A stretch of DNA of 64,000 nucleotides from Candidatus Babelota bacterium (GTDB lineage: Bacteria; Babelota; Babeliae; Babelales; Chromulinivoraceae), in contig JACPFN010000011.1 of the NCBI GenBank assembly GCA_016183005.1, positions 1 through 64,000 of the forward strand, in the 5' to 3' direction. This document shows positions 1-64,000 of this stretch, piece by piece (the first letter of the stretch is position 1; every line of letters starts with the position of its first letter). Under the pieces are notes generated by a model that did not search any database, had not been told where the DNA came from, and saw nothing but the letters and a program-made list of their open reading frames with translations. A program made the position numbers and the translations under genes.

Positions 1-1
1 G

Positions 2-583
2 TGGAGTAAAATATTAGTAAGCGATCCTGAATATTTAATTATTACTCAGGATGATACTGGTTGGATTGATCTTCAGGGTAAAGATGAATTAACTACAGTA
101 GAAATAAACTTAGTAGAAATCTATAAAGGCGGCATCAAAAAAAATTAAAATACTAATAAAGCAAAGTTTAAGAGACATGGTAAGGCAATTTACTATGTTT
201 TAGAAACGGCAGCTCTTAATAACTCTCAAGAAGTTGTAGATCATCCAGAAATTTTTGAGCCAATGCGAAAGCAGCGCAATGCAGAAATTGTACAAGCATT
301 GCAAAATCTTGGTGAAAAGTTTGAAAAAAGTAGTGGACCAGAAAGATTTGGTGCATTAGTTCAGTTTGGTATTGAAATTGGAGCATCAGCAAAAGTAATT
401 CAAGCTGTTGGCAAGGTTTGTGGTGCTGTTCAATCGCAAGCTAAAGTTTTGCGTACACTTGAGGGTGTAGCAAGTATCGCTGAGGAGCAAGGCTTAACAC
501 AAGAAATTATACAAGCAACTGAAAAACTAGAAGTAGCTGTACAAGAAAATATAGCGAAAGAATCTTGCATCAGAGTTAATTGA
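2..583 (+). pseudogene. Decayed polymorphic-toxin-like protein, pre-toxin region
   Basis: One reading frame enters from the left edge and runs to 583, but it is interrupted by a TAA at 146-148 that follows a run of eight A. Coding resumes in the same frame immediately after the stop and continues through the ATG at 263, so that ATG is unlikely to be an original start. The peptide is a helical region rich in Ala, Glu, Gln and Lys, with a Gly/Ala segment (FGALVQFGIEIGASAK). There is no signal peptide because the true 5' end lies outside the window. The frame ends at 583 where the sequence shifts by one base into the frame of the next entry. I read both as pieces of one long toxin-delivery protein. 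Confidence 0.55.
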
Positions 584-1004
584 AGCTGATAAAAATATTG
601 CAAAATCGACAAAGGTTGCTTCTGAATTAAAAGCAACTCAAGAACTTGAAAGTTCTTTGCAAAAATCTTTGAAATCTTTAGAAAATATCTTAAAAGATGC
701 AATGCCCGGAGAAGCTACAACTGGCAGAACAAAACAATATATAAAAAATGGTTATTATGAGGATGCTGTTAAAGATTTTTATAGCTTGAATCCGAGTAAT
801 GTTAAAAAAATACCTGGAAAAGAAGGATTACATGGTACATTACCTGACGGACGTAATATTAATGTAAGGTTAGAGAGTACTTATAAAACATCAACACCTA
901 CGACTGAAATTATGAAATCAGGTAATACAGCACCTACCATTGAAATTATGAATCCAGGAGGCGGTGGGACAAGAATTAAAATTAGATATGAAAATAAACT
1001 TTAA
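555..1004 (+). pseudogene. Polymorphic toxin C-terminal domain, frameshifted from the upstream part
   Basis: This frame opens right after a TAG at 552-554 and continues the helical region of the preceding fragment (EADKNIAKSTKVASELKA), so the lesion is a one-base shift between 555 and 580. The last 85 or so residues look like a compact toxin C-terminus: a YYEDAVKDFYSLNPSNV segment, then GTLPDGRNINVR, then a terminal RIKIRYE. That layout (DF..L.PSNV, LPDGR..NVR, final IKIRY) is familiar from short toxin tips of Rhs/CDI-like proteins. A small internal duplication, TTEIMKSG / TIEIMNPG, sits before the end. An immunity-like gene begins 8 bases after the stop. Domain identity is from memory of such tips and is tentative. 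Confidence 0.5.
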
Positions 1005-1012
1005 GGAATTTT

Positions 1013-1390
1013 ATGGAAAAATGGACACGCTGGGAACCTATTAATGGATTGTTGGGACAATATTCTCTTGATTATTTTGCATGGTCCGAAAAAGGTTTCG
1101 TTGTAGAGTTACTTAGTGACAAAAAGAAAGAAAGAATAGAGATTTTGTTTGATGAATATATAGATGGATTTCGATATACGAATGAAAGTTTTTTTTTGAA
1201 ATTACCGCGTGACTTTTATGGAGATTGGAAACTTTTTAAGTCAACTAATTCAGAATATTTAAAATGGCTTTCAGAAAAATCTTGTACTTTGTCAGATCAA
1301 ATGGATTTTATACATTTTTGTATTGTGGGAGGAGATGAAGTTATTGATATTGTTGCAAATTATAAACCTAAAGTAAGATTTATTGAATAA
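1013..1390 (+). CDS. Probable immunity protein of the adjacent toxin
   Basis: This is a 125-residue soluble protein with no signal peptide or membrane segment. The start is supported by TAAGGA, which overlaps the stop region of the toxin fragment and lies six bases before the ATG, so the two were probably translated together. Features are an N-terminal WTRWEPINGL, an acidic and aromatic middle (IEILFDEYIDGFRYTNES), and WKLFKSTNSEYLKWLSEKS before the tail. This pattern is typical of small cytosolic proteins that sit directly after polymorphic-toxin tips and neutralise them. I recognise the style and position but cannot name a family. The gene is intact although its toxin is not, as expected if immunity is still useful against kin. 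Confidence 0.55.
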   Translation: MEKWTRWEPINGLLGQYSLDYFAWSEKGFVVELLSDKKKERIEILFDEYIDGFRYTNESFFLKLPRDFYGDWKLFKSTNSEYLKWLSEKSCTLSDQMDFIHFCIVGGDEVIDIVANYKPKVRFIE

Positions 1391-1413
1391 GTTTAAGATA
1401 AATATTTCAATAG

Positions 1414-1698
1414 GATATTGAAGATTTACTTTCAGGAAGTCAGTTTATTAATACAGAGTTTCCGCCTCATTGGAACGTAGAAAAAATAGCACAAGAAACG
1501 AAGCTAGCTTGTGAGCAAGCAATTAAAAATGGATCATTAAATGATAAAAAACATGTTGCAAGCATAATGACTAAGGATGGTTTTAAATTAAAAATTATTA
1601 CTGATTCTAAGCCATTGGTTCATACTTGTGATTCAATTGAAAATACGGTAAATAGACATATTATTACTTCTCATCCATTTTATGAGGCTACAAAATGA
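1414..1698 (+). pseudogene. Orphan toxin C-terminal remnant, possibly EndoU-like
   Basis: A frame open from the TAG at 1411-1413 to the TGA at 1696-1698 encodes about 94 residues with no start codon or ribosome-binding site at its head. It reads like the tip of a toxin cut from a larger protein: FPPHWNVEKIAQETKLA, then KKHVASIMTKDGFKLKI, ending NRHIITSHPFYEATK. The order W-x-x-E-K-I, a G-F-K-L-K-I strand and a final IIT-x-x-P-x-Y resembles the end of bacterial EndoU RNase toxin tips, but I could not confirm catalytic His residues. Its stop overlaps the next ATG (ATGA). That is how orphan toxin-immunity cassettes are arranged in CDI and Rhs loci. Confidence 0.45.
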
Positions 1699-2297
1699 GA
1701 AACATGTTTCTTCTTTATGATGAAAAATATGATTATAGAGATATAGTATCTACTAAAAATTTATCATTAGAGTATTTATTTGAATACTTAATGAGCCAAG
1801 AACATGATTCTTTTATTAAGTTTGAAGAAGATAAAAATGATCCTAATAAAGTTATTATTTGGTCAACTTTGAATATTAAAAAACCATTAAAACTAAAAGA
1901 TTTTTCTATAGATGAAGAATTTTGGGCATATGTAGATCGATATCATCAGTATAGTCGTAAACGTCTTGCAGAGATGCCAGCTATTCGAATTTCTCGAAAG
2001 AATTATGAAGAATTAGAAAAGCAATGGCAAGAAATTCGTAAGAATAAGCCTAAATATTTGATTTTTAGAGAACATGACAATGGTTATGTTGATATTCTTG
2101 AGAAAGATGAATTATCTGCGGAAGATATTGCAACGATGAATCGTGAACATAAAATATATCAAAATTATATTAAACGGTGGAATGAATATAAAAAAGCTCA
2201 TCCTGAAAAACTTTATCCAATTTGGCGTTCACCTGCAGATAATTTTTTTGAATCAGACTTTGCATTGTATGATCCTGTTGATGAACAAGGATGTTGA
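1695..2297 (+). CDS. Putative immunity protein of the orphan toxin cassette
   Basis: A 200-residue soluble, charged protein without signal peptide or membrane segments. Its ATG overlaps the stop of the orphan toxin tip by four bases, which suggests translational coupling, and supports this start despite a weak ribosome-binding site. Tyr, Trp, Glu and Lys are abundant (WAYVDRYHQYSRKRLAEM, KIYQNYIKRWNEYKKAHP). I do not recognise the fold. The immunity assignment rests on position, size and absence of export signals. It could instead be an unrelated cytosolic protein that happens to follow the remnant. Confidence 0.45.
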   Translation: MRNMFLLYDEKYDYRDIVSTKNLSLEYLFEYLMSQEHDSFIKFEEDKNDPNKVIIWSTLNIKKPLKLKDFSIDEEFWAYVDRYHQYSRKRLAEMPAIRISRKNYEELEKQWQEIRKNKPKYLIFREHDNGYVDILEKDELSAEDIATMNREHKIYQNYIKRWNEYKKAHPEKLYPIWRSPADNFFESDFALYDPVDEQGC

Positions 2298-2372
2298 TTG
2301 AAAAATAGTTCATTCTTAGACATAATATAAGAGTTAAATTAATTTAAATTAATTATTTTTTGGAATAATTTT

Positions 2373-2936
2373 ATGAATGATAAAGAAAAGATGAAAACAG
2401 AAAGTACCAATCCTTTTTTAGAAAAATTTAAAATAGATTCATATAGTGAAAATAAAGAAGAGTTTAAGGATTATGCAGTAAAAAAAGGGTTTCCTCTAGA
2501 AATTACACTTTTTTGGACATTTATTGGGCTTCTTTTACTTTATAAAATGATGGAAGTTATCTTTTTGGAGCTTCCCATGCATGCTCCGATTAGAAATCAA
2601 CTAAGAGAGTTGCGTTTTGTACAAGAGCATAAAAAATTTGGAAAAGCTCTTAAAGGTCATGAACAATTGATGGAAATTTATCCTTCATATAAAAAAATAT
2701 ATTTTTTTGAAATTGCTCAATGTTACTTGGCTTGTGGTGATGTTAATCATAATTTTAGAAAAGGACTTGAGTTATTGATAGATCGTCAACTATCAGAAAG
2801 GCAATTTGTAGATTTAACAAATGTTATACCAGGTTCATTACTTAAATTATTTTTATCACTTTTTTTAGTTTATGAAAAAACTAATAAGAAAGAAAAAATA
2901 TATATATTTGACCATGAAAATTTAGGATTGCGATGA
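2373..2936 (+). CDS. Single-pass membrane protein of unknown function
   Basis: A 187-residue protein with a hydrophilic first 45 residues, one clear membrane segment (LFWTFIGLLLLYKMMEVIFL) and a helical remainder that resembles a degenerate TPR-like repeat (FGKALKGHEQLMEIYPSYKKIY, FEIAQCYLACGDVN). A second hydrophobic stretch near the end (LLKLFLSLFLVYEK) may be membrane-associated. GGAA lies upstream of the ATG. Its last four bases overlap the ATG of the downstream HExxH membrane protein, so the two are a translationally coupled pair. No function is known to me. The coupling suggests it helps or targets the putative protease. Confidence 0.6.
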   Translation: MNDKEKMKTESTNPFLEKFKIDSYSENKEEFKDYAVKKGFPLEITLFWTFIGLLLLYKMMEVIFLELPMHAPIRNQLRELRFVQEHKKFGKALKGHEQLMEIYPSYKKIYFFEIAQCYLACGDVNHNFRKGLELLIDRQLSERQFVDLTNVIPGSLLKLFLSLFLVYEKTNKKEKIYIFDHENLGLR

Positions 2937-3460
2937 TTTTTATCATACCAGGATTTTTAGTTTCAATGTTGACATTTCCAGGGGTTATTCTTCATGAAAT
3001 GGCACATAAGTTTTTTTGTGATTATTATAATATTACGGTTTTTAAGGTTGCATATTTTCGTATAAGTAGCAAAGCTGGGCATGTGACTCATGAGCCAATA
3101 TATGATAAGGATAAAGAAACTACTGTAGCTCTTGCGCCATTTTTTATTAATTCACTTATTTGCATGTTATTTTTTATACCATATTTTTTAATATATTCTT
3201 TTGGAACATTCTTTTTATGGAAAATCAGTAGACTAGATGTTTTTTTGATATGGGTTGGAATTTCATGTGGCTTATCTGCAGTTCCAAGCGAAACAGATCT
3301 TAAGCATATTCCAAAAGATATTTCAGGTATTTATTTTTTCTTTAGAGCACTTTCAAAAGGTCTGAATGATTTGGGATTTTTTGGTTCAATGCTATGGACA
3401 TTTATGCTTGGATGTTTTTGTTATATGATTGCAATAGTTATTGGAAATATTTTCTATTAA
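2933..3460 (+). CDS. Membrane metalloprotease-like protein with an HExxH motif
   Basis: A 175-residue integral membrane protein with about four hydrophobic segments. Near residues 18-30 it carries GVILHEMAHKFF, a zinc HExxH motif inside or next to the first membrane helix, as in site-2-protease-like (M50 and DUF3267-type) enzymes. A later SAVPSETDLK stretch sits where such proteins have their third, acidic zinc ligand. From family knowledge this suggests an intramembrane or membrane-proximal peptidase. The substrate is not evident. It is coupled to the upstream single-pass protein by a four-base overlap. The length is short for a full S2P, so a distant relative or a non-proteolytic member is possible. 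Confidence 0.55.
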   Translation: MIFIIPGFLVSMLTFPGVILHEMAHKFFCDYYNITVFKVAYFRISSKAGHVTHEPIYDKDKETTVALAPFFINSLICMLFFIPYFLIYSFGTFFLWKISRLDVFLIWVGISCGLSAVPSETDLKHIPKDISGIYFFFRALSKGLNDLGFFGSMLWTFMLGCFCYMIAIVIGNIFY

Positions 3461-3563
3461 CACATTATTTTTTTGATCAACAATTAATTTTGTATTATCA
3501 AGCGTCATATAATAAATATGCTTAAAAACAGCTTATAAACTTAAATTAGCAAAAGGAATTTTC

Positions 3564-3671
3564 ATGAATTATTATTTAAAGATTTCAACGTTATTCTTGT
3601 GTTTATTAGGAAATAAAATATTTACAATGCTTGCCTGTTGTTTTGGCTATTTTTCTAGCGCTAAGTCCTGA
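3564..3671 (+). CDS. 35-residue secreted-type peptide with a Cys pair, or truncated remnant
   Basis: A short frame with a good ribosome-binding site (AAAAGGAA, eight bases before ATG) encodes a typical export signal (MNYYLKISTLFLCLLGNK) and then LACCFGYFSSAKS before a stop. The signal-plus-Cys-cluster layout matches the larger secreted proteins at 7121, 8255 and 9176. The rest of 3672-3839 has no convincing frame. It may be the preserved head of a decayed member of that group or a genuine small peptide. Confidence 0.4.
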   Translation: MNYYLKISTLFLCLLGNKIFTMLACCFGYFSSAKS

Positions 3672-3839
3672 ATTTTTAAGCTCATAAATTTCAAATCGAT
3701 TTTCTTGATGAATTCGTGTATATTTTTCCAAGCAACACTCTTTGAATTTTGACAGATTTTTCTACAAATCTATCTTCTCAAATTTTGAAAGGTGTTGCAC
3801 GAGCTACTTGAATCTACGAAAGAACAAATAAAAAGGATG

Positions 3840-3881
3840 AGATAATAAAATCAATATTATGTAATATTGATTTTATTATCT
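3840..3881. terminator. Perfect 20-bp inverted repeat with a 2-base loop
   Basis: Arms 3840-3859 and 3862-3881 are exact reverse complements (AT-rich, AGATAATAAA...). No long T tract follows on either strand, so termination is plausible but not certain. It lies 10 bases before a promoter-like -35 box for the YVTN gene. Confidence 0.5.
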
Positions 3882-3890
3882 GTTTAATTG

Positions 3891-3918
3891 TTGACTTTTG
3901 TAACATGATGCATATTGT
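3891..3918 (+). promoter_or_regulatory. Sigma-70-type promoter candidate for the YVTN gene
   Basis: TTGACT at 3891-3896, a 16-base spacer, then TATTGT at 3913-3918. It stands about 34 bases before the gene start, an ordinary leader length. Assigned by eye only. Confidence 0.4.
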
Positions 3919-3951
3919 ATGCTGTAGTTATAAAATTATAAAATATTGAGA

Positions 3952-5295
3952 ATGAGAATGAAGCAGTTATATCTTATATGTACAATTTTATTTTGTCCGA
4001 TTTTGGTTTTTACAAATAAGGTTTATATAGGGAATTATGATAATAATACTGTATCTGTATTCGATACAGTATCCAATACAGTATCCGGCTTAGTCAATGA
4101 TTCTAATAACACTTTTAATGAGATTTATTTTATTGTTATATCGCCCGATGGACTTACTGGGTATGTTGCGAATTATACAGGAACTATCAGTATTATCGAT
4201 ATAGCAACAGATACGGTAACAGGTGTGATAACAACTCCAGGAACATCTCTTTATTCTATGAATATAACTCCTGATGGTAAAAAGTTATATGTTATACAGG
4301 ATGGAGCTGTTCCGATTCTTATTATTGATATTAAAACGAAAAGTTTTGTTGGAAATGTTGATGCGAATGGTTTTACCTTAGATGTACCATATTTCATGAC
4401 GATAACTCCTGATGGATCTAGAGCATATATAGCAGATTATGGTCAGACGGGAGATCCTGGTAGAGTTCTTATTATGGATGTTGCGACTAATAAGATTATT
4501 GGATTAGTTAGTGATCCCAATGATACCATTGAAGGACCATTTGCATTGACTGTTACACCAGATGGTAAAAGTGTTTATGTTGGTAATTTCGATACTAATA
4601 CCGTTGGCATTATTGATGTTGCTACCAATGTAGTAACTGATCTGATCTCTCATCCTCTATTTGATACAATATATGATATTAAATCGAGCGATACTCAAGT
4701 ATATGTTGATAGTTTTGTAGATCCTGGGACAAATAATATTATTCATGTGATTGATCAAAAAACTAAGAATGTTTTTTATATTATTACAGAACCAATTGTT
4801 GATGATTTTTATTATATGGCATTAACATCTGATTATAAGACAATGTATGTTCCTTGCTATCATCCTTATCAGCAACTTAATGATTCTAAAGTGGGAATTA
4901 TTAATTTACAAACTAATAATTTACAAGGATTAGTTCAGGATCCACAAAAAACTTTTGATGGTTCTTCTGTTATTGCGATAGTTCCCTCTCCTTATGCTGC
5001 AACTAAAGTTACAGGGTTTAATGTTTGTAATCTTTTTTTAACGCAATCAGATAGCGTTAATATCATTTCATGGTCTCCTTCATCAAGTATGGGGCCTCAG
5101 CCGATAAAGTATAGTGTTTATCGTGATGTATTTTTAACTGATTTGGTTGGAACTGTATCGTCAAATGATATTTTACGGATTGAAGATCATAATCGTAAAA
5201 AAAATAAAACATATATTTATTATGTTGTAGCTGTTGATCAATTTGATAATGTTTCTACACCGGTTTCTGTTGCGATTACTACAAAATGTTGCTAA
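3952..5295 (+). CDS. Secreted YVTN-family beta-propeller protein with Fn3-like tail
   Basis: About 447 residues. An N-terminal export signal (MKQLYLICTILFCPILVFT) is followed by repeated blades of the YVTN type, e.g. KVYIGNYDNNTVSVFDT, GYVANYTGTISIIDIATDT, SVYVGNFDTNTVGIIDVAT, each with the T/SPDG turn (ISPDGLTGY, ITPDGKKLY, VTPDGKSVY). Six or seven blades fill residues 20-350. The last 90 residues look like a fibronectin-III-type domain (IKYSVYRDVFLTDLVG, YYVVAVDQFDNVSTPVSV). Such propellers serve as surface or secreted binding platforms. ATG codons at 3952 and 3958 and a TTG at 3946 are alternative starts, none with a strong ribosome-binding site. The barrel gene follows 27 bases later, possibly in one transcript. 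Confidence 0.8.
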   Translation: MRMKQLYLICTILFCPILVFTNKVYIGNYDNNTVSVFDTVSNTVSGLVNDSNNTFNEIYFIVISPDGLTGYVANYTGTISIIDIATDTVTGVITTPGTSLYSMNITPDGKKLYVIQDGAVPILIIDIKTKSFVGNVDANGFTLDVPYFMTITPDGSRAYIADYGQTGDPGRVLIMDVATNKIIGLVSDPNDTIEGPFALTVTPDGKSVYVGNFDTNTVGIIDVATNVVTDLISHPLFDTIYDIKSSDTQVYVDSFVDPGTNNIIHVIDQKTKNVFYIITEPIVDDFYYMALTSDYKTMYVPCYHPYQQLNDSKVGIINLQTNNLQGLVQDPQKTFDGSSVIAIVPSPYAATKVTGFNVCNLFLTQSDSVNIISWSPSSSMGPQPIKYSVYRDVFLTDLVGTVSSNDILRIEDHNRKKNKTYIYYVVAVDQFDNVSTPVSVAITTKCC

Positions 5296-5322
5296 TGGAA
5301 TAGATTTAATAGGATAGATTTT

Positions 5323-5904
5323 ATGAATATTAAGACCTTATTTTTTATTTGTTTATGTTACGGGATTACTATAACGGCACGTGATATTTTAGTTGAGGCA
5401 AAGGCTTCATATTTTTTCTTTACTAATTCATTATCGAGAAAAATTTATGGTACTGGTAGCGGCTTATTTGGTGGAGAGGTTACTGCTGAAATTGGGAAAA
5501 ATTTTTATGGATGGGTTAGTGGAAGTTTTTTAACTAAAAAGGGTTATTCGTTGGGAGGGCATGATGCTACTAGGGTCACTATGGCACCTGTTGGAGTTGG
5601 TCTGAAATATATGTATTCTATGGGCAATGGAGATATTTATGTAGGACTTGGTGCTTTGCCAACATATCTAAAAACAAAGGATTGTTCCCCTTTTGTCATA
5701 CCTATCCGTTCTGGTTGGGGTATTGGGGGAATTGTTAAAGCAGGGTATTATCAGCAGATTTATAAGGGATTATATATAGATATTTTTGCCGATTATTCCT
5801 TTGCCAAGGTTAAATTTCCTTGTTGTGATGAGCTAACTATTCAGTCTTATGCTGCACATGTAAATGGTGTTTCATTGGGGCTTGGCATAGTATATCGTTT
5901 TTAA
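5323..5904 (+). CDS. Outer-membrane beta-barrel-like protein
   Basis: A 193-residue protein with a signal peptide (MNIKTLFFICLCYGITITA), then alternating amphipathic strands separated by Gly-rich turns (GSGLFGGEVTAEIGKNFYGWVSGSF, GDIYVGLGALPTYL, SGWGIGGIVKAGYYQ). It ends in GLGIVYRF, an aromatic C-terminal residue being the hallmark recognised by the BAM machinery. The size suits an eight-stranded OmpA/opacity-type barrel. The Cys pair in KFPCCDEL is unusual for a barrel. Start is supported by position 27 bases after the propeller gene and by AGGA upstream. Confidence 0.65.
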   Translation: MNIKTLFFICLCYGITITARDILVEAKASYFFFTNSLSRKIYGTGSGLFGGEVTAEIGKNFYGWVSGSFLTKKGYSLGGHDATRVTMAPVGVGLKYMYSMGNGDIYVGLGALPTYLKTKDCSPFVIPIRSGWGIGGIVKAGYYQQIYKGLYIDIFADYSFAKVKFPCCDELTIQSYAAHVNGVSLGLGIVYRF

Positions 5905-5915
5905 TTTCAAAATTT

Positions 5916-6953
5916 TTATAGTGTTTTATCAAACTTATGTAAGCAGTGATGTACCATTTGTTTAAACTCTTTTTTGTTAAATTTATTTGGATCTATACTA
6001 CTATCTTTAATGATTTTTTCATAAAGTGCTTTATTTAATCCGATATCTAGTTTTTTTTCTATGAATTTGGCTAATTTTGCTTGAAGGATTATCGGATAAG
6101 ATTCTATGTATGCTTTGAGAAACGTTTGACAGTATTCAAGATATATTGGCCAACGAGAGCCGTTATTTTTTTGTAAATAACGAAACATAAGCATGCTGAT
6201 TAAGATAGTTTTTATATCTTCTATAATGGATCCTTCTTGCATAGTTTCATTATCTATGAAATAAATTTTGTTTGTTTCTATATCAAATAAAGTATTTCTA
6301 ATACTAAAATCTCCGTGAAATACGGATTTCCATGATGCGTTATTTTCAATAGTATCTAGATCTATATACAACTGATGGAATGCCGCAAGAGATTTACCTA
6401 ATGCTTCAGCTGCTTTTTTAATCATGTGCAGGTTTTCAGAGTTTAATATGTCTTGGACTACTTGTCCTTTGGCGGATGGAGAAATTTCGATTGTTTTTGT
6501 TTCACCCATTTGGTTTTTATAAGTAACAATATCGTTAAGCCAGATAATAATAGGAAGTTGTTTTTTAATGCGGGATGAACATGTAGCACTTGAAGAGTTT
6601 GCCTCTATGAATTTTTGTGCAATAGGCCCCTCTTGAATTTTGAGTAACTTTTTTGTTGAGCCATATTTTTTACTGATTTTAAAAAAGAATAAAGGAAATT
6701 TTTTCCCATCTTTTTTAGTCATGACGATATACATTTTTTCAGTGTAATATCCACCTGATATTTCTTTAATAATAATATTTTTCTGATTCGAGCAATGGAG
6801 ATATTGCGTAACTAAAATTTTGAGTGCATCTATCTTGGGATAACCTTGACTATTACATTCGATTGAGATCGGCTTTGGTTTTATTTGGATACCGTTATTA
6901 GTGCTGTACGTATTGGTAATATGTAAACATAATAATAGGATTAATAATATCAT
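5916..6953 (-). CDS. Exported kinase-like protein (aminoglycoside/choline kinase fold)
   Basis: A 345-residue protein beginning with an export-type segment (MILLILLLCLHITNTYS). The kinase-like core follows: a possible ATP-binding lysine in LFFFKISKK (K92), a helix LGKSLAAFHQ as in APH enzymes, the catalytic loop HGDFSIRN (H213, D215, N220) and the metal-binding IDNE (D234). These are the Brenner motif and DFG-equivalent of the APH/choline-kinase family, so phosphotransferase chemistry is likely; the substrate is unknown. A kinase behind a signal peptide is odd, as the periplasm lacks ATP, which suggests delivery to a host cell or a membrane-anchored cytosolic enzyme. It is convergent with the barrel gene. 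Confidence 0.65.
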   Translation of the reverse strand: MILLILLLCLHITNTYSTNNGIQIKPKPISIECNSQGYPKIDALKILVTQYLHCSNQKNIIIKEISGGYYTEKMYIVMTKKDGKKFPLFFFKISKKYGSTKKLLKIQEGPIAQKFIEANSSSATCSSRIKKQLPIIIWLNDIVTYKNQMGETKTIEISPSAKGQVVQDILNSENLHMIKKAAEALGKSLAAFHQLYIDLDTIENNASWKSVFHGDFSIRNTLFDIETNKIYFIDNETMQEGSIIEDIKTILISMLMFRYLQKNNGSRWPIYLEYCQTFLKAYIESYPIILQAKLAKFIEKKLDIGLNKALYEKIIKDSSIDPNKFNKKEFKQMVHHCLHKFDKTL

Positions 6954-7120
6954 AAGACGCCCCTTTTTATAAAAAAATTACATTATTTATTCGACTATAA
7001 GCAAGATTATCCCTTTATAATTGTTATTATGTTGGACGATTAAAGATTTTTAGATATATCTTTGAATGTTCTTGGTGTATATTATTTATATGTTTTTCTC
7101 TTTTTATAAGTATTAAATAT

Positions 7121-7390
7121 ATGAATAAGTTAATTATAATAATTGCTTTAAGTTTCAAAATAGATGTTTCGGCAGCTCTTTCGGGGCAAGAATTAGATAT
7201 AGAAATAGTGAAATTGGAATCTTCTGATGATCTGGATATCGATAAAAAATGTTCAGCTTGTAAAGAGGAGCGATTAAATCAAGATCCTACAGATATTGAA
7301 GTAACATGCTCCAAAAAAATTACTGTTTTATTGAGTCAATGTTGTTGCTGTATTCAAGGATGTTTTCTTTCTAAGAATCATAAAAATTAA
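7121..7390 (+). CDS. Small secreted Cys-rich protein
   Basis: An 89-residue protein with a short export-type N-terminus (MNKLIIIIALSFKIDVSAAL), an acidic middle (ESSDDLDIDKKCSACKEE) and a Cys cluster near the end (LLSQCCCCIQGCFLSKN). The ATG lacks a strong ribosome-binding site, but no better start is in frame. The CCCC motif followed by a phenylalanine and Ser is shared in style with the secreted proteins at 3564, 8255 and 9176. No family is recognised. Possible roles are metal binding, disulfide-stabilised effectors, or lipidation in a host. Confidence 0.5.
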   Translation: MNKLIIIIALSFKIDVSAALSGQELDIEIVKLESSDDLDIDKKCSACKEERLNQDPTDIEVTCSKKITVLLSQCCCCIQGCFLSKNHKN

Positions 7391-7415
7391 TAGAAGTCTT
7401 TTTATAATTTAAATC

Positions 7416-8015
7416 TTAAATAATATTATAATTACTTGATTTCGCTATAAAAAATACAGAGACAATAAAAATATAGCTTATACAGTTAATTTTTATCATT
7501 GAGCTTCTTAATACATTCTTTGCAGTAGTTTTGTCAAAAAATCTATATAGGGTATAAGCTGTGATTATTCTAACGATTAACAGAATAAGGGATGCTAATA
7601 TTGTTAATCCATAAAGGCTATACGCTTTTGTATAAAGACTTTGTGTATAATTATGTAAATCTATGAGATAAAAAAGAGGGTGAGCTATAGCTGTTTGAAT
7701 TACAATGTCGATTAAATTTATAAGCGCCATTCGTCGCATAGATAATTTGTATCTTACTTTTATAAAGCGATTTAATAAGTATCCTTCAAGGATGATCATG
7801 CATGCAAGAAGTATAAGTGCTTGAATAATATATAGAATGTTTCCCATTAATAGAGCGCCAAATATTTTTGGTATAAAGAAAAAAGAATACCACATGGTGT
7901 AACTTAATTTTTTTAAAAATAATATTATAGACGTTACTTCGTGGTTTTGTGCATAAACAGATAACGACATTATATTTAAGCTTACAAAAAAATATAAATC
8001 GCGCTTATGAAACAT
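7416..8015 (-). CDS. Multi-pass membrane protein of unknown function
   Basis: About 199 residues with an N-terminal export-type segment (MFHKRDLYFFVSLNIMSLSVYAQ) and four further hydrophobic helices (FIPKIFGALLMGNILYI, ALILLACMIILEGYLL, LYGLTILASLILLIVRII, CISYIFIVSVFFIAK). I prefer the ATG at 8015 to the one at 8081 because AGGGGT lies four bases upstream of it and it gives a clean signal peptide. No catalytic motif is seen. It is convergent with the 7121 gene. Confidence 0.55.
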   Translation of the reverse strand: MFHKRDLYFFVSLNIMSLSVYAQNHEVTSIILFLKKLSYTMWYSFFFIPKIFGALLMGNILYIIQALILLACMIILEGYLLNRFIKVRYKLSMRRMALINLIDIVIQTAIAHPLFYLIDLHNYTQSLYTKAYSLYGLTILASLILLIVRIITAYTLYRFFDKTTAKNVLRSSMIKINCISYIFIVSVFFIAKSSNYNII

Positions 8016-8254
8016 ATGTACCCCTAAAAATTTATTTTTAATAAATATTAATTCAATGCTATCATTTTTATTTTTCTTCATGCAAGAATCTTAAGAATTA
8101 ATATAAAAAAATATTGTATTTTAAAGAGGTTTATGAGCTATGAATATTAAGTTGTTATTGAAGTTGTGTTATTGAGGATTAAGGGAAAAAGAATATTATC
8201 TTTGTGTATAATGAAAGCTATTTATTGATAGGGCTAATAACAATAGATTATAAA

Positions 8255-9055
8255 TTAATTGTTTTTTTTAGAATCATCGTTTTCAATTGGTGATTGATTT
8301 TTAACAACTATTGGTAAGCGATCATAGGCAGATAAGCTATCTTCTATGTTGACTCGGTTATGGTAGCAAGCTTCTGACATACCATTGTCCTCAAGTGTAA
8401 ACTGAGGTGCTGTTTGTAAACCATAGTCATTAGGAGTAAGGTTACTTGATCTAGTTTGAGGACTAGGGCGATTTGACGAAACCATTAGTATTCTAGGAAA
8501 ATCAGATTCCTCAGAGGGTGTAATTGTAGCAGCTTTTAATGGGTTTGTTCTATGGTATGATGTTGAAAATGTTAATGGAGATGAAGGTCGCGTAGCTTTT
8601 CGGTTGTTATTATCTATGTTGCTTGAAGGAGTAATTTGTGTTGTATCTTGATTCATGGATGTTGTTTGTTCTTCGTATGATGAAGGATCGCCAAAGCTTA
8701 AAACAGTATTAGGTGGTGTAAATGCAGCAGCTGATGGTCTTGGGAGATTATCATTTTTTGCATTAGGACTATCGCTACTTAGTTGGTTATTTGCTCCATT
8801 TTGTGGTGCTAAAAATATTAATGGTGATAAAGGTGGCGTAGTTTTTGGATTCTTATTGTCTATATTATTGGAGGGAGTAATTTGTGTTGTATCTTGATTC
8901 ATGGATGTTGTTTGTTCTACGTATGATGAAGGATCGCAACAGCATGAATAAACAATAGCCAAATAACACTCTTTAACTTTATCAGAAGAACAATTAATAT
9001 TAATCGAAAAAAAACATAGAACAAAAACATAATGCATTTTTTTAATTATTAGCAT
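8255..9055 (-). CDS. Secreted low-complexity protein with an internal duplication
   Basis: A 266-residue protein: export signal (MLIIKKMHYVFVLCFFSININCS), a Cys triplet (IVYSCCCDPSSY), then a Ser/Thr/Pro/Asn-rich disordered body. A segment of about 40 residues appears twice: SSYVEQTTSMNQDTTQITPS and SSYEEQTTSMNQDTTQITPS, each followed by a NIDN run and a PSSPL-type motif. The copies are 82 codons apart and also near-identical in DNA, so the duplication is recent and kept in frame. No enzymatic motif. It belongs by layout with the neighbouring 9176 gene. Confidence 0.55.
   Translation of the reverse strand: MLIIKKMHYVFVLCFFSININCSSDKVKECYLAIVYSCCCDPSSYVEQTTSMNQDTTQITPSNNIDNKNPKTTPPLSPLIFLAPQNGANNQLSSDSPNAKNDNLPRPSAAAFTPPNTVLSFGDPSSYEEQTTSMNQDTTQITPSSNIDNNNRKATRPSSPLTFSTSYHRTNPLKAATITPSEESDFPRILMVSSNRPSPQTRSSNLTPNDYGLQTAPQFTLEDNGMSEACYHNRVNIEDSLSAYDRLPIVVKNQSPIENDDSKKNN
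8572..8691 (-). repeat. Direct repeat, copy A (about 120 bp)
   Basis: Nearly identical to 8818-8937, offset exactly 246 bp (82 codons), inside the secreted low-complexity gene. The best conserved core is the stretch encoding EQTTSMNQDTTQITPS. Confidence 0.8.
8818..8937 (-). repeat. Direct repeat, copy B (about 120 bp)
   Basis: Partner of 8572-8691. This copy sits just after the Cys triplet in the protein and carries V where copy A has E in SSY(V/E)EQ. The frame is kept across both copies. Confidence 0.8.
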
Positions 9056-9175
9056 GGAATACTCTATGGTAATGGTTAATATATAAGCATTATATCATAA
9101 AAATATAAATTGTCTTGTTGAAAAGAATGATTTAATTTTTATTAAATTTTTGAACTATTCTAAAATATTTTATTG

Positions 9176-9922
9176 TTAATTTTCGTCTGAACTTTCGTAC
9201 CGTATAGTACTTGTGGTTGACGATGGTGGGCTATTAATACTGCTATGAGATAAATCGGCAGTGGTATTATTTGGACTATCTTGGGAGCTTGAACTATTAG
9301 TATCTATTGGCAAATCATTAAGATAAATTAATGGATTATTATTAGGTTCTGCGCTATGTATTTGCCTATTTTCAAAAGAGTTTGTTGTGGATAGATTTTG
9401 GCTTGAATTATTATTGGTAATATGAGTATCGGATATTACTGTATGGTTAGTAATTGTGTTGGTTCGTCGTGCATTGTTAGGGTTAATATTATTGGTCAAT
9501 ATTGCATTAGGATTATTTGCACTATTAACGAATATAGTTTGGATATGGTTGTTTGGTTGTTGTGTTGTTTCATTGTTATCATCATCGTAGAAAATTTCTT
9601 CTGATGATTGTTCTCGAGTAAGAACATTTAAATTTAAACGTGAGAGCTGTATCATGGTTTCACTGGGATCATATAAATTATGGCGAGAGTTATATCGGCG
9701 AGAGATTTGGCTTTCTGTTGAAGAAGTATTGGCAGGGGTATTGGTTTGTTGGCTGAGGTTCGATTGGTTATTATTTTGAACAGAATTCTGTTCCGATGAA
9801 CTATTTTTATTACGAGAAAATAAGCGACAGCAGCATTCATCTTCATCTGATGATAAGTTGCTTGAGGTGTGAAAAATAAGGCTTAAAGATAGGACGTAGA
9901 GTAATTTATTGATAAAATCCAT
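9176..9922 (-). CDS. Secreted Asn/Ser-rich protein with a Cys triplet
   Basis: About 248 residues. I place the start at the ATG at 9922 (AGG upstream, clean signal MDFINKLLYVLSLSLIFHTSS) instead of the GTG at 9958, which has no ribosome-binding site. After the signal comes an acidic motif with three Cys (SSDEDECCCRLFSRNKNSS), then a long low-complexity body rich in Asn, Ser, Thr and Gln (NNNSSQNLSTTNSF, DSPNNTTADLSHSS). No fold is recognised. It shares the signal, Cys cluster and disordered-tail layout with the 8255 gene, 120 bases downstream on the same strand. Confidence 0.55.
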   Translation of the reverse strand: MDFINKLLYVLSLSLIFHTSSNLSSDEDECCCRLFSRNKNSSSEQNSVQNNNQSNLSQQTNTPANTSSTESQISRRYNSRHNLYDPSETMIQLSRLNLNVLTREQSSEEIFYDDDNNETTQQPNNHIQTIFVNSANNPNAILTNNINPNNARRTNTITNHTVISDTHITNNNSSQNLSTTNSFENRQIHSAEPNNNPLIYLNDLPIDTNSSSSQDSPNNTTADLSHSSINSPPSSTTSTIRYESSDEN

Positions 9923-10022
9923 AAGAAACCTATAATTTTTTATTTTCCAATGTTTCACGATGTGAGATCTTTTATTATAACAACTGAGTTTATTCTAAAA
10001 TTATTAAAAATAAAAATAAAGC

Positions 10023-11117
10023 CTATTTCATGAGAGCTAGGAAAACTTCAATCATAATTAGAGTTATGATCAAGATGGATATTAAGTCTTCTCTGTTGGC
10101 ATCTACTTTATTTTGATATACATAACGAATTTCTTTAAGAATGTTAAGTTTTTTATCAATTGATTTTTGCCAACTACGTAGATCCATTTGTTTAATCATC
10201 ATAGTATAAATATCAGAAAAATATGATTCTCCCCCGAACTTAATACTACTTTCAAGGCGTTCTGTAATAACCGAAATATCAACTTTAAGTTTATTTAAGT
10301 CACCAATCGGGTCAAAATATCGTGATCCGATAAAGGGCATATAAGATAAAATTGGCAATGTTTGTGTTTTTCGTTCATAAAGCGTTGAAAGTTGCTTGTC
10401 TAATAGTTTATCGAAATAATGAAGTTCTAGTTGTTGAATATTGCCAAACTCAAAGAAATCAAGGAGTTCTTTATATTGTGGATCATAAATAAAGGTGGCT
10501 TGATTATCAATGATTATTAAATCTTTTTTGAAGTAACCAATTGAAGAAGCAAGAATAATTTCTTTTTGAAAATCTGAAAGAGATTCTGTTTCGAATCTAA
10601 GAAGCGCTGCGATATCGTGTCCATGGGTGTTTTTAAGTTCTATACCAGTTATATTTTTATTAACATTGAGTTGTATAACTGTGTACAATGATTTCATATG
10701 ATAAAAATTAGGTTTTACAATAAATGGTTTAATTTTTTTAAAGATATTGTAAGCGTCATTAACGCTTTGGCGTTGATATTTTTCATCAATTCTTAAAAGA
10801 TTAGTTCTTAAATCAGTTAAAGTTTCTGTAAAAGGAATTTTATAATTTAATGATATAGCGCCGAATGGATGTATTTTGCTGCTTATGTAGCGGGAATTTT
10901 CAGATGTTTCAGGTAGTTCAATTTCAAGGGGAAGGTGATAATGCTTAAAGAATTTTGAAACATGGACATGTTCTGTTTTGATATCTTTTGCTATTTTAAG
11001 TGTTTTGAAATCTATATCAAAACCTACGTCAAATGCACTGAAAATATAGATATGTCCTGAAAATATAGGTTGCGTCGTATCGGTAAGTGCATTGGCGTTA
11101 TTTATTTCTGGTTTCAT
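10023..11117 (-). CDS. DUF155/RMND1-like protein with a C-terminal membrane anchor
   Basis: A 364-residue cytosolic protein with one membrane helix at the extreme C-terminus (ISILIITLIMIEVFLALM). The order of elements fits the DUF155 (RMND1/Sif2/Sif3) family as I remember it: an N-terminal alpha/beta part, a region around SLSDFQKEIILASSIGYFKKD, a helical region RLESSIKFGGESYFSDIYTMM, and an R-x-D-L-I-S-I-L-I-I-x-L-I-x-I-E end. In eukaryotes RMND1 is a mitochondrial inner-membrane protein needed for translation; the bacterial role is unclear. No signal peptide. It is monocistronic, with AAGGA upstream of the ATG. Confidence 0.45.
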   Translation of the reverse strand: MKPEINNANALTDTTQPIFSGHIYIFSAFDVGFDIDFKTLKIAKDIKTEHVHVSKFFKHYHLPLEIELPETSENSRYISSKIHPFGAISLNYKIPFTETLTDLRTNLLRIDEKYQRQSVNDAYNIFKKIKPFIVKPNFYHMKSLYTVIQLNVNKNITGIELKNTHGHDIAALLRFETESLSDFQKEIILASSIGYFKKDLIIIDNQATFIYDPQYKELLDFFEFGNIQQLELHYFDKLLDKQLSTLYERKTQTLPILSYMPFIGSRYFDPIGDLNKLKVDISVITERLESSIKFGGESYFSDIYTMMIKQMDLRSWQKSIDKKLNILKEIRYVYQNKVDANREDLISILIITLIMIEVFLALMK

Positions 11118-11287
11118 ACAAAATCCTTGTTTTATTTGAATGTACCTTGAGGGCTTAAAAAAATCAAATAAGAAATTATTTGCTATTTGGGTTTATATGC
11201 GTAAAGGTATATTTTATACCCTTAATTATTGATAATTTTATATTTGTTATTGTATTCTAATGTATAGATGAATGAAGGGGGAAGAGT

Positions 11288-11917
11288 ATGACACAAAAAA
11301 CTAAAAAAATGGTTCAGCGTTTATTTTTTTATAGTCTTATTTTTATAACTTTATCAGCTTTAGATGCACAGTTTAAAACATATTGGCCGGGCAAAGTTGT
11401 TCATATATCTTCAACAACAGGTAAATCTTTAAAAAAGATGATGCCAAAGTTTCAGATAGCTTTACATGAAAAAAATAAGATTTTAAAGCATGAGAATACT
11501 TATTTGTCATCCTGCAGGCACCAAATTTTTGAAATATTAAACTGTTTTATTGTTTCTAATCCTGTTTGTGGCGAAGATATCGAGTACTTGGGTCAGTCTA
11601 TATTTAAAGCACGTGCTCCTTTGGTTATGGCTATAAAATCTGAAAATTCTTTAAGAAGTTTTCAGTCGCAACCCTTTCTTATTAAAGAAATAGGCCTAGA
11701 TTTGGATCAAGCTCTTAAGCAAGTATACATAGGTACAGCAAAATCTGATTTAGAGCAGATACGAGAATTTTTGATTAATCCAAAACAGAATCAAGTTATT
11801 TTTATTTATGGCTTACTGCAAGAAATTATTTGTCACTTTGATGCTGTTGCTATAACTGAATATGATTTTATAGTACTTTGTCAGTGTGCATTATTTGTAC
11901 TACTGTTTGTAGATTAA
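11288..11917 (+). CDS. Predicted secreted or membrane-anchored protein of unknown function
   Basis: A 209-residue protein with an N-terminal hydrophobic segment (LFFYSLIFITLSALDAQF) preceded by Lys residues, consistent with a signal peptide or anchor. The body is helical with scattered Cys (SSCRHQIFEILNCF, SNPVCGEDIEYL), ending in a hydrophobic stretch (FIVLCQCALFVLLFV). GGGGGAAGAG upstream of the ATG is a strong ribosome-binding site. Its 3' end overlaps the 3' end of the ABC ATPase gene on the other strand by four bases. No family recognised. Confidence 0.55.
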   Translation: MTQKTKKMVQRLFFYSLIFITLSALDAQFKTYWPGKVVHISSTTGKSLKKMMPKFQIALHEKNKILKHENTYLSSCRHQIFEILNCFIVSNPVCGEDIEYLGQSIFKARAPLVMAIKSENSLRSFQSQPFLIKEIGLDLDQALKQVYIGTAKSDLEQIREFLINPKQNQVIFIYGLLQEIICHFDAVAITEYDFIVLCQCALFVLLFVD

Positions 11918-12618
11918 TTTTTTTTACAAAATGACATAATTTGCGCAGAAAGATCAATCTTTGTAATCTCAGAGCAATATTCAATAATTTTTCCATCTTG
12001 CATAAAATAAACATGATCAAAAATCTGATTTACAAAGTTCATGTCTTGACTTGATGTTATAACGCTCACTCCATTTTCAACTAATTTTTTTAAGATAGCA
12101 ACTAGGATCTCAGTATTTATAGGATCAAGTGATGCTGTTGGTTCATCAAGTAAAAGCACTATTGGATCAAGGCATAGAGCTCGCGCTATGGCGATTCGCT
12201 GCTGTTGTCCGCCTGAGAGCTCTTTGGGGTATTTATCTTTGAAGTTATCCATGCCAAGTAGTGTTAATTTTTCTTGAGCAATGAGTAAAGCTTTCTGTAA
12301 AGATACTTTTTGAATAAGTAATGGGTCTATGCAGTTTTGTAATACTGTCATATGGGGGAATAGATTAAAATTTTGAAAAACAAAACCTATATATTTAGAC
12401 CGTTGTTTTTCTGATATTGCTTTTAGATCCTGATTTTGGATAAGTATTGTATTGTCGGGTATTGCATAAAGTCCCGCAATCGTTTTTAATAACGTTGTTT
12501 TTCCAGCGCCACTTTTTCCAATAAAGGTGGTGATTGATTTTGTTATAATTTCAAAAGAAAGATTATTTAAAATCTTTTGTGAATTAAGATATAAGCTTAA
12601 ATTTTTAACGGTAATCAT
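11914..12618 (-). CDS. Polar amino-acid ABC transporter ATP-binding protein (GlnQ-like)
   Basis: A 234-residue ABC ATPase with every expected motif: Walker A GKSGAGKT (34-41), Q-loop FQNFNLFPH (81-89), signature LSGGQQQ (134-140), Walker B VLLLDEP (154-160) and a switch region with SSQD where His is usual (ITSSQDMNF). Length and sequence match the GlnQ/HisP class that powers amino-acid uptake. It overlaps the permease gene by 14 bases, so the pair is translated together. The missing switch His, replaced by Gln, is worth noting because it normally supports hydrolysis. The cognate binding protein upstream is broken. Confidence 0.85.
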   Translation of the reverse strand: MITVKNLSLYLNSQKILNNLSFEIITKSITTFIGKSGAGKTTLLKTIAGLYAIPDNTILIQNQDLKAISEKQRSKYIGFVFQNFNLFPHMTVLQNCIDPLLIQKVSLQKALLIAQEKLTLLGMDNFKDKYPKELSGGQQQRIAIARALCLDPIVLLLDEPTASLDPINTEILVAILKKLVENGVSVITSSQDMNFVNQIFDHVYFMQDGKIIEYCSEITKIDLSAQIMSFCKKN

Positions 12619-13252
12619 AGCTATACCTTTCTTGAATAATCAGAATTATTTGTAGGATGGTTGAAAATAATACATAGATAGTTGCAATCAAGAGATACAT
12701 TGGAACAGGGTTGAGTTCGCGTGAAATAATATTTATTCCTGTTCTGGTTAATTCTGTAACCCCAATCGTAGCAAGAAGAGATGTGCTTTTGAGTAGCTGT
12801 TCAAGTTCTCCTATTAGTGTTGGAAAAATGTTATTTAATACTTGTGGTAAAATAATGCGCATGAGTGTTTGGTATTTTGAGTAACCAAGAACAAATGCGG
12901 CATCCCATTGGCTTGCGGGTATAGTATTGATTCCTGCTCTAATAATTTCAGTTACATAACCACTTGAACAGATGATGAGAGCAAGAATACCAGATGTCCA
13001 TGACGATAGATTGTAATTTAATAACAAGGGAAGTATGAAATATGCTATTAATATCTGTACGTATGCAGGAATAGCTTTTGCAATAAATGAAAACATACGA
13101 ATGGTAAATTTTATTTTTGATAAATTGAGTTGATTGCAACTCAAAATACCTAATGATATTCCTAAAGCTAGGCTACCAGCTGCTGCAAAAATCCATGTGG
13201 TAGCAGTTGTAATAGTGCCTTGTAAAATGAGTGAAAAATATTTCGTTATCAT
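12605..13252 (-). CDS. Polar amino-acid ABC transporter permease (GlnP/HisM-like)
   Basis: A 215-residue inner-membrane permease with about five helices and the EAA-type coupling loop (AAFVLGYSKYQTLMRIILPQ) where it docks with the ATPase. The family is that of amino-acid permeases with His/Glu/Gln specificity. I choose the ATG at 13252 because it overlaps the stop of the binding-protein frame (ATGA); the ATG at 13267 lies inside that frame and would add five residues. The stop lies inside the ATPase gene. Together they form the order binding protein, permease, ATPase on the minus strand. Confidence 0.85.
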   Translation of the reverse strand: MITKYFSLILQGTITTATTWIFAAAGSLALGISLGILSCNQLNLSKIKFTIRMFSFIAKAIPAYVQILIAYFILPLLLNYNLSSWTSGILALIICSSGYVTEIIRAGINTIPASQWDAAFVLGYSKYQTLMRIILPQVLNNIFPTLIGELEQLLKSTSLLATIGVTELTRTGINIISRELNPVPMYLLIATIYVLFSTILQIILIIQERYSYDYR

Positions 13253-14028
13253 GATACAAGATTCCATTTTTTTTCTAATTCTGAAATAATTCCATTTTTT
13301 TCAAGGTTATTAATGGCCTGTTGAATCTGTTTAGCTAATATTTGATTATTTTTTTTAATTGCAATTCCAATTCCTTGAATCTGTTCTTCCTCGGTTAAGG
13401 GTAGATCAATAATCTTAATTTCTGGTTATTTCTTTTTAAATTTTTTGGCGATAGTCGGTTCAACTAATACGCCATCAGCCTTTTGGTATTGAATATTTAA
13501 TAGACCATCATCAACATGATTAATGGATAATTTTTTGATAAAAGGATATTTATTGAGAGCAACTTCTTGGCATGAACCAGCTTCAACACAGATTGTCGTG
13601 TTTTTTAGTTCATTTATAGAAGTAGCATTATAAGGAGTCTGCTTCCAGCACATAATAGAGTATGATTTTGTGTTATCTCCTTGATATCGAACCATAGTTA
13701 CTTTATTAATTCGTTCTTGAGTAATGGAAAGTGCCCAAATGATAGCATCTATTTTTCCTTGCTCTAATGCTATAAAAAGTGAGCTCATGGATCCAATATC
13801 TTTAATTTCAAGTTCAATATTCATATTTTCAGCAATTGCTTGTGCGATATCAATATCAAATCCTTCGTATGTACCTAGATCATTCATACTGACAAAAGGT
13901 GCATAGCCTCCAGCTGTTCCAATAATGAGTTTTTTCTTTAAAGATTCTTTAGACACGTTTTTTTAAAGGTAAATAGTGATACCGGTAATAATAATGAGAG
14001 CTAAAAATATTTTTTTGATAGTTTGCAT
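13249..14028 (-). pseudogene. Amino-acid ABC substrate-binding protein, disrupted
   Basis: The body (MSKESL... from a GTG at 13956) is a bacterial solute-binding family 3 protein: GTAGGYAPFVSMND, YEGFDIDIAQAIAENM, DAIIWALSITQERI, CVEAGSCQEVALNKYPF. Two lesions are visible. First, a TAA at 13426-13428 stops the frame, yet the same frame continues as PEIKIIDLPLTEEEQIQGIG and NNLEKNGIISELEKKWN to a TGA at 13249-13251 that overlaps the permease start. Second, a signal peptide (ATG at 14028, MQTIKKIFLALIIITGITIY) ends at a TAA at 13963-13965, one base out of frame with the body near a run of seven A. The intact gene would be about 260 codons. Either a recent pseudogene or sequencing errors. Confidence 0.75.
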
Positions 14029-14043
14029 GATACATAATTTCCT

Positions 14044-14379
14044 TTACTTTATAATTTTTTTACTGTTTTTAACTTTTTTAAGTGCCGCTTGATAGCCACG
14101 ATTGGGTTCATTATGTAAGAATCGAGCAACGCGCACAATGGTTGCAAGACTTACATTTGTTTGTTCGCTAATTTCTCTATATGATAGTTCCTCTTTATTT
14201 AAAAGCTTGCAAACTTTCCAGCGATCTGCCATAGCCTTAAGTTCTTGAGGAGTACATAAATCTTTTAAGAAATCATATACCAATAATGCATCTTTCAATT
14301 TGGCAATTGTTGCAACAAGTGCCTGTATATCTTGTTGAGTGTTATCTTCTTGTATATTTATATGTCTATGTTTTTTCAT
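14044..14379 (-). CDS. YerC/YecD-family TrpR-like transcriptional regulator
   Basis: A 111-residue protein that is almost entirely the TrpR superfamily helix-turn-helix fold. The segment LKDLCTPQELKAMADRWKVC is followed by LLNKEELSYREISEQTNVS and LATIVRVARFLHNEPNRGY, the recognition part. The match is to the YerC/YecD branch, which lacks clear tryptophan binding. GAGG lies upstream of the ATG. It stands 15 bases upstream of the broken binding-protein gene, so it could be co-transcribed with, and control, the amino-acid importer. Confidence 0.8.
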   Translation of the reverse strand: MKKHRHINIQEDNTQQDIQALVATIAKLKDALLVYDFLKDLCTPQELKAMADRWKVCKLLNKEELSYREISEQTNVSLATIVRVARFLHNEPNRGYQAALKKVKNSKKIIK

Positions 14380-14732
14380 AAAACCTCGCCTTTATCATCG
14401 CTATATTGTTTTAGCATGATATAACGATATAACAAAAAAAGCAAGAGCTTGCTGAAGATTTTCGTTAAATTGCTCTTGAGCAGTATCGAAAAACATTGGG
14501 TTGATTTAGAGGATTGATTTAAGCATGAGTAAGAGCGTGAAGATACGAAGAAAAATATTGAAAAATTAAAATAGATGATGATGCTATTTTTTAATAGAGA
14601 TAAAAAGAACCAAAAATCGATTTAATCAAAAACTAAAGATCTATAGCATCAACTATCGTATGAGTACTTATTTACGGTGCAGAGTCTGTTGCATGAAGTA
14701 AGATAAGAAAGTAGGTATAAAAAATTATTGAA
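14380..14732. other. Intergenic region without a gene
   Basis: No frame above 40 codons with a ribosome-binding site was found. Near 14416-14434 a tandem GATATAAC pair (GTTATATC on the minus strand) lies about 40 bases upstream of the TrpR-like gene and could be an operator or promoter part. The rest is AT-rich with no clear hairpin. Confidence 0.4.
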
Positions 14733-16550
14733 TTATCTTTTAAGAATAGTCAAGAATGCTTCTTGTGGAACAGATACGGAGCCAACTTGTTTCATGCGCT
14801 TTTTACCCTCTTTCTGTTTTTCAAGAAGTTTTCGCTTACGAGTGATATCTCCACCATAACATTTAGCTGTAACGTTTTTACGAAGTGCTGCAACGCGTTC
14901 ACGAGCAATGATCTTAGATCCGATAGCTGCTTGAATTACAACTTCAAAAAGTTGACGTGGAATAACTTTAGAAAGTTTTTCACATAGGTCGCGACCGATG
15001 CGTTCAGCTTTGCTTCGGTGTACAATAACAGCAAGTGCATCAACGGCATCACCGTTTAAAAGAATATCCATTTTAACTAAATCTGATATTTCATACCCGG
15101 CAGTTTCATAATCAAAGCTGGCATAACCAGAGCTGATTGACTTAAGCGTATCATAAAAATCTGTTGCAACTTCATTGAGTGGTAGTAAATATGAAAGTAC
15201 AACGCGTTCTTCATCAAGATACGACAGATCTTTTTGAATGCCACGTTTTTCTTGGCAGAGTGAAAGAACATTACCAAGATACTGCTTAGGGACGATAATT
15301 GTTGCAGATAACATAGGCTCTAAAATCTGTTCAATTTGAGCTGGATCTGGAAAGTCGGCAGGATTTTCGATTGAAATTTTGCCTTTATTGTGTTTGAGAT
15401 CTATATAGTACATTACACTTGGTGCCGTTGCAATGATATCAAGATCGTATTCTTGTTCTAGGCGTTGTTTAAAAACATCCATATGTAAAAGCCCTAAGAA
15501 TCCACAGCGAAAACCAAGGCCGAGAGCTGCAGAAGTTTTTTTCTCAACATGAACACTTGCATCATTGAGTGTTAATTTTTCAATTGCATCGGCAAGAAGT
15601 TCAAATTCTGAGGTATCAACAGGAAAAATTCCGGCAAAAACCATTGATTTTGCTGGTTTAAATCCAGGGAATGGTATGATATCTGATTTCGGATGAGAAA
15701 TTGTGTCTCCAACACGAGCTTCTTTGATTGTTTTCATGCCAGTGATAATGTAACCCACTTGTCCTGCATATAAAGCATCCATTGGAGTTTGTTCTGGGTA
15801 CATGAGTCCCAATTCGAGGATTTCATGTTTACAGTTACTTTGATGCAAGTAGATATGATCACCTTTTTTAAGAACTCCGTTTTTAATAGCGATTAAACAA
15901 ACAACTCCACGGTATTCATCATACCAAGAGTCAAAAAGCAGAGCTTTTAAGGGTAATGCTAAATCTGAAGTAGGGGCTGGAATTCGTTCAATAATTGCAT
16001 CAAGGATATTGGTAATTCCAATACCACTTTTTGCGGAAGCCAGAATGCAATCTTGTGCGGCAAAATCAAATAATTTATTAAGTTCACTTTGTACGCGTTC
16101 AATGTTTGCAGTAGGAAGGTCTATTTTATTAATGACCGGTACAATAGTTAAATCTTGTTCAAATGCTAAATAAAAATTTGCCATAGTTTGTGCTTGAACA
16201 CCCTGTGCAGCATCAACCAAAAGTAATGCTCCTTGGCATGCATACAGTGATCGAGAAACCTCATAGCTGAAATCAACGTGTCCGGGTGTGTCAATTAGGT
16301 TTAAAAGATGAATTTCACCTTTATAGCTGTAAAACATAGATGCTGTTTGTGCTTTAACGGTGATTCCTCGTTCCTTTTCAACCTGAAGTTTATCCAAAAA
16401 CTGTTCATTAAGGCCAGTTCTGGTTGAAAGGGTACCTGTATATTCAAGTAATCGATCAGCAAGTGTAGATTTACCATGATCGATATGAGCAATGATAGAA
16501 AAGTTCCTGATTTTATCAGGCGTGAATTTTGATAAATTGATTTTTTCCAT
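14733..16550 (-). CDS. lepA: Elongation factor 4 (back-translocase LepA)
   Basis: A 605-residue translational GTPase that binds the ribosome and helps resolve stalled or mis-translocated states. Motifs: G1 AHIDHGKS (21-28), G2 region ERGITVKAQT, G3 DTPGHVDF, G4 NKIDLP, followed by EF-G-like domains and the LepA-specific C-terminal domain (KAERIGRDLCEKLSKVIPRQ, ITRKRKLLEKQKEGKKRMK). The length is standard. Monocistronic, with about 350 bp on one side and 250 bp on the other. Confidence 0.97.
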   Translation of the reverse strand: MEKINLSKFTPDKIRNFSIIAHIDHGKSTLADRLLEYTGTLSTRTGLNEQFLDKLQVEKERGITVKAQTASMFYSYKGEIHLLNLIDTPGHVDFSYEVSRSLYACQGALLLVDAAQGVQAQTMANFYLAFEQDLTIVPVINKIDLPTANIERVQSELNKLFDFAAQDCILASAKSGIGITNILDAIIERIPAPTSDLALPLKALLFDSWYDEYRGVVCLIAIKNGVLKKGDHIYLHQSNCKHEILELGLMYPEQTPMDALYAGQVGYIITGMKTIKEARVGDTISHPKSDIIPFPGFKPAKSMVFAGIFPVDTSEFELLADAIEKLTLNDASVHVEKKTSAALGLGFRCGFLGLLHMDVFKQRLEQEYDLDIIATAPSVMYYIDLKHNKGKISIENPADFPDPAQIEQILEPMLSATIIVPKQYLGNVLSLCQEKRGIQKDLSYLDEERVVLSYLLPLNEVATDFYDTLKSISSGYASFDYETAGYEISDLVKMDILLNGDAVDALAVIVHRSKAERIGRDLCEKLSKVIPRQLFEVVIQAAIGSKIIARERVAALRKNVTAKCYGGDITRKRKLLEKQKEGKKRMKQVGSVSVPQEAFLTILKR

Positions 16551-16798
16551 GTTATTTAGTTTAAGTGATTGTATTTGGTTTGTAAATTATAATTATTTAA
16601 AAAGAGCTTCTGTTTTTAATGGAGGATAAATAATTTTTTCGCACAAAGCACCTTCTTGTCGCCGTCGACTTGCTTAATAGTGATTATTTTTAATTATAAA
16701 TTAAAGTAAATATTGATGATGGGTGATTGAAGTTGCTATTATAATTATAATGAGCTTTTGATTTTTGCTATGATTTGATTGAATAAAATGGGGGGGCT

Positions 16799-18028
16799 AT
16801 GAAGTTTTCAATTATTTCTATAAGTTTTTTTATAATTTTATTAGTTACAATGCATACATTTTTTGTAACAGCACAGTGTCCAACTCCTGTTCCTATAGCA
16901 TATGAGCATGTTCGTCCTGGGAAAGTAGTAGCAGCTTATTTTGGTGGTTGGGATAAATATCATGCAACTTATAATGTTGAAAATATTGAGAAAGTGGCAG
17001 ATGTTTTAACTCATATTATCTATGCATTTGCTAAGCCAAATTCAAAAACAGGGTTATGTGAACTTGCTGATGAGTGGGCTGATTTAGGCGCTAATCTAGA
17101 GCATCGTAAAAAAATTGGTGGTAATTTTGGTAAACTTTTAAAATTGAAAAAGAAATATCCGCATCTTAAAATTTTACTTTCAGTTGGTGGTGGGACTTAT
17201 AGTAAAGCTTTAAGTGAAATAGCCAAGCAGGGTAAAATTTCTCAATTTGCAAAATCAGTGGTACAGATTTTAGAGCGTTATGAGTATGTATATGATCATT
17301 CTAAGCTTAATAATGAGTATAATCATTGGTTTGAATATCCAGAGCTTTTTGATGGGGTTGATTTAGATTGGGAGTGGACAGGAGCTGTGCCTTCAGAAGA
17401 TATAGATGGTTATACACAGCTTTTAAAGCAATTATCTGCATTATTAAAAAGAAAATTTAAAAAAATGATTTTAACTACAGCTATTCAGGTGAATTCTAAG
17501 GTTATTTCGGCGCTTGATCTATCACAGGTCTCTTCCTATGTTGATTGGTTTAATATTATGTCTTATAACTATGGTGGTCCGAATGTATCTGGAATTAGCA
17601 TGAATGCACCTATTTGTAATCAATGGTCTGATTATAGTATCGATAGCTCTATAAATAGTTTAATGGCTATGGGAATCTCTCCTGCAAAGATGGTGTTGGG
17701 TATTCCTTTGTATGGACATGTTTATGATAAAACAGATTCGAAATTGGGTTCAGCTTTTATAAAAACAGAAAAAACTGGTGCTTTTCGTTATAATCAAATT
17801 AAGGATTTATATTTGGATAATCCTGGTTGTAATATTTTATGGCATCCTAAGTCACATGTGCCGTATGCTTACTGTCCAGAAGATCAAATCTTTGTGAGTT
17901 ATGATGATGAGAATTCTATAAAGATTAAATATATGTATTCAAAACAAAAGAGATTAAAGGGTGTTTTCTTTTGGCGTCTTTCTGGTGATGATGATGATCA
18001 TAGTTTGATTAGGTCTATTAAAGAATAA
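16799..18028 (+). CDS. Secreted GH18 chitinase
   Basis: A 409-residue protein with a signal peptide (MKFSIISISFFIILLVTMHT...VTAQ) and a single GH18 TIM barrel. The barrel starts at KVVAAYFGGWDKYH, includes the substrate strand LLSVGGGTYS, and has the catalytic signature FDGVDLDWEW with D188, D190 and the proton donor E192. Later come the family motifs WFNIMSYNYGG and MVLGIPLYGHVY, and FWRLSGDDDDH near the end. It hydrolyses beta-1,4-GlcNAc polymers such as chitin. A run of seven G immediately before the start provides the ribosome-binding site. No carbohydrate-binding module is present. For an amoeba-associated bacterium the natural target would be chitin in host cyst walls or prey. Confidence 0.92.
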   Translation: MKFSIISISFFIILLVTMHTFFVTAQCPTPVPIAYEHVRPGKVVAAYFGGWDKYHATYNVENIEKVADVLTHIIYAFAKPNSKTGLCELADEWADLGANLEHRKKIGGNFGKLLKLKKKYPHLKILLSVGGGTYSKALSEIAKQGKISQFAKSVVQILERYEYVYDHSKLNNEYNHWFEYPELFDGVDLDWEWTGAVPSEDIDGYTQLLKQLSALLKRKFKKMILTTAIQVNSKVISALDLSQVSSYVDWFNIMSYNYGGPNVSGISMNAPICNQWSDYSIDSSINSLMAMGISPAKMVLGIPLYGHVYDKTDSKLGSAFIKTEKTGAFRYNQIKDLYLDNPGCNILWHPKSHVPYAYCPEDQIFVSYDDENSIKIKYMYSKQKRLKGVFFWRLSGDDDDHSLIRSIKE

Positions 18029-18030
18029 TG

Positions 18031-18047
18031 TCACAATGATATTGTGA
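18031..18047 (+). terminator. Short hairpin after the chitinase gene
   Basis: TCACAAT / ATTGTGA arms of 7 bp with a 3-base loop, two bases after the chitinase stop and followed by an AT-rich run. It is weak as a terminator. Confidence 0.35.
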
Positions 18048-18215
18048 TTAAATTTTAAAAAACAAGAATCATTTTAAAGAGATTGTTGAAAAAATTTCTG
18101 TTGGATCAGGGATTTTTTTATGCTTTTTGACACTATAAATAAATGAAAGTATTCTTAAAAAGAATTTGTTTAAAACAGTTTTTTCAGCAGCGAAATAATT
18201 TTTGGAGTTTTTTTA

Positions 18216-19640
18216 ATGCAGGTTGATTTAGATTTTATATCATCGGTTATTCCTCAGGCGCAAATACTTGGAAATTCTTGGCTTTCGGATGCTGATTATG
18301 TTATTGATTCAAGATTGGTTCAGCCAGGAGAGATATTTGTAGCTTTGACGGGAGCAAAATTTGATGGGCATGATTTTTTAAAACAAGCTTTAGATAATGG
18401 AGCTGCGGGATTTATTTTAAATGAATCTCAACGAAAAATTATATATGAAAAATATGCAAAGCTTTTAGAATCTAAATCCATACTGTTTGTTCCGGATACT
18501 CGATTAGCTCTGATAGAGCTTGCTCGTGCATGGCGAAAGAGATTTGATATATCAGTTGTAGGTGTTACTGGTAGTGTTGGTAAGACAACTACCAAAGAGA
18601 TTATTAGAAATATTTTAAAGATTGCACAGATTAATGCTTTGGTTTCATCTGGTAATCAAAATACGATGATTGGTGCATCTTTAAATATTTTAAAATTGAG
18701 ATCACGTCATAAGGTTGCCGTTTTTGAAATGGGGATTAGCGAGTTGGGAAACATGAAGCAGCTGACAGAATTAATTCATCCCACTTTAGCGATTATTACT
18801 CAGATTGCTCATGCTCATATGCAGGGCCTTGGTGGGCTTGCAACAATTTCTAAAGAAAAAAGAGAAATATTTTCTTTATTTGGTAATCATGATATCGGCA
18901 TTATCAATGGTGATCAAAAAGAGTTATCAGAAATATCATATCGTCATCCGGTAGTCTCTTTTGGAAAAAAACGAACCAATCAGATTCAGGCGCGCAGGGT
19001 TGTTATTGATAAAAACTTTATACATTTTACTTTGAAAATTTATAAAAATTCATACCCTGTTGTCTTGCCAACTTGCAATCAAACTCGCGTTATGAATGCT
19101 CTTGCAGCGATTGCGGTTGGTTATATGCTTGAAATTCCTGATACACTTCTTGTTAAGGCTATAGAGTTACCCATAGTGGTGAAAGGTAGATTTGAAATAC
19201 TGCAAAGCCCGCTGGGTGCTGAATTCATCAATGATGCTTATAATGCAAATCCAGACAGCGTAAAAGCATCGATTATCTCTTTTGATGGATATAAGACTGA
19301 AAAAAATAAAATAGTTGTTTTGGGTGATATGTTAGAGTTGGGAGATGATGTTATTTTTTGGCATCGTCAAATTGGGCGCTATCTTAGCAAAATTCATGAT
19401 TTATACAAAGTTGTTTTAATCGGGAATTATGTGCAGCATATGAAAAAAAGTTTGCCCTACGGCATTAAATATGAACTATTCGATACTGTTGAGCAAGCCT
19501 ATGATTGCATTAAGGGTTTGGCTCATGATAAAAATAATATTTTATTGTTTAAAGCATCAAATTCTATGCGTTTTTCTTATTTATTTGAAAAGATTTTTGA
19601 ATTAGAAAGTAACAATGATGAACGATACACAAGGTCATAA
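18216..19640 (+). CDS. murF: UDP-MurNAc-tripeptide--D-alanyl-D-alanine ligase MurF
   Basis: A 474-residue Mur ligase that completes the peptidoglycan stem peptide in the cytosol. The N-terminal uridine-binding part includes VIDSRLVQPGEIFVALTGAKFDGH. The central ATPase part has GVTGSVGKTTTKE (about 116-128), the Mur motif SSGNQNTMIG and MGISELGNMKQL; the C-terminal part has FINDAYNANPDSVKASI. TTTTGGAG precedes the ATG. The 3' end overlaps rsmH by 26 bases. That is a piece of the dcw cluster, but mraY, murD and the fts genes are not adjacent. Confidence 0.95.
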   Translation: MQVDLDFISSVIPQAQILGNSWLSDADYVIDSRLVQPGEIFVALTGAKFDGHDFLKQALDNGAAGFILNESQRKIIYEKYAKLLESKSILFVPDTRLALIELARAWRKRFDISVVGVTGSVGKTTTKEIIRNILKIAQINALVSSGNQNTMIGASLNILKLRSRHKVAVFEMGISELGNMKQLTELIHPTLAIITQIAHAHMQGLGGLATISKEKREIFSLFGNHDIGIINGDQKELSEISYRHPVVSFGKKRTNQIQARRVVIDKNFIHFTLKIYKNSYPVVLPTCNQTRVMNALAAIAVGYMLEIPDTLLVKAIELPIVVKGRFEILQSPLGAEFINDAYNANPDSVKASIISFDGYKTEKNKIVVLGDMLELGDDVIFWHRQIGRYLSKIHDLYKVVLIGNYVQHMKKSLPYGIKYELFDTVEQAYDCIKGLAHDKNNILLFKASNSMRFSYLFEKIFELESNNDERYTRS

Positions 19641-20526
19641 GACTGTTTTGCTTGAAGAAACAGTACAAGCACTTGATCCAAAGCCAGGAGAAATATATGT
19701 TGATGCTACGCTTGGTGGAGCGGGGCATACGCGTGCAATTTTACTTCGTGAGCCAAGGTGCAAGGTAATAGGATTAGATTGGGATAAGTCAGTTATTGAT
19801 ACAACTGGGGCAGCATTGGCAGCAGAATTTCCAGAAAGATTTTTTCCAGTATATGGAAATTTTGCAAAAATTACCGAGTTGGTTGCTCGAGCGGGATTTA
19901 CTAAAGTTCATGGGATTATTGCTGATTTTGGTACGTCTCAGATACAAATTCGTAATACCCCGGGTTTTTCTGTGCATGTTGATAGTTATTTAGATATGAG
20001 ATTTTCTCCCGGAATGTTTTATAGAACGGCATATGATGTCGTGAATAGATTTAAAGAGGATGATCTTGCAGATATATTTTTCAATTTAGGTGGTGAAAGT
20101 AGGGGAAGGAAGATAGCTCGAGCAATTATTCAGGCTCGTAGCAAAAAAAAGATTGAAACAACATTTCAGCTTGTAAAAATCATAGAAGATATTACCCCTG
20201 GATCTTATCACAAAATTCATCCAGCAACGAAAGCTTTTCAAGCATTACGAATTTATGTTAATCAGGAGCTTGAGAACATCGAGTCTTTCTTGCAAAATTC
20301 TATGAAGGTTTTACATGATGGCGGCAGGCTTGTTTGTATCAGTTTTCATTCTTTGGAAGATCGCATTGTAAAACATTTTTTCAGAGATAATGATATAAAG
20401 AAAACTGAATCAAAAATTGGTTTTCAGATGATTACCAAAAAAGCCTGTATGGCATCAGAGCAGGAGCTTGATCAGAATCGTAGTGCTCGTAGCGCAAGAC
20501 TCAGAGCAGGAATTCTTAGAATTTAA
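19615..20526 (+). CDS. rsmH: 16S rRNA (cytosine-N4)-methyltransferase RsmH
   Basis: A 303-residue methyltransferase that modifies C1402 of 16S rRNA in the ribosomal decoding centre. SAM-binding motif YVDATLGGAGHTRAIL, then VIGLDWD, IIADFGTSQIQI (DLG of the family replaced by DFG), and the C-terminal signature ICISFHSLEDRIVKHFF. Two adjacent ATG codons (19615 and 19618) both fit. The overlap with murF indicates co-translation. In the family's third motif the usual S is retained (DFGTSQIQ). Confidence 0.95.
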   Translation: MMNDTQGHKTVLLEETVQALDPKPGEIYVDATLGGAGHTRAILLREPRCKVIGLDWDKSVIDTTGAALAAEFPERFFPVYGNFAKITELVARAGFTKVHGIIADFGTSQIQIRNTPGFSVHVDSYLDMRFSPGMFYRTAYDVVNRFKEDDLADIFFNLGGESRGRKIARAIIQARSKKKIETTFQLVKIIEDITPGSYHKIHPATKAFQALRIYVNQELENIESFLQNSMKVLHDGGRLVCISFHSLEDRIVKHFFRDNDIKKTESKIGFQMITKKACMASEQELDQNRSARSARLRAGILRI

Positions 20527-20674
20527 TTTGACAAAATCTGTTTTGGAAGCTAAATTTAATCATGTAGTAATTAAGCGGCTTTTTAAAAACAGGAGGTCGA
20601 CACAAAAAAAGGAATTGTTTGAAATAGTACACGATGAAATTTAATACATATAATAAACATTAAGGACATTGTCG

Positions 20675-20938
20675 ATGAAAATAACCGAGGTAAAAGTTTA
20701 TCCTGTGCAAGAAAGCGGTAGATTAAAAGCTTATGCTACTATGGTATTTGATGACTGCTTTATTATTAGAGATTTGAAAATTATCGAAGGCGACAACGGA
20801 TTATTCGTATCTATGCCATCAAGAAGAAGAAAAGATGGTTTTAGAGATATCGTTCATCCCCTCAATTCAGATACACGTAAAATGATTGAAGATTCAATTA
20901 TTCAAGAATTTAAAACATCTGTTGAGCAAGGCGTTTAA
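20675..20938 (+). CDS. spoVG: SpoVG family RNA/DNA-binding regulator
   Basis: An 87-residue protein starting MKITEVKVYPV, exactly as SpoVG proteins do, with conserved LKAYATMVFDDCFIIRDLKI, then FVSMPSRRRKDGFRDIVHP and NSDTRKMIEDSI. These small proteins bind nucleic acid and adjust gene expression in many bacteria. I start at the ATG at 20675 because AAGGA lies eight bases upstream; the TTG at 20669 is too close to that site. The tRNA gene follows directly. Confidence 0.93.
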   Translation: MKITEVKVYPVQESGRLKAYATMVFDDCFIIRDLKIIEGDNGLFVSMPSRRRKDGFRDIVHPLNSDTRKMIEDSIIQEFKTSVEQGV

Positions 20939-20949
20939 GAAAGATTAAC

Positions 20950-21024
20950 TGGAGCGTGGCCAAGTGGTAAGGCACCTGTTTTTGGTGCAGGCATGCGGAG
21001 GTTCGAATCCTCCCGCTCCAACCA
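20950..21024 (+). tRNA. tRNA-Gln (anticodon TTG)
   Basis: Folds by hand: acceptor TGGAGCG / CGCTCCA (7 bp), D stem GCC/GGC, anticodon stem CCTGT/GCAGG with loop TTTTGGT giving TTG at 20982-20984, T stem GGAGG/CCTCC with TTCGAAT loop, discriminator A and encoded CCA at 21022-21024. It decodes CAA and CAG. Confidence 0.95.
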
Positions 21025-21027
21025 AAT

Positions 21028-21066
21028 AAAATCCCAATTACATGAAAATGGATTGGGATTTTTTAT
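21028..21066 (+). terminator. Rho-independent terminator after tRNA-Gln
   Basis: AAATCCCAAT and ATTGGGATTT form a 10-bp stem with a loop of 13 bases, followed by TTTTT. It lies just after the tRNA and ends the spoVG-tRNA stretch before maf. Confidence 0.8.
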
Positions 21067-21091
21067 TACTTGTTTTTTGGAGACTTTTAAT

Positions 21092-21733
21092 ATGTCAGAA
21101 TATAAAAAATCATTAAAATATATTTTATATTTAGCTTCTGGATCTCAGTCGAGAAAAAATCTTTTATCGGATGCTCAAATTCCTTTTGCTATTATTCCAC
21201 AATTTGCTGACGAATCTGTTGTGTCGTTAAATGGCCCTTTGCAGGATATTGTTCAAGATATTGCAATGCTTAAAATGAAGCATGTACAAATTCCTGAAGG
21301 CAAAATTGAAGGGCAAATTATTTTTATTTTGACTGCAGACACATTAACATTGACAGGAGGGCCAGAATCCTTTGAAATTTTTGGAAAGCCAAAAGATCGT
21401 GATCATGCGAAATATATGATTAAATCTGGAAATAAGGGTTCTATTACGGGTACTGCGTTTTGCGTACAAAAACTAATTTGGAAAAATTCAGAATGGAATC
21501 GATTAGATCAAGAGATCGGATATGCAGAAGGGTGGAATTTAATTGATATTCCAGATTCTTTTATAGATTTTTACTTAGATCATGTTGATTATATGAATCT
21601 GAGTGGTGCTATTAAAATTCGTGGATTTTGTGAACAATTTACAAAAGAAGTTCGTGGATCTTATAGTGCAATCATGGGACTTCCTATGTATGAACTACGT
21701 GGATTACTCATGCGTATGGGATTTTACGAATAA
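21092..21733 (+). CDS. maf: Maf-like nucleoside triphosphate pyrophosphatase
   Basis: About 213 residues. Family motifs are LASGSQSRKNLL near the N-terminus, the conserved DESV, catalytic Asp in LTADTLTL, the GKPKDRDHAKYM loop and a Gly/Ser-rich GSITGTAFCV. Maf proteins hydrolyse non-canonical or modified nucleotides to monophosphates and can affect cell division. I start at the ATG at 21092, with TTGGAG upstream; a longer frame from 20993 would run through the tRNA and its terminator and is not credible. The protein is slightly longer than usual (about 190). Confidence 0.85.
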   Translation: MSEYKKSLKYILYLASGSQSRKNLLSDAQIPFAIIPQFADESVVSLNGPLQDIVQDIAMLKMKHVQIPEGKIEGQIIFILTADTLTLTGGPESFEIFGKPKDRDHAKYMIKSGNKGSITGTAFCVQKLIWKNSEWNRLDQEIGYAEGWNLIDIPDSFIDFYLDHVDYMNLSGAIKIRGFCEQFTKEVRGSYSAIMGLPMYELRGLLMRMGFYE

Positions 21734-21975
21734 TCTATATTATAAACTCTTTTTATTCGCATCTTGGTATTGATTGATAGTTTGTCATTTTAAATGATCT
21801 CTAGCAGATAAATCCGCCCAATTTAAATCAAGCGGATCTATCTTATATGTGCCTATCTTGGTAGTTTGTTGATTTTTTTATTTTTCAATTCGTTGATGAT
21901 CATTATACAAGTTTTTTGTAAAATCTTCTCAAAGTGAAACTTTTGCTAAATTTGGAATGATATCCCAACGGATAT

Positions 21976-23505
21976 TTATTTAAGAAGTTCATAAATTTCA
22001 TCGCCGTACAAGGTTTCTTTTTCAAGAAGCGCTTGTGCAAGTTTATGAAGTTTATCGATATTAGCATTGAGTAATTGTACGGTTCTTTGATATTGGGTAT
22101 TAAGAATTAAATTTACCTCTTGGTTTAATGCTATTTTGTCAATCGAATCTTCTTTGATGGCAACCATAAGATTGTTTCCCATACCATATTCTTGGATCAT
22201 TTTGGTAGCTATTTGGGTGGCAACTTGTAAGTCAGAATACGGTCCTGTTGAAATAAGATTAAATATGATCTCTTCTGCTGCCCGGCCACCAAAGGCCGTT
22301 GCAATACTATTTAAGGCATCTTCTTTAGATTGATATTTTATGAACTCTTCATTTAATTCAATTGTCTGAGTAATCCCTCCGGTGTTTCCACGAGGAATAA
22401 TAGTAATTTTAGTTACTTTGTGAGTTGCTTGAGTTAGTATGCTGATGAGCGCATGTCCAGCTTCGTGATATGCAGTAATTTTTTTATAATGTGCATCAAG
22501 CCTTTTGTCTGAAAGAATACCAATTTGTTGAATATTTAAAGCTTCTTCTAAGTCACGTATTGTTACCATGGATTGATTATTATTAATTGCGATTCTTGCG
22601 CTACTTTGAACAATGTCTGCAAGCTCAGAAGCTGTAAGGCCTGCTGTAAATTGAACAATGACAGATAAGTCCATATTTTGTTCATGTTCTATTTTGCTTA
22701 AATAAAGTTGTAAAATAGCTTTACGATCTATTGAATTAGGTAGGTCCATATGTATTTTATGACTAATTCTTCCTGGACGGAGTACCGCAGTATCGATTTT
22801 CTCGGGAAGATTTGTTGCAGCTATGACGATAATAGGAAATTTTTGATCTTTAACAAAGCCATCAAGCTCAGTTAAAAGAGCTATGACCGTAAAGTCGTTT
22901 GCTTTTTCGCGATTTAAAGCAATAAGTTCGAATTCATCTAAAAATATAATGCATGGTTTCTCCTCAGCTTTAGCTTGGTCAAAGATTTTTTTGATACGGC
23001 TAGGCCCTGAAGCAAAATCAGCACCATTTCCGCAGATAATTGAGCAGTTGGCTTCTCCTGCAAGAGCTCGTACCAAAAGAGTTTTCCCTGTTCCTGGAGC
23101 CCCTGTTAAAAGAATTCCTTTAGGTGGTTGTGCACCAAAGGCTTCGTACTTTTTTGGATCTTTAAGGTGCGTAATAATATCTTGAAATAGTTGTTTTTCT
23201 TTATGATATCCAGCGATAGATGCAAAAGATTCTTTGATTTCTCCTGGTTGATATACTTTAAAATCCTTTTCTTTGTTTAATTCTATGATGTATTCAATAA
23301 GTTGTTTACCACCTATTTTTAGTGCAAAAAACATCATGGTAGAATAAATAAATGCATTTCTTACCGTTTTACCAAGATCGGTTGAACTAACATCAAGCAG
23401 TGTTTGTCCAGCTTTATGGACTAAAGAGCTTTCTGGTTCTTGTGGTTTTAGTAAATTTGTTGTTGCAATCAACAAGCATGAAAATAAGATCGTAAATTTT
23501 TTCAT
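21976..23505 (-). CDS. FtsH-like AAA+ zinc protease, divergent paralogue
   Basis: A 509-residue protein: export-type N-terminus (MKKFTILFSCLLIATTNLL), one hydrophobic helix (AFIYSTMMFFALKI), AAA+ with Walker A GAPGTGKT (135-142), Walker B CIIFLDE (185-191), then the peptidase zinc motif HEAGH (347-351) with a third-ligand region TGPYSDLQVAT. Family role: ATP-driven degradation of membrane proteins. Two oddities: it is about 100 residues shorter than usual, with no real periplasmic domain; and pore loop 1, normally FVEMFVGVG after the SDF motif, is missing (GADFASGPSRIKKI). The second Arg finger region is altered (RPGRISHK). It may not be the housekeeping FtsH. Confidence 0.8.
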   Translation of the reverse strand: MKKFTILFSCLLIATTNLLKPQEPESSLVHKAGQTLLDVSSTDLGKTVRNAFIYSTMMFFALKIGGKQLIEYIIELNKEKDFKVYQPGEIKESFASIAGYHKEKQLFQDIITHLKDPKKYEAFGAQPPKGILLTGAPGTGKTLLVRALAGEANCSIICGNGADFASGPSRIKKIFDQAKAEEKPCIIFLDEFELIALNREKANDFTVIALLTELDGFVKDQKFPIIVIAATNLPEKIDTAVLRPGRISHKIHMDLPNSIDRKAILQLYLSKIEHEQNMDLSVIVQFTAGLTASELADIVQSSARIAINNNQSMVTIRDLEEALNIQQIGILSDKRLDAHYKKITAYHEAGHALISILTQATHKVTKITIIPRGNTGGITQTIELNEEFIKYQSKEDALNSIATAFGGRAAEEIIFNLISTGPYSDLQVATQIATKMIQEYGMGNNLMVAIKEDSIDKIALNQEVNLILNTQYQRTVQLLNANIDKLHKLAQALLEKETLYGDEIYELLK

Positions 23506-23720
23506 AAAACTGTTTCCTTGGTAGAAAAAAAATTAATAGAGAGCGCATGAAATTATTGTCTTGCGAAATCCCTAAGTTTTCCCAATGTAATCACCTTTTT
23601 AATATATCAGATGGCAATAAAACTACAATTGCAAGACTTAGTTTTATGTATCAAGCTTCTAATGTTTAATATTTATTATGAAATAGTTTTGTAGAGATAA
23701 AATAAAAAATTAATGCCTAT

Positions 23721-23748
23721 TAAAGGGTGCATTTGAAAGCACCCTTTA
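23721..23748. terminator. Hairpin terminator downstream of the 23766 gene
   Basis: TAAAGGGTGC and GCACCCTTTA form a perfect 10-bp stem around an 8-base loop. On the minus strand it is 17 bases past the stop of the 23766 gene. There is little T-rich tail, so efficiency is uncertain. Confidence 0.6.
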
Positions 23749-23765
23749 ATATAAGATCTTTATTA

Positions 23766-24239
23766 TTAGTTTAATATCATTTTTTGGTCTTTACTTTGCT
23801 TGGGTTCCCATTGTTTTAAGAGTTCTTTTAAAAACATTTTTTTGGCATCATTATTATTCTTAGGGCGAATTTTTTCAGCAGTTGCCATAACTGTCGATTT
23901 AATAGTTTCAAAATCAAAATGTTTTGGATCGATGCGATCAAGAGTGTCCATAACATTCGGGTGGACAATCGTTTTTGTATGCGACTGATTGTTTAACATG
24001 GTTATGTGATTTTCTAAAAGATTTAAGAAATCTACGACACTATTTTGTAGATTTGTTGCATCCTCTATTTCATCAAACATATTCTGTTTTTTTATTTTTT
24101 CTTCAAAGCCCTTATAGTATGCTTGAGTAATAAGTTCTGAAAGAGCTGCTTCCTCATATTTCATAAGCCAATGGAGAATATGAAGTAATTCCGGTGAAAT
24201 CACAAATTGTTCCTCTTCAAAAAAATGTTCATTTGACAT
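23766..24239 (-). CDS. Cytosolic acidic helical protein, function unknown
   Basis: A 157-residue protein with no signal or membrane segment, rich in Glu, Asp, Asn and Lys. It is predominantly helical (LHILHWLMKYEEAALSELI, ENHITMLNNQSHTKT) with a Lys-rich tail (KKMFLKELLKQWEPKQSKD). AAGGAAG lies upstream of the ATG. The HspR-like gene is 76 bases upstream on the same strand, so both may be on one transcript, which would suggest a stress-related role. I do not recognise the family. Confidence 0.55.
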   Translation of the reverse strand: MSNEHFFEEEQFVISPELLHILHWLMKYEEAALSELITQAYYKGFEEKIKKQNMFDEIEDATNLQNSVVDFLNLLENHITMLNNQSHTKTIVHPNVMDTLDRIDPKHFDFETIKSTVMATAEKIRPKNNNDAKKMFLKELLKQWEPKQSKDQKMILN

Positions 24240-24315
24240 AAAGCTTCCTTTCTTTTTAAAGTGGCCAATACTTTATTTTTTCTGCCGTGATATCTGTTAT
24301 AAACCTTATGATGGA

Positions 24316-24780
24316 TTATTCTTCATAGTCTATATCCCAATCCTTAAATGGTGATTTTTGTTCTTTTGACGTATTTTTTTCTTGTTGAACGGTAGAAGTT
24401 TCTTCTTTTTTGCTTTTAAGTTGTTTAGTATAATTTTCAATTAAATGTTTTCTGTTTTGTGTTTCATGAGTAAGTTCTCTTTGAGTTTCTGTAAATATTT
24501 TATTCATATCTTGTTGCATTTTTTTCATCTTTTTTTGAAGTTGCAAAATCATTTCTACGCCAGCTAGATTAATTCCTAATTGATGTGTTAGATAAATGAT
24601 TTCTTCTAGTTTTTCAACATCTTCTTCTGAAAACATGCGAGTATTTCCATCGGATCTTTTAGGGTTTATAAAACCTTCTTTTTCATAAAGTCGAATGGTT
24701 TGTTGATGAACAGAAAACATTTTAGAAACAGCAGATATTGAAAAAAAAGCTTTTCCGCGTTTTATTTTTTTTTCAGCCAT
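24316..24780 (-). CDS. HspR-like MerR family regulator
   Basis: A 154-residue protein. Residues 10-80 form the MerR DNA-binding domain: FFSISAVSKMFSVHQQTIRLYE, then GNTRMFSEEDVEKLEEI and LGINLAGVEMIL. The HQQT-RLYE and INLAGVEMIL pattern is that of HspR, which represses dnaK and clpB operons. The C-terminus is a coiled coil (LQKKMKKMQQDMNKIF) with a Gln/Lys-rich tail; there are no effector-binding Cys. dnaK is about 10 kb away, with an inverted repeat at its promoter that differs from the actinobacterial HAIR site. Confidence 0.75.
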   Translation of the reverse strand: MAEKKIKRGKAFFSISAVSKMFSVHQQTIRLYEKEGFINPKRSDGNTRMFSEEDVEKLEEIIYLTHQLGINLAGVEMILQLQKKMKKMQQDMNKIFTETQRELTHETQNRKHLIENYTKQLKSKKEETSTVQQEKNTSKEQKSPFKDWDIDYEE

Positions 24781-24970
24781 ACATTAATACTTTCATGTTT
24801 TAATACAAAACCCTAGCATTATAAATATACCATATGTTACAAATTGATCCATAGAGCATAGTTTTATCAGGATGTTTTTTTTTTGCTAGTTTAAAGTTTA
24901 AAAAATGAGTTTGGAAAAAAAATTAAAGGATGAAAAATATTTTTTAAATTTTGATATGGTGAGTTAATAA

Positions 24971-24996
24971 AAAGGGTAGTTGTAGAGCTACCCTTT
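24971..24996 (-). terminator. Hairpin terminator of the MscS-like gene
   Basis: AAAGGGTAG and CTACCCTTT (9 bp, 8-base loop). On the minus strand it lies just past the stop at 25001 and is followed by TTTTTAT. Confidence 0.75.
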
Positions 24997-25000
24997 GAGT

Positions 25001-25498
25001 TTATTCTTTTATAATTGCTATCGGATTGGTATACAATACAATATTTGGGATTAAAATTGTCATGTTGTCATATTCGATTGTTGTATATCGTAAATTGATA
25101 TCGATAACTCGTCCTTGCCAGTCTTTAGTTTTGATATAATCATTAATTTTAATATATTTGTAGCCTAAGATAAGGATACTTGCTATAAAGTTGGCAACGA
25201 TATCTTTCATGCCATAACTTAAAACGATACCTGTGATACCAAAAAGAGCAAAGAACATGTTAAGATCTAGTCCTAAATTTTGAAGAGCAATAGCTCCAAA
25301 AAATATATTTATAATATATCGCATGATTTTAGTGATCATAATGCAGGAGTGATGATCTAGGTTGTTTTTTGTGCAGGCACTATGAATAGATGGAGTAATC
25401 GAATTAATAAAAATTCTAGCTAAAATCATTATTCCTAAAGCGAGAGTTAATTTTATTAAAAAGTTTAGTGTAAATATTTCTAATCCTATATTTTCCAT
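25001..25498 (-). CDS. Small MscS-type mechanosensitive channel
   Basis: A 165-residue membrane protein with three helices (FLIKLTLALGIMILARIFI; YIINIFFGAIALQNLGL; MFFALFGITGIVLSYGMKDIVANF). The third is the pore-lining MscS helix rich in Gly and Ala, followed by the beta domain (IKINDYIKTKDWQGRVIDINLRYTTI) and NMTILIPN. Such channels open under membrane tension and release osmolytes. It ends soon after the beta domain, so the large cytoplasmic cage is missing; small MscS homologues of this kind exist. It is 14 bases downstream of ychF. Confidence 0.85.
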   Translation of the reverse strand: MENIGLEIFTLNFLIKLTLALGIMILARIFINSITPSIHSACTKNNLDHHSCIMITKIMRYIINIFFGAIALQNLGLDLNMFFALFGITGIVLSYGMKDIVANFIASILILGYKYIKINDYIKTKDWQGRVIDINLRYTTIEYDNMTILIPNIVLYTNPIAIIKE

Positions 25499-25512
25499 AA
25501 GTTTAATCCCTT

Positions 25513-26616
25513 TTAAACATTAAATTTAATAAGAACAATATCACCATCTTGAACAATATAATCCTTGCCTTCTGTTCTTATTTTTCCTAACTCTTTAAGT
25601 TTATTAAGAGGTGTAGTCTCTACATCCTTAACATTAAAGATCTCTGAACAAATAAATCCTCGTTCTAAGTCTGAATGAATTTCTCCTGCAGCTTTTCTAA
25701 TGGTAGTTTTTTGTAAAATTGGCCAAGCGTGAATCTCTTGTGGTCCGCATGTAAAGAATGTAATAAGTCCAAGATTTTGATAACTTTTTTCGATGATTGT
25801 ATCAAGTGTTGGTTTTTTTATACCAAACATATCCATCATCTCTGTTCGTTCTTGACCGGAAAGTGCTGAAAGTTCTGCTTCTATTTTAACGCATACTGGA
25901 ATAACGCGATTTGACCCAAAACTTTGAATTAATTTTTGTACATGCGGGTTGTTTGTTGGATTTTCAAGATCCATTTCTGAAACATTTGCAATGATCAAAA
26001 AGTTTTTAGCGCTTAACAATGGAACAGTTTCTATTTTTGCATCAATAACTAATTTACGAATAGTCGCAGCATCAAGTTTATCAATTGCAGTTGTGATATT
26101 GTTTAACAATTCCTGTTCATCGGTAAGATCTTTTTTTTCTTGGGGTGATGTGCCTTGGTTTTTGAGAAGAGAAAGAATCTTTTCTTGACGCTTTTGAATT
26201 GATTCTAAATCTTTAAGCATCAGCTCACTTACAATGATTTCAAAATCTGAAAGAGGATCAATAGCGCCTTGATCTCGAATAATATTTGGATCTTCAAAGC
26301 AACGAAGAACGTGTAAAATTAGATTTACTTCTCGTATGTTTCCTAAAAATTGATTACCAAGACCTTGTCCTGCGGCAGCTCCTTTGACAAGCCCAGCAAT
26401 ATCAACAAATGATACTTGAGCAGGAATCTGTTTTTTTGAATTATAAATTCTTTGCAAAATATCCATGCGTGTATCAGGTACGTGTGTAATTGCTACATGT
26501 GGATCGATGGTACAAAATGGATAGTTTTCTGCTGGAACTGATGAGTTGGTTAGTGCATTAAAAAGAGTTGATTTTCCAACATTAGGAAGACCAACAAGGC
26601 CGGCTTTAATATTCAT
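25513..26616 (-). CDS. ychF: Redox-regulated ATPase/GTPase YchF
   Basis: A 367-residue Obg-family P-loop protein that prefers ATP. G1 GLPNVGKS (9-16), G3 DIAGLVKGA, the Obg-type SFVDIAGLVKG and GLGNQFLGNIR, then NKE-type specificity replaced by NVSE, which is why YchF binds ATP. The C-terminal TGS domain ends TEGKDYIVQDGDIVLIKFNV. It associates with ribosomes and stress responses. Length is standard. Confidence 0.93.
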   Translation of the reverse strand: MNIKAGLVGLPNVGKSTLFNALTNSSVPAENYPFCTIDPHVAITHVPDTRMDILQRIYNSKKQIPAQVSFVDIAGLVKGAAAGQGLGNQFLGNIREVNLILHVLRCFEDPNIIRDQGAIDPLSDFEIIVSELMLKDLESIQKRQEKILSLLKNQGTSPQEKKDLTDEQELLNNITTAIDKLDAATIRKLVIDAKIETVPLLSAKNFLIIANVSEMDLENPTNNPHVQKLIQSFGSNRVIPVCVKIEAELSALSGQERTEMMDMFGIKKPTLDTIIEKSYQNLGLITFFTCGPQEIHAWPILQKTTIRKAAGEIHSDLERGFICSEIFNVKDVETTPLNKLKELGKIRTEGKDYIVQDGDIVLIKFNV

Positions 26617-26699
26617 AATTTTTTATAACTTTATATCAAAAAATATTAGTAATAACGTTGTTTAGTTTACTATAAAAAATTATAAAGCTCCAGTACTGC

Positions 26700-27914
26700 T
26701 TATATCATGAGTACTTGAATTTTTGGACTTCCTTTTGGCTGAGAAATGCTAAATCTAAGGTTAATTGGTAAAATCATGCTTGCGCACGTTGTGTTACCAG
26801 GAATGTTACTATCTAAAAAGTTAGTAGTCAGGATCGTGGTTGAATTTTGTTGAATAGTTATTGAAAATGGTAGGCTTGCTATTGGACTTGAGGCAGTTGA
26901 TAAAAGAGTTTCTTTTCTCATTTTGGTACCATCACTTGTTCTTATGGTTGCTGCAACATTGAAGTTATTATTACCTTGTTGAGATGTGATTACAATATTT
27001 AAAATTAGTCCATTTTCTAGGTCTGTTGTTGTAAAAGGAACTTTTGTACCAGCAAATGTAATATTAGTGTTTTGTCCATCAAGTATAATACCTAAAGATC
27101 CTAATCCATTAGCGCCAGATGATGGATTAAATGATGTAGGTGATGATCCACTTGAAAAGCTTCCTGCATCGTATATTCCAGAAATAGGAGTTATTGAAAT
27201 TTGAGCAGGGGTATTTGAATCTACAGAAAGCAAAAAGCTTTGTGATATAGGACTTATTCCATTTAAAATTTGCCACGCTGTTTGTCCGGTAGGAAAATTA
27301 GTTACGGGTAAAAATTTTCCAATAAAACTGTATGAGGTTCCCGCTTGAGGTTGTGGGAAAGTTGCTGGAGCAGGAGAAGTTCCTGTTGGGGTACCAATTG
27401 GATTAATTGCTATGTAGTGTGGAATAGAGGTACTGGTAAATTCTTCAAAGTCAGTATAAATACTAGTTCCATCAGGACTTTTGAGTGTATAAAAAATAGT
27501 ATAATTTTTATCAATAAATGTAGGTGTAGATGTGGCAATGTTTGAAGGGGCAAAGATATTTACCGTAAGAATTGCATTGGAAGTAAATGAGGTAATATTG
27601 GCACTTATGGGTAATAAATTTTTTCCAGGGTTATTAAGTACTTGTTGTTCTTTATTCATAATGTAAACGCCAAAGCTAGGAATGAAACCAGCAGACGTTG
27701 AACAATGGCTTCCTGCAGGACAAGCTACTGGACAATTTCCTCCTTGACCATTTCCTTGGACTATACCGTATCTTGCCGTTAATCCTGTTCTTACGGCACC
27801 AGTATAATCACTTGAAGCCTGTTCGGCAGTTCTTCCTGCAAATCCTGTCGGCATGTTTTTTGAGAAAATGCATGTTAATATTAATATTTTTATAGCTATT
27901 TTAAAATTCTTCAT
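26700..27914 (-). CDS. Large secreted protein, function unknown
   Basis: A 404-residue protein with a signal peptide (MKNFKIAIKILILTCIFSKNM) and a body of Ser, Thr, Asn, Pro and Ile, typical of extracellular beta-rich proteins. Near residue 60 a Cys-rich turn occurs (NCPVACPAGSHCSTSAG). Repeated short strands such as AILTVNIFAPSNIATSTP and ITSFTSN suggest a beta-sandwich or stalk. No catalytic motif. It stands alone and is divergent from the AMMECR1 gene. Good ribosome-binding AAGGGAT precedes the ATG. Confidence 0.6.
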   Translation of the reverse strand: MKNFKIAIKILILTCIFSKNMPTGFAGRTAEQASSDYTGAVRTGLTARYGIVQGNGQGGNCPVACPAGSHCSTSAGFIPSFGVYIMNKEQQVLNNPGKNLLPISANITSFTSNAILTVNIFAPSNIATSTPTFIDKNYTIFYTLKSPDGTSIYTDFEEFTSTSIPHYIAINPIGTPTGTSPAPATFPQPQAGTSYSFIGKFLPVTNFPTGQTAWQILNGISPISQSFLLSVDSNTPAQISITPISGIYDAGSFSSGSSPTSFNPSSGANGLGSLGIILDGQNTNITFAGTKVPFTTTDLENGLILNIVITSQQGNNNFNVAATIRTSDGTKMRKETLLSTASSPIASLPFSITIQQNSTTILTTNFLDSNIPGNTTCASMILPINLRFSISQPKGSPKIQVLMI

Positions 27915-28060
27915 AATAAAAATCCCTTTATTTTTTAATACGATATCAAGTTTTGACTTTTTAAAGAAAGAGTTTATTGGTAATTCTTTTTTTTACTTGC
28001 AAAGCCATTGTTTTTTATGTTTTGATTAATCAAAATTTTATCAGTAGAAGGTTTATAGCA

Positions 28061-28753
28061 ATGAGACTTTTTGTATGCATAATATTCTGTAGTACAAATC
28101 TATTATTTAGGCATTTGAGTAGTGTAGGGTATCCTTTAAGATCTAAGTACGTATACAAAAAGCTTGAAATGTTAGGGCAGGAGGCACACAAAAAAATTTC
28201 TTTGTCGGATAAATTAACGAGGTATGAAAAAAATCTACTGAAAAGATTGTCTTTACTGACTTTGAAAAATTTATTTAATAAATCGACAGATAATTGCGTG
28301 TCGGACGATGTTATAACTGAAAACTTACAACATCCCAGGGGAGTTTTTGTAACGTTATATTCTAAAAATCATGAATTACGTGGTTGTATGGGACGAGTTG
28401 TTTCAGATAAACCATTATATAAAGCAATCTGTGAGGTGACGCGTTTGGCAGCTTTGCACGATAGCCGTTTTAATCCAGTTACCATTGAAGAAATTCCTGA
28501 TTTAGGTATTTCGATTTCTGTGTTAAATGAACCTAAGCTTGTTGATTCGTATAAAAAAATAAGATTAGGTATTGATGGAATTATTTTAAAATATAAGAAT
28601 AGATCAGCATTATTTTTACCACATGTTGCAACTGAGCAAGGGTGGAATTTGGCAACAACATTAGAAGAATTAAGTCGCAAGGCAGGCTTGATGGCTCATG
28701 ATTGGAAAAGTAAAGAGGCAAAGTTTGAAGTTTTTCAATCCATAGATATTTAA
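28061..28753 (+). CDS. AMMECR1-domain protein (AmmeMemoRadiSam system protein A type)
   Basis: About 230 residues. From residue 90 on it follows the AMMECR1 fold: GVFVTLYSKNHELRGCMGRV, LAALHDSRFNPV, then ISISVLNEPKLV and LFLPHVATEQGWNLATTLEE with KAGL. LRGCMG is the family signature. In other bacteria it occurs with MEMO1- and radical-SAM-type genes, none of which are nearby. The N-terminus (MRLFVCIIFCSTNLLF) looks like an export signal, which is unexpected for this family. I prefer the ATG at 28061 (AAGG nine bases upstream) over the TTG at 27977. A secreted gene follows 13 bases later. Confidence 0.8.
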   Translation: MRLFVCIIFCSTNLLFRHLSSVGYPLRSKYVYKKLEMLGQEAHKKISLSDKLTRYEKNLLKRLSLLTLKNLFNKSTDNCVSDDVITENLQHPRGVFVTLYSKNHELRGCMGRVVSDKPLYKAICEVTRLAALHDSRFNPVTIEEIPDLGISISVLNEPKLVDSYKKIRLGIDGIILKYKNRSALFLPHVATEQGWNLATTLEELSRKAGLMAHDWKSKEAKFEVFQSIDI

Positions 28754-28766
28754 AAAGGGAATAAAT

Positions 28767-29285
28767 ATGATGAAGCAAGTTTTCTGGGTGGTAGTTTTAT
28801 TTCAAGTTATGCAGCAACGTACAGAATTTATTTTACAAACTATTGAAAATAGATCTGACTTGCATTTTAATCGTGCTTATTATAAGCAGTTGGATAAAGA
28901 AAAAACCTTACCAACATTGACCGATCTTTTACAAAAATCTAATAGTAAGCACCATGTTGTTATTGATAAAAAAGTAGGATCTGATGGATTAGCTTTGGCC
29001 ATGTCGGATGATCAAGGTCATAAAGCAACTATTTTTTTACATGGTCAGCCGAAACATTCTATAGAGTTTAAACGTAAGAAAACTAAGAGGATTTCAACAT
29101 TTCCTGATATTGTTGCAACGGGAACTGGTTCTTATACTGCTCAAATAATGATGGAAGATTTAGTTGATAAAAAGATGCTTGCTGAGCCTCATGCCTATAA
29201 TTATCAAGAGCCGGCATCATTTAATTTAATAATTTCAGGAGCTCACGGGAGTTATCAGATTTCTTTACACGCTACAGCTGAGTAA
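28767..29285 (+). CDS. Predicted secreted protein, first of a four-gene secreted cluster
   Basis: A 172-residue protein with an N-terminal hydrophobic signal (MMKQVFWVVVLFQVMQQ) and a soluble body of beta strands with Gly turns (SDGLALAMSDDQGHKATIFL; GTGSYTAQIMMED; FNLIISGAHGSYQISLH). No family is known to me. AAAAAGGG precedes the ATG; the AMMECR1 gene ends 13 bases upstream, so it may be co-transcribed with it. Confidence 0.55.
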   Translation: MMKQVFWVVVLFQVMQQRTEFILQTIENRSDLHFNRAYYKQLDKEKTLPTLTDLLQKSNSKHHVVIDKKVGSDGLALAMSDDQGHKATIFLHGQPKHSIEFKRKKTKRISTFPDIVATGTGSYTAQIMMEDLVDKKMLAEPHAYNYQEPASFNLIISGAHGSYQISLHATAE

Positions 29286-29356
29286 GGATAGTTATTGTAT
29301 ACTATTGCCTGTAATTTATAAATATTGTTATATTTTTTTATAAAGTAGGGGACTTT

Positions 29357-29848
29357 ATGAAAAAAATATTATCTATCATAGTGTTATTAGTTATCATGCA
29401 TGGTACTTCAAATTATGGAAATTACTTGTGGGAATATATTGATAATGGCCAGCATTCATGCTGTTTACATCTTGGTACATATGATATTTGTAATCCAGGT
29501 GTGCCTTGTGTCAGGAATAATGCGATAGATCTTTTAGGTATTTATGATTATGTCGGACGTATATTGCATATGGAGAAAATTTCAACGTTTCCTTATGCAA
29601 AATTTTTAAATGAGGCGCAATCTTATATTAGAAAAATGGCAACATTGGGAAATCGACTATCATATCATGTACATGAATATCGTTCTAGTCTTAAATTCTT
29701 TCATGATTTGGCGGTAGAGCATAGTCAATCTAAGAATGATAAGCCTAAGGGTTTGGCGCTGGCTTCTGAGGCAGATAAACAGAAAAAACAGGATGAGGTT
29801 TTTGAGTACTTGGTAAAAATTGGTCTTGCTACGAAATTTAAGAAATAA
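29357..29848 (+). CDS. Secreted protein with Cys pairs, function unknown
   Basis: A 163-residue protein with a signal peptide (MKKILSIIVLLVIMHGTS). Cys residues at HSCCLHLGTYDICNPGVPC are spaced like disulfide partners. The C-terminal 60 residues are helical (LRKMATL-type helices, LKFFHDLAVEHSQS) and charged (ADKQKKQDEVFEYLVK). AAAGTAGGGG is the ribosome-binding site. It is 15 bases upstream of the 1138-residue gene. Confidence 0.55.
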   Translation: MKKILSIIVLLVIMHGTSNYGNYLWEYIDNGQHSCCLHLGTYDICNPGVPCVRNNAIDLLGIYDYVGRILHMEKISTFPYAKFLNEAQSYIRKMATLGNRLSYHVHEYRSSLKFFHDLAVEHSQSKNDKPKGLALASEADKQKKQDEVFEYLVKIGLATKFKK

Positions 29849-29863
29849 ATAAGGATTAATGGG

Positions 29864-32800
29864 ATGAAGAAAATTTTAATAATGTTATTAATTATTTTTC
29901 GTTCATATACTTTTAGTATAGACCCAAATCTTATGTATGGTCTTGGGGCAATTAATGGTGTATCTATAGTGGATAATCCTGTTATCGGGTTATCTTTTTT
30001 AAAGTTAGGTATCATTCAGAGTTGGCTTGAAAGTTCTTTAAATAATGCTGTTGTTAAGCTAGCAAATAACTTATTTAAATTGAAAAATAATTCTATCGAA
30101 TCTATTAAGGTTGTTTATTTAAGTCCTGAGCACATAGGACATTTATTACAGATAATTCGAAACAATGAGAATAATATAGGTCAATTGCAGCAATCTGTTC
30201 GGAATTATTTAGAACTATTGCAAGGATTTAAGGATGATTCAATGTTACCTAAGTTGATAGCAGACGGGTTGCAATATATTAATACTTCTACTGTGTATCC
30301 TCAGGGAGCTGTTCAGGCTATTATGCTTGGATATCTATGTGATATTTCTCAAACTCGTGAAGAAATACAGGCTTATTATCAAGGATTGTTAAATGACTTT
30401 TCTTTTAAATTACCGAGCAGCAGTATTGTGCCGATTGTGGATACGAAATCTGATCTTAAGTCGCCAAGCAGTAATGTTGTGCCAGTTGTGGATAAAAAAT
30501 CTAAAAAGAATGAAATAGCAGTTGTTAATAATTATTTTTGTTGTATACCCGATACTAGAGAATTACAGAGTTTTATAAAATCTTTTGCTCAAAGTGGCAG
30601 GGCGTATGATGCTTTACAGAATTTAGTATTATTATTTTTTAATTATAAAAATGGAAATCTTGTTCCTAAGGTAGAAACTAATAGTTTAATAAACTATTTA
30701 AGTGTAACTCATTTAGGAACCATGATGAAAATTATAAAAGAAGAGTCAGATCCAGAAATATTAACTAAAAAACTAGGTGATTATTTAGTCGGTCTTAGGA
30801 TTTTAAATAGAGCTACGGGAAAGTTTTTAGATGATCAAGATTTTAAGCCTTTATTAGAAAATTTGTCGCAATCTGTAATTTTAACTCAAGGTAAAGCTGG
30901 CAAATATTCGCATGATTTTTTTGAAAATATTTTACGTGGTTGTATCTGCACGCGGTTTGTTACCCAAAAAGATATTGAAAATTATAGTAAAGGTCTTTTT
31001 GTGCATGCTACACCAGATTTAATCTTTCAAGAAGAGCAGCAATTTGCTTGTTGTGTAAGAAAAAAATATCCACAAGAGGTGAGTAGTAATGAGCAAGAAA
31101 AAAAGAGTTCTTCGATCGCATCATCAGATTTTGATCATGAACATGATGAGATTGAAGATCAAATAAGTGATGCAATCGTAGAGCGTACTCTTGAGTTAGA
31201 TTTGTCAAATAGCCAGTCAGAAAATTCGGTTGAGGCAATAATTTTTAAATTAGTTGAAATTAAAGAGCGTCAAGAGAATTTAGTTCAAAATGATCAAGGG
31301 TTGAGTTCTAATCTTAGCCAAGCAGTATCTTTTGCACCAGGAAGTTTTTATAGTATTAAAAAAAGACAAGAAAGACAACGGTCTTTACAGAATCAAATGA
31401 TTCGTTTTGCAAATATTCGTGAAAAGTTAACTAATTTAGAAGGTGTTTCGTACCAAAGACTTGAGGTAAAAACTGATAGTGGAGTTTATCCTATAGCGTA
31501 TGCAACAAAATTTTTTGAAACCATCATTAATGATGGTCCTGAAGATGATGAGGATAAATTTAAGGATGAAGCTGTAGAAAATCAAGTTTCTATGCAAGAA
31601 CCTCATTCTGATAAAGATCAAGAATCTGCCCAAGGTATAAAATCTATTCCTCAAGCATTATCTAAAAAGTCAGGAGATGCAGGTGGTTCTAAAAAAGATT
31701 CTGCTAATAATTCATCAGCTGCTAAAGCACGCACTAAGAATTTGGTTGAAATTCCAATAAGTTTGCAATCGCCTACACTTATGCCTTATGCTTCGTTTGT
31801 AACGACAAAGGGAACAGAACTAGTGTCTGGAATTGATCGTAATCCTCTTGATTTTGATAGTAATGATATAAAATCAAAAGGAATAAATGCAGAAATCAAT
31901 AGGGATAATGAAGTTGTGATTCCGTATTCACTAAATATTAGTTGTAGTGGAATGCAGCCGACCATGGGGAATTTAGCATTAGGATTACAAAAAGCGCTTA
32001 ATTTAAGCATTATCCCAAGAGAAGAGATACATTTGCTTATTGATCCTGGCGTAGCGGCAGAATATTTTAATAAAATCTGCAGTGAATTTAATTGGAATTT
32101 TGATTCTTCGGGATTTGACTTACGTAAGCCATTTGTTTTAAAAATAGGTGAACAGAGGATAGTTATATCTTTAAATATGCAAAGAGATCTGTCTGTACCG
32201 CAATTAGAGCAAGAATATAAGGGAATACCATTACCAAGTGCTTCATTAACCGTGAGCAGAGAGAATACTGTTGTTCCTTTAGAATTTTCGCGACTACCAA
32301 CATTTCCATCAGATTTATTGAAGAATTTTTTATATTATCGACCATCAGAGAGTATCGCAATGTCATTAATTGGATCAGGATTAGCAGATTCAAGGGATTT
32401 AGGATATTCCAAGAATATTCCTTGGGTTATGTCATCAGTAAATACACATGGTTCGTTGAGTAGAAAAAGTGCCTTGCAAGAGATCGTTATTCAATCATAT
32501 AAACTTGTTGAATCACGACTTGAGCAAATTATGGGAGGTACTCAAGGTTTAAAAGGATATTACTTACAGAACTTTTTTGAAAGTACTAACGATACATTAA
32601 GAGCAGGGATCACTTCAAAAGATATTGAGCGATATTTTGAGTTTGCCCCTGAAGAAAATATTAATTTGGTTTTAAGTGAAATAAATCAACTAACAGAAAA
32701 GCAAAGGATATCGTTGCTAAATAATTTGTCAAAAGACTCATTAAATTTCTTGTTCAATCGAGCTTCATTAGAAAATCTTTTATCGTTATTTAACGATATG

Positions 32801-33280
32801 AATCAAAATCAAAAAAATGAAATTTTAAGGAAGATTCCAGGGAATGGGTTAAGGCGTTTTATAGGTAAATTGTCGGATGAGCAGCGTTATGATTTATTTA
32901 AAGATTTTAACAATGATCAAATGACACAACTCGGAATATCTGACGTTAGACTCGTTAAACCTGAAAGATTACCTATTGTATCGTTATATGATGATAGGTA
33001 TTTGATGCAACATCCAAACCTAGAAGAAATTTCAAGAAGATCGCTACAATTTTATAATATGGGTGGATTTTCTAATACCCGCCCTATAGATCAGAATACC
33101 CTTAAGGAAAATGAATTACCAACTTCTAGGCATTTATTTCTTAGCCCTAATTATTCTTTATTATCACCGTTAATTCATAGAAGGTCTGTGGGAGTCAGAG
33201 ATGTTCATAAATATGTTGTTGCACATAGTGCAGAAGCTGTGCGTGAAGTACTTAGAGCTGGAACGCATGGTATAAAATAA
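29864..33280 (+). CDS. Very large secreted protein with duplicated helical domain
   Basis: A 1138-residue protein with a signal peptide (MKKILIMLLIIFRSYTFS). Two related helical domains are visible: one around residues 84-190 (YLSPEHIGHLLQIIRNN ... YYQGLL) and one around 278-375 (YLSVTHLGTMMKIIKEE ... YSKGLF). A CC motif sits between them (NNYFCCIPDT) and another after (FACCVRKK). A long low-complexity charged region follows (about 410-640), then a globular part with VVPLEFSRLPTF, and a C-terminal helical repeat region (LLNNLSKDSLNFLF, LRRFIGKLSDEQRYDLF). No enzyme motif recognised. The size and Ser/Lys-rich linkers suit an effector or surface protein. Confidence 0.6.
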   Translation: MKKILIMLLIIFRSYTFSIDPNLMYGLGAINGVSIVDNPVIGLSFLKLGIIQSWLESSLNNAVVKLANNLFKLKNNSIESIKVVYLSPEHIGHLLQIIRNNENNIGQLQQSVRNYLELLQGFKDDSMLPKLIADGLQYINTSTVYPQGAVQAIMLGYLCDISQTREEIQAYYQGLLNDFSFKLPSSSIVPIVDTKSDLKSPSSNVVPVVDKKSKKNEIAVVNNYFCCIPDTRELQSFIKSFAQSGRAYDALQNLVLLFFNYKNGNLVPKVETNSLINYLSVTHLGTMMKIIKEESDPEILTKKLGDYLVGLRILNRATGKFLDDQDFKPLLENLSQSVILTQGKAGKYSHDFFENILRGCICTRFVTQKDIENYSKGLFVHATPDLIFQEEQQFACCVRKKYPQEVSSNEQEKKSSSIASSDFDHEHDEIEDQISDAIVERTLELDLSNSQSENSVEAIIFKLVEIKERQENLVQNDQGLSSNLSQAVSFAPGSFYSIKKRQERQRSLQNQMIRFANIREKLTNLEGVSYQRLEVKTDSGVYPIAYATKFFETIINDGPEDDEDKFKDEAVENQVSMQEPHSDKDQESAQGIKSIPQALSKKSGDAGGSKKDSANNSSAAKARTKNLVEIPISLQSPTLMPYASFVTTKGTELVSGIDRNPLDFDSNDIKSKGINAEINRDNEVVIPYSLNISCSGMQPTMGNLALGLQKALNLSIIPREEIHLLIDPGVAAEYFNKICSEFNWNFDSSGFDLRKPFVLKIGEQRIVISLNMQRDLSVPQLEQEYKGIPLPSASLTVSRENTVVPLEFSRLPTFPSDLLKNFLYYRPSESIAMSLIGSGLADSRDLGYSKNIPWVMSSVNTHGSLSRKSALQEIVIQSYKLVESRLEQIMGGTQGLKGYYLQNFFESTNDTLRAGITSKDIERYFEFAPEENINLVLSEINQLTEKQRISLLNNLSKDSLNFLFNRASLENLLSLFNDMNQNQKNEILRKIPGNGLRRFIGKLSDEQRYDLFKDFNNDQMTQLGISDVRLVKPERLPIVSLYDDRYLMQHPNLEEISRRSLQFYNMGGFSNTRPIDQNTLKENELPTSRHLFLSPNYSLLSPLIHRRSVGVRDVHKYVVAHSAEAVREVLRAGTHGIK

Positions 33281-33297
33281 TTTTAAAAGAGATGGTT

Positions 33298-34278
33298 ATG
33301 AAAAAAATTGTACAGATTTTAATTTTATTTTGTTTTTTAGCTGGAGTGGTTATAGCTGAAGATTTTATATCAGATAATTATGATGAAAATTCTTTTTCAA
33401 ATTCTGCGCCAAAAAAAATAGAACGATTGTCATTAAATAATCATCGGATTATATCAATAGAAAAATCGAATTTATCTGATAATGCCCAGAGGATCCAAGA
33501 TCTAGATGTAGATAGTTATAAAGATGGTCATAGGTCTGCACTCAGACAACAACATTCATCTTTTTTAGGACATTTTATTTTTGGAAAGGGAGATACTTGG
33601 CGTGAACGTTGGAAGCAGTATCGCGCAGCAAACAAAGCAGAAGATTTGATTAAAGAGCGGCAGAAAGAAATACGAAAAAAGAACGTTGTTTTTATGAATG
33701 AAGAATTTATAAAAAACTTGAAATCATATGAAATTGAGGTTTTACAACCCTGGAAAATTAAAGAGCTTTGCGAGTCTGTTTTTAATCAAAGATTGAGTTT
33801 GGTAAAATATCCGAATGGGCTTAGCAGCAAGCAGGAGATATATCGAATTACGGCATTTAGTCCTCAACAGATTAAATATTTTACACCAAGGCAGATTCAA
33901 GCGTTAGATTTTAACCTGATGGATATAGGACAAAGACAGGCTCTTGTTAAAAATCAGATTCAAGCTCTTACTGCTCATCAGATACAGGGTGAATATAAAT
34001 TTGATATAAAAAGTGGTAAAGATATTTTAATAAAGCGTGGTATTTCAACATTGTCTTTGTTTACGCCGGAACAGATTTCATGGTTTAGACCAGGGCAAGT
34101 TGCATTATGGACTCCTGGAGAAATTAAATCTCTTGATGTATTACAAATTAAAGCAATGACAACAGAACAGCTTAAAGAATTAAATATTTTTGAATTATCT
34201 GATGTGCAAAAATCTTATTTTACTCATTCGCAACGCGAAGAATTGCAAAAGTTAAATATTTTATTCTGGACTACTTGA
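33298..34278 (+). CDS. Secreted protein with short Gln-Ile helical repeats
   Basis: About 326 residues with a clean signal peptide (MKKIVQILILFCFLAGVVIA). The C-terminal half is a series of units of about 12 residues: FSPQQIKYFTPRQIQAL, LTAHQIQGE, FTPEQISWFRPGQVALW, WTPGEIKSLDVLQIKAM, MTTEQLKELNIFELSD. Each is a T/S-P-x-Q-I-x-x-F helix pair. The same kind of motif, weaker, ends the 1138-residue protein upstream, so the two may interact. I start at the ATG at 33298 for a correct signal peptide; 33292 also fits. It closes the secreted cluster. Confidence 0.6.
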   Translation: MKKIVQILILFCFLAGVVIAEDFISDNYDENSFSNSAPKKIERLSLNNHRIISIEKSNLSDNAQRIQDLDVDSYKDGHRSALRQQHSSFLGHFIFGKGDTWRERWKQYRAANKAEDLIKERQKEIRKKNVVFMNEEFIKNLKSYEIEVLQPWKIKELCESVFNQRLSLVKYPNGLSSKQEIYRITAFSPQQIKYFTPRQIQALDFNLMDIGQRQALVKNQIQALTAHQIQGEYKFDIKSGKDILIKRGISTLSLFTPEQISWFRPGQVALWTPGEIKSLDVLQIKAMTTEQLKELNIFELSDVQKSYFTHSQREELQKLNILFWTT

Positions 34279-34493
34279 TATACAAAAATATTATTTTAAT
34301 TTTTAATTTTTTACTTTGATTGTTGTGCGTAAGTCTTAAAAGCTTACATATATTTAGGTTGGCCAGATTTTTTATTATGGTTAACTTGTGACCATGTTAT
34401 GAGGATTTGGTTTTGGACTCTATCATCGTTGTTGAGAAAATCATGGCTTTTTTTTAACTTGCGCTTTAGGGTTTTGCAAAAAGTCTATTAAGC

Positions 34494-34523
34494 AAATAGG
34501 GTACGCTTAAACGCACCCTATTT
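34494..34523 (-). terminator. dnaK terminator
   Basis: AAATAGGGT and ACCCTATTT form a 9-bp stem with additional pairing (CGC/GCG) towards the loop. On the minus strand it lies about 25 bases past the dnaK stop. The rest of 34279-34493 holds no gene and no clear signal. Confidence 0.7.
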
Positions 34524-34548
34524 CTGTTATGGTTAACCCGTTTCTACA

Positions 34549-36429
34549 TTATGAGACTTCTGTGTCTATTGGCCCATTTTGGTTATTGTTATCATTGCTG
34601 TTTTTGTCTTCACTTGTTTGAGCAGCTCCTTGTTTATAAAGTTCTTGAGCAACCTTTTGTGCTTTATTCATCAATGCTTCATATGCTGCTTTAAGTCCCT
34701 CGAGATCATGCTCTTTTGTTTGAAGGTCTGCTTTTGCGACTTCGATTGCAGCCTTGAGCTCATCGGCATCAGCTTGAGAAATTTTAGCCTTATGTTCATC
34801 GAGTGTTTTTTCTACCTGCATAATCATACCATCAAGCTTATTGCGAGCTTCGACCGTTTCTTTGATTTTTTTATCTTCAGTTTCGTGCTCTTTTGCATCT
34901 TGAACCATTTTTTGTATTTCTGATTCAGATAGACCGCTGCTGTTGGTAATTTTAATGCTTTGCTCTTTGCCGGTACCTTTATCTTTTGCTGTGACATTTA
35001 AAATACCATTTGCATCGATATCAAGTGTAACTTCGATTTGAGGTACACCGCGTGGAGCAGCTGGAATACCTTCGAGTTTGAAGCGACCAAGTGATTTGTT
35101 ATCTTTTGCAAGTTCGCGTTCACCCTGGGTGATGTGAATTTCAACAGAATCTTGATTGTTTTCAGCGGTTGAAAATACTTGTGATTTTTTAGTTGGAATC
35201 GTTGTGTTACGTTCAATTAATTTTGTTGCAACGCCACCAAGAGTTTCGATACCAAGTGAAAGAGGAGTTACATCGAGAAGTAAGACATCACTTACTGAAC
35301 CGGTCAAGATTCCACCTTGAATAGCAGCGCCGACTGCAACTACTTCATCAGGGTTAACAGATTTATTTGGAGCTTTACCAAAGAAATCTTTTACAATTTC
35401 TTGGACTTTTGGCATTCGAGTTGAACCACCGACTAAAATAACTTCATCGATCTGACTGCTTGATAGGTTTGCATCGGTCATAGCTTGTTTGCACGGTTTA
35501 ATGAGTCGTTCAAAGATTGACGCGCAGATGCTTTCTAGTTTTGCACGTGAAAGTTTTACGGAGAGATGCTTAGGTCCAGATTCATCTGCCGTGATGTAGG
35601 GTAAATTGATTTCTGTTTCAAGTACTGAAGAAAGTTCTTTTTTAGCCTTTTCAGCCTCTTCCTTGAGACGCTGTAAAGCCATTTTGTTTTTGTAAAGATC
35701 GATTCCTGTATCTTTTTTGAATTCCTCGATGAGATATTTCATGATAATTTCATCAATATCATCACCACCGAGTTTATTATCGCCGCTTGTTGATTTAACT
35801 TCGATTAAACCATCTTGTATTTCAAGAATTGATATATCAAATGTTCCACCACCGAAGTCGAATACTGCGATTGTTCCATTTTTCTTTTTTTCACAACCGT
35901 ATGCAAGAGCCGCTGCTGTTGGTTCATTAATGATACGCTTTACATTAAGACCCGCGATGCGTCCTGCATCTTTAGTTGCTTGACGTTGTGTATCGTTAAA
36001 GTAAGCTGGGACGGTGATGACTGCTTCCGTTACAGTTTGCCCTAAGTATTCTTCTGCTGTTTGCTTAAGATATGTTAGAATTGCAGCTGATACTTCCTGA
36101 GGTGACATTTTTTTACCATCGATTTCAAATGCTACATCACCATTATCAGCGCGAACTACTTTGTATGGATAGTTTGCTGTTTCATTTTTAATCTCTTCAT
36201 ATGTGTGACCGATGAAGCGTTTTGCTGAATAAATAGTGTTTTCTGGATTTGTAATAGCTTGACGTTTTGCTGTTACACCTACGAGACGTTTTCCGTCTTT
36301 GCTGATTGCAAAGATAGAAGGAGTTGTATTTTGTCCTTCTTTATTTGGAATAACTTTTGTTGTTTGACCTTCCATCACCGCTACTGCAGAGTTGGTTGTT
36401 CCAAGGTCAATTCCGATTATTTTTGACAT
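34549..36429 (-). CDS. dnaK: Chaperone DnaK (Hsp70)
   Basis: A 626-residue Hsp70. ATPase domain starts [13 protein letters not shown], has [13 protein letters not shown] and the linker region [20 protein letters not shown]; the substrate domain contains [10 protein letters not shown]. The C-terminal lid is helical and ends in an Asn/Asp-rich tail ([13 protein letters not shown]). Bacterial DnaK refolds proteins with DnaJ and GrpE; neither gene is adjacent. A sigma-70-type promoter and inverted repeat lie directly upstream. Confidence 0.98.
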
Positions 36430-36482
36430 ACTGAATTATCCTTCTGTTTATACTGTTTTTACTCTTAATTTATTTGAAATAT

Positions 36483-36512
36483 ATTGTAACTACTTTTATG
36501 GATCATTGTCAA
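36483..36512 (-). promoter_or_regulatory. dnaK promoter
   Basis: On the minus strand TTGACA (36512-36507) is followed by 17-18 bases and TTACAAT (about 36489-36483). Perfect -35 and good -10 for a housekeeping sigma factor. It is about 55 bases upstream of the ATG. Confidence 0.6.
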
Positions 36513-36518
36513 TAAGTT

Positions 36519-36535
36519 TTAGTGTAACTCGCTAA
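36519..36535 (-). promoter_or_regulatory. Candidate heat-shock operator upstream of dnaK
   Basis: TTAGTG-TAACT-CGCTAA is a nearly symmetric inverted repeat with 6-bp arms (one mismatch), seven bases from the -35 box. It resembles a CIRCE half-site in TTAG and CTAA but not in the rest. An HspR-like regulator is encoded at 24316-24780. Confidence 0.3.
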
Positions 36536-36559
36536 GATTTCCTGAGACTTTATCATAAC

Positions 36560-36631
36560 GCCGCAAGGCTCTCACCCCGCCTTATACTCCGCTAGAAGGG
36601 CTTTGGGGGAGCGGCCTGAGAGCCTTGCGGC
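36560..36631. repeat. GC-rich inverted-repeat element
   Basis: Arms 36560-36574 and 36617-36631 are perfect 15-bp inverted repeats (GCCGCAAGGCTCTCA). The interior (36575-36616) is also GC-rich and can form a smaller CCGCT/AGCGG stem. The whole is strikingly GC-rich in an AT-rich genome. It lies in the 314-bp gap upstream of dnaK. It looks like a mobile palindromic repeat or a structured RNA; no second copy was seen in this window. Confidence 0.75.
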
Positions 36632-36690
36632 TTGAAATTGTAAATTTAATAAAAGGGGGTATGGAAAGAAAAAAGAGTATGAAAAACAAA

Positions 36691-36710
36691 AGAGGGCGAT
36701 CATGCCCTCT
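36691..36710 (-). terminator. Terminator of the 36744 gene
   Basis: AGAGGGC and GCCCTCT (7 bp, 6-base loop) with a T-rich run on the minus strand. It is 34 bases past the stop of the small secreted protein gene. Confidence 0.65.
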
Positions 36711-36743
36711 CGTTTTTAACCTGCTTGTTACGTAACTATCAAT

Positions 36744-37160
36744 CTATTCATTGGGAATGTTGGTCAATGCATTATTGGTTAAACTATTGCTATTTTTCAT
36801 TAAATTAATAGCTGACTCAATTTGTTCTTGAGTCTTTTTAAAATAATGAATTGTTTTGTGTATTTCACGATCTTTTTGAGCTGAGCCATTTGAACTTAAA
36901 GATTGTGCCTTTTTAATTCTTGATCGACGTACGCCAGAAACGGATTTGTCTTTAGAATCAAATCTTGATGCTGAGTTATGTAGTTCTTCAACACGGTCTA
37001 TTTCCTTGAATAAATCACGCATACTGGCATGAATATCTTTGTCAGCAGTAACTAAATCTTTTACAGGCTCAATTGAATGATCATTATGCTTACAATTTAA
37101 AGACTTTGATATAGAAAAAATCGCTGCGATGAAAGCAATTTGATAAATGCAAATCTTCAT
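36744..37160 (-). CDS. Small secreted helical protein, function unknown
   Basis: A 138-residue protein with a signal peptide (MKICIYQIAFIAAIFSISKS) and a hydrophilic helical body with many Lys, Glu and Asn (DLFKEIDRVEELHNSAS, KTQEQIESAINLMK). Arg/Lys-rich RRSRIKKAQSLSSNGS sits in the middle. GGAG is six bases upstream of the ATG. No family recognised. Confidence 0.55.
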   Translation of the reverse strand: MKICIYQIAFIAAIFSISKSLNCKHNDHSIEPVKDLVTADKDIHASMRDLFKEIDRVEELHNSASRFDSKDKSVSGVRRSRIKKAQSLSSNGSAQKDREIHKTIHYFKKTQEQIESAINLMKNSNSLTNNALTNIPNE

Positions 37161-37383
37161 AAAACTCTCCTTTTTAAAGAATAGGTAAAAAAAGCCTACG
37201 CCTTTTTTTGAATACTTAAAAAATATATAAGGCTATTAATTTATTTTTACCTAAATTTTGCATAAGGAATCAAGATATAATTTTTTTTAAGGAATGAAAA
37301 AAATGAAGAAAAGAAAAAAATAATGAACAAGAGATATAAAAAGGAATAATGAATATAAATATGATTTTTTTATGCGATCACTT

Positions 37384-38778
37384 TTAAAGGACTAATATAT
37401 AATAATTGATGATATATATCATCAATGATACTAAACTACTTATCCCAATTGTTAACATTCGTATTCTCCATGAAATGACAATGCCCCAAATTCGATGCGC
37501 AATATACATAATGCTAATGATAAAACACAACCTAAAAAGAATAATAGGAATTAAAATAAATTCAGCAGGAATATGAATGACAAAATGCATGCATAAAAAC
37601 AATAACCCGTACATAGCAAGATTGATACCATTGGCAATAGCAAGTATCCACGACTTACGCTGCGTTAAGTACCACTTTTCGTACGCAATAACTAAATATT
37701 CAATAAATCCTGCAAAAATAAATAGAATAATATTGAATATTACCGCCGAAGAAAAACAAAGATTAATACATAAACAAGAGATAACAATGGAACCTATGGT
37801 TATACCTAACGCATATAAAAATTGAGTATACCAAGTAATAACCCTTACAAACGTTTGCTGTGAAATAGAGATTTTTTCTTGATCTTTGTCTATGGTGGTT
37901 TGCTTTGCAATAGAAGAAAATAATGCAGCAGTCGGTAACCCAAATGAACGATTTAATACCATATATAACAAAACAATAATATCAGTGAATAGCTTAATCT
38001 GACCAACCTTTGCTAAACCTAAGTAGCAAGCTAATACTATAATGAAAAAATTAGGGGAAAATAAAGCCTTGGCTATCTGATTAATATAATTAATTATTTG
38101 ATTGCCTATGATCTCTTTGAATGATGGAATTATGCTTTTTGAATCCTCAACGGGTATTCTTGTGTAAAATTTATAAATGGTCTGCGCAAGCAAACAGCAC
38201 TCTGCAAATGAGATGATTGCCATAGGAATGAATATTGTCAGTAAGCTTATCTGACCAAATAAACAATAACAACTCCACACAGAAGATACATATATAATAA
38301 GTGTAGAAATATCAAAAATAGAAATGGTCTTTTGTAAAAACAACATTTGCGCTAGTACATCAAGAGACTTTTTAATACTTTCTGAAATAAAAATAAAAAT
38401 GATTATAGCTAAAAGCAGGGGAGTTGTATGCTCTATGATATTGGCGACGGGACAAAGTAAAATATGTCTATTAATATACCATAAAAGAATGATTACCATG
38501 ATCATGCATACTAATCGGGCAAAAAACAGGGGGATCAGTTTTTTAAAATTTTTTTGAGAAGCGGTATAAATATTATGATGCGTAATAATAAAATAATCGA
38601 ATCCTATATTGGTTACACTAATTAAAAAATAAATAGAAGAAAATAGAGTACCAATAAGACCAAAGAGCTGACTTGGAATTATACTAAATAATAAAAGCTG
38701 ATGAGTTTGTAATATTATTTTATATAAAAAAATATTAATCACATTATAGGACATTGCTTTAAAAAAATTATACAACAC
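37384..38778 (-). CDS. Multi-pass transporter resembling MATE/polysaccharide flippases
   Basis: A 464-residue integral membrane protein with about twelve hydrophobic helices (IFLYKIILQTHQLLLFSII; YFLISVTNIGFDYFIIT; PLLLAIIIFIFISESI and so on). The N-terminal pattern LFGLIGTLFSSIYFLISVTNIGFD and the length match MOP-superfamily exporters such as Wzx-type lipid-linked sugar flippases. I see no diagnostic residues, so this is fold-level. The start is a GTG at 38778 with AAGGG seven bases before it. Cargo and neighbours are unclear; no glycosyltransferases are near. Confidence 0.5.
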   Translation of the reverse strand: MLYNFFKAMSYNVINIFLYKIILQTHQLLLFSIIPSQLFGLIGTLFSSIYFLISVTNIGFDYFIITHHNIYTASQKNFKKLIPLFFARLVCMIMVIILLWYINRHILLCPVANIIEHTTPLLLAIIIFIFISESIKKSLDVLAQMLFLQKTISIFDISTLIIYVSSVWSCYCLFGQISLLTIFIPMAIISFAECCLLAQTIYKFYTRIPVEDSKSIIPSFKEIIGNQIINYINQIAKALFSPNFFIIVLACYLGLAKVGQIKLFTDIIVLLYMVLNRSFGLPTAALFSSIAKQTTIDKDQEKISISQQTFVRVITWYTQFLYALGITIGSIVISCLCINLCFSSAVIFNIILFIFAGFIEYLVIAYEKWYLTQRKSWILAIANGINLAMYGLLFLCMHFVIHIPAEFILIPIILFRLCFIISIMYIAHRIWGIVISWRIRMLTIGISSLVSLMIYIINYYILVL

Positions 38779-38987
38779 AATAAAACCCTTTCATGTCAGA
38801 CTAATGTAACAAATAAAGTTTTTTGATGCGAGCTTTTGTGAGCTTTATCGAAAAAACTATTTACTAGAATATAAGTTTCTATAATTTTTTTTTGATCTCT
38901 TTGAAAAGCAATATTTATAGGGTATTCTAGTAAGCATGGATAACTTTATGAAGCGAGTGAAATAAGCCTTTTTTTAAAGGAGAGTAT

Positions 38988-39590
38988 ATGTTTCTTGTTA
39001 ACGATAAAGTAGTATATCCTGGATATGGAGTAGCTTTAATAAATAAGTTGGTTCAAAGATTGGTGTCAGGTAAAATGACCAGTTTTTATGAGTTAAAATT
39101 TTTTAATAAAGATATGTCCGTACTTATTCCAGAGGATCGTATTGAAGCAGCTGGAATTCGTAAATTAAGCAGCGATAGAGATCTTGAAGAAATGTTTAAA
39201 ATCTTATCTGAACCTTTTAAAAAAGGAAATTACGAAATAGGTTTCAATAATTGGAATAAAAGAAATAAAAAATATCAACTCAATTTGAGATCTGGTGATC
39301 TTTTAAAAATTTGTCATATCTATAAAGATCTTGAATGGATATCAAAGAGCAAGGATCTTTCTTTTGGTGAAAGAAATTTAAAAACAAAAATTGAACAATT
39401 ATTAATTGAAGAAATTTCTATTGTTAAAAATATCGATAAAGAAAAAGCATTAAAAACATTACATAAAACATTCGTTGGTGCATCACAAGCAGAATCTAAA
39501 AAAATTACAAAAATTATTGATGATCATGAACCGATAACTCCAACGAAAAGGACGAAGTCAAGCAAAGGACTCGTAGAAATTATTATATAA
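38988..39590 (+). CDS. CarD-family RNA polymerase-binding regulator
   Basis: A 200-residue protein. Residues 1-65 are the CarD/TRCF RNA-polymerase-interaction domain: MFLVNDKVVYPGYGVALINKL, then FYELKFFNKDMSVLIPEDRIEAAGIRKL. The rest is helical and charged and continues to a Lys-rich tail, as in the DNA-binding CarD C-terminus. CarD proteins bind the beta subunit and stabilise open promoter complexes. GGAGAG upstream supports the ATG. A long perfect palindrome begins at its stop codon. Confidence 0.85.
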   Translation: MFLVNDKVVYPGYGVALINKLVQRLVSGKMTSFYELKFFNKDMSVLIPEDRIEAAGIRKLSSDRDLEEMFKILSEPFKKGNYEIGFNNWNKRNKKYQLNLRSGDLLKICHIYKDLEWISKSKDLSFGERNLKTKIEQLLIEEISIVKNIDKEKALKTLHKTFVGASQAESKKITKIIDDHEPITPTKRTKSSKGLVEIII

Positions 39591-39648
39591 AAAGAGATGA
39601 AATATAAAGGGCTCTAAATTTAGAGCCCTTTATATTTCATCTCTTTTT
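39589..39648. terminator. 60-bp perfect palindrome at the end of the CarD gene
   Basis: Arms 39589-39618 and 39619-39648 are exact reverse complements, with no spacer, beginning in the TAA stop. The core is AGGGCTCTAAATTTAGAGCCCT. In RNA it forms a very stable stem, with TTTTT in the 3' arm, so it is a strong terminator that could work in both directions. Confidence 0.75.
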
Positions 39649-39754
39649 CTCTTCGAACGTTTTTACTTTTTTCTTAAATTTCAATACTCTGTAGAGTAAG
39701 CGCAACAAAGATTTAATAAATACTAATAAAACAATAGAAAACAAATATTTATAT

Positions 39755-40708
39755 ATGAAGAAATTTATTGTCGTTGTTACTGGACCTACCGCAACGGGAA
39801 AATCTGATTTTGCAGAAAAATTAGCTCAAAAGCTAGGTGGTGAAATTATTAATGCTGATATCGGTTCATGGTATGCCCCTTTAAATATTGGAACAGCTAA
39901 ACCGAATTTGAATACTATGAGCATTGCGTATCATTTATTTAATATTTTAAATAAGCCAGAACAGTTTACCGTCGTAGCTTTTAGAAATCGAGTTGAGCAG
40001 TTGACTGAAGAAATTTGGTCGCGCGGTAAAATACCTGTGATAGTTGGAGGATCAGCGTTTTATATTAAAGCTCTTTGGTATAAATCCCAAGAATCTGGAT
40101 CTTCATCTGAAATTGAACATGTTTTGATGAAATCGACACAAAGTACCCAAGATTTATGGCGGCAACTTTTTGAAATTGATCAATTTCGTGCAGAAAAAAT
40201 TAATAACAATGATCGCTATCGCGTAGTACGTGCATTAGGAATATATACAGCTACAGGTCAAAAGCCTTCAAGCTTTAATCCTGTATATGATCCCATTGCG
40301 CCAATATTCGGATTTTTTTGTTATAGAGAGCGTCAGGAATTGTATGACCGCATTAACTATCGAACCGAACTTATGTTACAAAATGGTTGGATTGAGGAAG
40401 TGCAAAATATAATGGGCACTGAGTGGGAAAAATTTTTGATTGAAAAAAAGATAATTGGATATGACGATATTATTCATTATTTGCGATCAGGAAAAACTAG
40501 TTTGCTTTATGATAATCTCGTAACTACTATTCAGCAAAAGACAAGAAATTATGCTAAGCGACAGATCACTTTTTTATCTAAATTAAAAAGAGATATCATG
40601 AATGATACAGACAAGAGTTCTTATACCATGTATATACAAGAAATAGATTTGATGGCGCAGGAAATTAATCAAGTAGTGCAAGATCTTTATAGAATTATAA
40701 TGGCATAG
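39755..40708 (+). CDS. miaA: tRNA dimethylallyltransferase MiaA
   Basis: A 317-residue enzyme that adds the isopentenyl group to A37 of tRNAs reading UNN codons. P-loop VTGPTATGKSDFAEKLA, the family NIGTAKPN, the VIVGGSAFYIKAL helix, YRVVRALGIY and the C-terminal Tyr/Arg pattern QQKTRNYAKRQITFL. The usual D-S-x-Q-V-Y segment after the P-loop is replaced here by DIGSWY, so the tRNA-contacting Ser/Gln are not conserved as expected. The rest is standard. The CarD gene is upstream. Confidence 0.9.
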   Translation: MKKFIVVVTGPTATGKSDFAEKLAQKLGGEIINADIGSWYAPLNIGTAKPNLNTMSIAYHLFNILNKPEQFTVVAFRNRVEQLTEEIWSRGKIPVIVGGSAFYIKALWYKSQESGSSSEIEHVLMKSTQSTQDLWRQLFEIDQFRAEKINNNDRYRVVRALGIYTATGQKPSSFNPVYDPIAPIFGFFCYRERQELYDRINYRTELMLQNGWIEEVQNIMGTEWEKFLIEKKIIGYDDIIHYLRSGKTSLLYDNLVTTIQQKTRNYAKRQITFLSKLKRDIMNDTDKSSYTMYIQEIDLMAQEINQVVQDLYRIIMA

Positions 40709-40773
40709 TTAATAATATTGCTTCTAAATTAGATTTTAAGAGAGCTGGATAGATTTTTGCTTGGGATATTTAC

Positions 40774-40801
40774 TTGACTTTATATGACGTTGGTTTATAT
40801 A
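40774..40801 (+). promoter_or_regulatory. Promoter candidate upstream of the SPOR protein
   Basis: TTGACT (40774-40779), a 16-base spacer and TATATA (40796-40801). Transcription would start near 40808, inside the first codons of the annotated gene at 40805, which favours a later start at 40850. Confidence 0.4.
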
Positions 40802-40804
40802 TAA

Positions 40805-41500
40805 ATGGGATTAGATCAACTTTTTAAAATCTTTAATCGAAATTATACAATGTCAGATCAAAATGGAATTCACATTACTAAAAAACAGGCAAGCATTACA
40901 GCAGCGTTGCTGATTTTTTTAAGTATTCTTATTTTTATAGCTGGATATTTTTGGGGTAAGCAATCAATGCTTGAAGAATTTACTCAAAAAACCTCTCAGG
41001 AATCGTTTAATGACCAAGTTGATTATCTTTTGACCATGCAGTCTTTTACTGCAAAGCATGGCCCGCTTCCTGAAAACGAGCAAGAAAAAGAAAAGCAATT
41101 GGAAAATATTCCGGATGCTTTAGAAGAGAATGAAAAGGAAAAAGAGGAAGATGGTACAAAGCAGCCAGAATATTTAGCTCTCAATGGTAATAAAAAAAAT
41201 GTTACAGAAGTAAAATCTCTTGCGATAGTTGATTCGGCAGAAAAAAATGAAAAACATTTTGCGACACTTGCTGGATTTGGTAAAAAAAATTCAGCAGAAG
41301 CAATGATTCAGCGTCTTAAAAAATATAAAATTGATCTTGAATTAAAAACTAAGATTAGTAAATCTGCTTCGGGGCGAGGTACCAGAACTTGGTATCAGGT
41401 TGTCACTAAGACGTATCCTGATAAGGATGAAGTTCAGCGGATTGTCGACCGCGTTGTAGCTTTAGAGCATATTAAGCGCACAGATGTGAAAATATTTTAA
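40805..41500 (+). CDS. SPOR-domain membrane protein
   Basis: About 231 residues: a short cytosolic N-terminus, one membrane helix (ASITAALLIFLSILIFIAGYFWG), a Glu/Lys-rich linker (ENEQEKEKQLENIPDALEEN) and a C-terminal SPOR domain (HFATLAGFGKKNSAEAMIQRL to HIKRTDVKIF). SPOR domains bind denuded peptidoglycan at the division site. ATG codons at 40805 and 40850 are both possible; the promoter at 40774 makes the second likely, losing 15 residues. It precedes the PpiD-like gene. Confidence 0.8.
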   Translation: MGLDQLFKIFNRNYTMSDQNGIHITKKQASITAALLIFLSILIFIAGYFWGKQSMLEEFTQKTSQESFNDQVDYLLTMQSFTAKHGPLPENEQEKEKQLENIPDALEENEKEKEEDGTKQPEYLALNGNKKNVTEVKSLAIVDSAEKNEKHFATLAGFGKKNSAEAMIQRLKKYKIDLELKTKISKSASGRGTRTWYQVVTKTYPDKDEVQRIVDRVVALEHIKRTDVKIF

Positions 41501-41539
41501 TTTTAAAAATCAGAATATCGAAACAAAAAGGATACATTT

Positions 41540-43462
41540 ATGATAACTATAATGCGAAAATTAATTAACAACAATGCCTACAAGGTTATTTTGTGGATAT
41601 TCTTGTTTATGATGGCAGCAGGAAGTGGTTTAGTTTTTATGGGCGGTAAAACCGAAGAAAAAAACAGTGTCATTAAGGTTTATGACTTAACAATTTCTGA
41701 TAAAAAGTTTGCATTAATGTTGCAGCGCACAAAACAACAATTAGAAATGTTTAAGATGCGCGGATTCAACTTATCTAATATGAATGTTCAAAAAGAAACT
41801 GTGCAGGCGGGAGTTAGCAAATTATTATCTGAACACGCAGTGGATGATTTGAATCTAAAAGTTTCAACTAATCGTGTATCTCAAGAAATTTCAAGACAAT
41901 TACAACATTTACCAGCACATTTTTTTGATGAAAATGGAAATTTAAATACCGAGGCTTTTTTAAAGGCTATTGCGCCAATGACTATGCAAGATTTTATGTC
42001 TGAAATTGAAATCGATTCAAAAAACAAAGTGCTTGATACATTGATTAATGCAAGTTTATATATTCCTAGTTTCGAAAAAATATTATATGAACAGGCGGAA
42101 TATGCGGATAAGGATTATTCTTATTTTAAGATCTCTTCTGAAAAGTATTTATCAAAAGTAAGTGAAAATAAGCCAAGTGATGCATTGCTTACAAAGTTTT
42201 ATAAACGTCCTGAAATATCAGAACAATTTAAAACAACAGAAAAACGCTCCGGTAAACAGTGGGTATTTACACCAAGAAGCTATGGAATTACTATCACCGA
42301 TTCCGAAGTGAAATCTTTTTATGATAAAAATAAAGCTGCTTTATATGTTGTAAGTCCAGCGCAAATGCAAATTCGTGAATTGGTTATTTTGATTGAGCCT
42401 GGCAAAGAAAATGAAGCTAAGGCTCGTATTCAAGAGTTAAAGCAGGAAGCTGATAAGAATCCTTCAAAATTTGAAGAGATGGTTAAAAAGTTTTCAGAAG
42501 ATAAGGCAACAGCCTCTAAAGGTGGACTTTCTGAATTATTTACCAAAGATGATAAGAAAATGAATAAAACTGTAGTAGATACAGCTTTTGAGTTTTTGGG
42601 CACCGACGATCAAGTCTCTTCCCCTATCAAAACTGATCGTGGCTATGAGCTCCTGCAAAGAGTTAAAAAGGTTTCCGCAAAATATAAAGAGTTAACTACT
42701 GTTTCTAATGACATTAAGGATCAATTAACTATTGATAAATTTAAAAAACGGTTTGCTCAAGATGCTTCTCGGGTCATACATAGTGTTAAATATAAGCCTG
42801 AGGCTTTGAGCAACTTTGTTGAAAAGTATCATGGAAAATTAGTGGATATTCCATTATCTGAGCGCAAACCAGGCATTATACATACAACTTTATTTAGAAT
42901 GGAGCAGGATCGTTATACTCAGATATTTGATAAAAATGATGGAATTATTCTATATTGCCAAGAGATTGAAAAATCAACGCTTCCTGCGCTTGAAAATGTA
43001 AAATCTCGTTTATTGCCATTATACTTTAAAGATTTGGCATATGAAATGATGCAAAGTCAACTTAATCAGGCTTTAAAAGAGGCGTCTAAGGAATCTTTTG
43101 AGAAGGTTGCTGAGAAATATGGCGTTTCTGTTCAAAGGGCATTCTTTAAGTATAATCAAGGAAAATTGGAACAAAGTTCTATCTTAAAAGAAGAAAATAT
43201 TATGGCGCAAGTTAAAAACTTACAATATCAAGGAGCAGTGGCTGCTATTACAACTACAACCGATGGTATTTTGATGCGCTTGGATTCTATAAATATGACT
43301 CAAATTACCAAAGAAGAGCAAGAGCAAGCCCAAAAAGTCATGAATTATATAAAATCTTATCAGTATAAAGAAGGCTTTGTTGCTTCTTTATATAGAATTG
43401 CTAAACTTAGAAATAAGATAGAAATCAAAAAAGAAATCTTACAATTTACAAAAGAAGTATAA
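41540..43462 (+). CDS. PpiD/SurA-like peptidyl-prolyl isomerase, membrane-anchored
   Basis: A 640-residue protein with one N-terminal anchor ([24 protein letters not shown]) and a long periplasmic part: SurA-N-like helical region, then one PPIC domain near residues 280-375 ([42 protein letters not shown]-type region [23 protein letters not shown]). Helical chaperone regions follow. PpiD-type foldases assist outer-membrane and periplasmic protein folding. AAGGA precedes the ATG. recA begins two bases after its stop, so they share a transcript. Confidence 0.85.
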
Positions 43463-43463
43463 A

Positions 43464-44498
43464 ATGAAAGAAAAAGCGACTGCAAAACATCCAGAGTCTG
43501 ACATTGCTCAGTCAAAGCGTAAGGCGCTTGAAGTAACTTTCTCCCAAATTGAAAAACAATATGGTAAAGGTTCGGTTATGCTTTTAGGTGAACAACCTAA
43601 AAATAAGATAACTGCCATTTCTTCAGGCTCGCTTTTGATTGATCAGGTGATTGGTGTCGGTGGTTATCCTACTGGCAGAATCATTGAAGTGTTTGGACCG
43701 GAATCTTCTGGTAAAACAACATTGGCCCTTCATGCTATTACGCAGGCGCAGCGTCAGGGAGGCATTTGTGCATTTATAGATGCTGAACACGCTCTTGATC
43801 CAGCATATGCGGCAAAGCTTGGTGTCAATATTGACGATTTAATTATTTCGCAACCTGATTGTGGAGAGCAAGCTCTTGAAATAGCTGAAATGCTTATTCG
43901 TTCAGGAGCAGTTGATGTAATCGTTATAGACTCAGTTGCGGCATTAGTTCCCCGTGCAGAGCTCGAAGGTGATATGGGGGATGCCCATGTAGGTCTTCAA
44001 GCTCGTCTAATGTCTCAAGCTCTTAGAAAGTTAACAGCTATTGTTCATAAGTCTAAAACAATTTTGATTTTTATTAATCAAGTTCGTAATACTATCAATA
44101 GTGGCGTAATGTTTGGACCGAAAGAGACGACAACAGGTGGTAAAGCGTTGAAGTTTTATGCATCGCTTCGTCTTGACGTTCGTAAAATTGCTTCCTTGAA
44201 GAAGGATGAGCTTCATTTTGGGAATCGAGTTATGGTTAAAGCTGTAAAAAACAAGGTTGCTCCACCATTTAGATCAACAGAGCTTGATCTGCTTTTTGAT
44301 GTTGGAATCAGCCCTGAGCTTGATCTGCTTGATGCAGCAATTCAATACAATGTTGTAACAAAAAATGGTGCATGGCTTTCTTTTGAGGGCAAAAACTTTG
44401 CCCAAGGAAGAGATCAAGCCTACCAGCTTCTTAAAGAAAATAAAGGATTTGCAGGAACTCTTTCTGCAAAGGTAAAAGAAGTTATGTTTAATGTTTAA
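43464..44498 (+). CDS. recA: Recombinase A
   Basis: A 344-residue RecA. Walker [13 protein letters not shown] (about 77-88), Walker [22 protein letters not shown]1 [18 protein letters not shown], and L2 [14 protein letters not shown]. It forms filaments on single-stranded DNA for repair, and promotes LexA-type self-cleavage where present. Shorter acidic tail than E. coli. The ATG is two bases after the PpiD-like stop. Confidence 0.98.
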
Positions 44499-44518
44499 TA
44501 TATAAGGTTTTATATACT

Positions 44519-45055
44519 TTGAAAAACAAAACAGAAACTCAATTAATTAATGAGCAAATTAAAGCTTACAAGCTTAAAGTAATTTCTGAAGATGGTGAAA
44601 ATTTAGGGATTATGGCTCGTGATGCGGCTTTGAGTTTGGCGCGTCAAAAAGAGCTTGATCTTGTAATGCTGTCTGATAAAGATGAAGTTCCTCTTGTTAA
44701 AATTATGGATTTTGGCAAAAGTTTGTACATTAAAAAGAAAAAAATGGCTGAGGGTAAAAAGAAGCAAAAGGTAATTAAAGTCAAAGAGATAAAAATGAGA
44801 CCAAAAATTGGTGAGCATGATTATCAGACGAAAATAAATCAAGCAGTTGGTTTTCTTCAGGAAGGACATAAGCTAAAGGTGACTTTAGTATTTAGTGGTC
44901 GAGAAGTTGAATCAATGCGAGATGTTGGAAATGACTTTTTTAATCAGGTCGACAAAACTTTAGCGGATCGTGGTTTGAGTGATTTAGTTCATGAAAAGGA
45001 TGCGTCAGCTGGAAGATTTTGGTCAAAAATTTATTATTTGAAAGCAAAAAAATAA
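44519..45055 (+). CDS. infC: Translation initiation factor IF-3
   Basis: A 178-residue protein with both IF-3 domains: ISEDGENLGIMARDAALSLAR with LVMLSDKDEVPLVKIMDFGK (N-domain), and KEIKMRPKIGEHDYQTKINQ (C-domain), ending FWSKIYYLKAKK. The start is a TTG; no ATG lies in frame near it. Non-AUG starts are typical of infC, where IF-3 discriminates against them and so limits its own synthesis. AAGG lies 11 bases upstream. It heads the infC-rpmI-rplT operon. Confidence 0.96.
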   Translation: MKNKTETQLINEQIKAYKLKVISEDGENLGIMARDAALSLARQKELDLVMLSDKDEVPLVKIMDFGKSLYIKKKKMAEGKKKQKVIKVKEIKMRPKIGEHDYQTKINQAVGFLQEGHKLKVTLVFSGREVESMRDVGNDFFNQVDKTLADRGLSDLVHEKDASAGRFWSKIYYLKAKK

Positions 45056-45071
45056 AACAAGGTTTTTTACT

Positions 45072-45266
45072 ATGCCAAAAATGAAAACCCACTCAGGGGC
45101 AAAAAAAAGATTTAAAAAATTAAAAAATAAGTTCAAGTATAGCTGCGCTTCAAAGCGTCACTTGTTAACAAAGAAAACAACTAAGCGTAAACGTAATATG
45201 CGCAGAGGTGGTATTGTTCATGCAACTGACGCAGGACGCGTTAGCCGTATGTTGCCAAATTCATAA
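45072..45266 (+). CDS. rpmI: 50S ribosomal protein L35
   Basis: A 64-residue basic protein: MPKMKTHSGAKKRFKKL..., RNMRRGGIVHATDAGRVSRMLP. Length and order after infC are standard. Confidence 0.97.
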   Translation: MPKMKTHSGAKKRFKKLKNKFKYSCASKRHLLTKKTTKRKRNMRRGGIVHATDAGRVSRMLPNS

Positions 45267-45283
45267 CATAGGTAGGGATTATT

Positions 45284-45631
45284 ATGTCACGAGTTAAAGC
45301 AGGAAAAGTTACCCGTAGTCGTCACAAAAGACTGTTTAAGCAAACTAAAGGGTATTGGGGACAACGTAAAAACATTTTCAGACGCGCTAAAGAAACTTGG
45401 TTAAGAGCTCTTTCTTATGCATTTAAGGGCCGTAAGATGCATAAACGTAGCATGCGAGCACTTTTTATTACTCGTATTAATGCTGCTGTTAAATCTCGCG
45501 GTTTATCTTATAGTAAGTTTATGCATGCACTGAAAAAAGCAGATGTGCGTTTAAACAGAAAAATGCTTAGTCAGATTGCGATTTTTGAACCGACAGTTTT
45601 CACAAGAGTTGTTGAAACTGTACGTAGCTAA
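45284..45631 (+). CDS. rplT: 50S ribosomal protein L20
   Basis: A 115-residue basic protein: MSRVKAGKVTRSRHKRLFKQTKGYWGQRK, YAFKGRKMHKRSMRALFITRINAAVKSRGLSYSKFM. Family length. In many bacteria L20 also represses its own operon through the mRNA. Final gene of the infC-rpmI-rplT operon. Confidence 0.98.
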   Translation: MSRVKAGKVTRSRHKRLFKQTKGYWGQRKNIFRRAKETWLRALSYAFKGRKMHKRSMRALFITRINAAVKSRGLSYSKFMHALKKADVRLNRKMLSQIAIFEPTVFTRVVETVRS

Positions 45632-45648
45632 AGCAATTTATGTTATTT

Positions 45649-45681
45649 TTGGCTCGATGCTTGACGAAAGCAGAGAGCCAA
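45649..45681 (+). other. Hairpin with tandem G-A internal loop after rplT
   Basis: TTGGCTC...GAGCCAA (7 bp) encloses a second stem TGCTT...AAGCA. Between them sits a GA/GA internal loop of the kind that forms sheared tandem G-A pairs. There is no T tract after it, so it is not a standard terminator. It could be a 3' processing or regulatory structure. Confidence 0.45.
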
Positions 45682-45731
45682 TATTACATTTGTTCCAGTA
45701 ATTAAGCTTACTTTAAAAAAAAGGAGTTTTT

Positions 45732-46031
45732 ATGGAAGCTGCTTCAGTTAAAAATAAACAGGCACAAGCTGCAAAGTCTGACCCAAATTTGATTATCCTG
45801 GAACAAAAAATCTTTGGTATGATTGAAATGATCAAAGGTCTTAAGTCAGAAAATGTATCTTTAAAAGAAAAAAATAAAGAACTGCAGGGACAGATTAGAG
45901 TGCTTGAAAGTTCGTTGGTCGCTGAAACCAAAGATCTTGAAGAGCTCAGCCAAGAAAAAATAATGGCAAAAATGGTCGTCGATAATTTGTTGCATAGCAT
46001 TGATTCTTTAATTGAAGTAAAAGAGAAGTAA
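45732..46031 (+). CDS. ZapB-like coiled-coil protein
   Basis: A 99-residue protein, essentially one coiled coil from residue 20 on (LEQKIFGMIEMIKGLKSENVSL, KELQGQIRVLESSLVAE, EKIMAKMVVDNLLHSI). Its last base is the first base of the zapA ATG (TAATG). Small coiled-coil proteins translated just before ZapA in many bacteria are ZapB-type division factors that link Z-ring filaments; identity here is by size, structure and neighbour. Confidence 0.65.
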   Translation: MEAASVKNKQAQAAKSDPNLIILEQKIFGMIEMIKGLKSENVSLKEKNKELQGQIRVLESSLVAETKDLEELSQEKIMAKMVVDNLLHSIDSLIEVKEK

Positions 46032-46324
46032 TGAGTGTTGAAATAAAAAAGTATAAAGCGCGCATATTTGGTGAGCTGTACGCCATCAAAAGTGATGAAG
46101 ATGAAAAGAATATCGCTGAAGTCGTTGGTACTGTTGATAATTACATGCGAGAAATTTCATTGAAATCTTCTGGTGCGCTTGATGCAAAACAGATTGCAGT
46201 ACTTACAGCGCTTAAGCTTGCTCAGGAATTATTAGAACTTCAAGGGCAGATATATAAAGATAAGCAACATCTTGAAAAGATTTTAGCGCTTTTTGAAAAT
46301 AAAGAAGAGCCTTCTTTATTTTAA
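46031..46324 (+). CDS. zapA: Cell division protein ZapA
   Basis: A 97-residue protein: N-terminal beta part (EIKKYKARIFGELYAIKSDEDEKNIAEVV) and C-terminal dimer coil (LTALKLAQELLELQGQIYKDKQHLEKIL). ZapA cross-links FtsZ filaments at midcell. Translationally coupled to the coiled-coil protein by a one-base overlap. No 6S RNA follows directly, as sometimes found in proteobacteria. Confidence 0.85.
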   Translation: MSVEIKKYKARIFGELYAIKSDEDEKNIAEVVGTVDNYMREISLKSSGALDAKQIAVLTALKLAQELLELQGQIYKDKQHLEKILALFENKEEPSLF

Positions 46325-46341
46325 TTATATATAGAAGTTTT

Positions 46342-46382
46342 AAATAAGCCTTGGGATGTTTATAGCATTTCAGGGCTTATTT
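46342..46382 (+). terminator. Terminator hairpin after zapA
   Basis: AAATAAGCC and GGCTTATTT (9 bp) with a 23-base loop. A second, shorter hairpin (ATGATAAAGC / GCTTTATCAT, 5-base loop) follows at 46412-46436. Together they separate zapA from rny. Confidence 0.6.
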
Positions 46383-46504
46383 AAGGTTTTTAAGATTATT
46401 AAATTTTAAGGATGATAAAGCGAATAGCTTTATCATTTTATGGGGTTTATGGTAATGCGACATCATAAATCAATGTTTAGTGAATACTTGTTAAGGAATT
46501 TGAA

Positions 46505-48061
46505 ATGGTAGAATCGATTATTTTATTGGCTGGAATAGGCCTGATTGTAGTGGGAGCAGTAGTTCTTTTTTATGCTCAAAAGAAAAATTTTCAGTCACAG
46601 CTCATACTAAATCAATCTGAAGAACGCGCTGAAACAGCTCGTCAAATGATTGAAAATGAAAAAAAAGAAGCATATTTAAGAATGAAGGATGAGTTATATA
46701 AACGTCGTAAAGAATTTGAAATTGAGTTAAAGCGTGAACGATTAGATTTAGATCAAAAAAGAGAACAGTTGAATGAAAAATATGAGGCTCTTGGTAAAAA
46801 AGAGCAGCGTATTGATGATATTCGTCATGAACTTCAGCAAAAAGAGCGAGAGATGCTTAAGATGAATGATATCTTAAGAGCAAATGAAGTTAAATTAAAG
46901 AATCTTTATGAAGATTTAATCATGAAGCTTGAACAGTTAAGCGGCATGAACAGAGAAAAAGCTAAGGAAACTTTGCTTAAAACATTAGAGGGTGAAGTTG
47001 TTCATGGTGCTGAAAAATGGGTTCAAAAGATAGAAGAAGAAGCTCGTGATACAGCAAAATTAAAGGCTGCAGAAATTACTGTTTCAGCGATGCAGCGTTA
47101 TACCGCTGATGATGTTCCAGCAGCAACATCTGGTAGCGTACAATTACCAAATGAAGACATGAAGGGACGTATCATTGGTAAAGAGGGACGAAATATCAAG
47201 TCGCTTGAAATGGCAACTGGTATGGAGTTTGTAATCGATGATAGTTCAGAGATGATCACGATCTCAGGATTTAATCCCATTCGTCGCGAAATTGCAAAAC
47301 GCAGCCTTGAAAAATTAATTCAAGATGGACGTATTAATCCAACAAGAATTGAAGAGACTGTTGCAAAGTGTGAATCTGAAATAGATGATCTTATTCAAGA
47401 GTATGGCAAAAAGGCTGTTTTAGAGTTTAATCTACAGGGCATTCATCCTGAAATAGTAACCTTATTGGGAAAATTATTTTTTAGAACATCTTATTCTCAA
47501 AATGTGTTACAGCACTGTAAAGAAGTTGGACTTTTCGCCCGCATGATAGCTGAAGAGCTTGGCCTTGATGGTAACATTGCGCTTAGAGCAGGTCTTTTGC
47601 ATGATATTGGAAAAGCTGTAACGGCAGAAGTTGAAGGACCTCATGCACAAATCGGTGCTGAAATTGCAAAACGTTGTGGAGAATCAGATGTTGTTGTAAA
47701 TGCTATCGCAGCTCACCATGAAGAGGTTCCATTCGCATCGATCTATGCACCTATCGTAGTTATTGCAGATACAATATCTGCATCGCGTCCAGGAGCCCGA
47801 CGTGAAACTTTTGCTGCTTATATTAAGAAGCTTGAAAAGTTAGAGGAAATAGCATATTCATTTGATGGTGTAAAAAAAGCATACGCTCTTCAAGCTGGAC
47901 GTGAAATTCGAATTATTATACAGGAAGATACTCTTTCTGATGATGATGCAAAAAATCTAGCAAGAGATGTAGCAAAAACTATTGAAAAAGAGATGAATTT
48001 CCCTGGCCAAATTAAAGTAAATGTAATTAGAGAAAAACGAGTTATTGAATACGCAAGGTAA
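46505..48061 (+). CDS. rny: Ribonuclease Y
   Basis: A 518-residue membrane-anchored endoribonuclease that initiates mRNA decay. N-terminal anchor (IILLAGIGLIVVGAVVLFYA), a long coiled coil (about 35-150), KH domain (EDMKGRIIGKEGRNIKSLEMATG), then HD domain with LLHDIGKAV (H366, D367) and AAHHEEVPF. All key residues are present. AAGGAA upstream of the ATG. It is followed three bases later by ymdB, a conserved pair. Confidence 0.97.
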   Translation: MVESIILLAGIGLIVVGAVVLFYAQKKNFQSQLILNQSEERAETARQMIENEKKEAYLRMKDELYKRRKEFEIELKRERLDLDQKREQLNEKYEALGKKEQRIDDIRHELQQKEREMLKMNDILRANEVKLKNLYEDLIMKLEQLSGMNREKAKETLLKTLEGEVVHGAEKWVQKIEEEARDTAKLKAAEITVSAMQRYTADDVPAATSGSVQLPNEDMKGRIIGKEGRNIKSLEMATGMEFVIDDSSEMITISGFNPIRREIAKRSLEKLIQDGRINPTRIEETVAKCESEIDDLIQEYGKKAVLEFNLQGIHPEIVTLLGKLFFRTSYSQNVLQHCKEVGLFARMIAEELGLDGNIALRAGLLHDIGKAVTAEVEGPHAQIGAEIAKRCGESDVVVNAIAAHHEEVPFASIYAPIVVIADTISASRPGARRETFAAYIKKLEKLEEIAYSFDGVKKAYALQAGREIRIIIQEDTLSDDDAKNLARDVAKTIEKEMNFPGQIKVNVIREKRVIEYAR

Positions 48062-48064
48062 TTT

Positions 48065-48880
48065 ATGAAGAGGACCATACGAGTTTTAATTATTGGTGAT
48101 GTTGTTGGTAATATTGGTTGCATGATGGTTCAAAAGCATTTAAGAAATTTGCAAGAACAGTTTCAGATTGATGCAACGATAGTAAACGGCGAAAATAGTA
48201 ATCAAAATGGTCGTGGTATATCTTCAAAGATTATGAATTCTTTTAAGCATAATGGTGTAAATGTTGTTACAACAGGCAATCATGTTTGGGATAATCAGGA
48301 TATTTATGAATATATGCGTCATAATAATGATATTATTCGTCCTGCAAATTTTCCCTCAACATGTCCTGGTACTGGAGTAACAACATTTAATTGTAATGGA
48401 ATTGAAGTAGCTGTTGTTAATGTTCAGGGACGAGTATTCATGAAAGAAAGTTTGGATTGTCCATTTTTATCTCTTGATACTATTCTTAATTATTTAAAAC
48501 ATCGAACCAAGGTTATCATCGTTGATATACATGCAGAGGCAACAGCTGAAAAGGTTTGCTTGGGGTATTATGTTGATGGTCGCGTTAGTTGTGTTGTTGG
48601 AACACATACTCACGTACAAACAGCAGATGAGAGAATATTACCACTTGGTACCGCATATATTACTGATCTTGGAATGACGGGTTCTTTAAATTCTTCAATT
48701 GGTATGAAAAAGGATAACATGATTGAAAGATTTAAAACCCAAATGCCTAATAAATTTATTGTCGAAACAGAACCCCCCGTTTTAATGACGGGGGTCTGGG
48801 TTGAAATTGATTCGCAAACTGGTAAAGCTATTCAAATTAATAGAGTTAAAGTAATTGATCAAGACTTAAGGGCGGCGTAA
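48065..48880 (+). CDS. ymdB: YmdB-type metallophosphoesterase (2',3'-cNMP phosphodiesterase)
   Basis: A 271-residue metallophosphoesterase of the TIGR00282 family. Active-site pattern: IGDVVGNIGC, VNGENSNQNGRGI, VVTTGNHVWDNQD, VVDIHAEATAEK and VVGTHTHVQTADE, with the metal-binding Asp, Asn and His in these loops. B. subtilis YmdB hydrolyses 2',3'-cyclic nucleotides and influences RNA levels, and it neighbours rny there too. The start follows the rny stop by three bases. Confidence 0.92.
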   Translation: MKRTIRVLIIGDVVGNIGCMMVQKHLRNLQEQFQIDATIVNGENSNQNGRGISSKIMNSFKHNGVNVVTTGNHVWDNQDIYEYMRHNNDIIRPANFPSTCPGTGVTTFNCNGIEVAVVNVQGRVFMKESLDCPFLSLDTILNYLKHRTKVIIVDIHAEATAEKVCLGYYVDGRVSCVVGTHTHVQTADERILPLGTAYITDLGMTGSLNSSIGMKKDNMIERFKTQMPNKFIVETEPPVLMTGVWVEIDSQTGKAIQINRVKVIDQDLRAA

Positions 48881-48890
48881 AAGGAAAGTC

Positions 48891-49820
48891 ATGCTACAAA
48901 TTATTTTATTGTATGCATTATATGGTGTTGTCTTTATATTTTCAAAAGAAGCTCTTTTATTTTCTAAGCCAATTTTTGCAACTGGTTTTCGCATGGTATT
49001 TGCAGGAATTTGTTCATATTTTTTATATAAGTTTTGGGCAAAACCAGTTAAGTGGTCATCGGTAACCTGGTACCATATCTGGTATATTTTTTTATTGGCC
49101 TTTTTTAATGTTTATCTTACCAATGCTAATGAAACTTGGAGTTTGCAATATTTATCTGCGGGCAAGGTCGCCTTTATTTATAATTTGAGTCCATTTTTTT
49201 CTTTGTTTTTTTCCCATTTTATGTTTAAAGAAAAATTCACTTGGAAAAAAATTGTAGGCATGATTATAGCCTGTATAGCTATTACGCCACTATTGGTTGA
49301 TGATACGTCATTAGATGTTGTCGACTCAACTTATAGGATTGGATTTTTATCTATTGCTGAAATTGTTATGATCATTGCATCTGCTGCTACAGCGTATGGA
49401 TGGATTATAATGAAATATTTAATGGAACTTCGCTCTGATTTTAGTTCCTATTTTTTAAATGCGACAAGCTTGGTTGTTGGTGGGATTTTATGTTTTATGC
49501 AGTCATGGTTTTTTGAAGTTCAACCGTATGTTTTGTCTGGATATGAAAATAAATTTTTATTTTATATATCTATTATGATGCTCATTCAAAATTTAATAGC
49601 CTATAACTATAACTCCTATTTACTTACAATCCATAGCGCAACCTTAGTTATACTATTTTCTTTTGTTATGCCCATTATTACCGCAATATTAGAGTTCTTT
49701 ATGTTTGGAGAACAGTTGACCATGGAGTTTTTTACATGCTCATTAGGAGTCGCCATAGGACTTGTTATTTTCTATTTTGAAGAGCTTAAAGAAGACAGAC
49801 CGTCAAAGAGAATATCATGA
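48891..49820 (+). CDS. EamA-family transporter (DMT superfamily), first copy
   Basis: A 309-residue inner-membrane protein with about ten helices in two EamA halves (ALYGVVFIFSKEALLFSKPIF; AGKVAFIYNLSPFFSLFFSHF; LTIHSATLVILFSFVMPII). DMT carriers export amino acids, purines or other metabolites, and some import nucleotide sugars or SAM. AAAGGAAAG is the ribosome-binding site. It overlaps the next transporter by four bases, so the two may act as a heterodimer. Confidence 0.9.
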   Translation: MLQIILLYALYGVVFIFSKEALLFSKPIFATGFRMVFAGICSYFLYKFWAKPVKWSSVTWYHIWYIFLLAFFNVYLTNANETWSLQYLSAGKVAFIYNLSPFFSLFFSHFMFKEKFTWKKIVGMIIACIAITPLLVDDTSLDVVDSTYRIGFLSIAEIVMIIASAATAYGWIIMKYLMELRSDFSSYFLNATSLVVGGILCFMQSWFFEVQPYVLSGYENKFLFYISIMMLIQNLIAYNYNSYLLTIHSATLVILFSFVMPIITAILEFFMFGEQLTMEFFTCSLGVAIGLVIFYFEELKEDRPSKRIS

Positions 49821-50698
49821 TACAAATATTATTTTTATATTTGATTGTTGCATCTACTTTTACTTTTGGCAAAATGCTTCTTGTTTATTTGCCACCAATA
49901 TTTTTAATTGGTCTTCGCATGGTAGTTGCTGGATCTATTATTTTATTAGTGAATTATATTTCAGGAAAAAAAATATCGATTCAAAAAGAAGATATTGTCT
50001 TTTTTTTCATACTATCATGGATTCATATCTTTATTCCATATGTTGCTGAATTTGTCGGGCTTGCAAGTATGTCACCATCATGTGCAGCTCTTATTTATAA
50101 TCTTATGCCATGCTTTACCGCATTGTTTGCATACATAATTTTTAAAGAACGCATGACTGTCAAAAAATGGTTAGGATTTTTGATAGGTCTTATAGGTGTT
50201 ATGTATATGATTCCTCGTGAAAATTTTATTTGTTATCAGCATTTTAATATTGGCTATCTTCTTATGTTATTATCCGTTATATCCTGTTCTTTGGGTTGGA
50301 CATTGGTTAAAAAATTAATTCAAAAGGGATATGGAACCTTACAGGTAAATGGATATGCAATGCTTTTGGGTGGATTAGAATCATTAATTGTGGCACATTT
50401 TTTTGAGACACCTCCGATATCTAGATGGTATGAGAATATGCATTTTTGGGTACTGTTTGCAGCAATTATTATTATTGCTAATTTTATCTTCTATAATTTT
50501 TACGGTTTTTTATTACACAAATATAGTGCCACTTTACTTTCATTTATTGGTTTTCTAACACCCTTATTTACCGCTTTGTATGATTTTATTTTCTTAGGAA
50601 TTTCAATAGGAATAGAATTTTATATAGCAACTGTTATTGTTGCTTATGGAATTTATATTTTTTATCAAGAAGAATTACGACAAGGATATATCGAATAA
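49817..50698 (+). CDS. EamA-family transporter (DMT superfamily), second copy
   Basis: A 293-residue protein of the same architecture (ASTFTFGKMLLVYLPPIFLIG; PSCAALIYNLMPCFTALFAYIIF; KYSATLLSFIGFLTPLFTALYDF). Similar to the first copy in both halves and presumably arisen by duplication. The four-base ATGA overlap couples its translation to the first. Substrate unknown. Confidence 0.9.
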   Translation: MIQILFLYLIVASTFTFGKMLLVYLPPIFLIGLRMVVAGSIILLVNYISGKKISIQKEDIVFFFILSWIHIFIPYVAEFVGLASMSPSCAALIYNLMPCFTALFAYIIFKERMTVKKWLGFLIGLIGVMYMIPRENFICYQHFNIGYLLMLLSVISCSLGWTLVKKLIQKGYGTLQVNGYAMLLGGLESLIVAHFFETPPISRWYENMHFWVLFAAIIIIANFIFYNFYGFLLHKYSATLLSFIGFLTPLFTALYDFIFLGISIGIEFYIATVIVAYGIYIFYQEELRQGYIE

Positions 50699-50800
50699 AA
50701 TGATATTTTAAATATTGATCTACTTGAAATTGAGTTTTGCGTAAAAATAAGTAATATAATAAAATATAATTTTTTTTAGAATTTAATTCTGGAGTAATTT

Positions 50801-51313
50801 ATGTGTCGTCTTCCGTTTATTTATAAAACAATGGTATCATTTTTAATGTCGTTGATGATATACCCTTCTGGTAGTCAAGTTAGTCAAGGAATAATTTTCC
50901 GCGAGAATTATTGTGCAAGTAGGCCATTGGTAGCTGATATATATAATGAATCAGATGAAAAACTAGCAACAGATCTTAAAGGGGAAGAAGAAATAACATC
51001 AGCGGTTTTGAAAACAATAGAGTGTTTTTTAGAAGACGGTTTTAATTGGATGGCTGAAATTTCAAGCAAACATGCTTTTTTAAAGGAAGCAAATATCCTT
51101 AATAAAGATCCTCAAGCAAGATTATCCTCCCTGGAAAGATTAGATTTTGCCAAAGATCGATTAATGGGTTTAGAACGTATCTTGACACCGTTAATTAAAA
51201 ATGTAGCAGAGCAACAAGAGTTAAAGCGTAAAATTGACAAGAATTTAGCATCTCTTAGATATTTACGTTGTCGAATTGAAAGTCATCAAAATGCTACCCG
51301 TCACAAGCGGTAA
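50801..51313 (+). CDS. Secreted helical protein, function unknown
   Basis: A 170-residue protein with an N-terminal hydrophobic segment (FIYKTMVSFLMSLMIYPSG) that may be a signal peptide, and a long helical body with coiled-coil character (LDFAKDRLMGLERILTPLIKNVAEQ). It ends in a basic tail (ESHQNATRHKR). GGAG lies nine bases before the ATG. No family recognised. Confidence 0.55.
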   Translation: MCRLPFIYKTMVSFLMSLMIYPSGSQVSQGIIFRENYCASRPLVADIYNESDEKLATDLKGEEEITSAVLKTIECFLEDGFNWMAEISSKHAFLKEANILNKDPQARLSSLERLDFAKDRLMGLERILTPLIKNVAEQQELKRKIDKNLASLRYLRCRIESHQNATRHKR

Positions 51314-51315
51314 GT

Positions 51316-51341
51316 CGCTCTTAAGGAATTTTGTAAGAGCG
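51316..51341 (+). terminator. Terminator after the 50801 gene
   Basis: CGCTCTTA and TAAGAGCG form an 8-bp stem with a 10-base loop, followed by TTTAATTTTG. It starts two bases past the stop. Confidence 0.75.
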
Positions 51342-51353
51342 TTTAATTTTGTT

Positions 51354-51713
51354 CTAATATTTAGTATATTTTTGATAATTACCCTTAACTTTTTCAATCG
51401 GATATTTTAGTTTAATTTTTTCTATTTTTTTAATAAAAGCACTAGTTGCATCAATATTAGAAACTTCGCAAAATCTTAAAAGTGAAAATAAGATATCACC
51501 AACTTCATCTTCTATTTCAGTTCTATTTTTATTAATTTCTTCAAATGAATTAGCTGAGGTAATCCATAAAAATTTCTCTAACAGTTCATTAGCTTCAACT
51601 GATAAATTCATGCTTAAATCTTTAGGGGTATGAAACTGTTGCCAATCCCTCTCAGATACTAATTTTCTTGCTATTTCTTTAAGTTCTTGAATGTTTGTTT
51701 TTGTGTCACTCAT
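51354..51713 (-). CDS. MazG-like nucleotide pyrophosphohydrolase
   Basis: About 119 residues. The MazG/RS21-C6 pattern is clear: LVSERDWQQFHTPKDLSMNLSVEANELLEKFLW (EExxE-type motif as EANELLE) and EIEDEVGDILFSLLRF (ExxD motif). These enzymes remove damaged or excess dNTPs such as dCTP analogues. I start at the ATG at 51713; the upstream TTG at 51725 would overlap the next gene's stop. It is the last gene of a two-gene unit with 51722-52207. Confidence 0.85.
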   Translation of the reverse strand: MSDTKTNIQELKEIARKLVSERDWQQFHTPKDLSMNLSVEANELLEKFLWITSANSFEEINKNRTEIEDEVGDILFSLLRFCEVSNIDATSAFIKKIEKIKLKYPIEKVKGNYQKYTKY

Positions 51714-51721
51714 AATTAAAA

Positions 51722-52207
51722 TCAACTTCGTTTTCTTCGTCTTGAATCTAATTGAGCTGCAGCTGTTGCGGTAAGATGAGAACTATTTAATATTTCTTGT
51801 TGCAATGCGGTAGCTTTTGTTCCTAATTCAATATTTGTTTTTGTTTGCACATCTCTTCTAAAATTATTAATAGTGCGGGATATTGTTGTAGTTTTATTAA
51901 AGCTTGTCGAGTGTATCTGCTCTTGAATAAATGACGCATATATAATTTTATAATATTGATATATCTCTTTTTGACGATTTCTTAAGAAGTTTAACGTGTC
52001 TTGTTGTGTATCTGTTAATATAACATCTTCTAAATCTTCATCTAATTGATCGACCATAGTCCAAAATCTACCATTTAAATTTGTATCTAAATTTTTTATT
52101 GGAAGCATTTCTTCGTTAATTTTCATAAGGGGTAATTTGGGAATATGAGAGGAAAATGTTGAGAGTGTAATAATTAATAAAGAAAAAGTATATAATTTTT
52201 TATACAT
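51722..52207 (-). CDS. Secreted helical protein, function unknown
   Basis: A 161-residue protein with a signal peptide (MYKKLYTFSLLIITLSTFSSH) and helical body (DLEDVILTDTQQDTLNFLRN; IYQYYKIIYASFIQEQI; TKATALQQEILNSSHL). It ends with a basic stretch (DSRRRKRS). Directly upstream of the MazG-like gene on the minus strand. No family recognised. Confidence 0.55.
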   Translation of the reverse strand: MYKKLYTFSLLIITLSTFSSHIPKLPLMKINEEMLPIKNLDTNLNGRFWTMVDQLDEDLEDVILTDTQQDTLNFLRNRQKEIYQYYKIIYASFIQEQIHSTSFNKTTTISRTINNFRRDVQTKTNIELGTKATALQQEILNSSHLTATAAAQLDSRRRKRS

Positions 52208-52306
52208 ATAAAATCCTGCTTTATGCTATTATTGCCTGTTTGACTCTTTATGATATGCTATACCATATAGTATTTAGGCTTTAAGATCAAGAAATAAAGG
52301 ATTTTC

Positions 52307-53725
52307 ATGAACAAGTTGCCAGATATTGCAATAAATTTTCCTGAATGGTATCAAGAGGTTATTTTTCAAGCAAAACTTGCTGATCATGCGCCTGTACGTG
52401 GGTGTATTGTAATACGACCTTATGGAACTGCGATTTGGGAAAATATTAAAAAGATTCTTGATGATCGTATTAAAGCAACTGGGCATGAAAATGCTATTTT
52501 CCCTCTTTTTATTCCACAATCATTTTTATCAAAAGAGGCTGAGCATGTTGAGGGCTTTGCTCCTGAGCTTGCCGTTGTAACGCATGCTGGTGGCAAAGAG
52601 CTTGAAGAACCTTTAGTTGTTCGTCCAACCTCTGAAACAATGATTCATCATATGTTTGCACAATGGATTCGCTCGTGGCGGGATTTACCATTAAAAATTA
52701 ATCAATGGGCAAATGTTGTTCGTTGGGAGAAAAGACCGCGTGCATTTTTAAGAACGACAGAGTTTTTTTGGCAAGAAGGCCATACTGCTCATGCAACGAA
52801 AGAAGAAGCACTTGAAGAAACTTTGTTAATGCTTGAAGAGTATGTAAATCTTGCTCATAATTATTTAGCTATTCCGGTTATTAAGGGTCGAAAAACTAAA
52901 CATGAACAGTTTCCTGGTGCAGAAGCAACTTATACATTTGAAGCATTTTTAATAGATGGTAAAGCTTTGCAGATGGGTACCTCTCATTTATTATCACAAA
53001 GCTTTGCTCATGCCTTTGATATGAAGTTTCAAGATAAAGATGGTTCAGTTGCTTATCCTTATTTAACAAGCTGGGGCGCTACCACAAGGCTTGTGGGAGC
53101 AGTTATTGCAAGTCATGGTGATGATCGTGGTCTTATTTTACCTCCCAAAATTGCTCCTATTCAGGTGGTTATTATTCCAATTATTAAAAAAGATACGAAA
53201 GATCAAGTTCTTGAGTATGTTACTAAAATGGAACAAGATTTTAAAAAGTATGGAATATCTGTTAAAGTTGATGCGGATGATACACAATCACCAGGTGCAA
53301 AATTTTATGAATGGGAACTTAAAGGTGTTCCTTTGCGCTTTGAAGTTGGAGCGCGTGATATAGCTTCTGGTACAGTGATTGCAGTATCAAGACTTAATAA
53401 AGAAAAGATGACCGTCTTTGTTGAAAATATTGTCAATTGGACACATAGTAAACTTGAATCTATTCAGCAAGAGCTATTTATTCGTGCACAAAAGCGTTAT
53501 GCAGCGATGTGGCACAAAGCGGATAAATTTGAAGATTTTAAAGATGCATTAGAAGAGAACAATGGAATCTATCAAGTTGGTTGGTGTCAAGATCATGCTT
53601 GTGAAGTGCGCCTTAAAGAAATTGCAGGCTCAATTCGATGTATGCTTGAAAGCAAAGAACTTAAAAACTGTTTTAATTGTGATAAAGCATCATTGGCAGA
53701 TGTAATAGTAGGTAGAGCATATTAA
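52307..53725 (+). CDS. proS: Prolyl-tRNA synthetase, archaeal/eukaryotic type
   Basis: A 472-residue class II synthetase. Motif 1 region RGCIVIRPYGTAIWENIKK, motif 2 RWEKRPRAFLRTTEFFWQEGHTAH, the HAGGKELEEPLVVRPTSETM segment, and motif 3 GVPLRFEVGARDIASG. The C-terminal zinc-type ending (CQDHACEVRLKE, FNCDKAS) and absence of a long editing insertion identify the short archaeal/eukaryotic form, found in some bacteria. It attaches proline to its tRNA in the cytosol. Monocistronic. Confidence 0.96.
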   Translation: MNKLPDIAINFPEWYQEVIFQAKLADHAPVRGCIVIRPYGTAIWENIKKILDDRIKATGHENAIFPLFIPQSFLSKEAEHVEGFAPELAVVTHAGGKELEEPLVVRPTSETMIHHMFAQWIRSWRDLPLKINQWANVVRWEKRPRAFLRTTEFFWQEGHTAHATKEEALEETLLMLEEYVNLAHNYLAIPVIKGRKTKHEQFPGAEATYTFEAFLIDGKALQMGTSHLLSQSFAHAFDMKFQDKDGSVAYPYLTSWGATTRLVGAVIASHGDDRGLILPPKIAPIQVVIIPIIKKDTKDQVLEYVTKMEQDFKKYGISVKVDADDTQSPGAKFYEWELKGVPLRFEVGARDIASGTVIAVSRLNKEKMTVFVENIVNWTHSKLESIQQELFIRAQKRYAAMWHKADKFEDFKDALEENNGIYQVGWCQDHACEVRLKEIAGSIRCMLESKELKNCFNCDKASLADVIVGRAY

Positions 53726-53841
53726 GTATATCAAAGAAGTAAATGTTTCAATTATTACAAGACCAATGATAATGATAATCAAGTAAGATTAAAATAATTT
53801 TTAGCATAATATTATTATTTTTTTTAAAAGTGGAGTAGTCG

Positions 53842-54771
53842 ATGAAGGCATTGTTGCAAAAATTTTTTGATTATCTTCGTTATGAAAAGCAGGTTGCAGA
53901 TAATACGTATCAAGCTTATCAGCGAGATATTATGCAATTTGAAAAATATTTAATGACCTACACTGCGGTACAAGATTTTGCTCAATTAACGGTGCAACAT
54001 ACGAAAGATTTTTTAAGATTTTTAAAACTTCAGTCGGGCGTTACTTCTAAAAGTTCATCACGAAAACTTTCTGCGCTTAAAACCTTGTCATTATATTTAC
54101 ATCGGTATCATGATATTCCTTTATTTACCCAAGGCGTTGCCTTTCCAAAACTGTCTAAACAGCTTCCTAAAAATATTACGCAAGAGCAGATTAAAAAACT
54201 TTTAGAAAAAGCAGCGGAAGATGTTACGCCACTAGGTCATCGCAATAAAATTATGATCTATCTTTTATATGTTTGTGGTATGCGAGTAAGTGAATTAGTT
54301 AATCTTAAAGTTTCTGAAATCTCGTTTGAAGAAAACTATATAAAAATTTTTGGAAAAGGGGGCAAGCAAAGAATTATTCCTCTTCCTGCAGAGATGAATC
54401 AGGCGTTGCTTACATATACACAGCATACTCATCGATATCTTCTTACAAGCTCACTATCAAGTGGGAAGCAGATAGAGCGCTATTCGGATTATTTATTTCC
54501 CATATATTATTCTGGTAAAATTCAACCTATAACGCGGCAGGCATTTTGGAGAATATTAAAAGAAATAGCACAGAAGGCAGGTTTTGTTCACACTGTTTCT
54601 CCTCATATGCTCAGACATTCTCTTGCAACACATATGCTTAAGCGTGGGGCTAATTTACGTGTTTTGCAGACACTTCTAGGTCATGAAAAGATTAATACAG
54701 TGCAGATTTATACTCATCTTGATATGAGTCATTTAAGAGATCTGTATGATAAATATCATCCGAGAGCATAA
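53842..54771 (+). CDS. Tyrosine recombinase XerC/XerD family
   Basis: A 309-residue recombinase. N-terminal SAM-like domain (LLQKFFDYLRYEKQVADNTYQAY), then catalytic residues R148 (CGMRVSEL), Lys in GKGGKQRIIPL, H255 and R258 (PHMLRHSLATHML), H281 (LLGHEKINTVQ) and nucleophile Y290 (IYTHL). This is the full set for dimer resolution at dif with FtsK. I see no dif-like 28-bp site nearby. With one Xer in the window I cannot say whether it is C or D. GTGGAG upstream. Confidence 0.9.
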   Translation: MKALLQKFFDYLRYEKQVADNTYQAYQRDIMQFEKYLMTYTAVQDFAQLTVQHTKDFLRFLKLQSGVTSKSSSRKLSALKTLSLYLHRYHDIPLFTQGVAFPKLSKQLPKNITQEQIKKLLEKAAEDVTPLGHRNKIMIYLLYVCGMRVSELVNLKVSEISFEENYIKIFGKGGKQRIIPLPAEMNQALLTYTQHTHRYLLTSSLSSGKQIERYSDYLFPIYYSGKIQPITRQAFWRILKEIAQKAGFVHTVSPHMLRHSLATHMLKRGANLRVLQTLLGHEKINTVQIYTHLDMSHLRDLYDKYHPRA

Positions 54772-54879
54772 AGTTTTAATAGGTTAAAATTTAGCCATAT
54801 TTTAGAGTTTCTTGCAAAATTTTAAAATTTTTGATCACGTTTAAGTAAAAGTAATTTCTCATTTTTGTGAAATATTTAG

Positions 54880-54934
54880 TATGCATCTAAATTTTACAAG
54901 AATACTGTATCTTCCTATAAAATTTAGATGCATA
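54880..54934 (+). terminator. Terminator after the Xer gene
   Basis: TATGCATCTAAATTTTA and its reverse complement (17 bp each) around a 21-base loop, followed by TTTTTTATTTT. It is about 110 bases past the recombinase stop; the intervening sequence shows no gene. Confidence 0.75.
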
Positions 54935-55025
54935 TTTTTTATTTTAATAATTTTTTTTATTTCAACTCATAGTTTGCATGGCATGAAAACTCAATTTTAG
55001 TTGATTTTAAATACGCTTTAATATT

Positions 55026-55640
55026 TTACAATTGAGATGTTTGTAAGTTATTAGAGTTTTGTTCTGCGGTACGAATTATAGTACAACCCTTATAAGGATC
55101 GTGCTGTCGTATTATGGTTCTTCGGATTTCATTTTTAGTAGCACAAGCTGAGTTTGCAGAAGATTGATGTGTAATTGCACTTATAAGAGTCGCCTTTGCG
55201 CTCATAGGGGACGTATTGGTATTCATCATAGCTGAATTTGCCGCTGTAAGAAAACTATTTTGTGTATCATGAGTAGTAAGTTGCATAGTAGCATGAGATA
55301 AATTTGAATCAACATGCATATTAAGATTTAAAGAATTATTATCTGTGGGGATATTTGGTGTATTGGATTTAAGTATAATTATAGGGCGCCCATGTGGGCG
55401 TATGATTTTTGCTTCAGGTGGGAGTGTGTTATATATGGTAGGCCTTGATAATTCTGAATCCGAAGAGGAAGCTGATTGAATTCGTTGGTTATCGTAAATG
55501 AAGAAAAAAGGATTATTACTCGTATTAATCTTGTTATTAAATTTTTTTTTAAAAAAATCTTTAGTAACATGTGGCGCTTGAGAGCAACGTATAAAATTTG
55601 ACATGCAAAGATAAATACAAAAAAAAATAATATACATCAT
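55026..55640 (-). CDS. Secreted Asn/Ser/Thr-rich protein
   Basis: A 204-residue protein with a signal peptide (MMYIIFFCIYLCMSNFI) and a low-complexity body (NSLNLNMHVDSNLSHAT; SSANSACATKNEIRRTI) containing a Pro/Arg-rich bit (AKIIRPHGRPIIILKS) and a Cys in GCTIIRTAEQ. Composition and layout match the secreted proteins at 8255 and 9176, though it has no Cys triplet. Function unknown. It is convergent with the Xer terminator. Confidence 0.55.
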   Translation of the reverse strand: MMYIIFFCIYLCMSNFIRCSQAPHVTKDFFKKKFNNKINTSNNPFFFIYDNQRIQSASSSDSELSRPTIYNTLPPEAKIIRPHGRPIIILKSNTPNIPTDNNSLNLNMHVDSNLSHATMQLTTHDTQNSFLTAANSAMMNTNTSPMSAKATLISAITHQSSANSACATKNEIRRTIIRQHDPYKGCTIIRTAEQNSNNLQTSQL

Positions 55641-55962
55641 TTTCCCTTCTGTTTAATTATTTATCGGGTCTATTAAAAAATTTAATTAGTAGATCAAAGT
55701 AATTAGGGCGACACTTTTTAAAATTATATACGATAGATCGGTGAAAAAATTATCAAAAATTAAATGGTGTTGCTCAAAGAAATATACACAAGTTATCAAA
55801 GAAAATCGATCTGAATTTTATGAATTTTAGGTGTTATTATTTAGTGCTATAAAAAATTCCTTATGCAATTAATAAGTATTCATTAAAAGATAAATTGTGA
55901 GTTTAAGAAGGGGCGTTAAATTAAAATAATAGCATCTAATATTGAGTAAATATTGCCTAATT
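55641..55962. other. Gene-free AT-rich region
   Basis: No convincing frame. I looked for an origin because dnaN-recF follows: near-matches to TTATNCACA (ATATACACA near 55783) are isolated, so no DnaA-box cluster is supported. Nothing else is clear until the hairpin at 55963. Confidence 0.5.
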
Positions 55963-56006
55963 TAGGATGCTGGCTATTAAGTTAAATAGTTCAGCATCCT
56001 ATTTTT
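55963..56006 (+). terminator. Hairpin with U tract ahead of the 56074 gene
   Basis: TAGGATGCTG and CAGCATCCTA (10 bp, perfect) with partial pairing inside (GCTATT/AATAG), followed by TTTTT. It ends some upstream plus-strand transcript, or acts as an attenuator in the leader of the secreted gene. Confidence 0.65.
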
Positions 56007-56073
56007 ATACCTTTTATAATTCTTGATTTTAAAAAATTGTATGGGATTTTTTATGAAAAAAGAGGAAAATAGA

Positions 56074-56412
56074 ATGAAGTTAATATTGATTTCTTATATG
56101 AGTATTATTTTTGTGCATAATTTATATACAAGCGCCGATCATTTAAAGCTAGATATTATTCAAAAAAGGGATGCAACGGTTAATTTTAATATTTCTCAGT
56201 CGGCAAGGCAGATTGATAATCAGATCAATCAAAAGGCAAAAAAGGCTGAAGTTGCAGATTCTGTTGACTTAAAAAAAGAAAAAAATAATGAACAACCACA
56301 ACAGGATCAAAACTCTACAAGAAGGAATATTCGTGAAAATGAAGAGGCGATAATCAGAACTCGTCGAACCAATTGGCTTGAGCAAAAAAATGGTTCCAAT
56401 AAAAAATCTTAA
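56074..56412 (+). CDS. Small secreted charged protein
   Basis: About 112 residues. I start at the ATG at 56074 (AGAGGA seven bases before it), giving a signal peptide (MKLILISYMSIIFVHNLYTSA); the ATG at 56023 would add 17 residues and hide it. The rest is charged and Gln/Asn-rich (LKKEKNNEQPQQDQNSTRR). No family recognised. It precedes dnaN. Confidence 0.55.
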   Translation: MKLILISYMSIIFVHNLYTSADHLKLDIIQKRDATVNFNISQSARQIDNQINQKAKKAEVADSVDLKKEKNNEQPQQDQNSTRRNIRENEEAIIRTRRTNWLEQKNGSNKKS

Positions 56413-56480
56413 GTTTAATTGAGAAAGTTAAGATTTTTTATATACTAAAAATTATATTATTAGGTGTAGGAAAGGTCTTC

Positions 56481-57602
56481 ATGAATAATAAATTCATTAT
56501 CAACCAAAAAGATTTACTAGCAACATTATTTTTTATGCAACCAATTTGTACTAAGCGAACAACCATTAATTCTACATCGAGTATTTTATTTTCCGTTTCT
56601 CATAAGGAATTAATCTTAAAAGCGACAGATCTTGAAATCAGTTTACAATATAGTTGCGGTCTTATTGCAAGTGATATTGAACAGGCGCAATTCTTAGTTC
56701 CTGGTAAAAAAATCTTTGATATTGTCAAAGAGATGGATGGTGAAATAGAATGTATTTTTGATGAAAAACAACTAACGCTTAAATCTAATGAACATATTAA
56801 TGTTTCATTTAATATTAAAAATGCTGAAGAGTTTCCTCCTCTTCCAGAGCGTATTGAAAATCTTATGCAAATTGATGCTCAATTTTTATCAAGTATCTTA
56901 GGAAAAGTTTCATTTTTAATTCCACAAAATAACACAACACCAGCTTTAAATGGATTATTTTTTGAGATTTCTCCCAATGAAATGAAATTAACTACAACAG
57001 ATGGTCATTGTCTTGCTCAAGTAGCAACCAATAAATATGTTTTAGAGCTAGAAAAAAAATGGCTTATTCCTCGTCGAGCAATATTTGAACTCAAAAAAAT
57101 CTTAGAAAATTGTACGGCTACAACTATTTTTTTAGGAGTTTGTGATAATCAGTTAGTTTTCTCAGGGGAAGATTTTAATTTCTTTACAAGACTTCTTGCT
57201 GATGAATTTCCAAAATATGAATCTATTTTACAACGCGAATCATTTATGCCTGCAACTATGAGCAAATCTGAGTTTATTAAGACATTGCGTCGTTCTTCTT
57301 GCATGCTTTCAGGACAGTTTTTAGCAACTAATTTTACCTTTACTAAAAATGCATTAAAGGTTTCTATGAAGAACAGTGATGTTGGGAACCTCGAAGAAAT
57401 ACTTCCTATAACTGATTATATCGCTGAAAAATTAGAAATGCGTTTTTATTCTCCATATTTATTACAAGGATTACAATCATTTGAGAATGAAAAGGTAACC
57501 TGTTTTTTAAAGGGTAATACAAGACCAATTATTTTTGCATCAGAATTAGAAGACTGTAAATTAACATATTTGGTTATGCCAGTTTCTCAAAATAACGCGT
57601 AA
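56481..57602 (+). CDS. dnaN: DNA polymerase III beta subunit (sliding clamp)
   Basis: A 373-residue clamp with three similar domains; recognisable parts include FLVPGKKIFDIVKEMDGEIE, EFPPLPERIE, LNGLFFEISPNEMKLTTTDGHCLA, LIPRRAIFELKKIL and ITDYIAEKLEMRFYSPYLLQGL. It holds the polymerase on DNA. The end (TYLVMPVS) is the conserved C-terminal MPMRL-type region, here altered. recF follows nine bases later; dnaA is not adjacent. Confidence 0.96.
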   Translation: MNNKFIINQKDLLATLFFMQPICTKRTTINSTSSILFSVSHKELILKATDLEISLQYSCGLIASDIEQAQFLVPGKKIFDIVKEMDGEIECIFDEKQLTLKSNEHINVSFNIKNAEEFPPLPERIENLMQIDAQFLSSILGKVSFLIPQNNTTPALNGLFFEISPNEMKLTTTDGHCLAQVATNKYVLELEKKWLIPRRAIFELKKILENCTATTIFLGVCDNQLVFSGEDFNFFTRLLADEFPKYESILQRESFMPATMSKSEFIKTLRRSSCMLSGQFLATNFTFTKNALKVSMKNSDVGNLEEILPITDYIAEKLEMRFYSPYLLQGLQSFENEKVTCFLKGNTRPIIFASELEDCKLTYLVMPVSQNNA

Positions 57603-57611
57603 GAGACTACA

Positions 57612-58697
57612 TTGTTTTTATATGAGCTTGAGTTACAAAGTTTTCGATGTTTTAATCAGAAAAAACTGACATTCACAAAGCCGATCACCTTTGTAATTGG
57701 GACTAATGGGATTGGTAAAACTTCAGTTCTTGAAGCTATTCATTATCTTTGTTACTTCAAATCTTTTCGATCCCATATTATATCAGATGTTATTCAAAGT
57801 GGCTCAGAATCATTTTTTTTAAAAGGTGTTTTTGATCGAACGTATGATTTTGAAAAAGCTGGGCATATTATACAAGTAGGCTATTCTGGGCAAAAAAAAT
57901 CGATTAAATTGGATCAAAAAAATGTTACCTCATATAAGCAGATTATGACCTTTTTTCAAGTTATAACTCTTACTGAAGATGATATAGACCTTATTAAAGG
58001 ATATCCTGCTCAACGCAGAGCTTTTATTGATCAAGCTGTCTTGCTATCTGATTATACCGCATTTGATCTCTATACTTCACTTAGAAAGGTTTTAGCTCAT
58101 AGAAATTCTTTGCTAGCGCATGGTAGAAATATTGATTTAATCGAGCTTGAGATCTGGACGCAAAGTCTTTGGAAAATAACCGTAAATATACAAAAACTAA
58201 GAGTAGAGGCCTTGAGTCGGGTTGTAACATCTGTAAACAAGCTGTTAAGCGAATATTTTGATGGTATCTATGAAGTAAACATCCTATATGAATATAAATA
58301 TACAAATTCTAATCAATCATATGAAGATTTCTCAAGAAAAATGTCTCACTTGATTGATCAAGAGCTTGTTATGAAACGTTCGCTTTTTGGAGCTCATTTA
58401 GATGATTTAAAATTTCAAATTAGGGGAAAAAGAGCAAAAATATTTGCTTCAAGGGGGCAACAAAAGCTTATCTCGCTACTTTGCAAGCTTTCATTGGCTA
58501 CCTTGAGGGTTAATGAGCAAGATTTTCCTATAATATTAATAGATGACTTTATATCCGACTTTGATAAAATAAGGCTTAAGCAACTAGCTACTTTCTTTCA
58601 AAAATGCCAAAATCAGATAATTATGACGGCGCCTTTTTGTGATTTAGAGCTTAGAGGTATGTTTAACGATGTTGATCTAGAGCTGATAACGCTATAA
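57612..58697 (+). CDS. recF: DNA replication/repair protein RecF
   Basis: A 361-residue SMC-like ATPase. Walker A GTNGIGKTS, LEAIHYLCYFKSFR, IKGYPAQRRAFIDQAV, the signature RGQQKLISLLCKLSLA and Walker B PIILIDDFISDFD. RecF helps load RecA at gaps via RecOR. It starts at TTG 57612; no ATG is in frame nearby. Order dnaN-recF is classic. Confidence 0.94.
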   Translation: MFLYELELQSFRCFNQKKLTFTKPITFVIGTNGIGKTSVLEAIHYLCYFKSFRSHIISDVIQSGSESFFLKGVFDRTYDFEKAGHIIQVGYSGQKKSIKLDQKNVTSYKQIMTFFQVITLTEDDIDLIKGYPAQRRAFIDQAVLLSDYTAFDLYTSLRKVLAHRNSLLAHGRNIDLIELEIWTQSLWKITVNIQKLRVEALSRVVTSVNKLLSEYFDGIYEVNILYEYKYTNSNQSYEDFSRKMSHLIDQELVMKRSLFGAHLDDLKFQIRGKRAKIFASRGQQKLISLLCKLSLATLRVNEQDFPIILIDDFISDFDKIRLKQLATFFQKCQNQIIMTAPFCDLELRGMFNDVDLELITL

Positions 58698-58742
58698 TTC
58701 TCAGTACAAGCTGAAAAAGTTTTTAAAAAAAGCTTATAGCTA

Positions 58743-58770
58743 TTGACAGAAAAGCAATAAATGTTAAAAT
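58743..58770 (+). promoter_or_regulatory. Strong promoter candidate after recF
   Basis: TTGACA (58743-58748), a 16-base spacer and TAAAAT (58765-58770). No frame above 11 codons follows; a terminator hairpin does. Confidence 0.5.
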
Positions 58771-58776
58771 TAATAA

Positions 58777-58912
58777 TGAGTTAAGTAAAAAAAATATGCG
58801 TCAAGAATTACAAATTGAAAACACTGCTTAACTTTTTTAAACTAGGCTTCATTACTACTCTCCTTTTTTCCATCGTATTGGCATTTTTGTCAATGCGATG
58901 GAATATTTTTTA
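58777..58912 (+). ncRNA. Candidate small RNA between recF and the LRR genes
   Basis: Bounded by the promoter at 58743-58770 and by a hairpin with T run at 58870-58912, the transcript would be about 135 nt. It has no real reading frame (longest ATG frame MRQELQIENTA) and no similarity I recognise to 6S, tmRNA, SRP or RNase P RNA. Inference only. Confidence 0.35.
58870..58912 (+). terminator. Terminator hairpin
   Basis: CCATCGTATTG and CAATGCGATGG pair over 11 bp with one G-T, followed by AATATTTTTTAT. It could also end transcripts that read through recF. Confidence 0.7.
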
Positions 58913-59012
58913 TACCTCTTTTTAAAAAATTCAAAATTTCACTACGGCGATACTTCCCTGGGAGTAATAAGTCTTTTGTCTTCTGACGTCTTTGGAAAAA
59001 ACAATATGATCA

Positions 59013-60596
59013 TTAATCTGTTATTTTAATTTTATCTTTAAATCTTTTTTTGAAATCGTAGTTTTCTTCTAAAATTGCATCTAACGTTTTCTGTGACAGT
59101 ACGATTTTTTGCAATCCAGTGCATCCATGAAGGAAATTTTTTCCAATAAAAATTAATTCGGCAGGAAGTGTAAGAGTCGTTAATCCGGTGCATCCAGCAA
59201 GAAAGTTATCTTGGACTAAGGTTAAATTAAATGGAAGCTGAAGTGTTGTCACACTAGAACATCCAAAAAGAAAGTTCCTTGGTGCTGAATTCAGACTATT
59301 GGAAAGTGTAAGAGTTGTTAATTCGGTGCATCTAGCAAGACAGTCATCTCCAATTATTCTTAATCCATCAGGAAACGTAATAGATTTCACTCCGGTACTT
59401 TTAAAAAGGAAGCCTTTATCAATTGAAATTAATCCATAGGGAAGTTTAAGAGTTGTTAATCTGGTACATTCAATAAGACAATCATTTTCAATGAAGATTA
59501 ATCCTTCAGGAAGTGTAAGTGTTGTTAATTTCTCGTGTCCTCCAATAAAAAAATTTCCAATTAAAAAAACATTGTATCCTGTAATTATTGCATGAGTAAT
59601 ATTTTTATTTATATTAAAGTTATCAGGGATGTGTTCTATTCTGTCATTAAAAGCAATAATTATTTTTAGATTTGGATTACCAGCTGTTTCATGTAATAAT
59701 TTATCTAATGTATTATTAACTTCTTGATTTTTAATATCCGAAGCGGGAACTATAATATATTCTATATTTTTATCAATAATTTGAAAATTTTTATCGACAC
59801 TCATGTTGCCTTGATTTTTAATAATATCACCAATGTTTTTACTTTCAAATGAGAGTTCTGATAAAGTAAGTTTTATAATTCCCCTTATCTTTTCAAGAAA
59901 ATTTTCTGATGGGACTTTGTTTTTTGGAATATACCAGTATGTGGGTGGCTGGTAATGTCGTCGATGCCATTCTTGCAAAAAGAAATTAGCTACAGAAACA
60001 CGGCATTCTTTAGGTCCTAAAAAGTTATAATCTTCATGATAAACCATTTCTTCTAGGACTTGAAATGTTATATTTTGATAATATTGTTCAATGAATTTAG
60101 GTAGCTGTTGATGTGCAAATATAAAGTTTCTATCGAATGTGTATTTAATCTCCTTAACTTGAGAAGCAGCGGGAGTTTGTATAGCTGCTGAGGTCGACAT
60201 AGTCATTGTGGTTGGCACAGTAGTTGGAGTTGGCGTAGTTGCTATGGTAGAGTTTTGCGAACCTTCTGATGTAGATCTTCCATCCATAAAATGGATTAAG
60301 ATCCATTTTTCAATGGTATCAATTTCCTGTGGTGTAAGTCCTAGTGAGGCATAACCATTTATTTTAGTTTCATGGGTAATTAAATTTAAAAAAGTCCCTT
60401 TTTCTGTTCTCAAGTATTCCCAATAATCTTTAGCTATTCGAGGAAGACTTGCATTCCGTATAGGTTTTGTTGCAAGCATGGCAGCTGCCTTAGATGCTGG
60501 ATTTGGTAAAGTTTCTAGAGATTGACGTAAAATAGCAGAGCTTCTTGTGTCGCAATTATGTAAAATGGCCAATAACGGTAAAATATATTGCTTCAT
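59013..60596 (-). CDS. Secreted BspA-like leucine-rich repeat protein, 6 repeats
   Basis: A 527-residue protein: signal peptide (MKQYILPLLAILHNCDTRSS), an N-terminal part with IAKDYWEYL, a Thr-rich linker (TTPTPTTVPTTMTMSTSAA), a conserved module (FAHQQLPKFIEQYYQNITFQ; GPKECRVSVANFFLQEW), then about six LRR_5 units of 23 residues, each like LTTLTLPEGLIFIENDCLIEC. BspA/TpLRR repeats form a solenoid used for binding host proteins. It is a paralogue of the gene at 60746, with fewer repeats. Confidence 0.85.
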   Translation of the reverse strand: MKQYILPLLAILHNCDTRSSAILRQSLETLPNPASKAAAMLATKPIRNASLPRIAKDYWEYLRTEKGTFLNLITHETKINGYASLGLTPQEIDTIEKWILIHFMDGRSTSEGSQNSTIATTPTPTTVPTTMTMSTSAAIQTPAASQVKEIKYTFDRNFIFAHQQLPKFIEQYYQNITFQVLEEMVYHEDYNFLGPKECRVSVANFFLQEWHRRHYQPPTYWYIPKNKVPSENFLEKIRGIIKLTLSELSFESKNIGDIIKNQGNMSVDKNFQIIDKNIEYIIVPASDIKNQEVNNTLDKLLHETAGNPNLKIIIAFNDRIEHIPDNFNINKNITHAIITGYNVFLIGNFFIGGHEKLTTLTLPEGLIFIENDCLIECTRLTTLKLPYGLISIDKGFLFKSTGVKSITFPDGLRIIGDDCLARCTELTTLTLSNSLNSAPRNFLFGCSSVTTLQLPFNLTLVQDNFLAGCTGLTTLTLPAELIFIGKNFLHGCTGLQKIVLSQKTLDAILEENYDFKKRFKDKIKITD

Positions 60597-60745
60597 TAAT
60601 AACTCTTTCTTATCTTAACTTTAAGATCTTTGCATCAAACACTGCCGACAAAAATACTCAAAATGATTTTATTGTGTCAACGGTCATCTGATCTATCTTT
60701 CTGACTAATAAATCTCATGGCTATCAAGTACAAATTACATCCTCA

Positions 60746-62545
60746 CTAATCCCTTATTTCAATTTTATCTTTAAATCTTCTTTCAAAAGAATTATTTTTT
60801 TCTTTTATTGTATTCAGAGTTTTCTGTGACATTATAATTTTTTGCAGCCCTGTGCATCCAGAAAGAAAACGATCTTCAACTTTGGTTAAATTATTTGAAA
60901 GTATAAGAGTCATTAATCCTGTGCATTCAGAAAGGAAATAATTTTCAACAGAAGTTAAACTATCAGGAATTGCAAGAGATATTAATCCTGTGCATCTATA
61001 AAGAAAATAATTTCCAACAGAAGTTAAACTATCAGGAAGAGTAAGGATTGTTAATCCACTACATTCATCAAGAAAATAATTTTCAACTTTGGTTAAATTA
61101 TTTGGAAGTATAAGAGATGTTAATCTTGTGCATCCTCTAAGAAAAGATTCTCCAACTTTGGTTAAATTACTTGGAAGTATAAGAGTTGTTAATTCGGTGC
61201 AGCCAGAAAGAAAAGAATTTCCAGTTTGGGCTAAATTATTTGGAAGCGTAAAAGATGTTAATCCTGTGCAGCCAGAAAGAAAATAATCTCCAACTTTGGT
61301 TAAATTATTTGGAAGTATAAGAGATGTTAATCCGGTGCAGCCAGAAAGAAAATAATTTCCAACTTTGATTAAATTATTTGGAGGTACAAGAGTTGTTAAT
61401 CCGGTGCATCCAGAAAGGAAATGATTTTTAACCGAAGTTAAGCTATTAGGAAGTGAAATAGCTGTTAACTCGGAGCAGCCATAAAGAAAGTCATCTCCAA
61501 CTGAAGTTAAGCTATCGGGAAGTACTAAAGTTTTTAATTTTGGGCATAAAATAATAGAACGATCTCCGATTGATGTAATATTGTACCCTGTAATTATCGC
61601 ATGGTTAATGTATTTATTTATATTAAAGTTATCAGAGATGTGTTCTATTGTGTCATTAAAAGCTATAATTATTTTTAGATTGAGATCACCAGCTGTTTCA
61701 TGTAATAATTTATCTAATGTATTGTTAACGTTTTGATCTTGAATCTTTGAAGCTGGGACTACAATATATTCTATATTTTTATCAATATTCATATCATTAT
61801 TGATATCATTTTGATCATTGATGATATAAATAATATTTTTACATGTTCTTCGAGTATGAAATATGGCAAGCCTCACATTGTGTACTATATCTTCCAGAAA
61901 ATCTGATGAGGGCGTTGTATTTTTAGGAATATACCAGTATCTTTGCGGTTGATTATGTTTTCGGTTCCATTCTTGCAAAAAGAAATTAGCTACAGAAACA
62001 CGACATTCTTTAGGTCCTAAAAAGTTATAATCTTCATGATTAACTATTTCGCCTAGAGTTTGCAATGTTATATTTTGATAATATTGTTCAATGAATCTAG
62101 GTAGTTTTGCATGTGCAAATACAAGATTTCTATCGAATGTGTATTTAATCTCCTTAACTTGAGAAGCAGCGGGAGTTTGCATAGCTGCTGAGGTTGGCAT
62201 AGTAGTTATAGTAGTAGGTTTTCCACCCATAAAATATTCTAAAATCCCATTTTTAATGAATTGAATATTTTTTTGTGTAAGTCCTAGTGGTTTATAACCA
62301 TCTTTTTCAGTATCAGTGGTAATTAAATTGATATAAGCACTTTTCCCAGTTCCAGTTTTCAGATATTCCCAATAATCGTTAGCTATTCGAGGAAATGTTT
62401 CATTCATTATATGTCTTGTTGCTGGCTTGGTAACTGCCTTAGACCCCAAATTGGGTAATTTTTTTAGTGGTTGACGTAAAATAGCAGAGCTTCTTGTGTC
62501 GCAATTATATAAAATGGCCAACAATAGTAAAATATATTGCTTCAT
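60746..62545 (-). CDS. Secreted BspA-like leucine-rich repeat protein, about 10 repeats
   Basis: A 599-residue paralogue of the 59013 protein: signal (MKQYILLLLAILYNCDTRSS), the same N-terminal modules (FAHAKLPRFIEQYYQNITLQ; GPKECRVSVANFFLQEW), a shorter Thr linker, and about ten LRR_5 units of 23 residues (LTSLILPNNLTKVGDYFLSGC repeated with small changes). The units are so alike that recent expansion is likely. The upstream region also matches that of the other copy. Presumed host-binding surface or secreted effector. Confidence 0.87.
   Translation of the reverse strand: MKQYILLLLAILYNCDTRSSAILRQPLKKLPNLGSKAVTKPATRHIMNETFPRIANDYWEYLKTGTGKSAYINLITTDTEKDGYKPLGLTQKNIQFIKNGILEYFMGGKPTTITTMPTSAAMQTPAASQVKEIKYTFDRNLVFAHAKLPRFIEQYYQNITLQTLGEIVNHEDYNFLGPKECRVSVANFFLQEWNRKHNQPQRYWYIPKNTTPSSDFLEDIVHNVRLAIFHTRRTCKNIIYIINDQNDINNDMNIDKNIEYIVVPASKIQDQNVNNTLDKLLHETAGDLNLKIIIAFNDTIEHISDNFNINKYINHAIITGYNITSIGDRSIILCPKLKTLVLPDSLTSVGDDFLYGCSELTAISLPNSLTSVKNHFLSGCTGLTTLVPPNNLIKVGNYFLSGCTGLTSLILPNNLTKVGDYFLSGCTGLTSFTLPNNLAQTGNSFLSGCTELTTLILPSNLTKVGESFLRGCTRLTSLILPNNLTKVENYFLDECSGLTILTLPDSLTSVGNYFLYRCTGLISLAIPDSLTSVENYFLSECTGLMTLILSNNLTKVEDRFLSGCTGLQKIIMSQKTLNTIKEKNNSFERRFKDKIEIRD
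60840..61550 (-). repeat. 69-bp tandem repeats encoding LRR units
   Basis: About ten copies of 69 bp (23 codons), highly similar at DNA level, with conserved codons for GC-x-x-L-T-x-L and N-N-L-T-x-V. Copy number differs from the paralogue (about six diverged units), so the array can grow or shrink in frame. Boundaries approximate. Confidence 0.75.
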
Positions 62546-62622
62546 TGATAACTCTTTCTTATCTTAATCCTAAGATCTTTACATGAAACACTGTTGGTAA
62601 AAATACTAAAAAGGATTTTATT

Positions 62623-63642
62623 GTGTCAATGGTTACTTTTAAAAAAAACACAGTTTTTTTAATGGTGATATTATCTGGCGATTGGTACACTTATACAACA
62701 ATGACTCAGGCTCAGCAGATATTGCAACTTCAATCTTGGCATCTTAAATTCTTTCAAGAAAAGAGTCGGTCTTGTTTGACTGGAAAAAACACAACGATAA
62801 TAATAATTGACTCCGCGAGCAAGCAAAACTTTTCAGCCTGTATCACTATTGGTCAAATCGCAATAAATTCAGCGGATGGCGAATCGATTTTGCCGCCCGC
62901 TGTGATTGGCCAAAAAAACGAAAATCGATCACCATGGAGCGCGATAAAAAAACAAAAAACGTATTCAATTTTAAAAAATCATGAAAATATAAGCTTGACC
63001 CTTATTCGTCAATTAGCACCCGATGCTACTATAATTTCCATACCGATTTTAGACGAACAGGGCTATTCAACCCAAGAACAGTTTTATCAAGCACTTGTTG
63101 CCGCCCTACAATATAATCCTGATATTGTACACCTGGGATTTCAAATTTTAGATTTCGATCTAACCAAAAAGCTTGAAAAAAAAATATATAAAATTCTTAA
63201 AAGATTTAAGTGTATTATTGTACCATTAGGTAATAATATACCCTTTAGTAATTTTCCCCCTAAATTACCCAATATTTTTACAATTGCCTCTTTTGCCTGC
63301 AAAAACAATAAATATCCAATTTCAAGCTTTTGCAATTCAAAGCGCCAAGCAGATTTTATTATGCCTGGAGAAGATTTACAAGTTATTATTCCAGATCAAT
63401 ACAAAACAGGGCGAAATTTTATAAAAATAACAGTTTCTGGAACTTCTTTTGCAGCAGCTCTTATGACTGGCCAGATAGCATACTTATTGCAATGCTTTCA
63501 TAAAAATATAACGCACGTACAAAAATTCCTAAAGAAAAACAGTACGATCCTTGATGCTTCCTGGAGAGAACATGTTCGCTATGGATTTGCATCAACGGAA
63601 AATTTACAACAACCCAATGTACGCATAAGGCCTATTATGTAA
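62623..63642 (+). CDS. Subtilase-like secreted protein with divergent catalytic motifs
   Basis: A 339-residue protein with a signal-type segment (NTVFLMVILSGDWYTYTTM). Subtilisin S8 landmarks: Asp region TIIIIDSAS (D63), a possible His region LKNHENISLTLIRQLAPDA (H120, followed by the APxA typical of S8), oxyanion region IIVPLGNN and the Ser motif VSGTSFAAALMTGQIAYLL (S275). Ser and Asn regions are well conserved, but DTG is DSA and HGTHVAG is replaced, so it may be inactive or highly divergent. The GTG start at 62623 has AGGA seven bases upstream. Divergent from the LRR gene. Confidence 0.65.
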   Translation: MSMVTFKKNTVFLMVILSGDWYTYTTMTQAQQILQLQSWHLKFFQEKSRSCLTGKNTTIIIIDSASKQNFSACITIGQIAINSADGESILPPAVIGQKNENRSPWSAIKKQKTYSILKNHENISLTLIRQLAPDATIISIPILDEQGYSTQEQFYQALVAALQYNPDIVHLGFQILDFDLTKKLEKKIYKILKRFKCIIVPLGNNIPFSNFPPKLPNIFTIASFACKNNKYPISSFCNSKRQADFIMPGEDLQVIIPDQYKTGRNFIKITVSGTSFAAALMTGQIAYLLQCFHKNITHVQKFLKKNSTILDASWREHVRYGFASTENLQQPNVRIRPIM

Positions 63643-63708
63643 CATAAGGCAAATTAACTAACAAAACCACCTTGAAAGCTTGATTCAGTCTGCTATATTA
63701 ATAATTTT

Positions 63709-64000
63709 TTATTCTTCGTGTAAAAGGTTATGGCCAAGATAAACCTTGCCCTGAAGAATCAAGGGAGAAAAAGTATCACGTTGTTCAAGACTTTTCATTT
63801 CAGCCTGATATTTTGAAATATTTTTTGAATTTTGATTATAAAGATAAAGCGTTAATTTTTTTAAAATTGTATCATAACTGGTAAAATAAATTATCTCATC
63901 GGTATAGTAAGGCAAAAGTGGATATAAAGATTCAAAAAATCTTCTTTGATCCATGCCGATAATAAAATCCTGTGGGATTTCAAATTCAAATAATCTTATT
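63709..64000 (-). CDS. Partial gene running off the right edge, function unknown
   Basis: The frame is open from the window edge to the stop at 63709, covering the last 96 residues of a longer protein (EFEIPQDFIIGMDQRRFFE, then YLYNQNSKNISKYQAEMKSLE, ending GKVYLGHNLLHEE). The internal ATG at 63954 is not a credible start as coding continues upstream. Not recognised. Confidence 0.6.
   Translation of the reverse strand, partial: IRLFEFEIPQDFIIGMDQRRFFESLYPLLPYYTDEIIYFTSYDTILKKLTLYLYNQNSKNISKYQAEMKSLEQRDTFSPLILQGKVYLGHNLLHEE

Follow-up and report, generated by a model that had tools for sequence, protein, structure and literature searches.

Some small regulatory RNAs have C-rich loops that pair with ribosome-binding sites. 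Another described group is that of REP and the palindromic elements of Rickettsia; the element reported here resembles them as a GC-rich palindrome in an AT-rich intracellular bacterium and differs in being present as a single copy at a fixed place. The bacteria in question belong to the Babeliales, which NCBI places in Candidatus Babelota and whose phylum is called Dependentiae in the papers. The known Dependentiae are intracellular parasites with small genomes, and a structured RNA near dnaK across much of the phylum, if true, would be a new and testable regulator. The relevant passages of two Dependentiae genome papers name RNase P RNA, SRP RNA and tmRNA besides rRNA and tRNA (PMC4378268, PMC6561590); RNA-seq and transcriptomes are nowhere mentioned in the main text of PMC6561590. 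Among the titles of the literature searched (preprints and most subscription journals lie outside it) none reports an element of the kind described below, and the best reading of the hairpin family to which it seems to belong is a structured RNA for which no earlier report was found. The palindrome itself is, somewhat better than evenly, to be read as a local diverged copy of this putative RNA, which would be encoded in a single copy near dnaK, on the dnaK strand, in many Dependentiae.

The window, i.e. the whole stretch of 64,000 nucleotides that was analysed, carries at 36560-36631 a 72-bp palindrome with GCCGCAAGGCTCTCA at one end and its exact reverse complement at the other. It sits between dnaK and an open reading frame of 138 aa and spans 131-202 nt from dnaK. 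The features of this locus are as follows:

34549-36429, minus strand: dnaK, by gene identification
36483-36512, minus strand: TTGACA-18-TACAAT, a promoter-like site for dnaK that agrees with the consensus at 11 of 12 bases and lies between the gene and the hairpin
36519-36539, minus strand: operator-like CTTAGCG...ACTAA directly before the TTGACA of the dnaK promoter, an imperfect inverted repeat
36548-36555, minus strand: 3' flank GATAAAGT, read as a decayed GACGGAGT, 5 of 8 positions by hand count against the motif
36560-36631, minus strand (the dnaK strand): the palindrome (hairpin stem and loop), by inverted repeat and folding
36575-36616, minus strand: hairpin loop with CCCCC, resembling the loop of the congener G002, by loop alignment
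36632-36641, minus strand: 5' flank ACAATTTCAA, read as a decayed ACGNAGTCNA, 5 of 8 fixed positions by hand count against the motif
36690-36711, both strands: terminator-like hairpin dividing the palindrome from the upstream gene, by hairpin search

The preliminary description had spoken of a GC-rich 72-bp palindrome with perfect 15-bp arms and a composition unlike its surroundings, and both statements were confirmed when the arms were rechecked and the composition was computed (67% GC; 0.667 for the palindrome against 0.320 for the whole window). The arms are perfect over 15 bp and, when mismatches are allowed, extend to 21 nt at 90% complementarity. The 60-base GC maximum at the palindrome (0.67) tops the ten stretches of the window that reach at least 0.55 and exceeds that of the tRNA. 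Other perfect 15-bp inverted repeats with a spacing of up to 60 occur at three places in the window, all of them AT-rich with 1-5 G/C of 15, so that with at least 9 G/C of 15 the palindrome is the only one; when the window was shuffled 40 times with its dinucleotides preserved, no perfect inverted repeat of 15 bp, whatever its composition, appeared within that spacing. As RNA, positions 36555-36640 fold at -46.8 kcal/mol on the plus strand (z -5.8) and at -41.7 kcal/mol on the minus strand (z -4.3), values that none of 200 shuffles equalled on either strand. The window copy is a stable GC-rich hairpin upstream of dnaK. It has no adjoining T-run on either strand and lacks in this respect the mark of an intrinsic terminator. 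Rfam at the gathering score found only the tRNA over the window, and the best sub-threshold match at the palindrome was carA, with 18.6 bits against a cut-off of 100.

Several observations concern the neighbourhood. Promoter-like sites in the region are not more numerous than in shuffles. Among the 91 upstream regions of dnaK in relatives, GACTAAG was noted in 23 and CACTAAG in 16. HrcA was detected in 0 of 10 genomes, on which ground HrcA/CIRCE was rejected as the dnaK regulator, and it may be asked whether the CTTAGCG...ACTAAG-type repeat could be the heat-shock operator of some other regulator. The 138-aa frame (36744-37160) has no match in 48 relatives and belongs to no Pfam or NCBIfam family. 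A multi-spanning membrane protein at 37384-38778 is likewise devoid of Pfam and NCBIfam matches; among 30 loci compared, 5 have a relative of it upstream of the hairpin, and the neighbourhood is therefore partly conserved. A further palindrome, at 39589-39648 directly after a CarD-like gene, is perfect over 30 bp, spacerless and AT-rich, and is probably a terminator.

By blastn with 111 bases the palindrome was found once in its own 905-kb draft genome, and in 48 relatives only as fragments of 21-24 bases in 3 genomes (E 0.001 to 0.09), around which no palindrome could be recognised by eye. A mobile palindromic repeat (REP, RPE), which would be present in many copies, is rejected on account of the single copy, and with it falls the first of the two suggestions that had been made for this element, namely membership of a REP/RPE-type family. 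A plasmid origin is rejected as well, there being no match in a plasmid collection.

The upstream regions of dnaK were compared across the phylum. Of 101 genomes, 92 yielded dnaK at the threshold applied, and 90 upstream regions were usable (G070, with dnaK at a contig end, and G030, with 85 bases, were left out); the 7-mers were counted over 91 regions. ACGGAGT is the most widespread 7-mer with at least 3 G/C, being present in 32 of the 91, while GACGGAGTR or GACGGAGTG has just 0-4 occurrences per whole genome (7 and 27 genomes counted). On the dnaK strand the architecture of the family reads ACGNAGTCRA, a variable GC-rich stem, a C-rich loop, the other arm, GNA and GACGGAGTG. Scanned for both motifs together with a stem, 42 of the 90 regions reach a score of at least 50 on the dnaK strand and none does on the opposite one, and of 270 shuffles 1 reaches it; the 42 of 90 are not an independent test because the motifs came from the same 90 regions. 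Scan and covariance model combined mark 57 genomes. G047 is doubtful, and G060 is located differently by the two methods. The distance from collar to collar is 58-66 nt in 21 of the 42 regions, 103-106 nt in 7 and 146-147 nt in two more, a step of about 44 nt. The loops are rich in C (35% against 20%), with CCCC in 24 of 41, and the 60 nt preceding the hairpin contain 64% pyrimidines against 51% over the region. A promoter or terminator consensus was looked for in the family and not found. A terminator after GGAGTG is striking by eye in a few genomes, yet it was dismissed with 1 of 42 against 0.74 expected, and a switch with a downstream anti-motif, seen in G020 and G080, is not general (2 of 40 against 2.24). 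Rfam offers no family for two strong members at E up to 1, nor a matching one over 20 dnaK loci at the gathering score.

The evidence for an RNA-like structure comes from the pairing of the arms. In the 42 regions, chosen on the motifs alone, own arms pair at a mean of 21.2, against 10.6 (sd 0.59, maximum 12.5 in 200 rounds) for arms swapped between genomes, and 22 of the 42 single regions lie above the 95th percentile of swapped arms. A first alignment of 23 elements had 74.7% of cells paired and double changes in 12 of 16 pairs, and 2 of 500 shuffles matched it in one measure. For the model R1, whose 21 elements have short loops, G047 and G086 were then dropped. In the MAFFT alignment of the remaining 21, 80% of cells are paired and changes on both sides are found in 14 of 17 pairs; none of 500 shuffles reaches any of five measures, and the paired fraction goes down to 34-39% when the partner is slid by one base. 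The 48 model-aligned matches show double changes in 16 of 17 pairs, in an alignment that is fitted to the model and includes G094 twice (once cut off) and the disbelieved match of G015. The family has covarying base pairs, and beside them the collar pairs AC/GU and GUC/GAC, which are nearly constant and enclose a 3x3 purine loop GNA/GGA.

The mismatches of the stems bear on the strand of folding. Between paired neighbours, the 48 fitted stems contain 6 G.U and 24 G.A against 0 A.C and 2 C.U, and the unfitted 21 stems contain 2 G.U and 11 G.A against 0 A.C and 1 C.U. Single mismatches collected without the model, with three pairs on each side, are G.U 3, G.A 3, C.U 1, C.C 2 and A.C 0. Folding of the dnaK strand appears moderately favoured, because on the other strand the same mismatches would read as A.C and C.U. 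When every stem cell is counted, G.U does not outnumber A.C (11 against 17), and an excess of G.A over C.U is already predicted by the composition of the arms alone.

The covariance model R1, built from 21 members all of which had been picked for lying upstream of dnaK, was run over all of the sequence of 101 genomes of the phylum, under the stricter filters that apply to sets larger than 40. It matches 41 of them, with a second weak match in G099, and 40 of the 41 matches lie on the dnaK strand upstream of dnaK at 129-5702 nt. These 40 comprise the 21 training genomes and 19 further genomes on which the model was not trained; in 9 of the 19 the distance to dnaK exceeds 1,000 nt, and the match falls beyond the regions from which the motif came. 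The exception, in G015, is weak (E 9.7e-4), downstream of dnaK and on the other strand. No match was obtained in any of the 16 genomes of family f3, in the window's own genome or in the congener G003. In other groups R1 gave 0 matches in 78 dnaK loci (0.92 Mb, E up to 1) and 0 in 24 whole genomes, for most of which only the first 150 candidates were scored. The hairpin is a single copy per genome at one locus. It can be said that a family of hairpins, with its pairing, its place, its strand and, as far as tested, its restriction to the phylum, is established computationally.

How the window copy relates to this family is a separate matter. R1 scores it at 6.4 bits on the plus strand, opposite to dnaK, and at 5.6 bits on the strand of dnaK, in neither case with the collar. 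Of the collar motifs ACGNAGTC and GACGGAGT, each is retained at 5 of 8 positions. When its loop is aligned with the loop of G002, the score is 32 (shuffles 16.8, sd 2.9; 0 of 400 as high), the best loop score among the dnaK upstream regions compared, next to which stands 31 for G021 from another family. G004 scores 28, a value reached by 1 of 400 shuffles, G005 is equalled by 35 of 400, and G003 and G006 are not above shuffles. ACGGAGT lies 248, 151 and 137 nt from dnaK in the congeners G002, G003 and G005, and this place matches that of the window palindrome. Since the flanks are decayed, the RNA reading of the window copy rests on position, the strong hairpin and the likeness of its loop to that of G002. 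On this basis the window copy is rather likely a diverged ortholog with a rewritten stem and a decayed collar; the loop of G021, which scores nearly as high as that of G002, lowers the odds a little. The copy may have lost its function. The second suggestion of the preliminary description, a structured RNA with a function beside dnaK, is in this way upheld in part: compensating changes and a constant place and strand are present in the hairpin family, and the flanks of the window copy have decayed. The search for copies and for conservation proposed there returned compensating changes in the hairpins of relatives and no multiple copies. The same description would have given up the element as a single copy not conserved in close relatives, which is correct for the DNA sequence and incorrect for structure and place. 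Such a test at the DNA level would mislead, as it is structure and place that are conserved and not the sequence. By BLAST a palindrome can look unique and yet be an ortholog that has kept its pairing under a rewritten stem.

The rival readings differ in whether the hairpin works at all, and if so as what. That the window palindrome is a functionless, lineage-specific one, unrelated to the family and at the same place by chance, is improbable. The decayed flanks, the 5-6 bits of the model and the nearly equal loop score of G021 would agree with it; the lack of any such repeat in the 40 shuffles, the same position relative to dnaK as in G002, G003 and G005, and loop scores reached by 0 (G002) and 1 (G004) of 400 shuffles speak to the contrary. 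The hairpin could otherwise control dnaK itself in cis, as a leader or as an upstream element, and belong for instance to a longer heat-shock transcript, as it is always on the dnaK strand and 28 of the 40 R1 matches are within 700 nt of the gene (median over all 40, 413 nt). Against this stand the promoter-like site that intervenes between hairpin and dnaK in the window, the distance of 2.2-5.7 kb in six genomes, and the opposite-strand open reading frames of at least 70 aa, predicted by length only, that lie between hairpin and dnaK in G094, G095, G038, G099 and G065, which together leave the leader reading an outside chance. Unlikely, though less so than either of these, is a site acting at the level of DNA, where the hairpin would form in single-stranded or supercoiled DNA and serve, with a ATTATGCGACA motif, a recombinase or a terminus process in the manner of dif. 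The single copy at one locus would suit such a site, and so would the motif itself, which occurs 46 times on the dnaK strand and twice on the other in the 90 regions and lies 95-374 nt 3' of the hairpin in all 7 tested genomes with a hairpin at least 0.95 kb from dnaK. GTCGCATAA resembles the XerC half of dif, and a second arm like TTTAACATAA accompanies 6 of 42 sites, always at 7-nt spacing, as compared with 1.6% of 883 other TTAT sites. It is absent from most sites, and the strand asymmetry of the stem mismatches is a further argument against a DNA site.

The position on the chromosome gives a divided answer for the DNA site. Skew positions were taken from sampled stretches, and the switch is from plus to minus. 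In G098, G036 and G018 the GC-skew switch is some tens of kb away from the locus, which is in favour, but it does not coincide with the hairpin; in G004 the two are at least 50 kb apart, the skew is positive in all bins of the window, and G051, which has no hairpin, likewise has its dnaK near the switch. In all four sampled genomes (G098, G036, G018 and G051) dnaK itself was observed tens of kb from the switch. A TTATGCGAC-like motif is found near dnaK in 2 of the 7 tested far-hairpin genomes; G088, G092 and G006 are outside these 7 in the placement test, and in G092 TTATACGAC lies 286 nt from dnaK. The ATTATGCGACA motif was also noted 3' of the hairpin in relatives, e.g. at the loci L148, L150 and L162. 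A dif site proper, for which a pair of arms some 6 nt apart would be expected right at the skew switch, is rejected. Similar to dif/Xer sites is the GTCGCATAA half-site that accompanies the hairpin in many relatives; dissimilar are the mostly missing second arm, the position away from the skew switch, and the window copy, in which the motif was not found. It would be a long shot to see in hairpin and ATTATGCGACA together a new type of single-copy locus in the terminus half, where the folded strand would be recognised by the ACGNAGTC/GACGGAGTG collar while the stem drifts, and which would serve recombination, segregation, fork arrest or a guiding RNA throughout the phylum.

In the preferred reading, that of a structured RNA, the hairpin core would be closed by ACGNAGUC and GACGGAGU (AC/GU and GUC/GAC pairs around the GNA/GGA purine internal loop), and beyond the collar would come a GC-rich stem that changes fast and has about 5-20 pairs, and then a loop, rich in C, of some 8 to 200 nt. 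The hairpin is probably transcribed as an independent small RNA and not as a dnaK leader, because it lies upstream of the promoter-like site of dnaK in the window and 2-6 kb away from the gene in six genomes. Its exposed C-rich loop might pair with target mRNAs at their G-rich ribosome-binding sites, and a protein might dock at the constant purine collar; both are guesses and the weakest steps of the proposal.

Two well-known RNAs were considered and rejected. RNase P RNA gives no RF00010 match at the hairpin, and RF00010 is found elsewhere in 20 of 21 genomes, the window's genome having its own copy on contig C12. For 6S RNA there is no RF00013 match either, with 0 of 21 genomes positive and a control in which 6 of 14 were found. 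6S RNA is comparable as a long hairpin RNA whose role is vacant in these genomes, given that Rfam detects it in none of the 21; the hairpin family is unlike it in having no central bubble and no outer closing stem, the latter failing as a general feature in 40 elements (-15.5, and -14.6 with sd 0.6 when the flanks are swapped). The candidate structured RNAs of comparative genomics, of which PMC2864571 is by its title an example, offer another comparison: these too have conserved motifs around a covarying stem and no known function, and the hairpin family departs from them by its confinement to one phylum and one neighbourhood and by the lack of an Rfam match. With the small regulatory RNAs with C-rich loops the hairpin family has in common a stable stem and an exposed C-rich loop; it differs from them in that the terminator test was negative and that its transcript and targets are putative.
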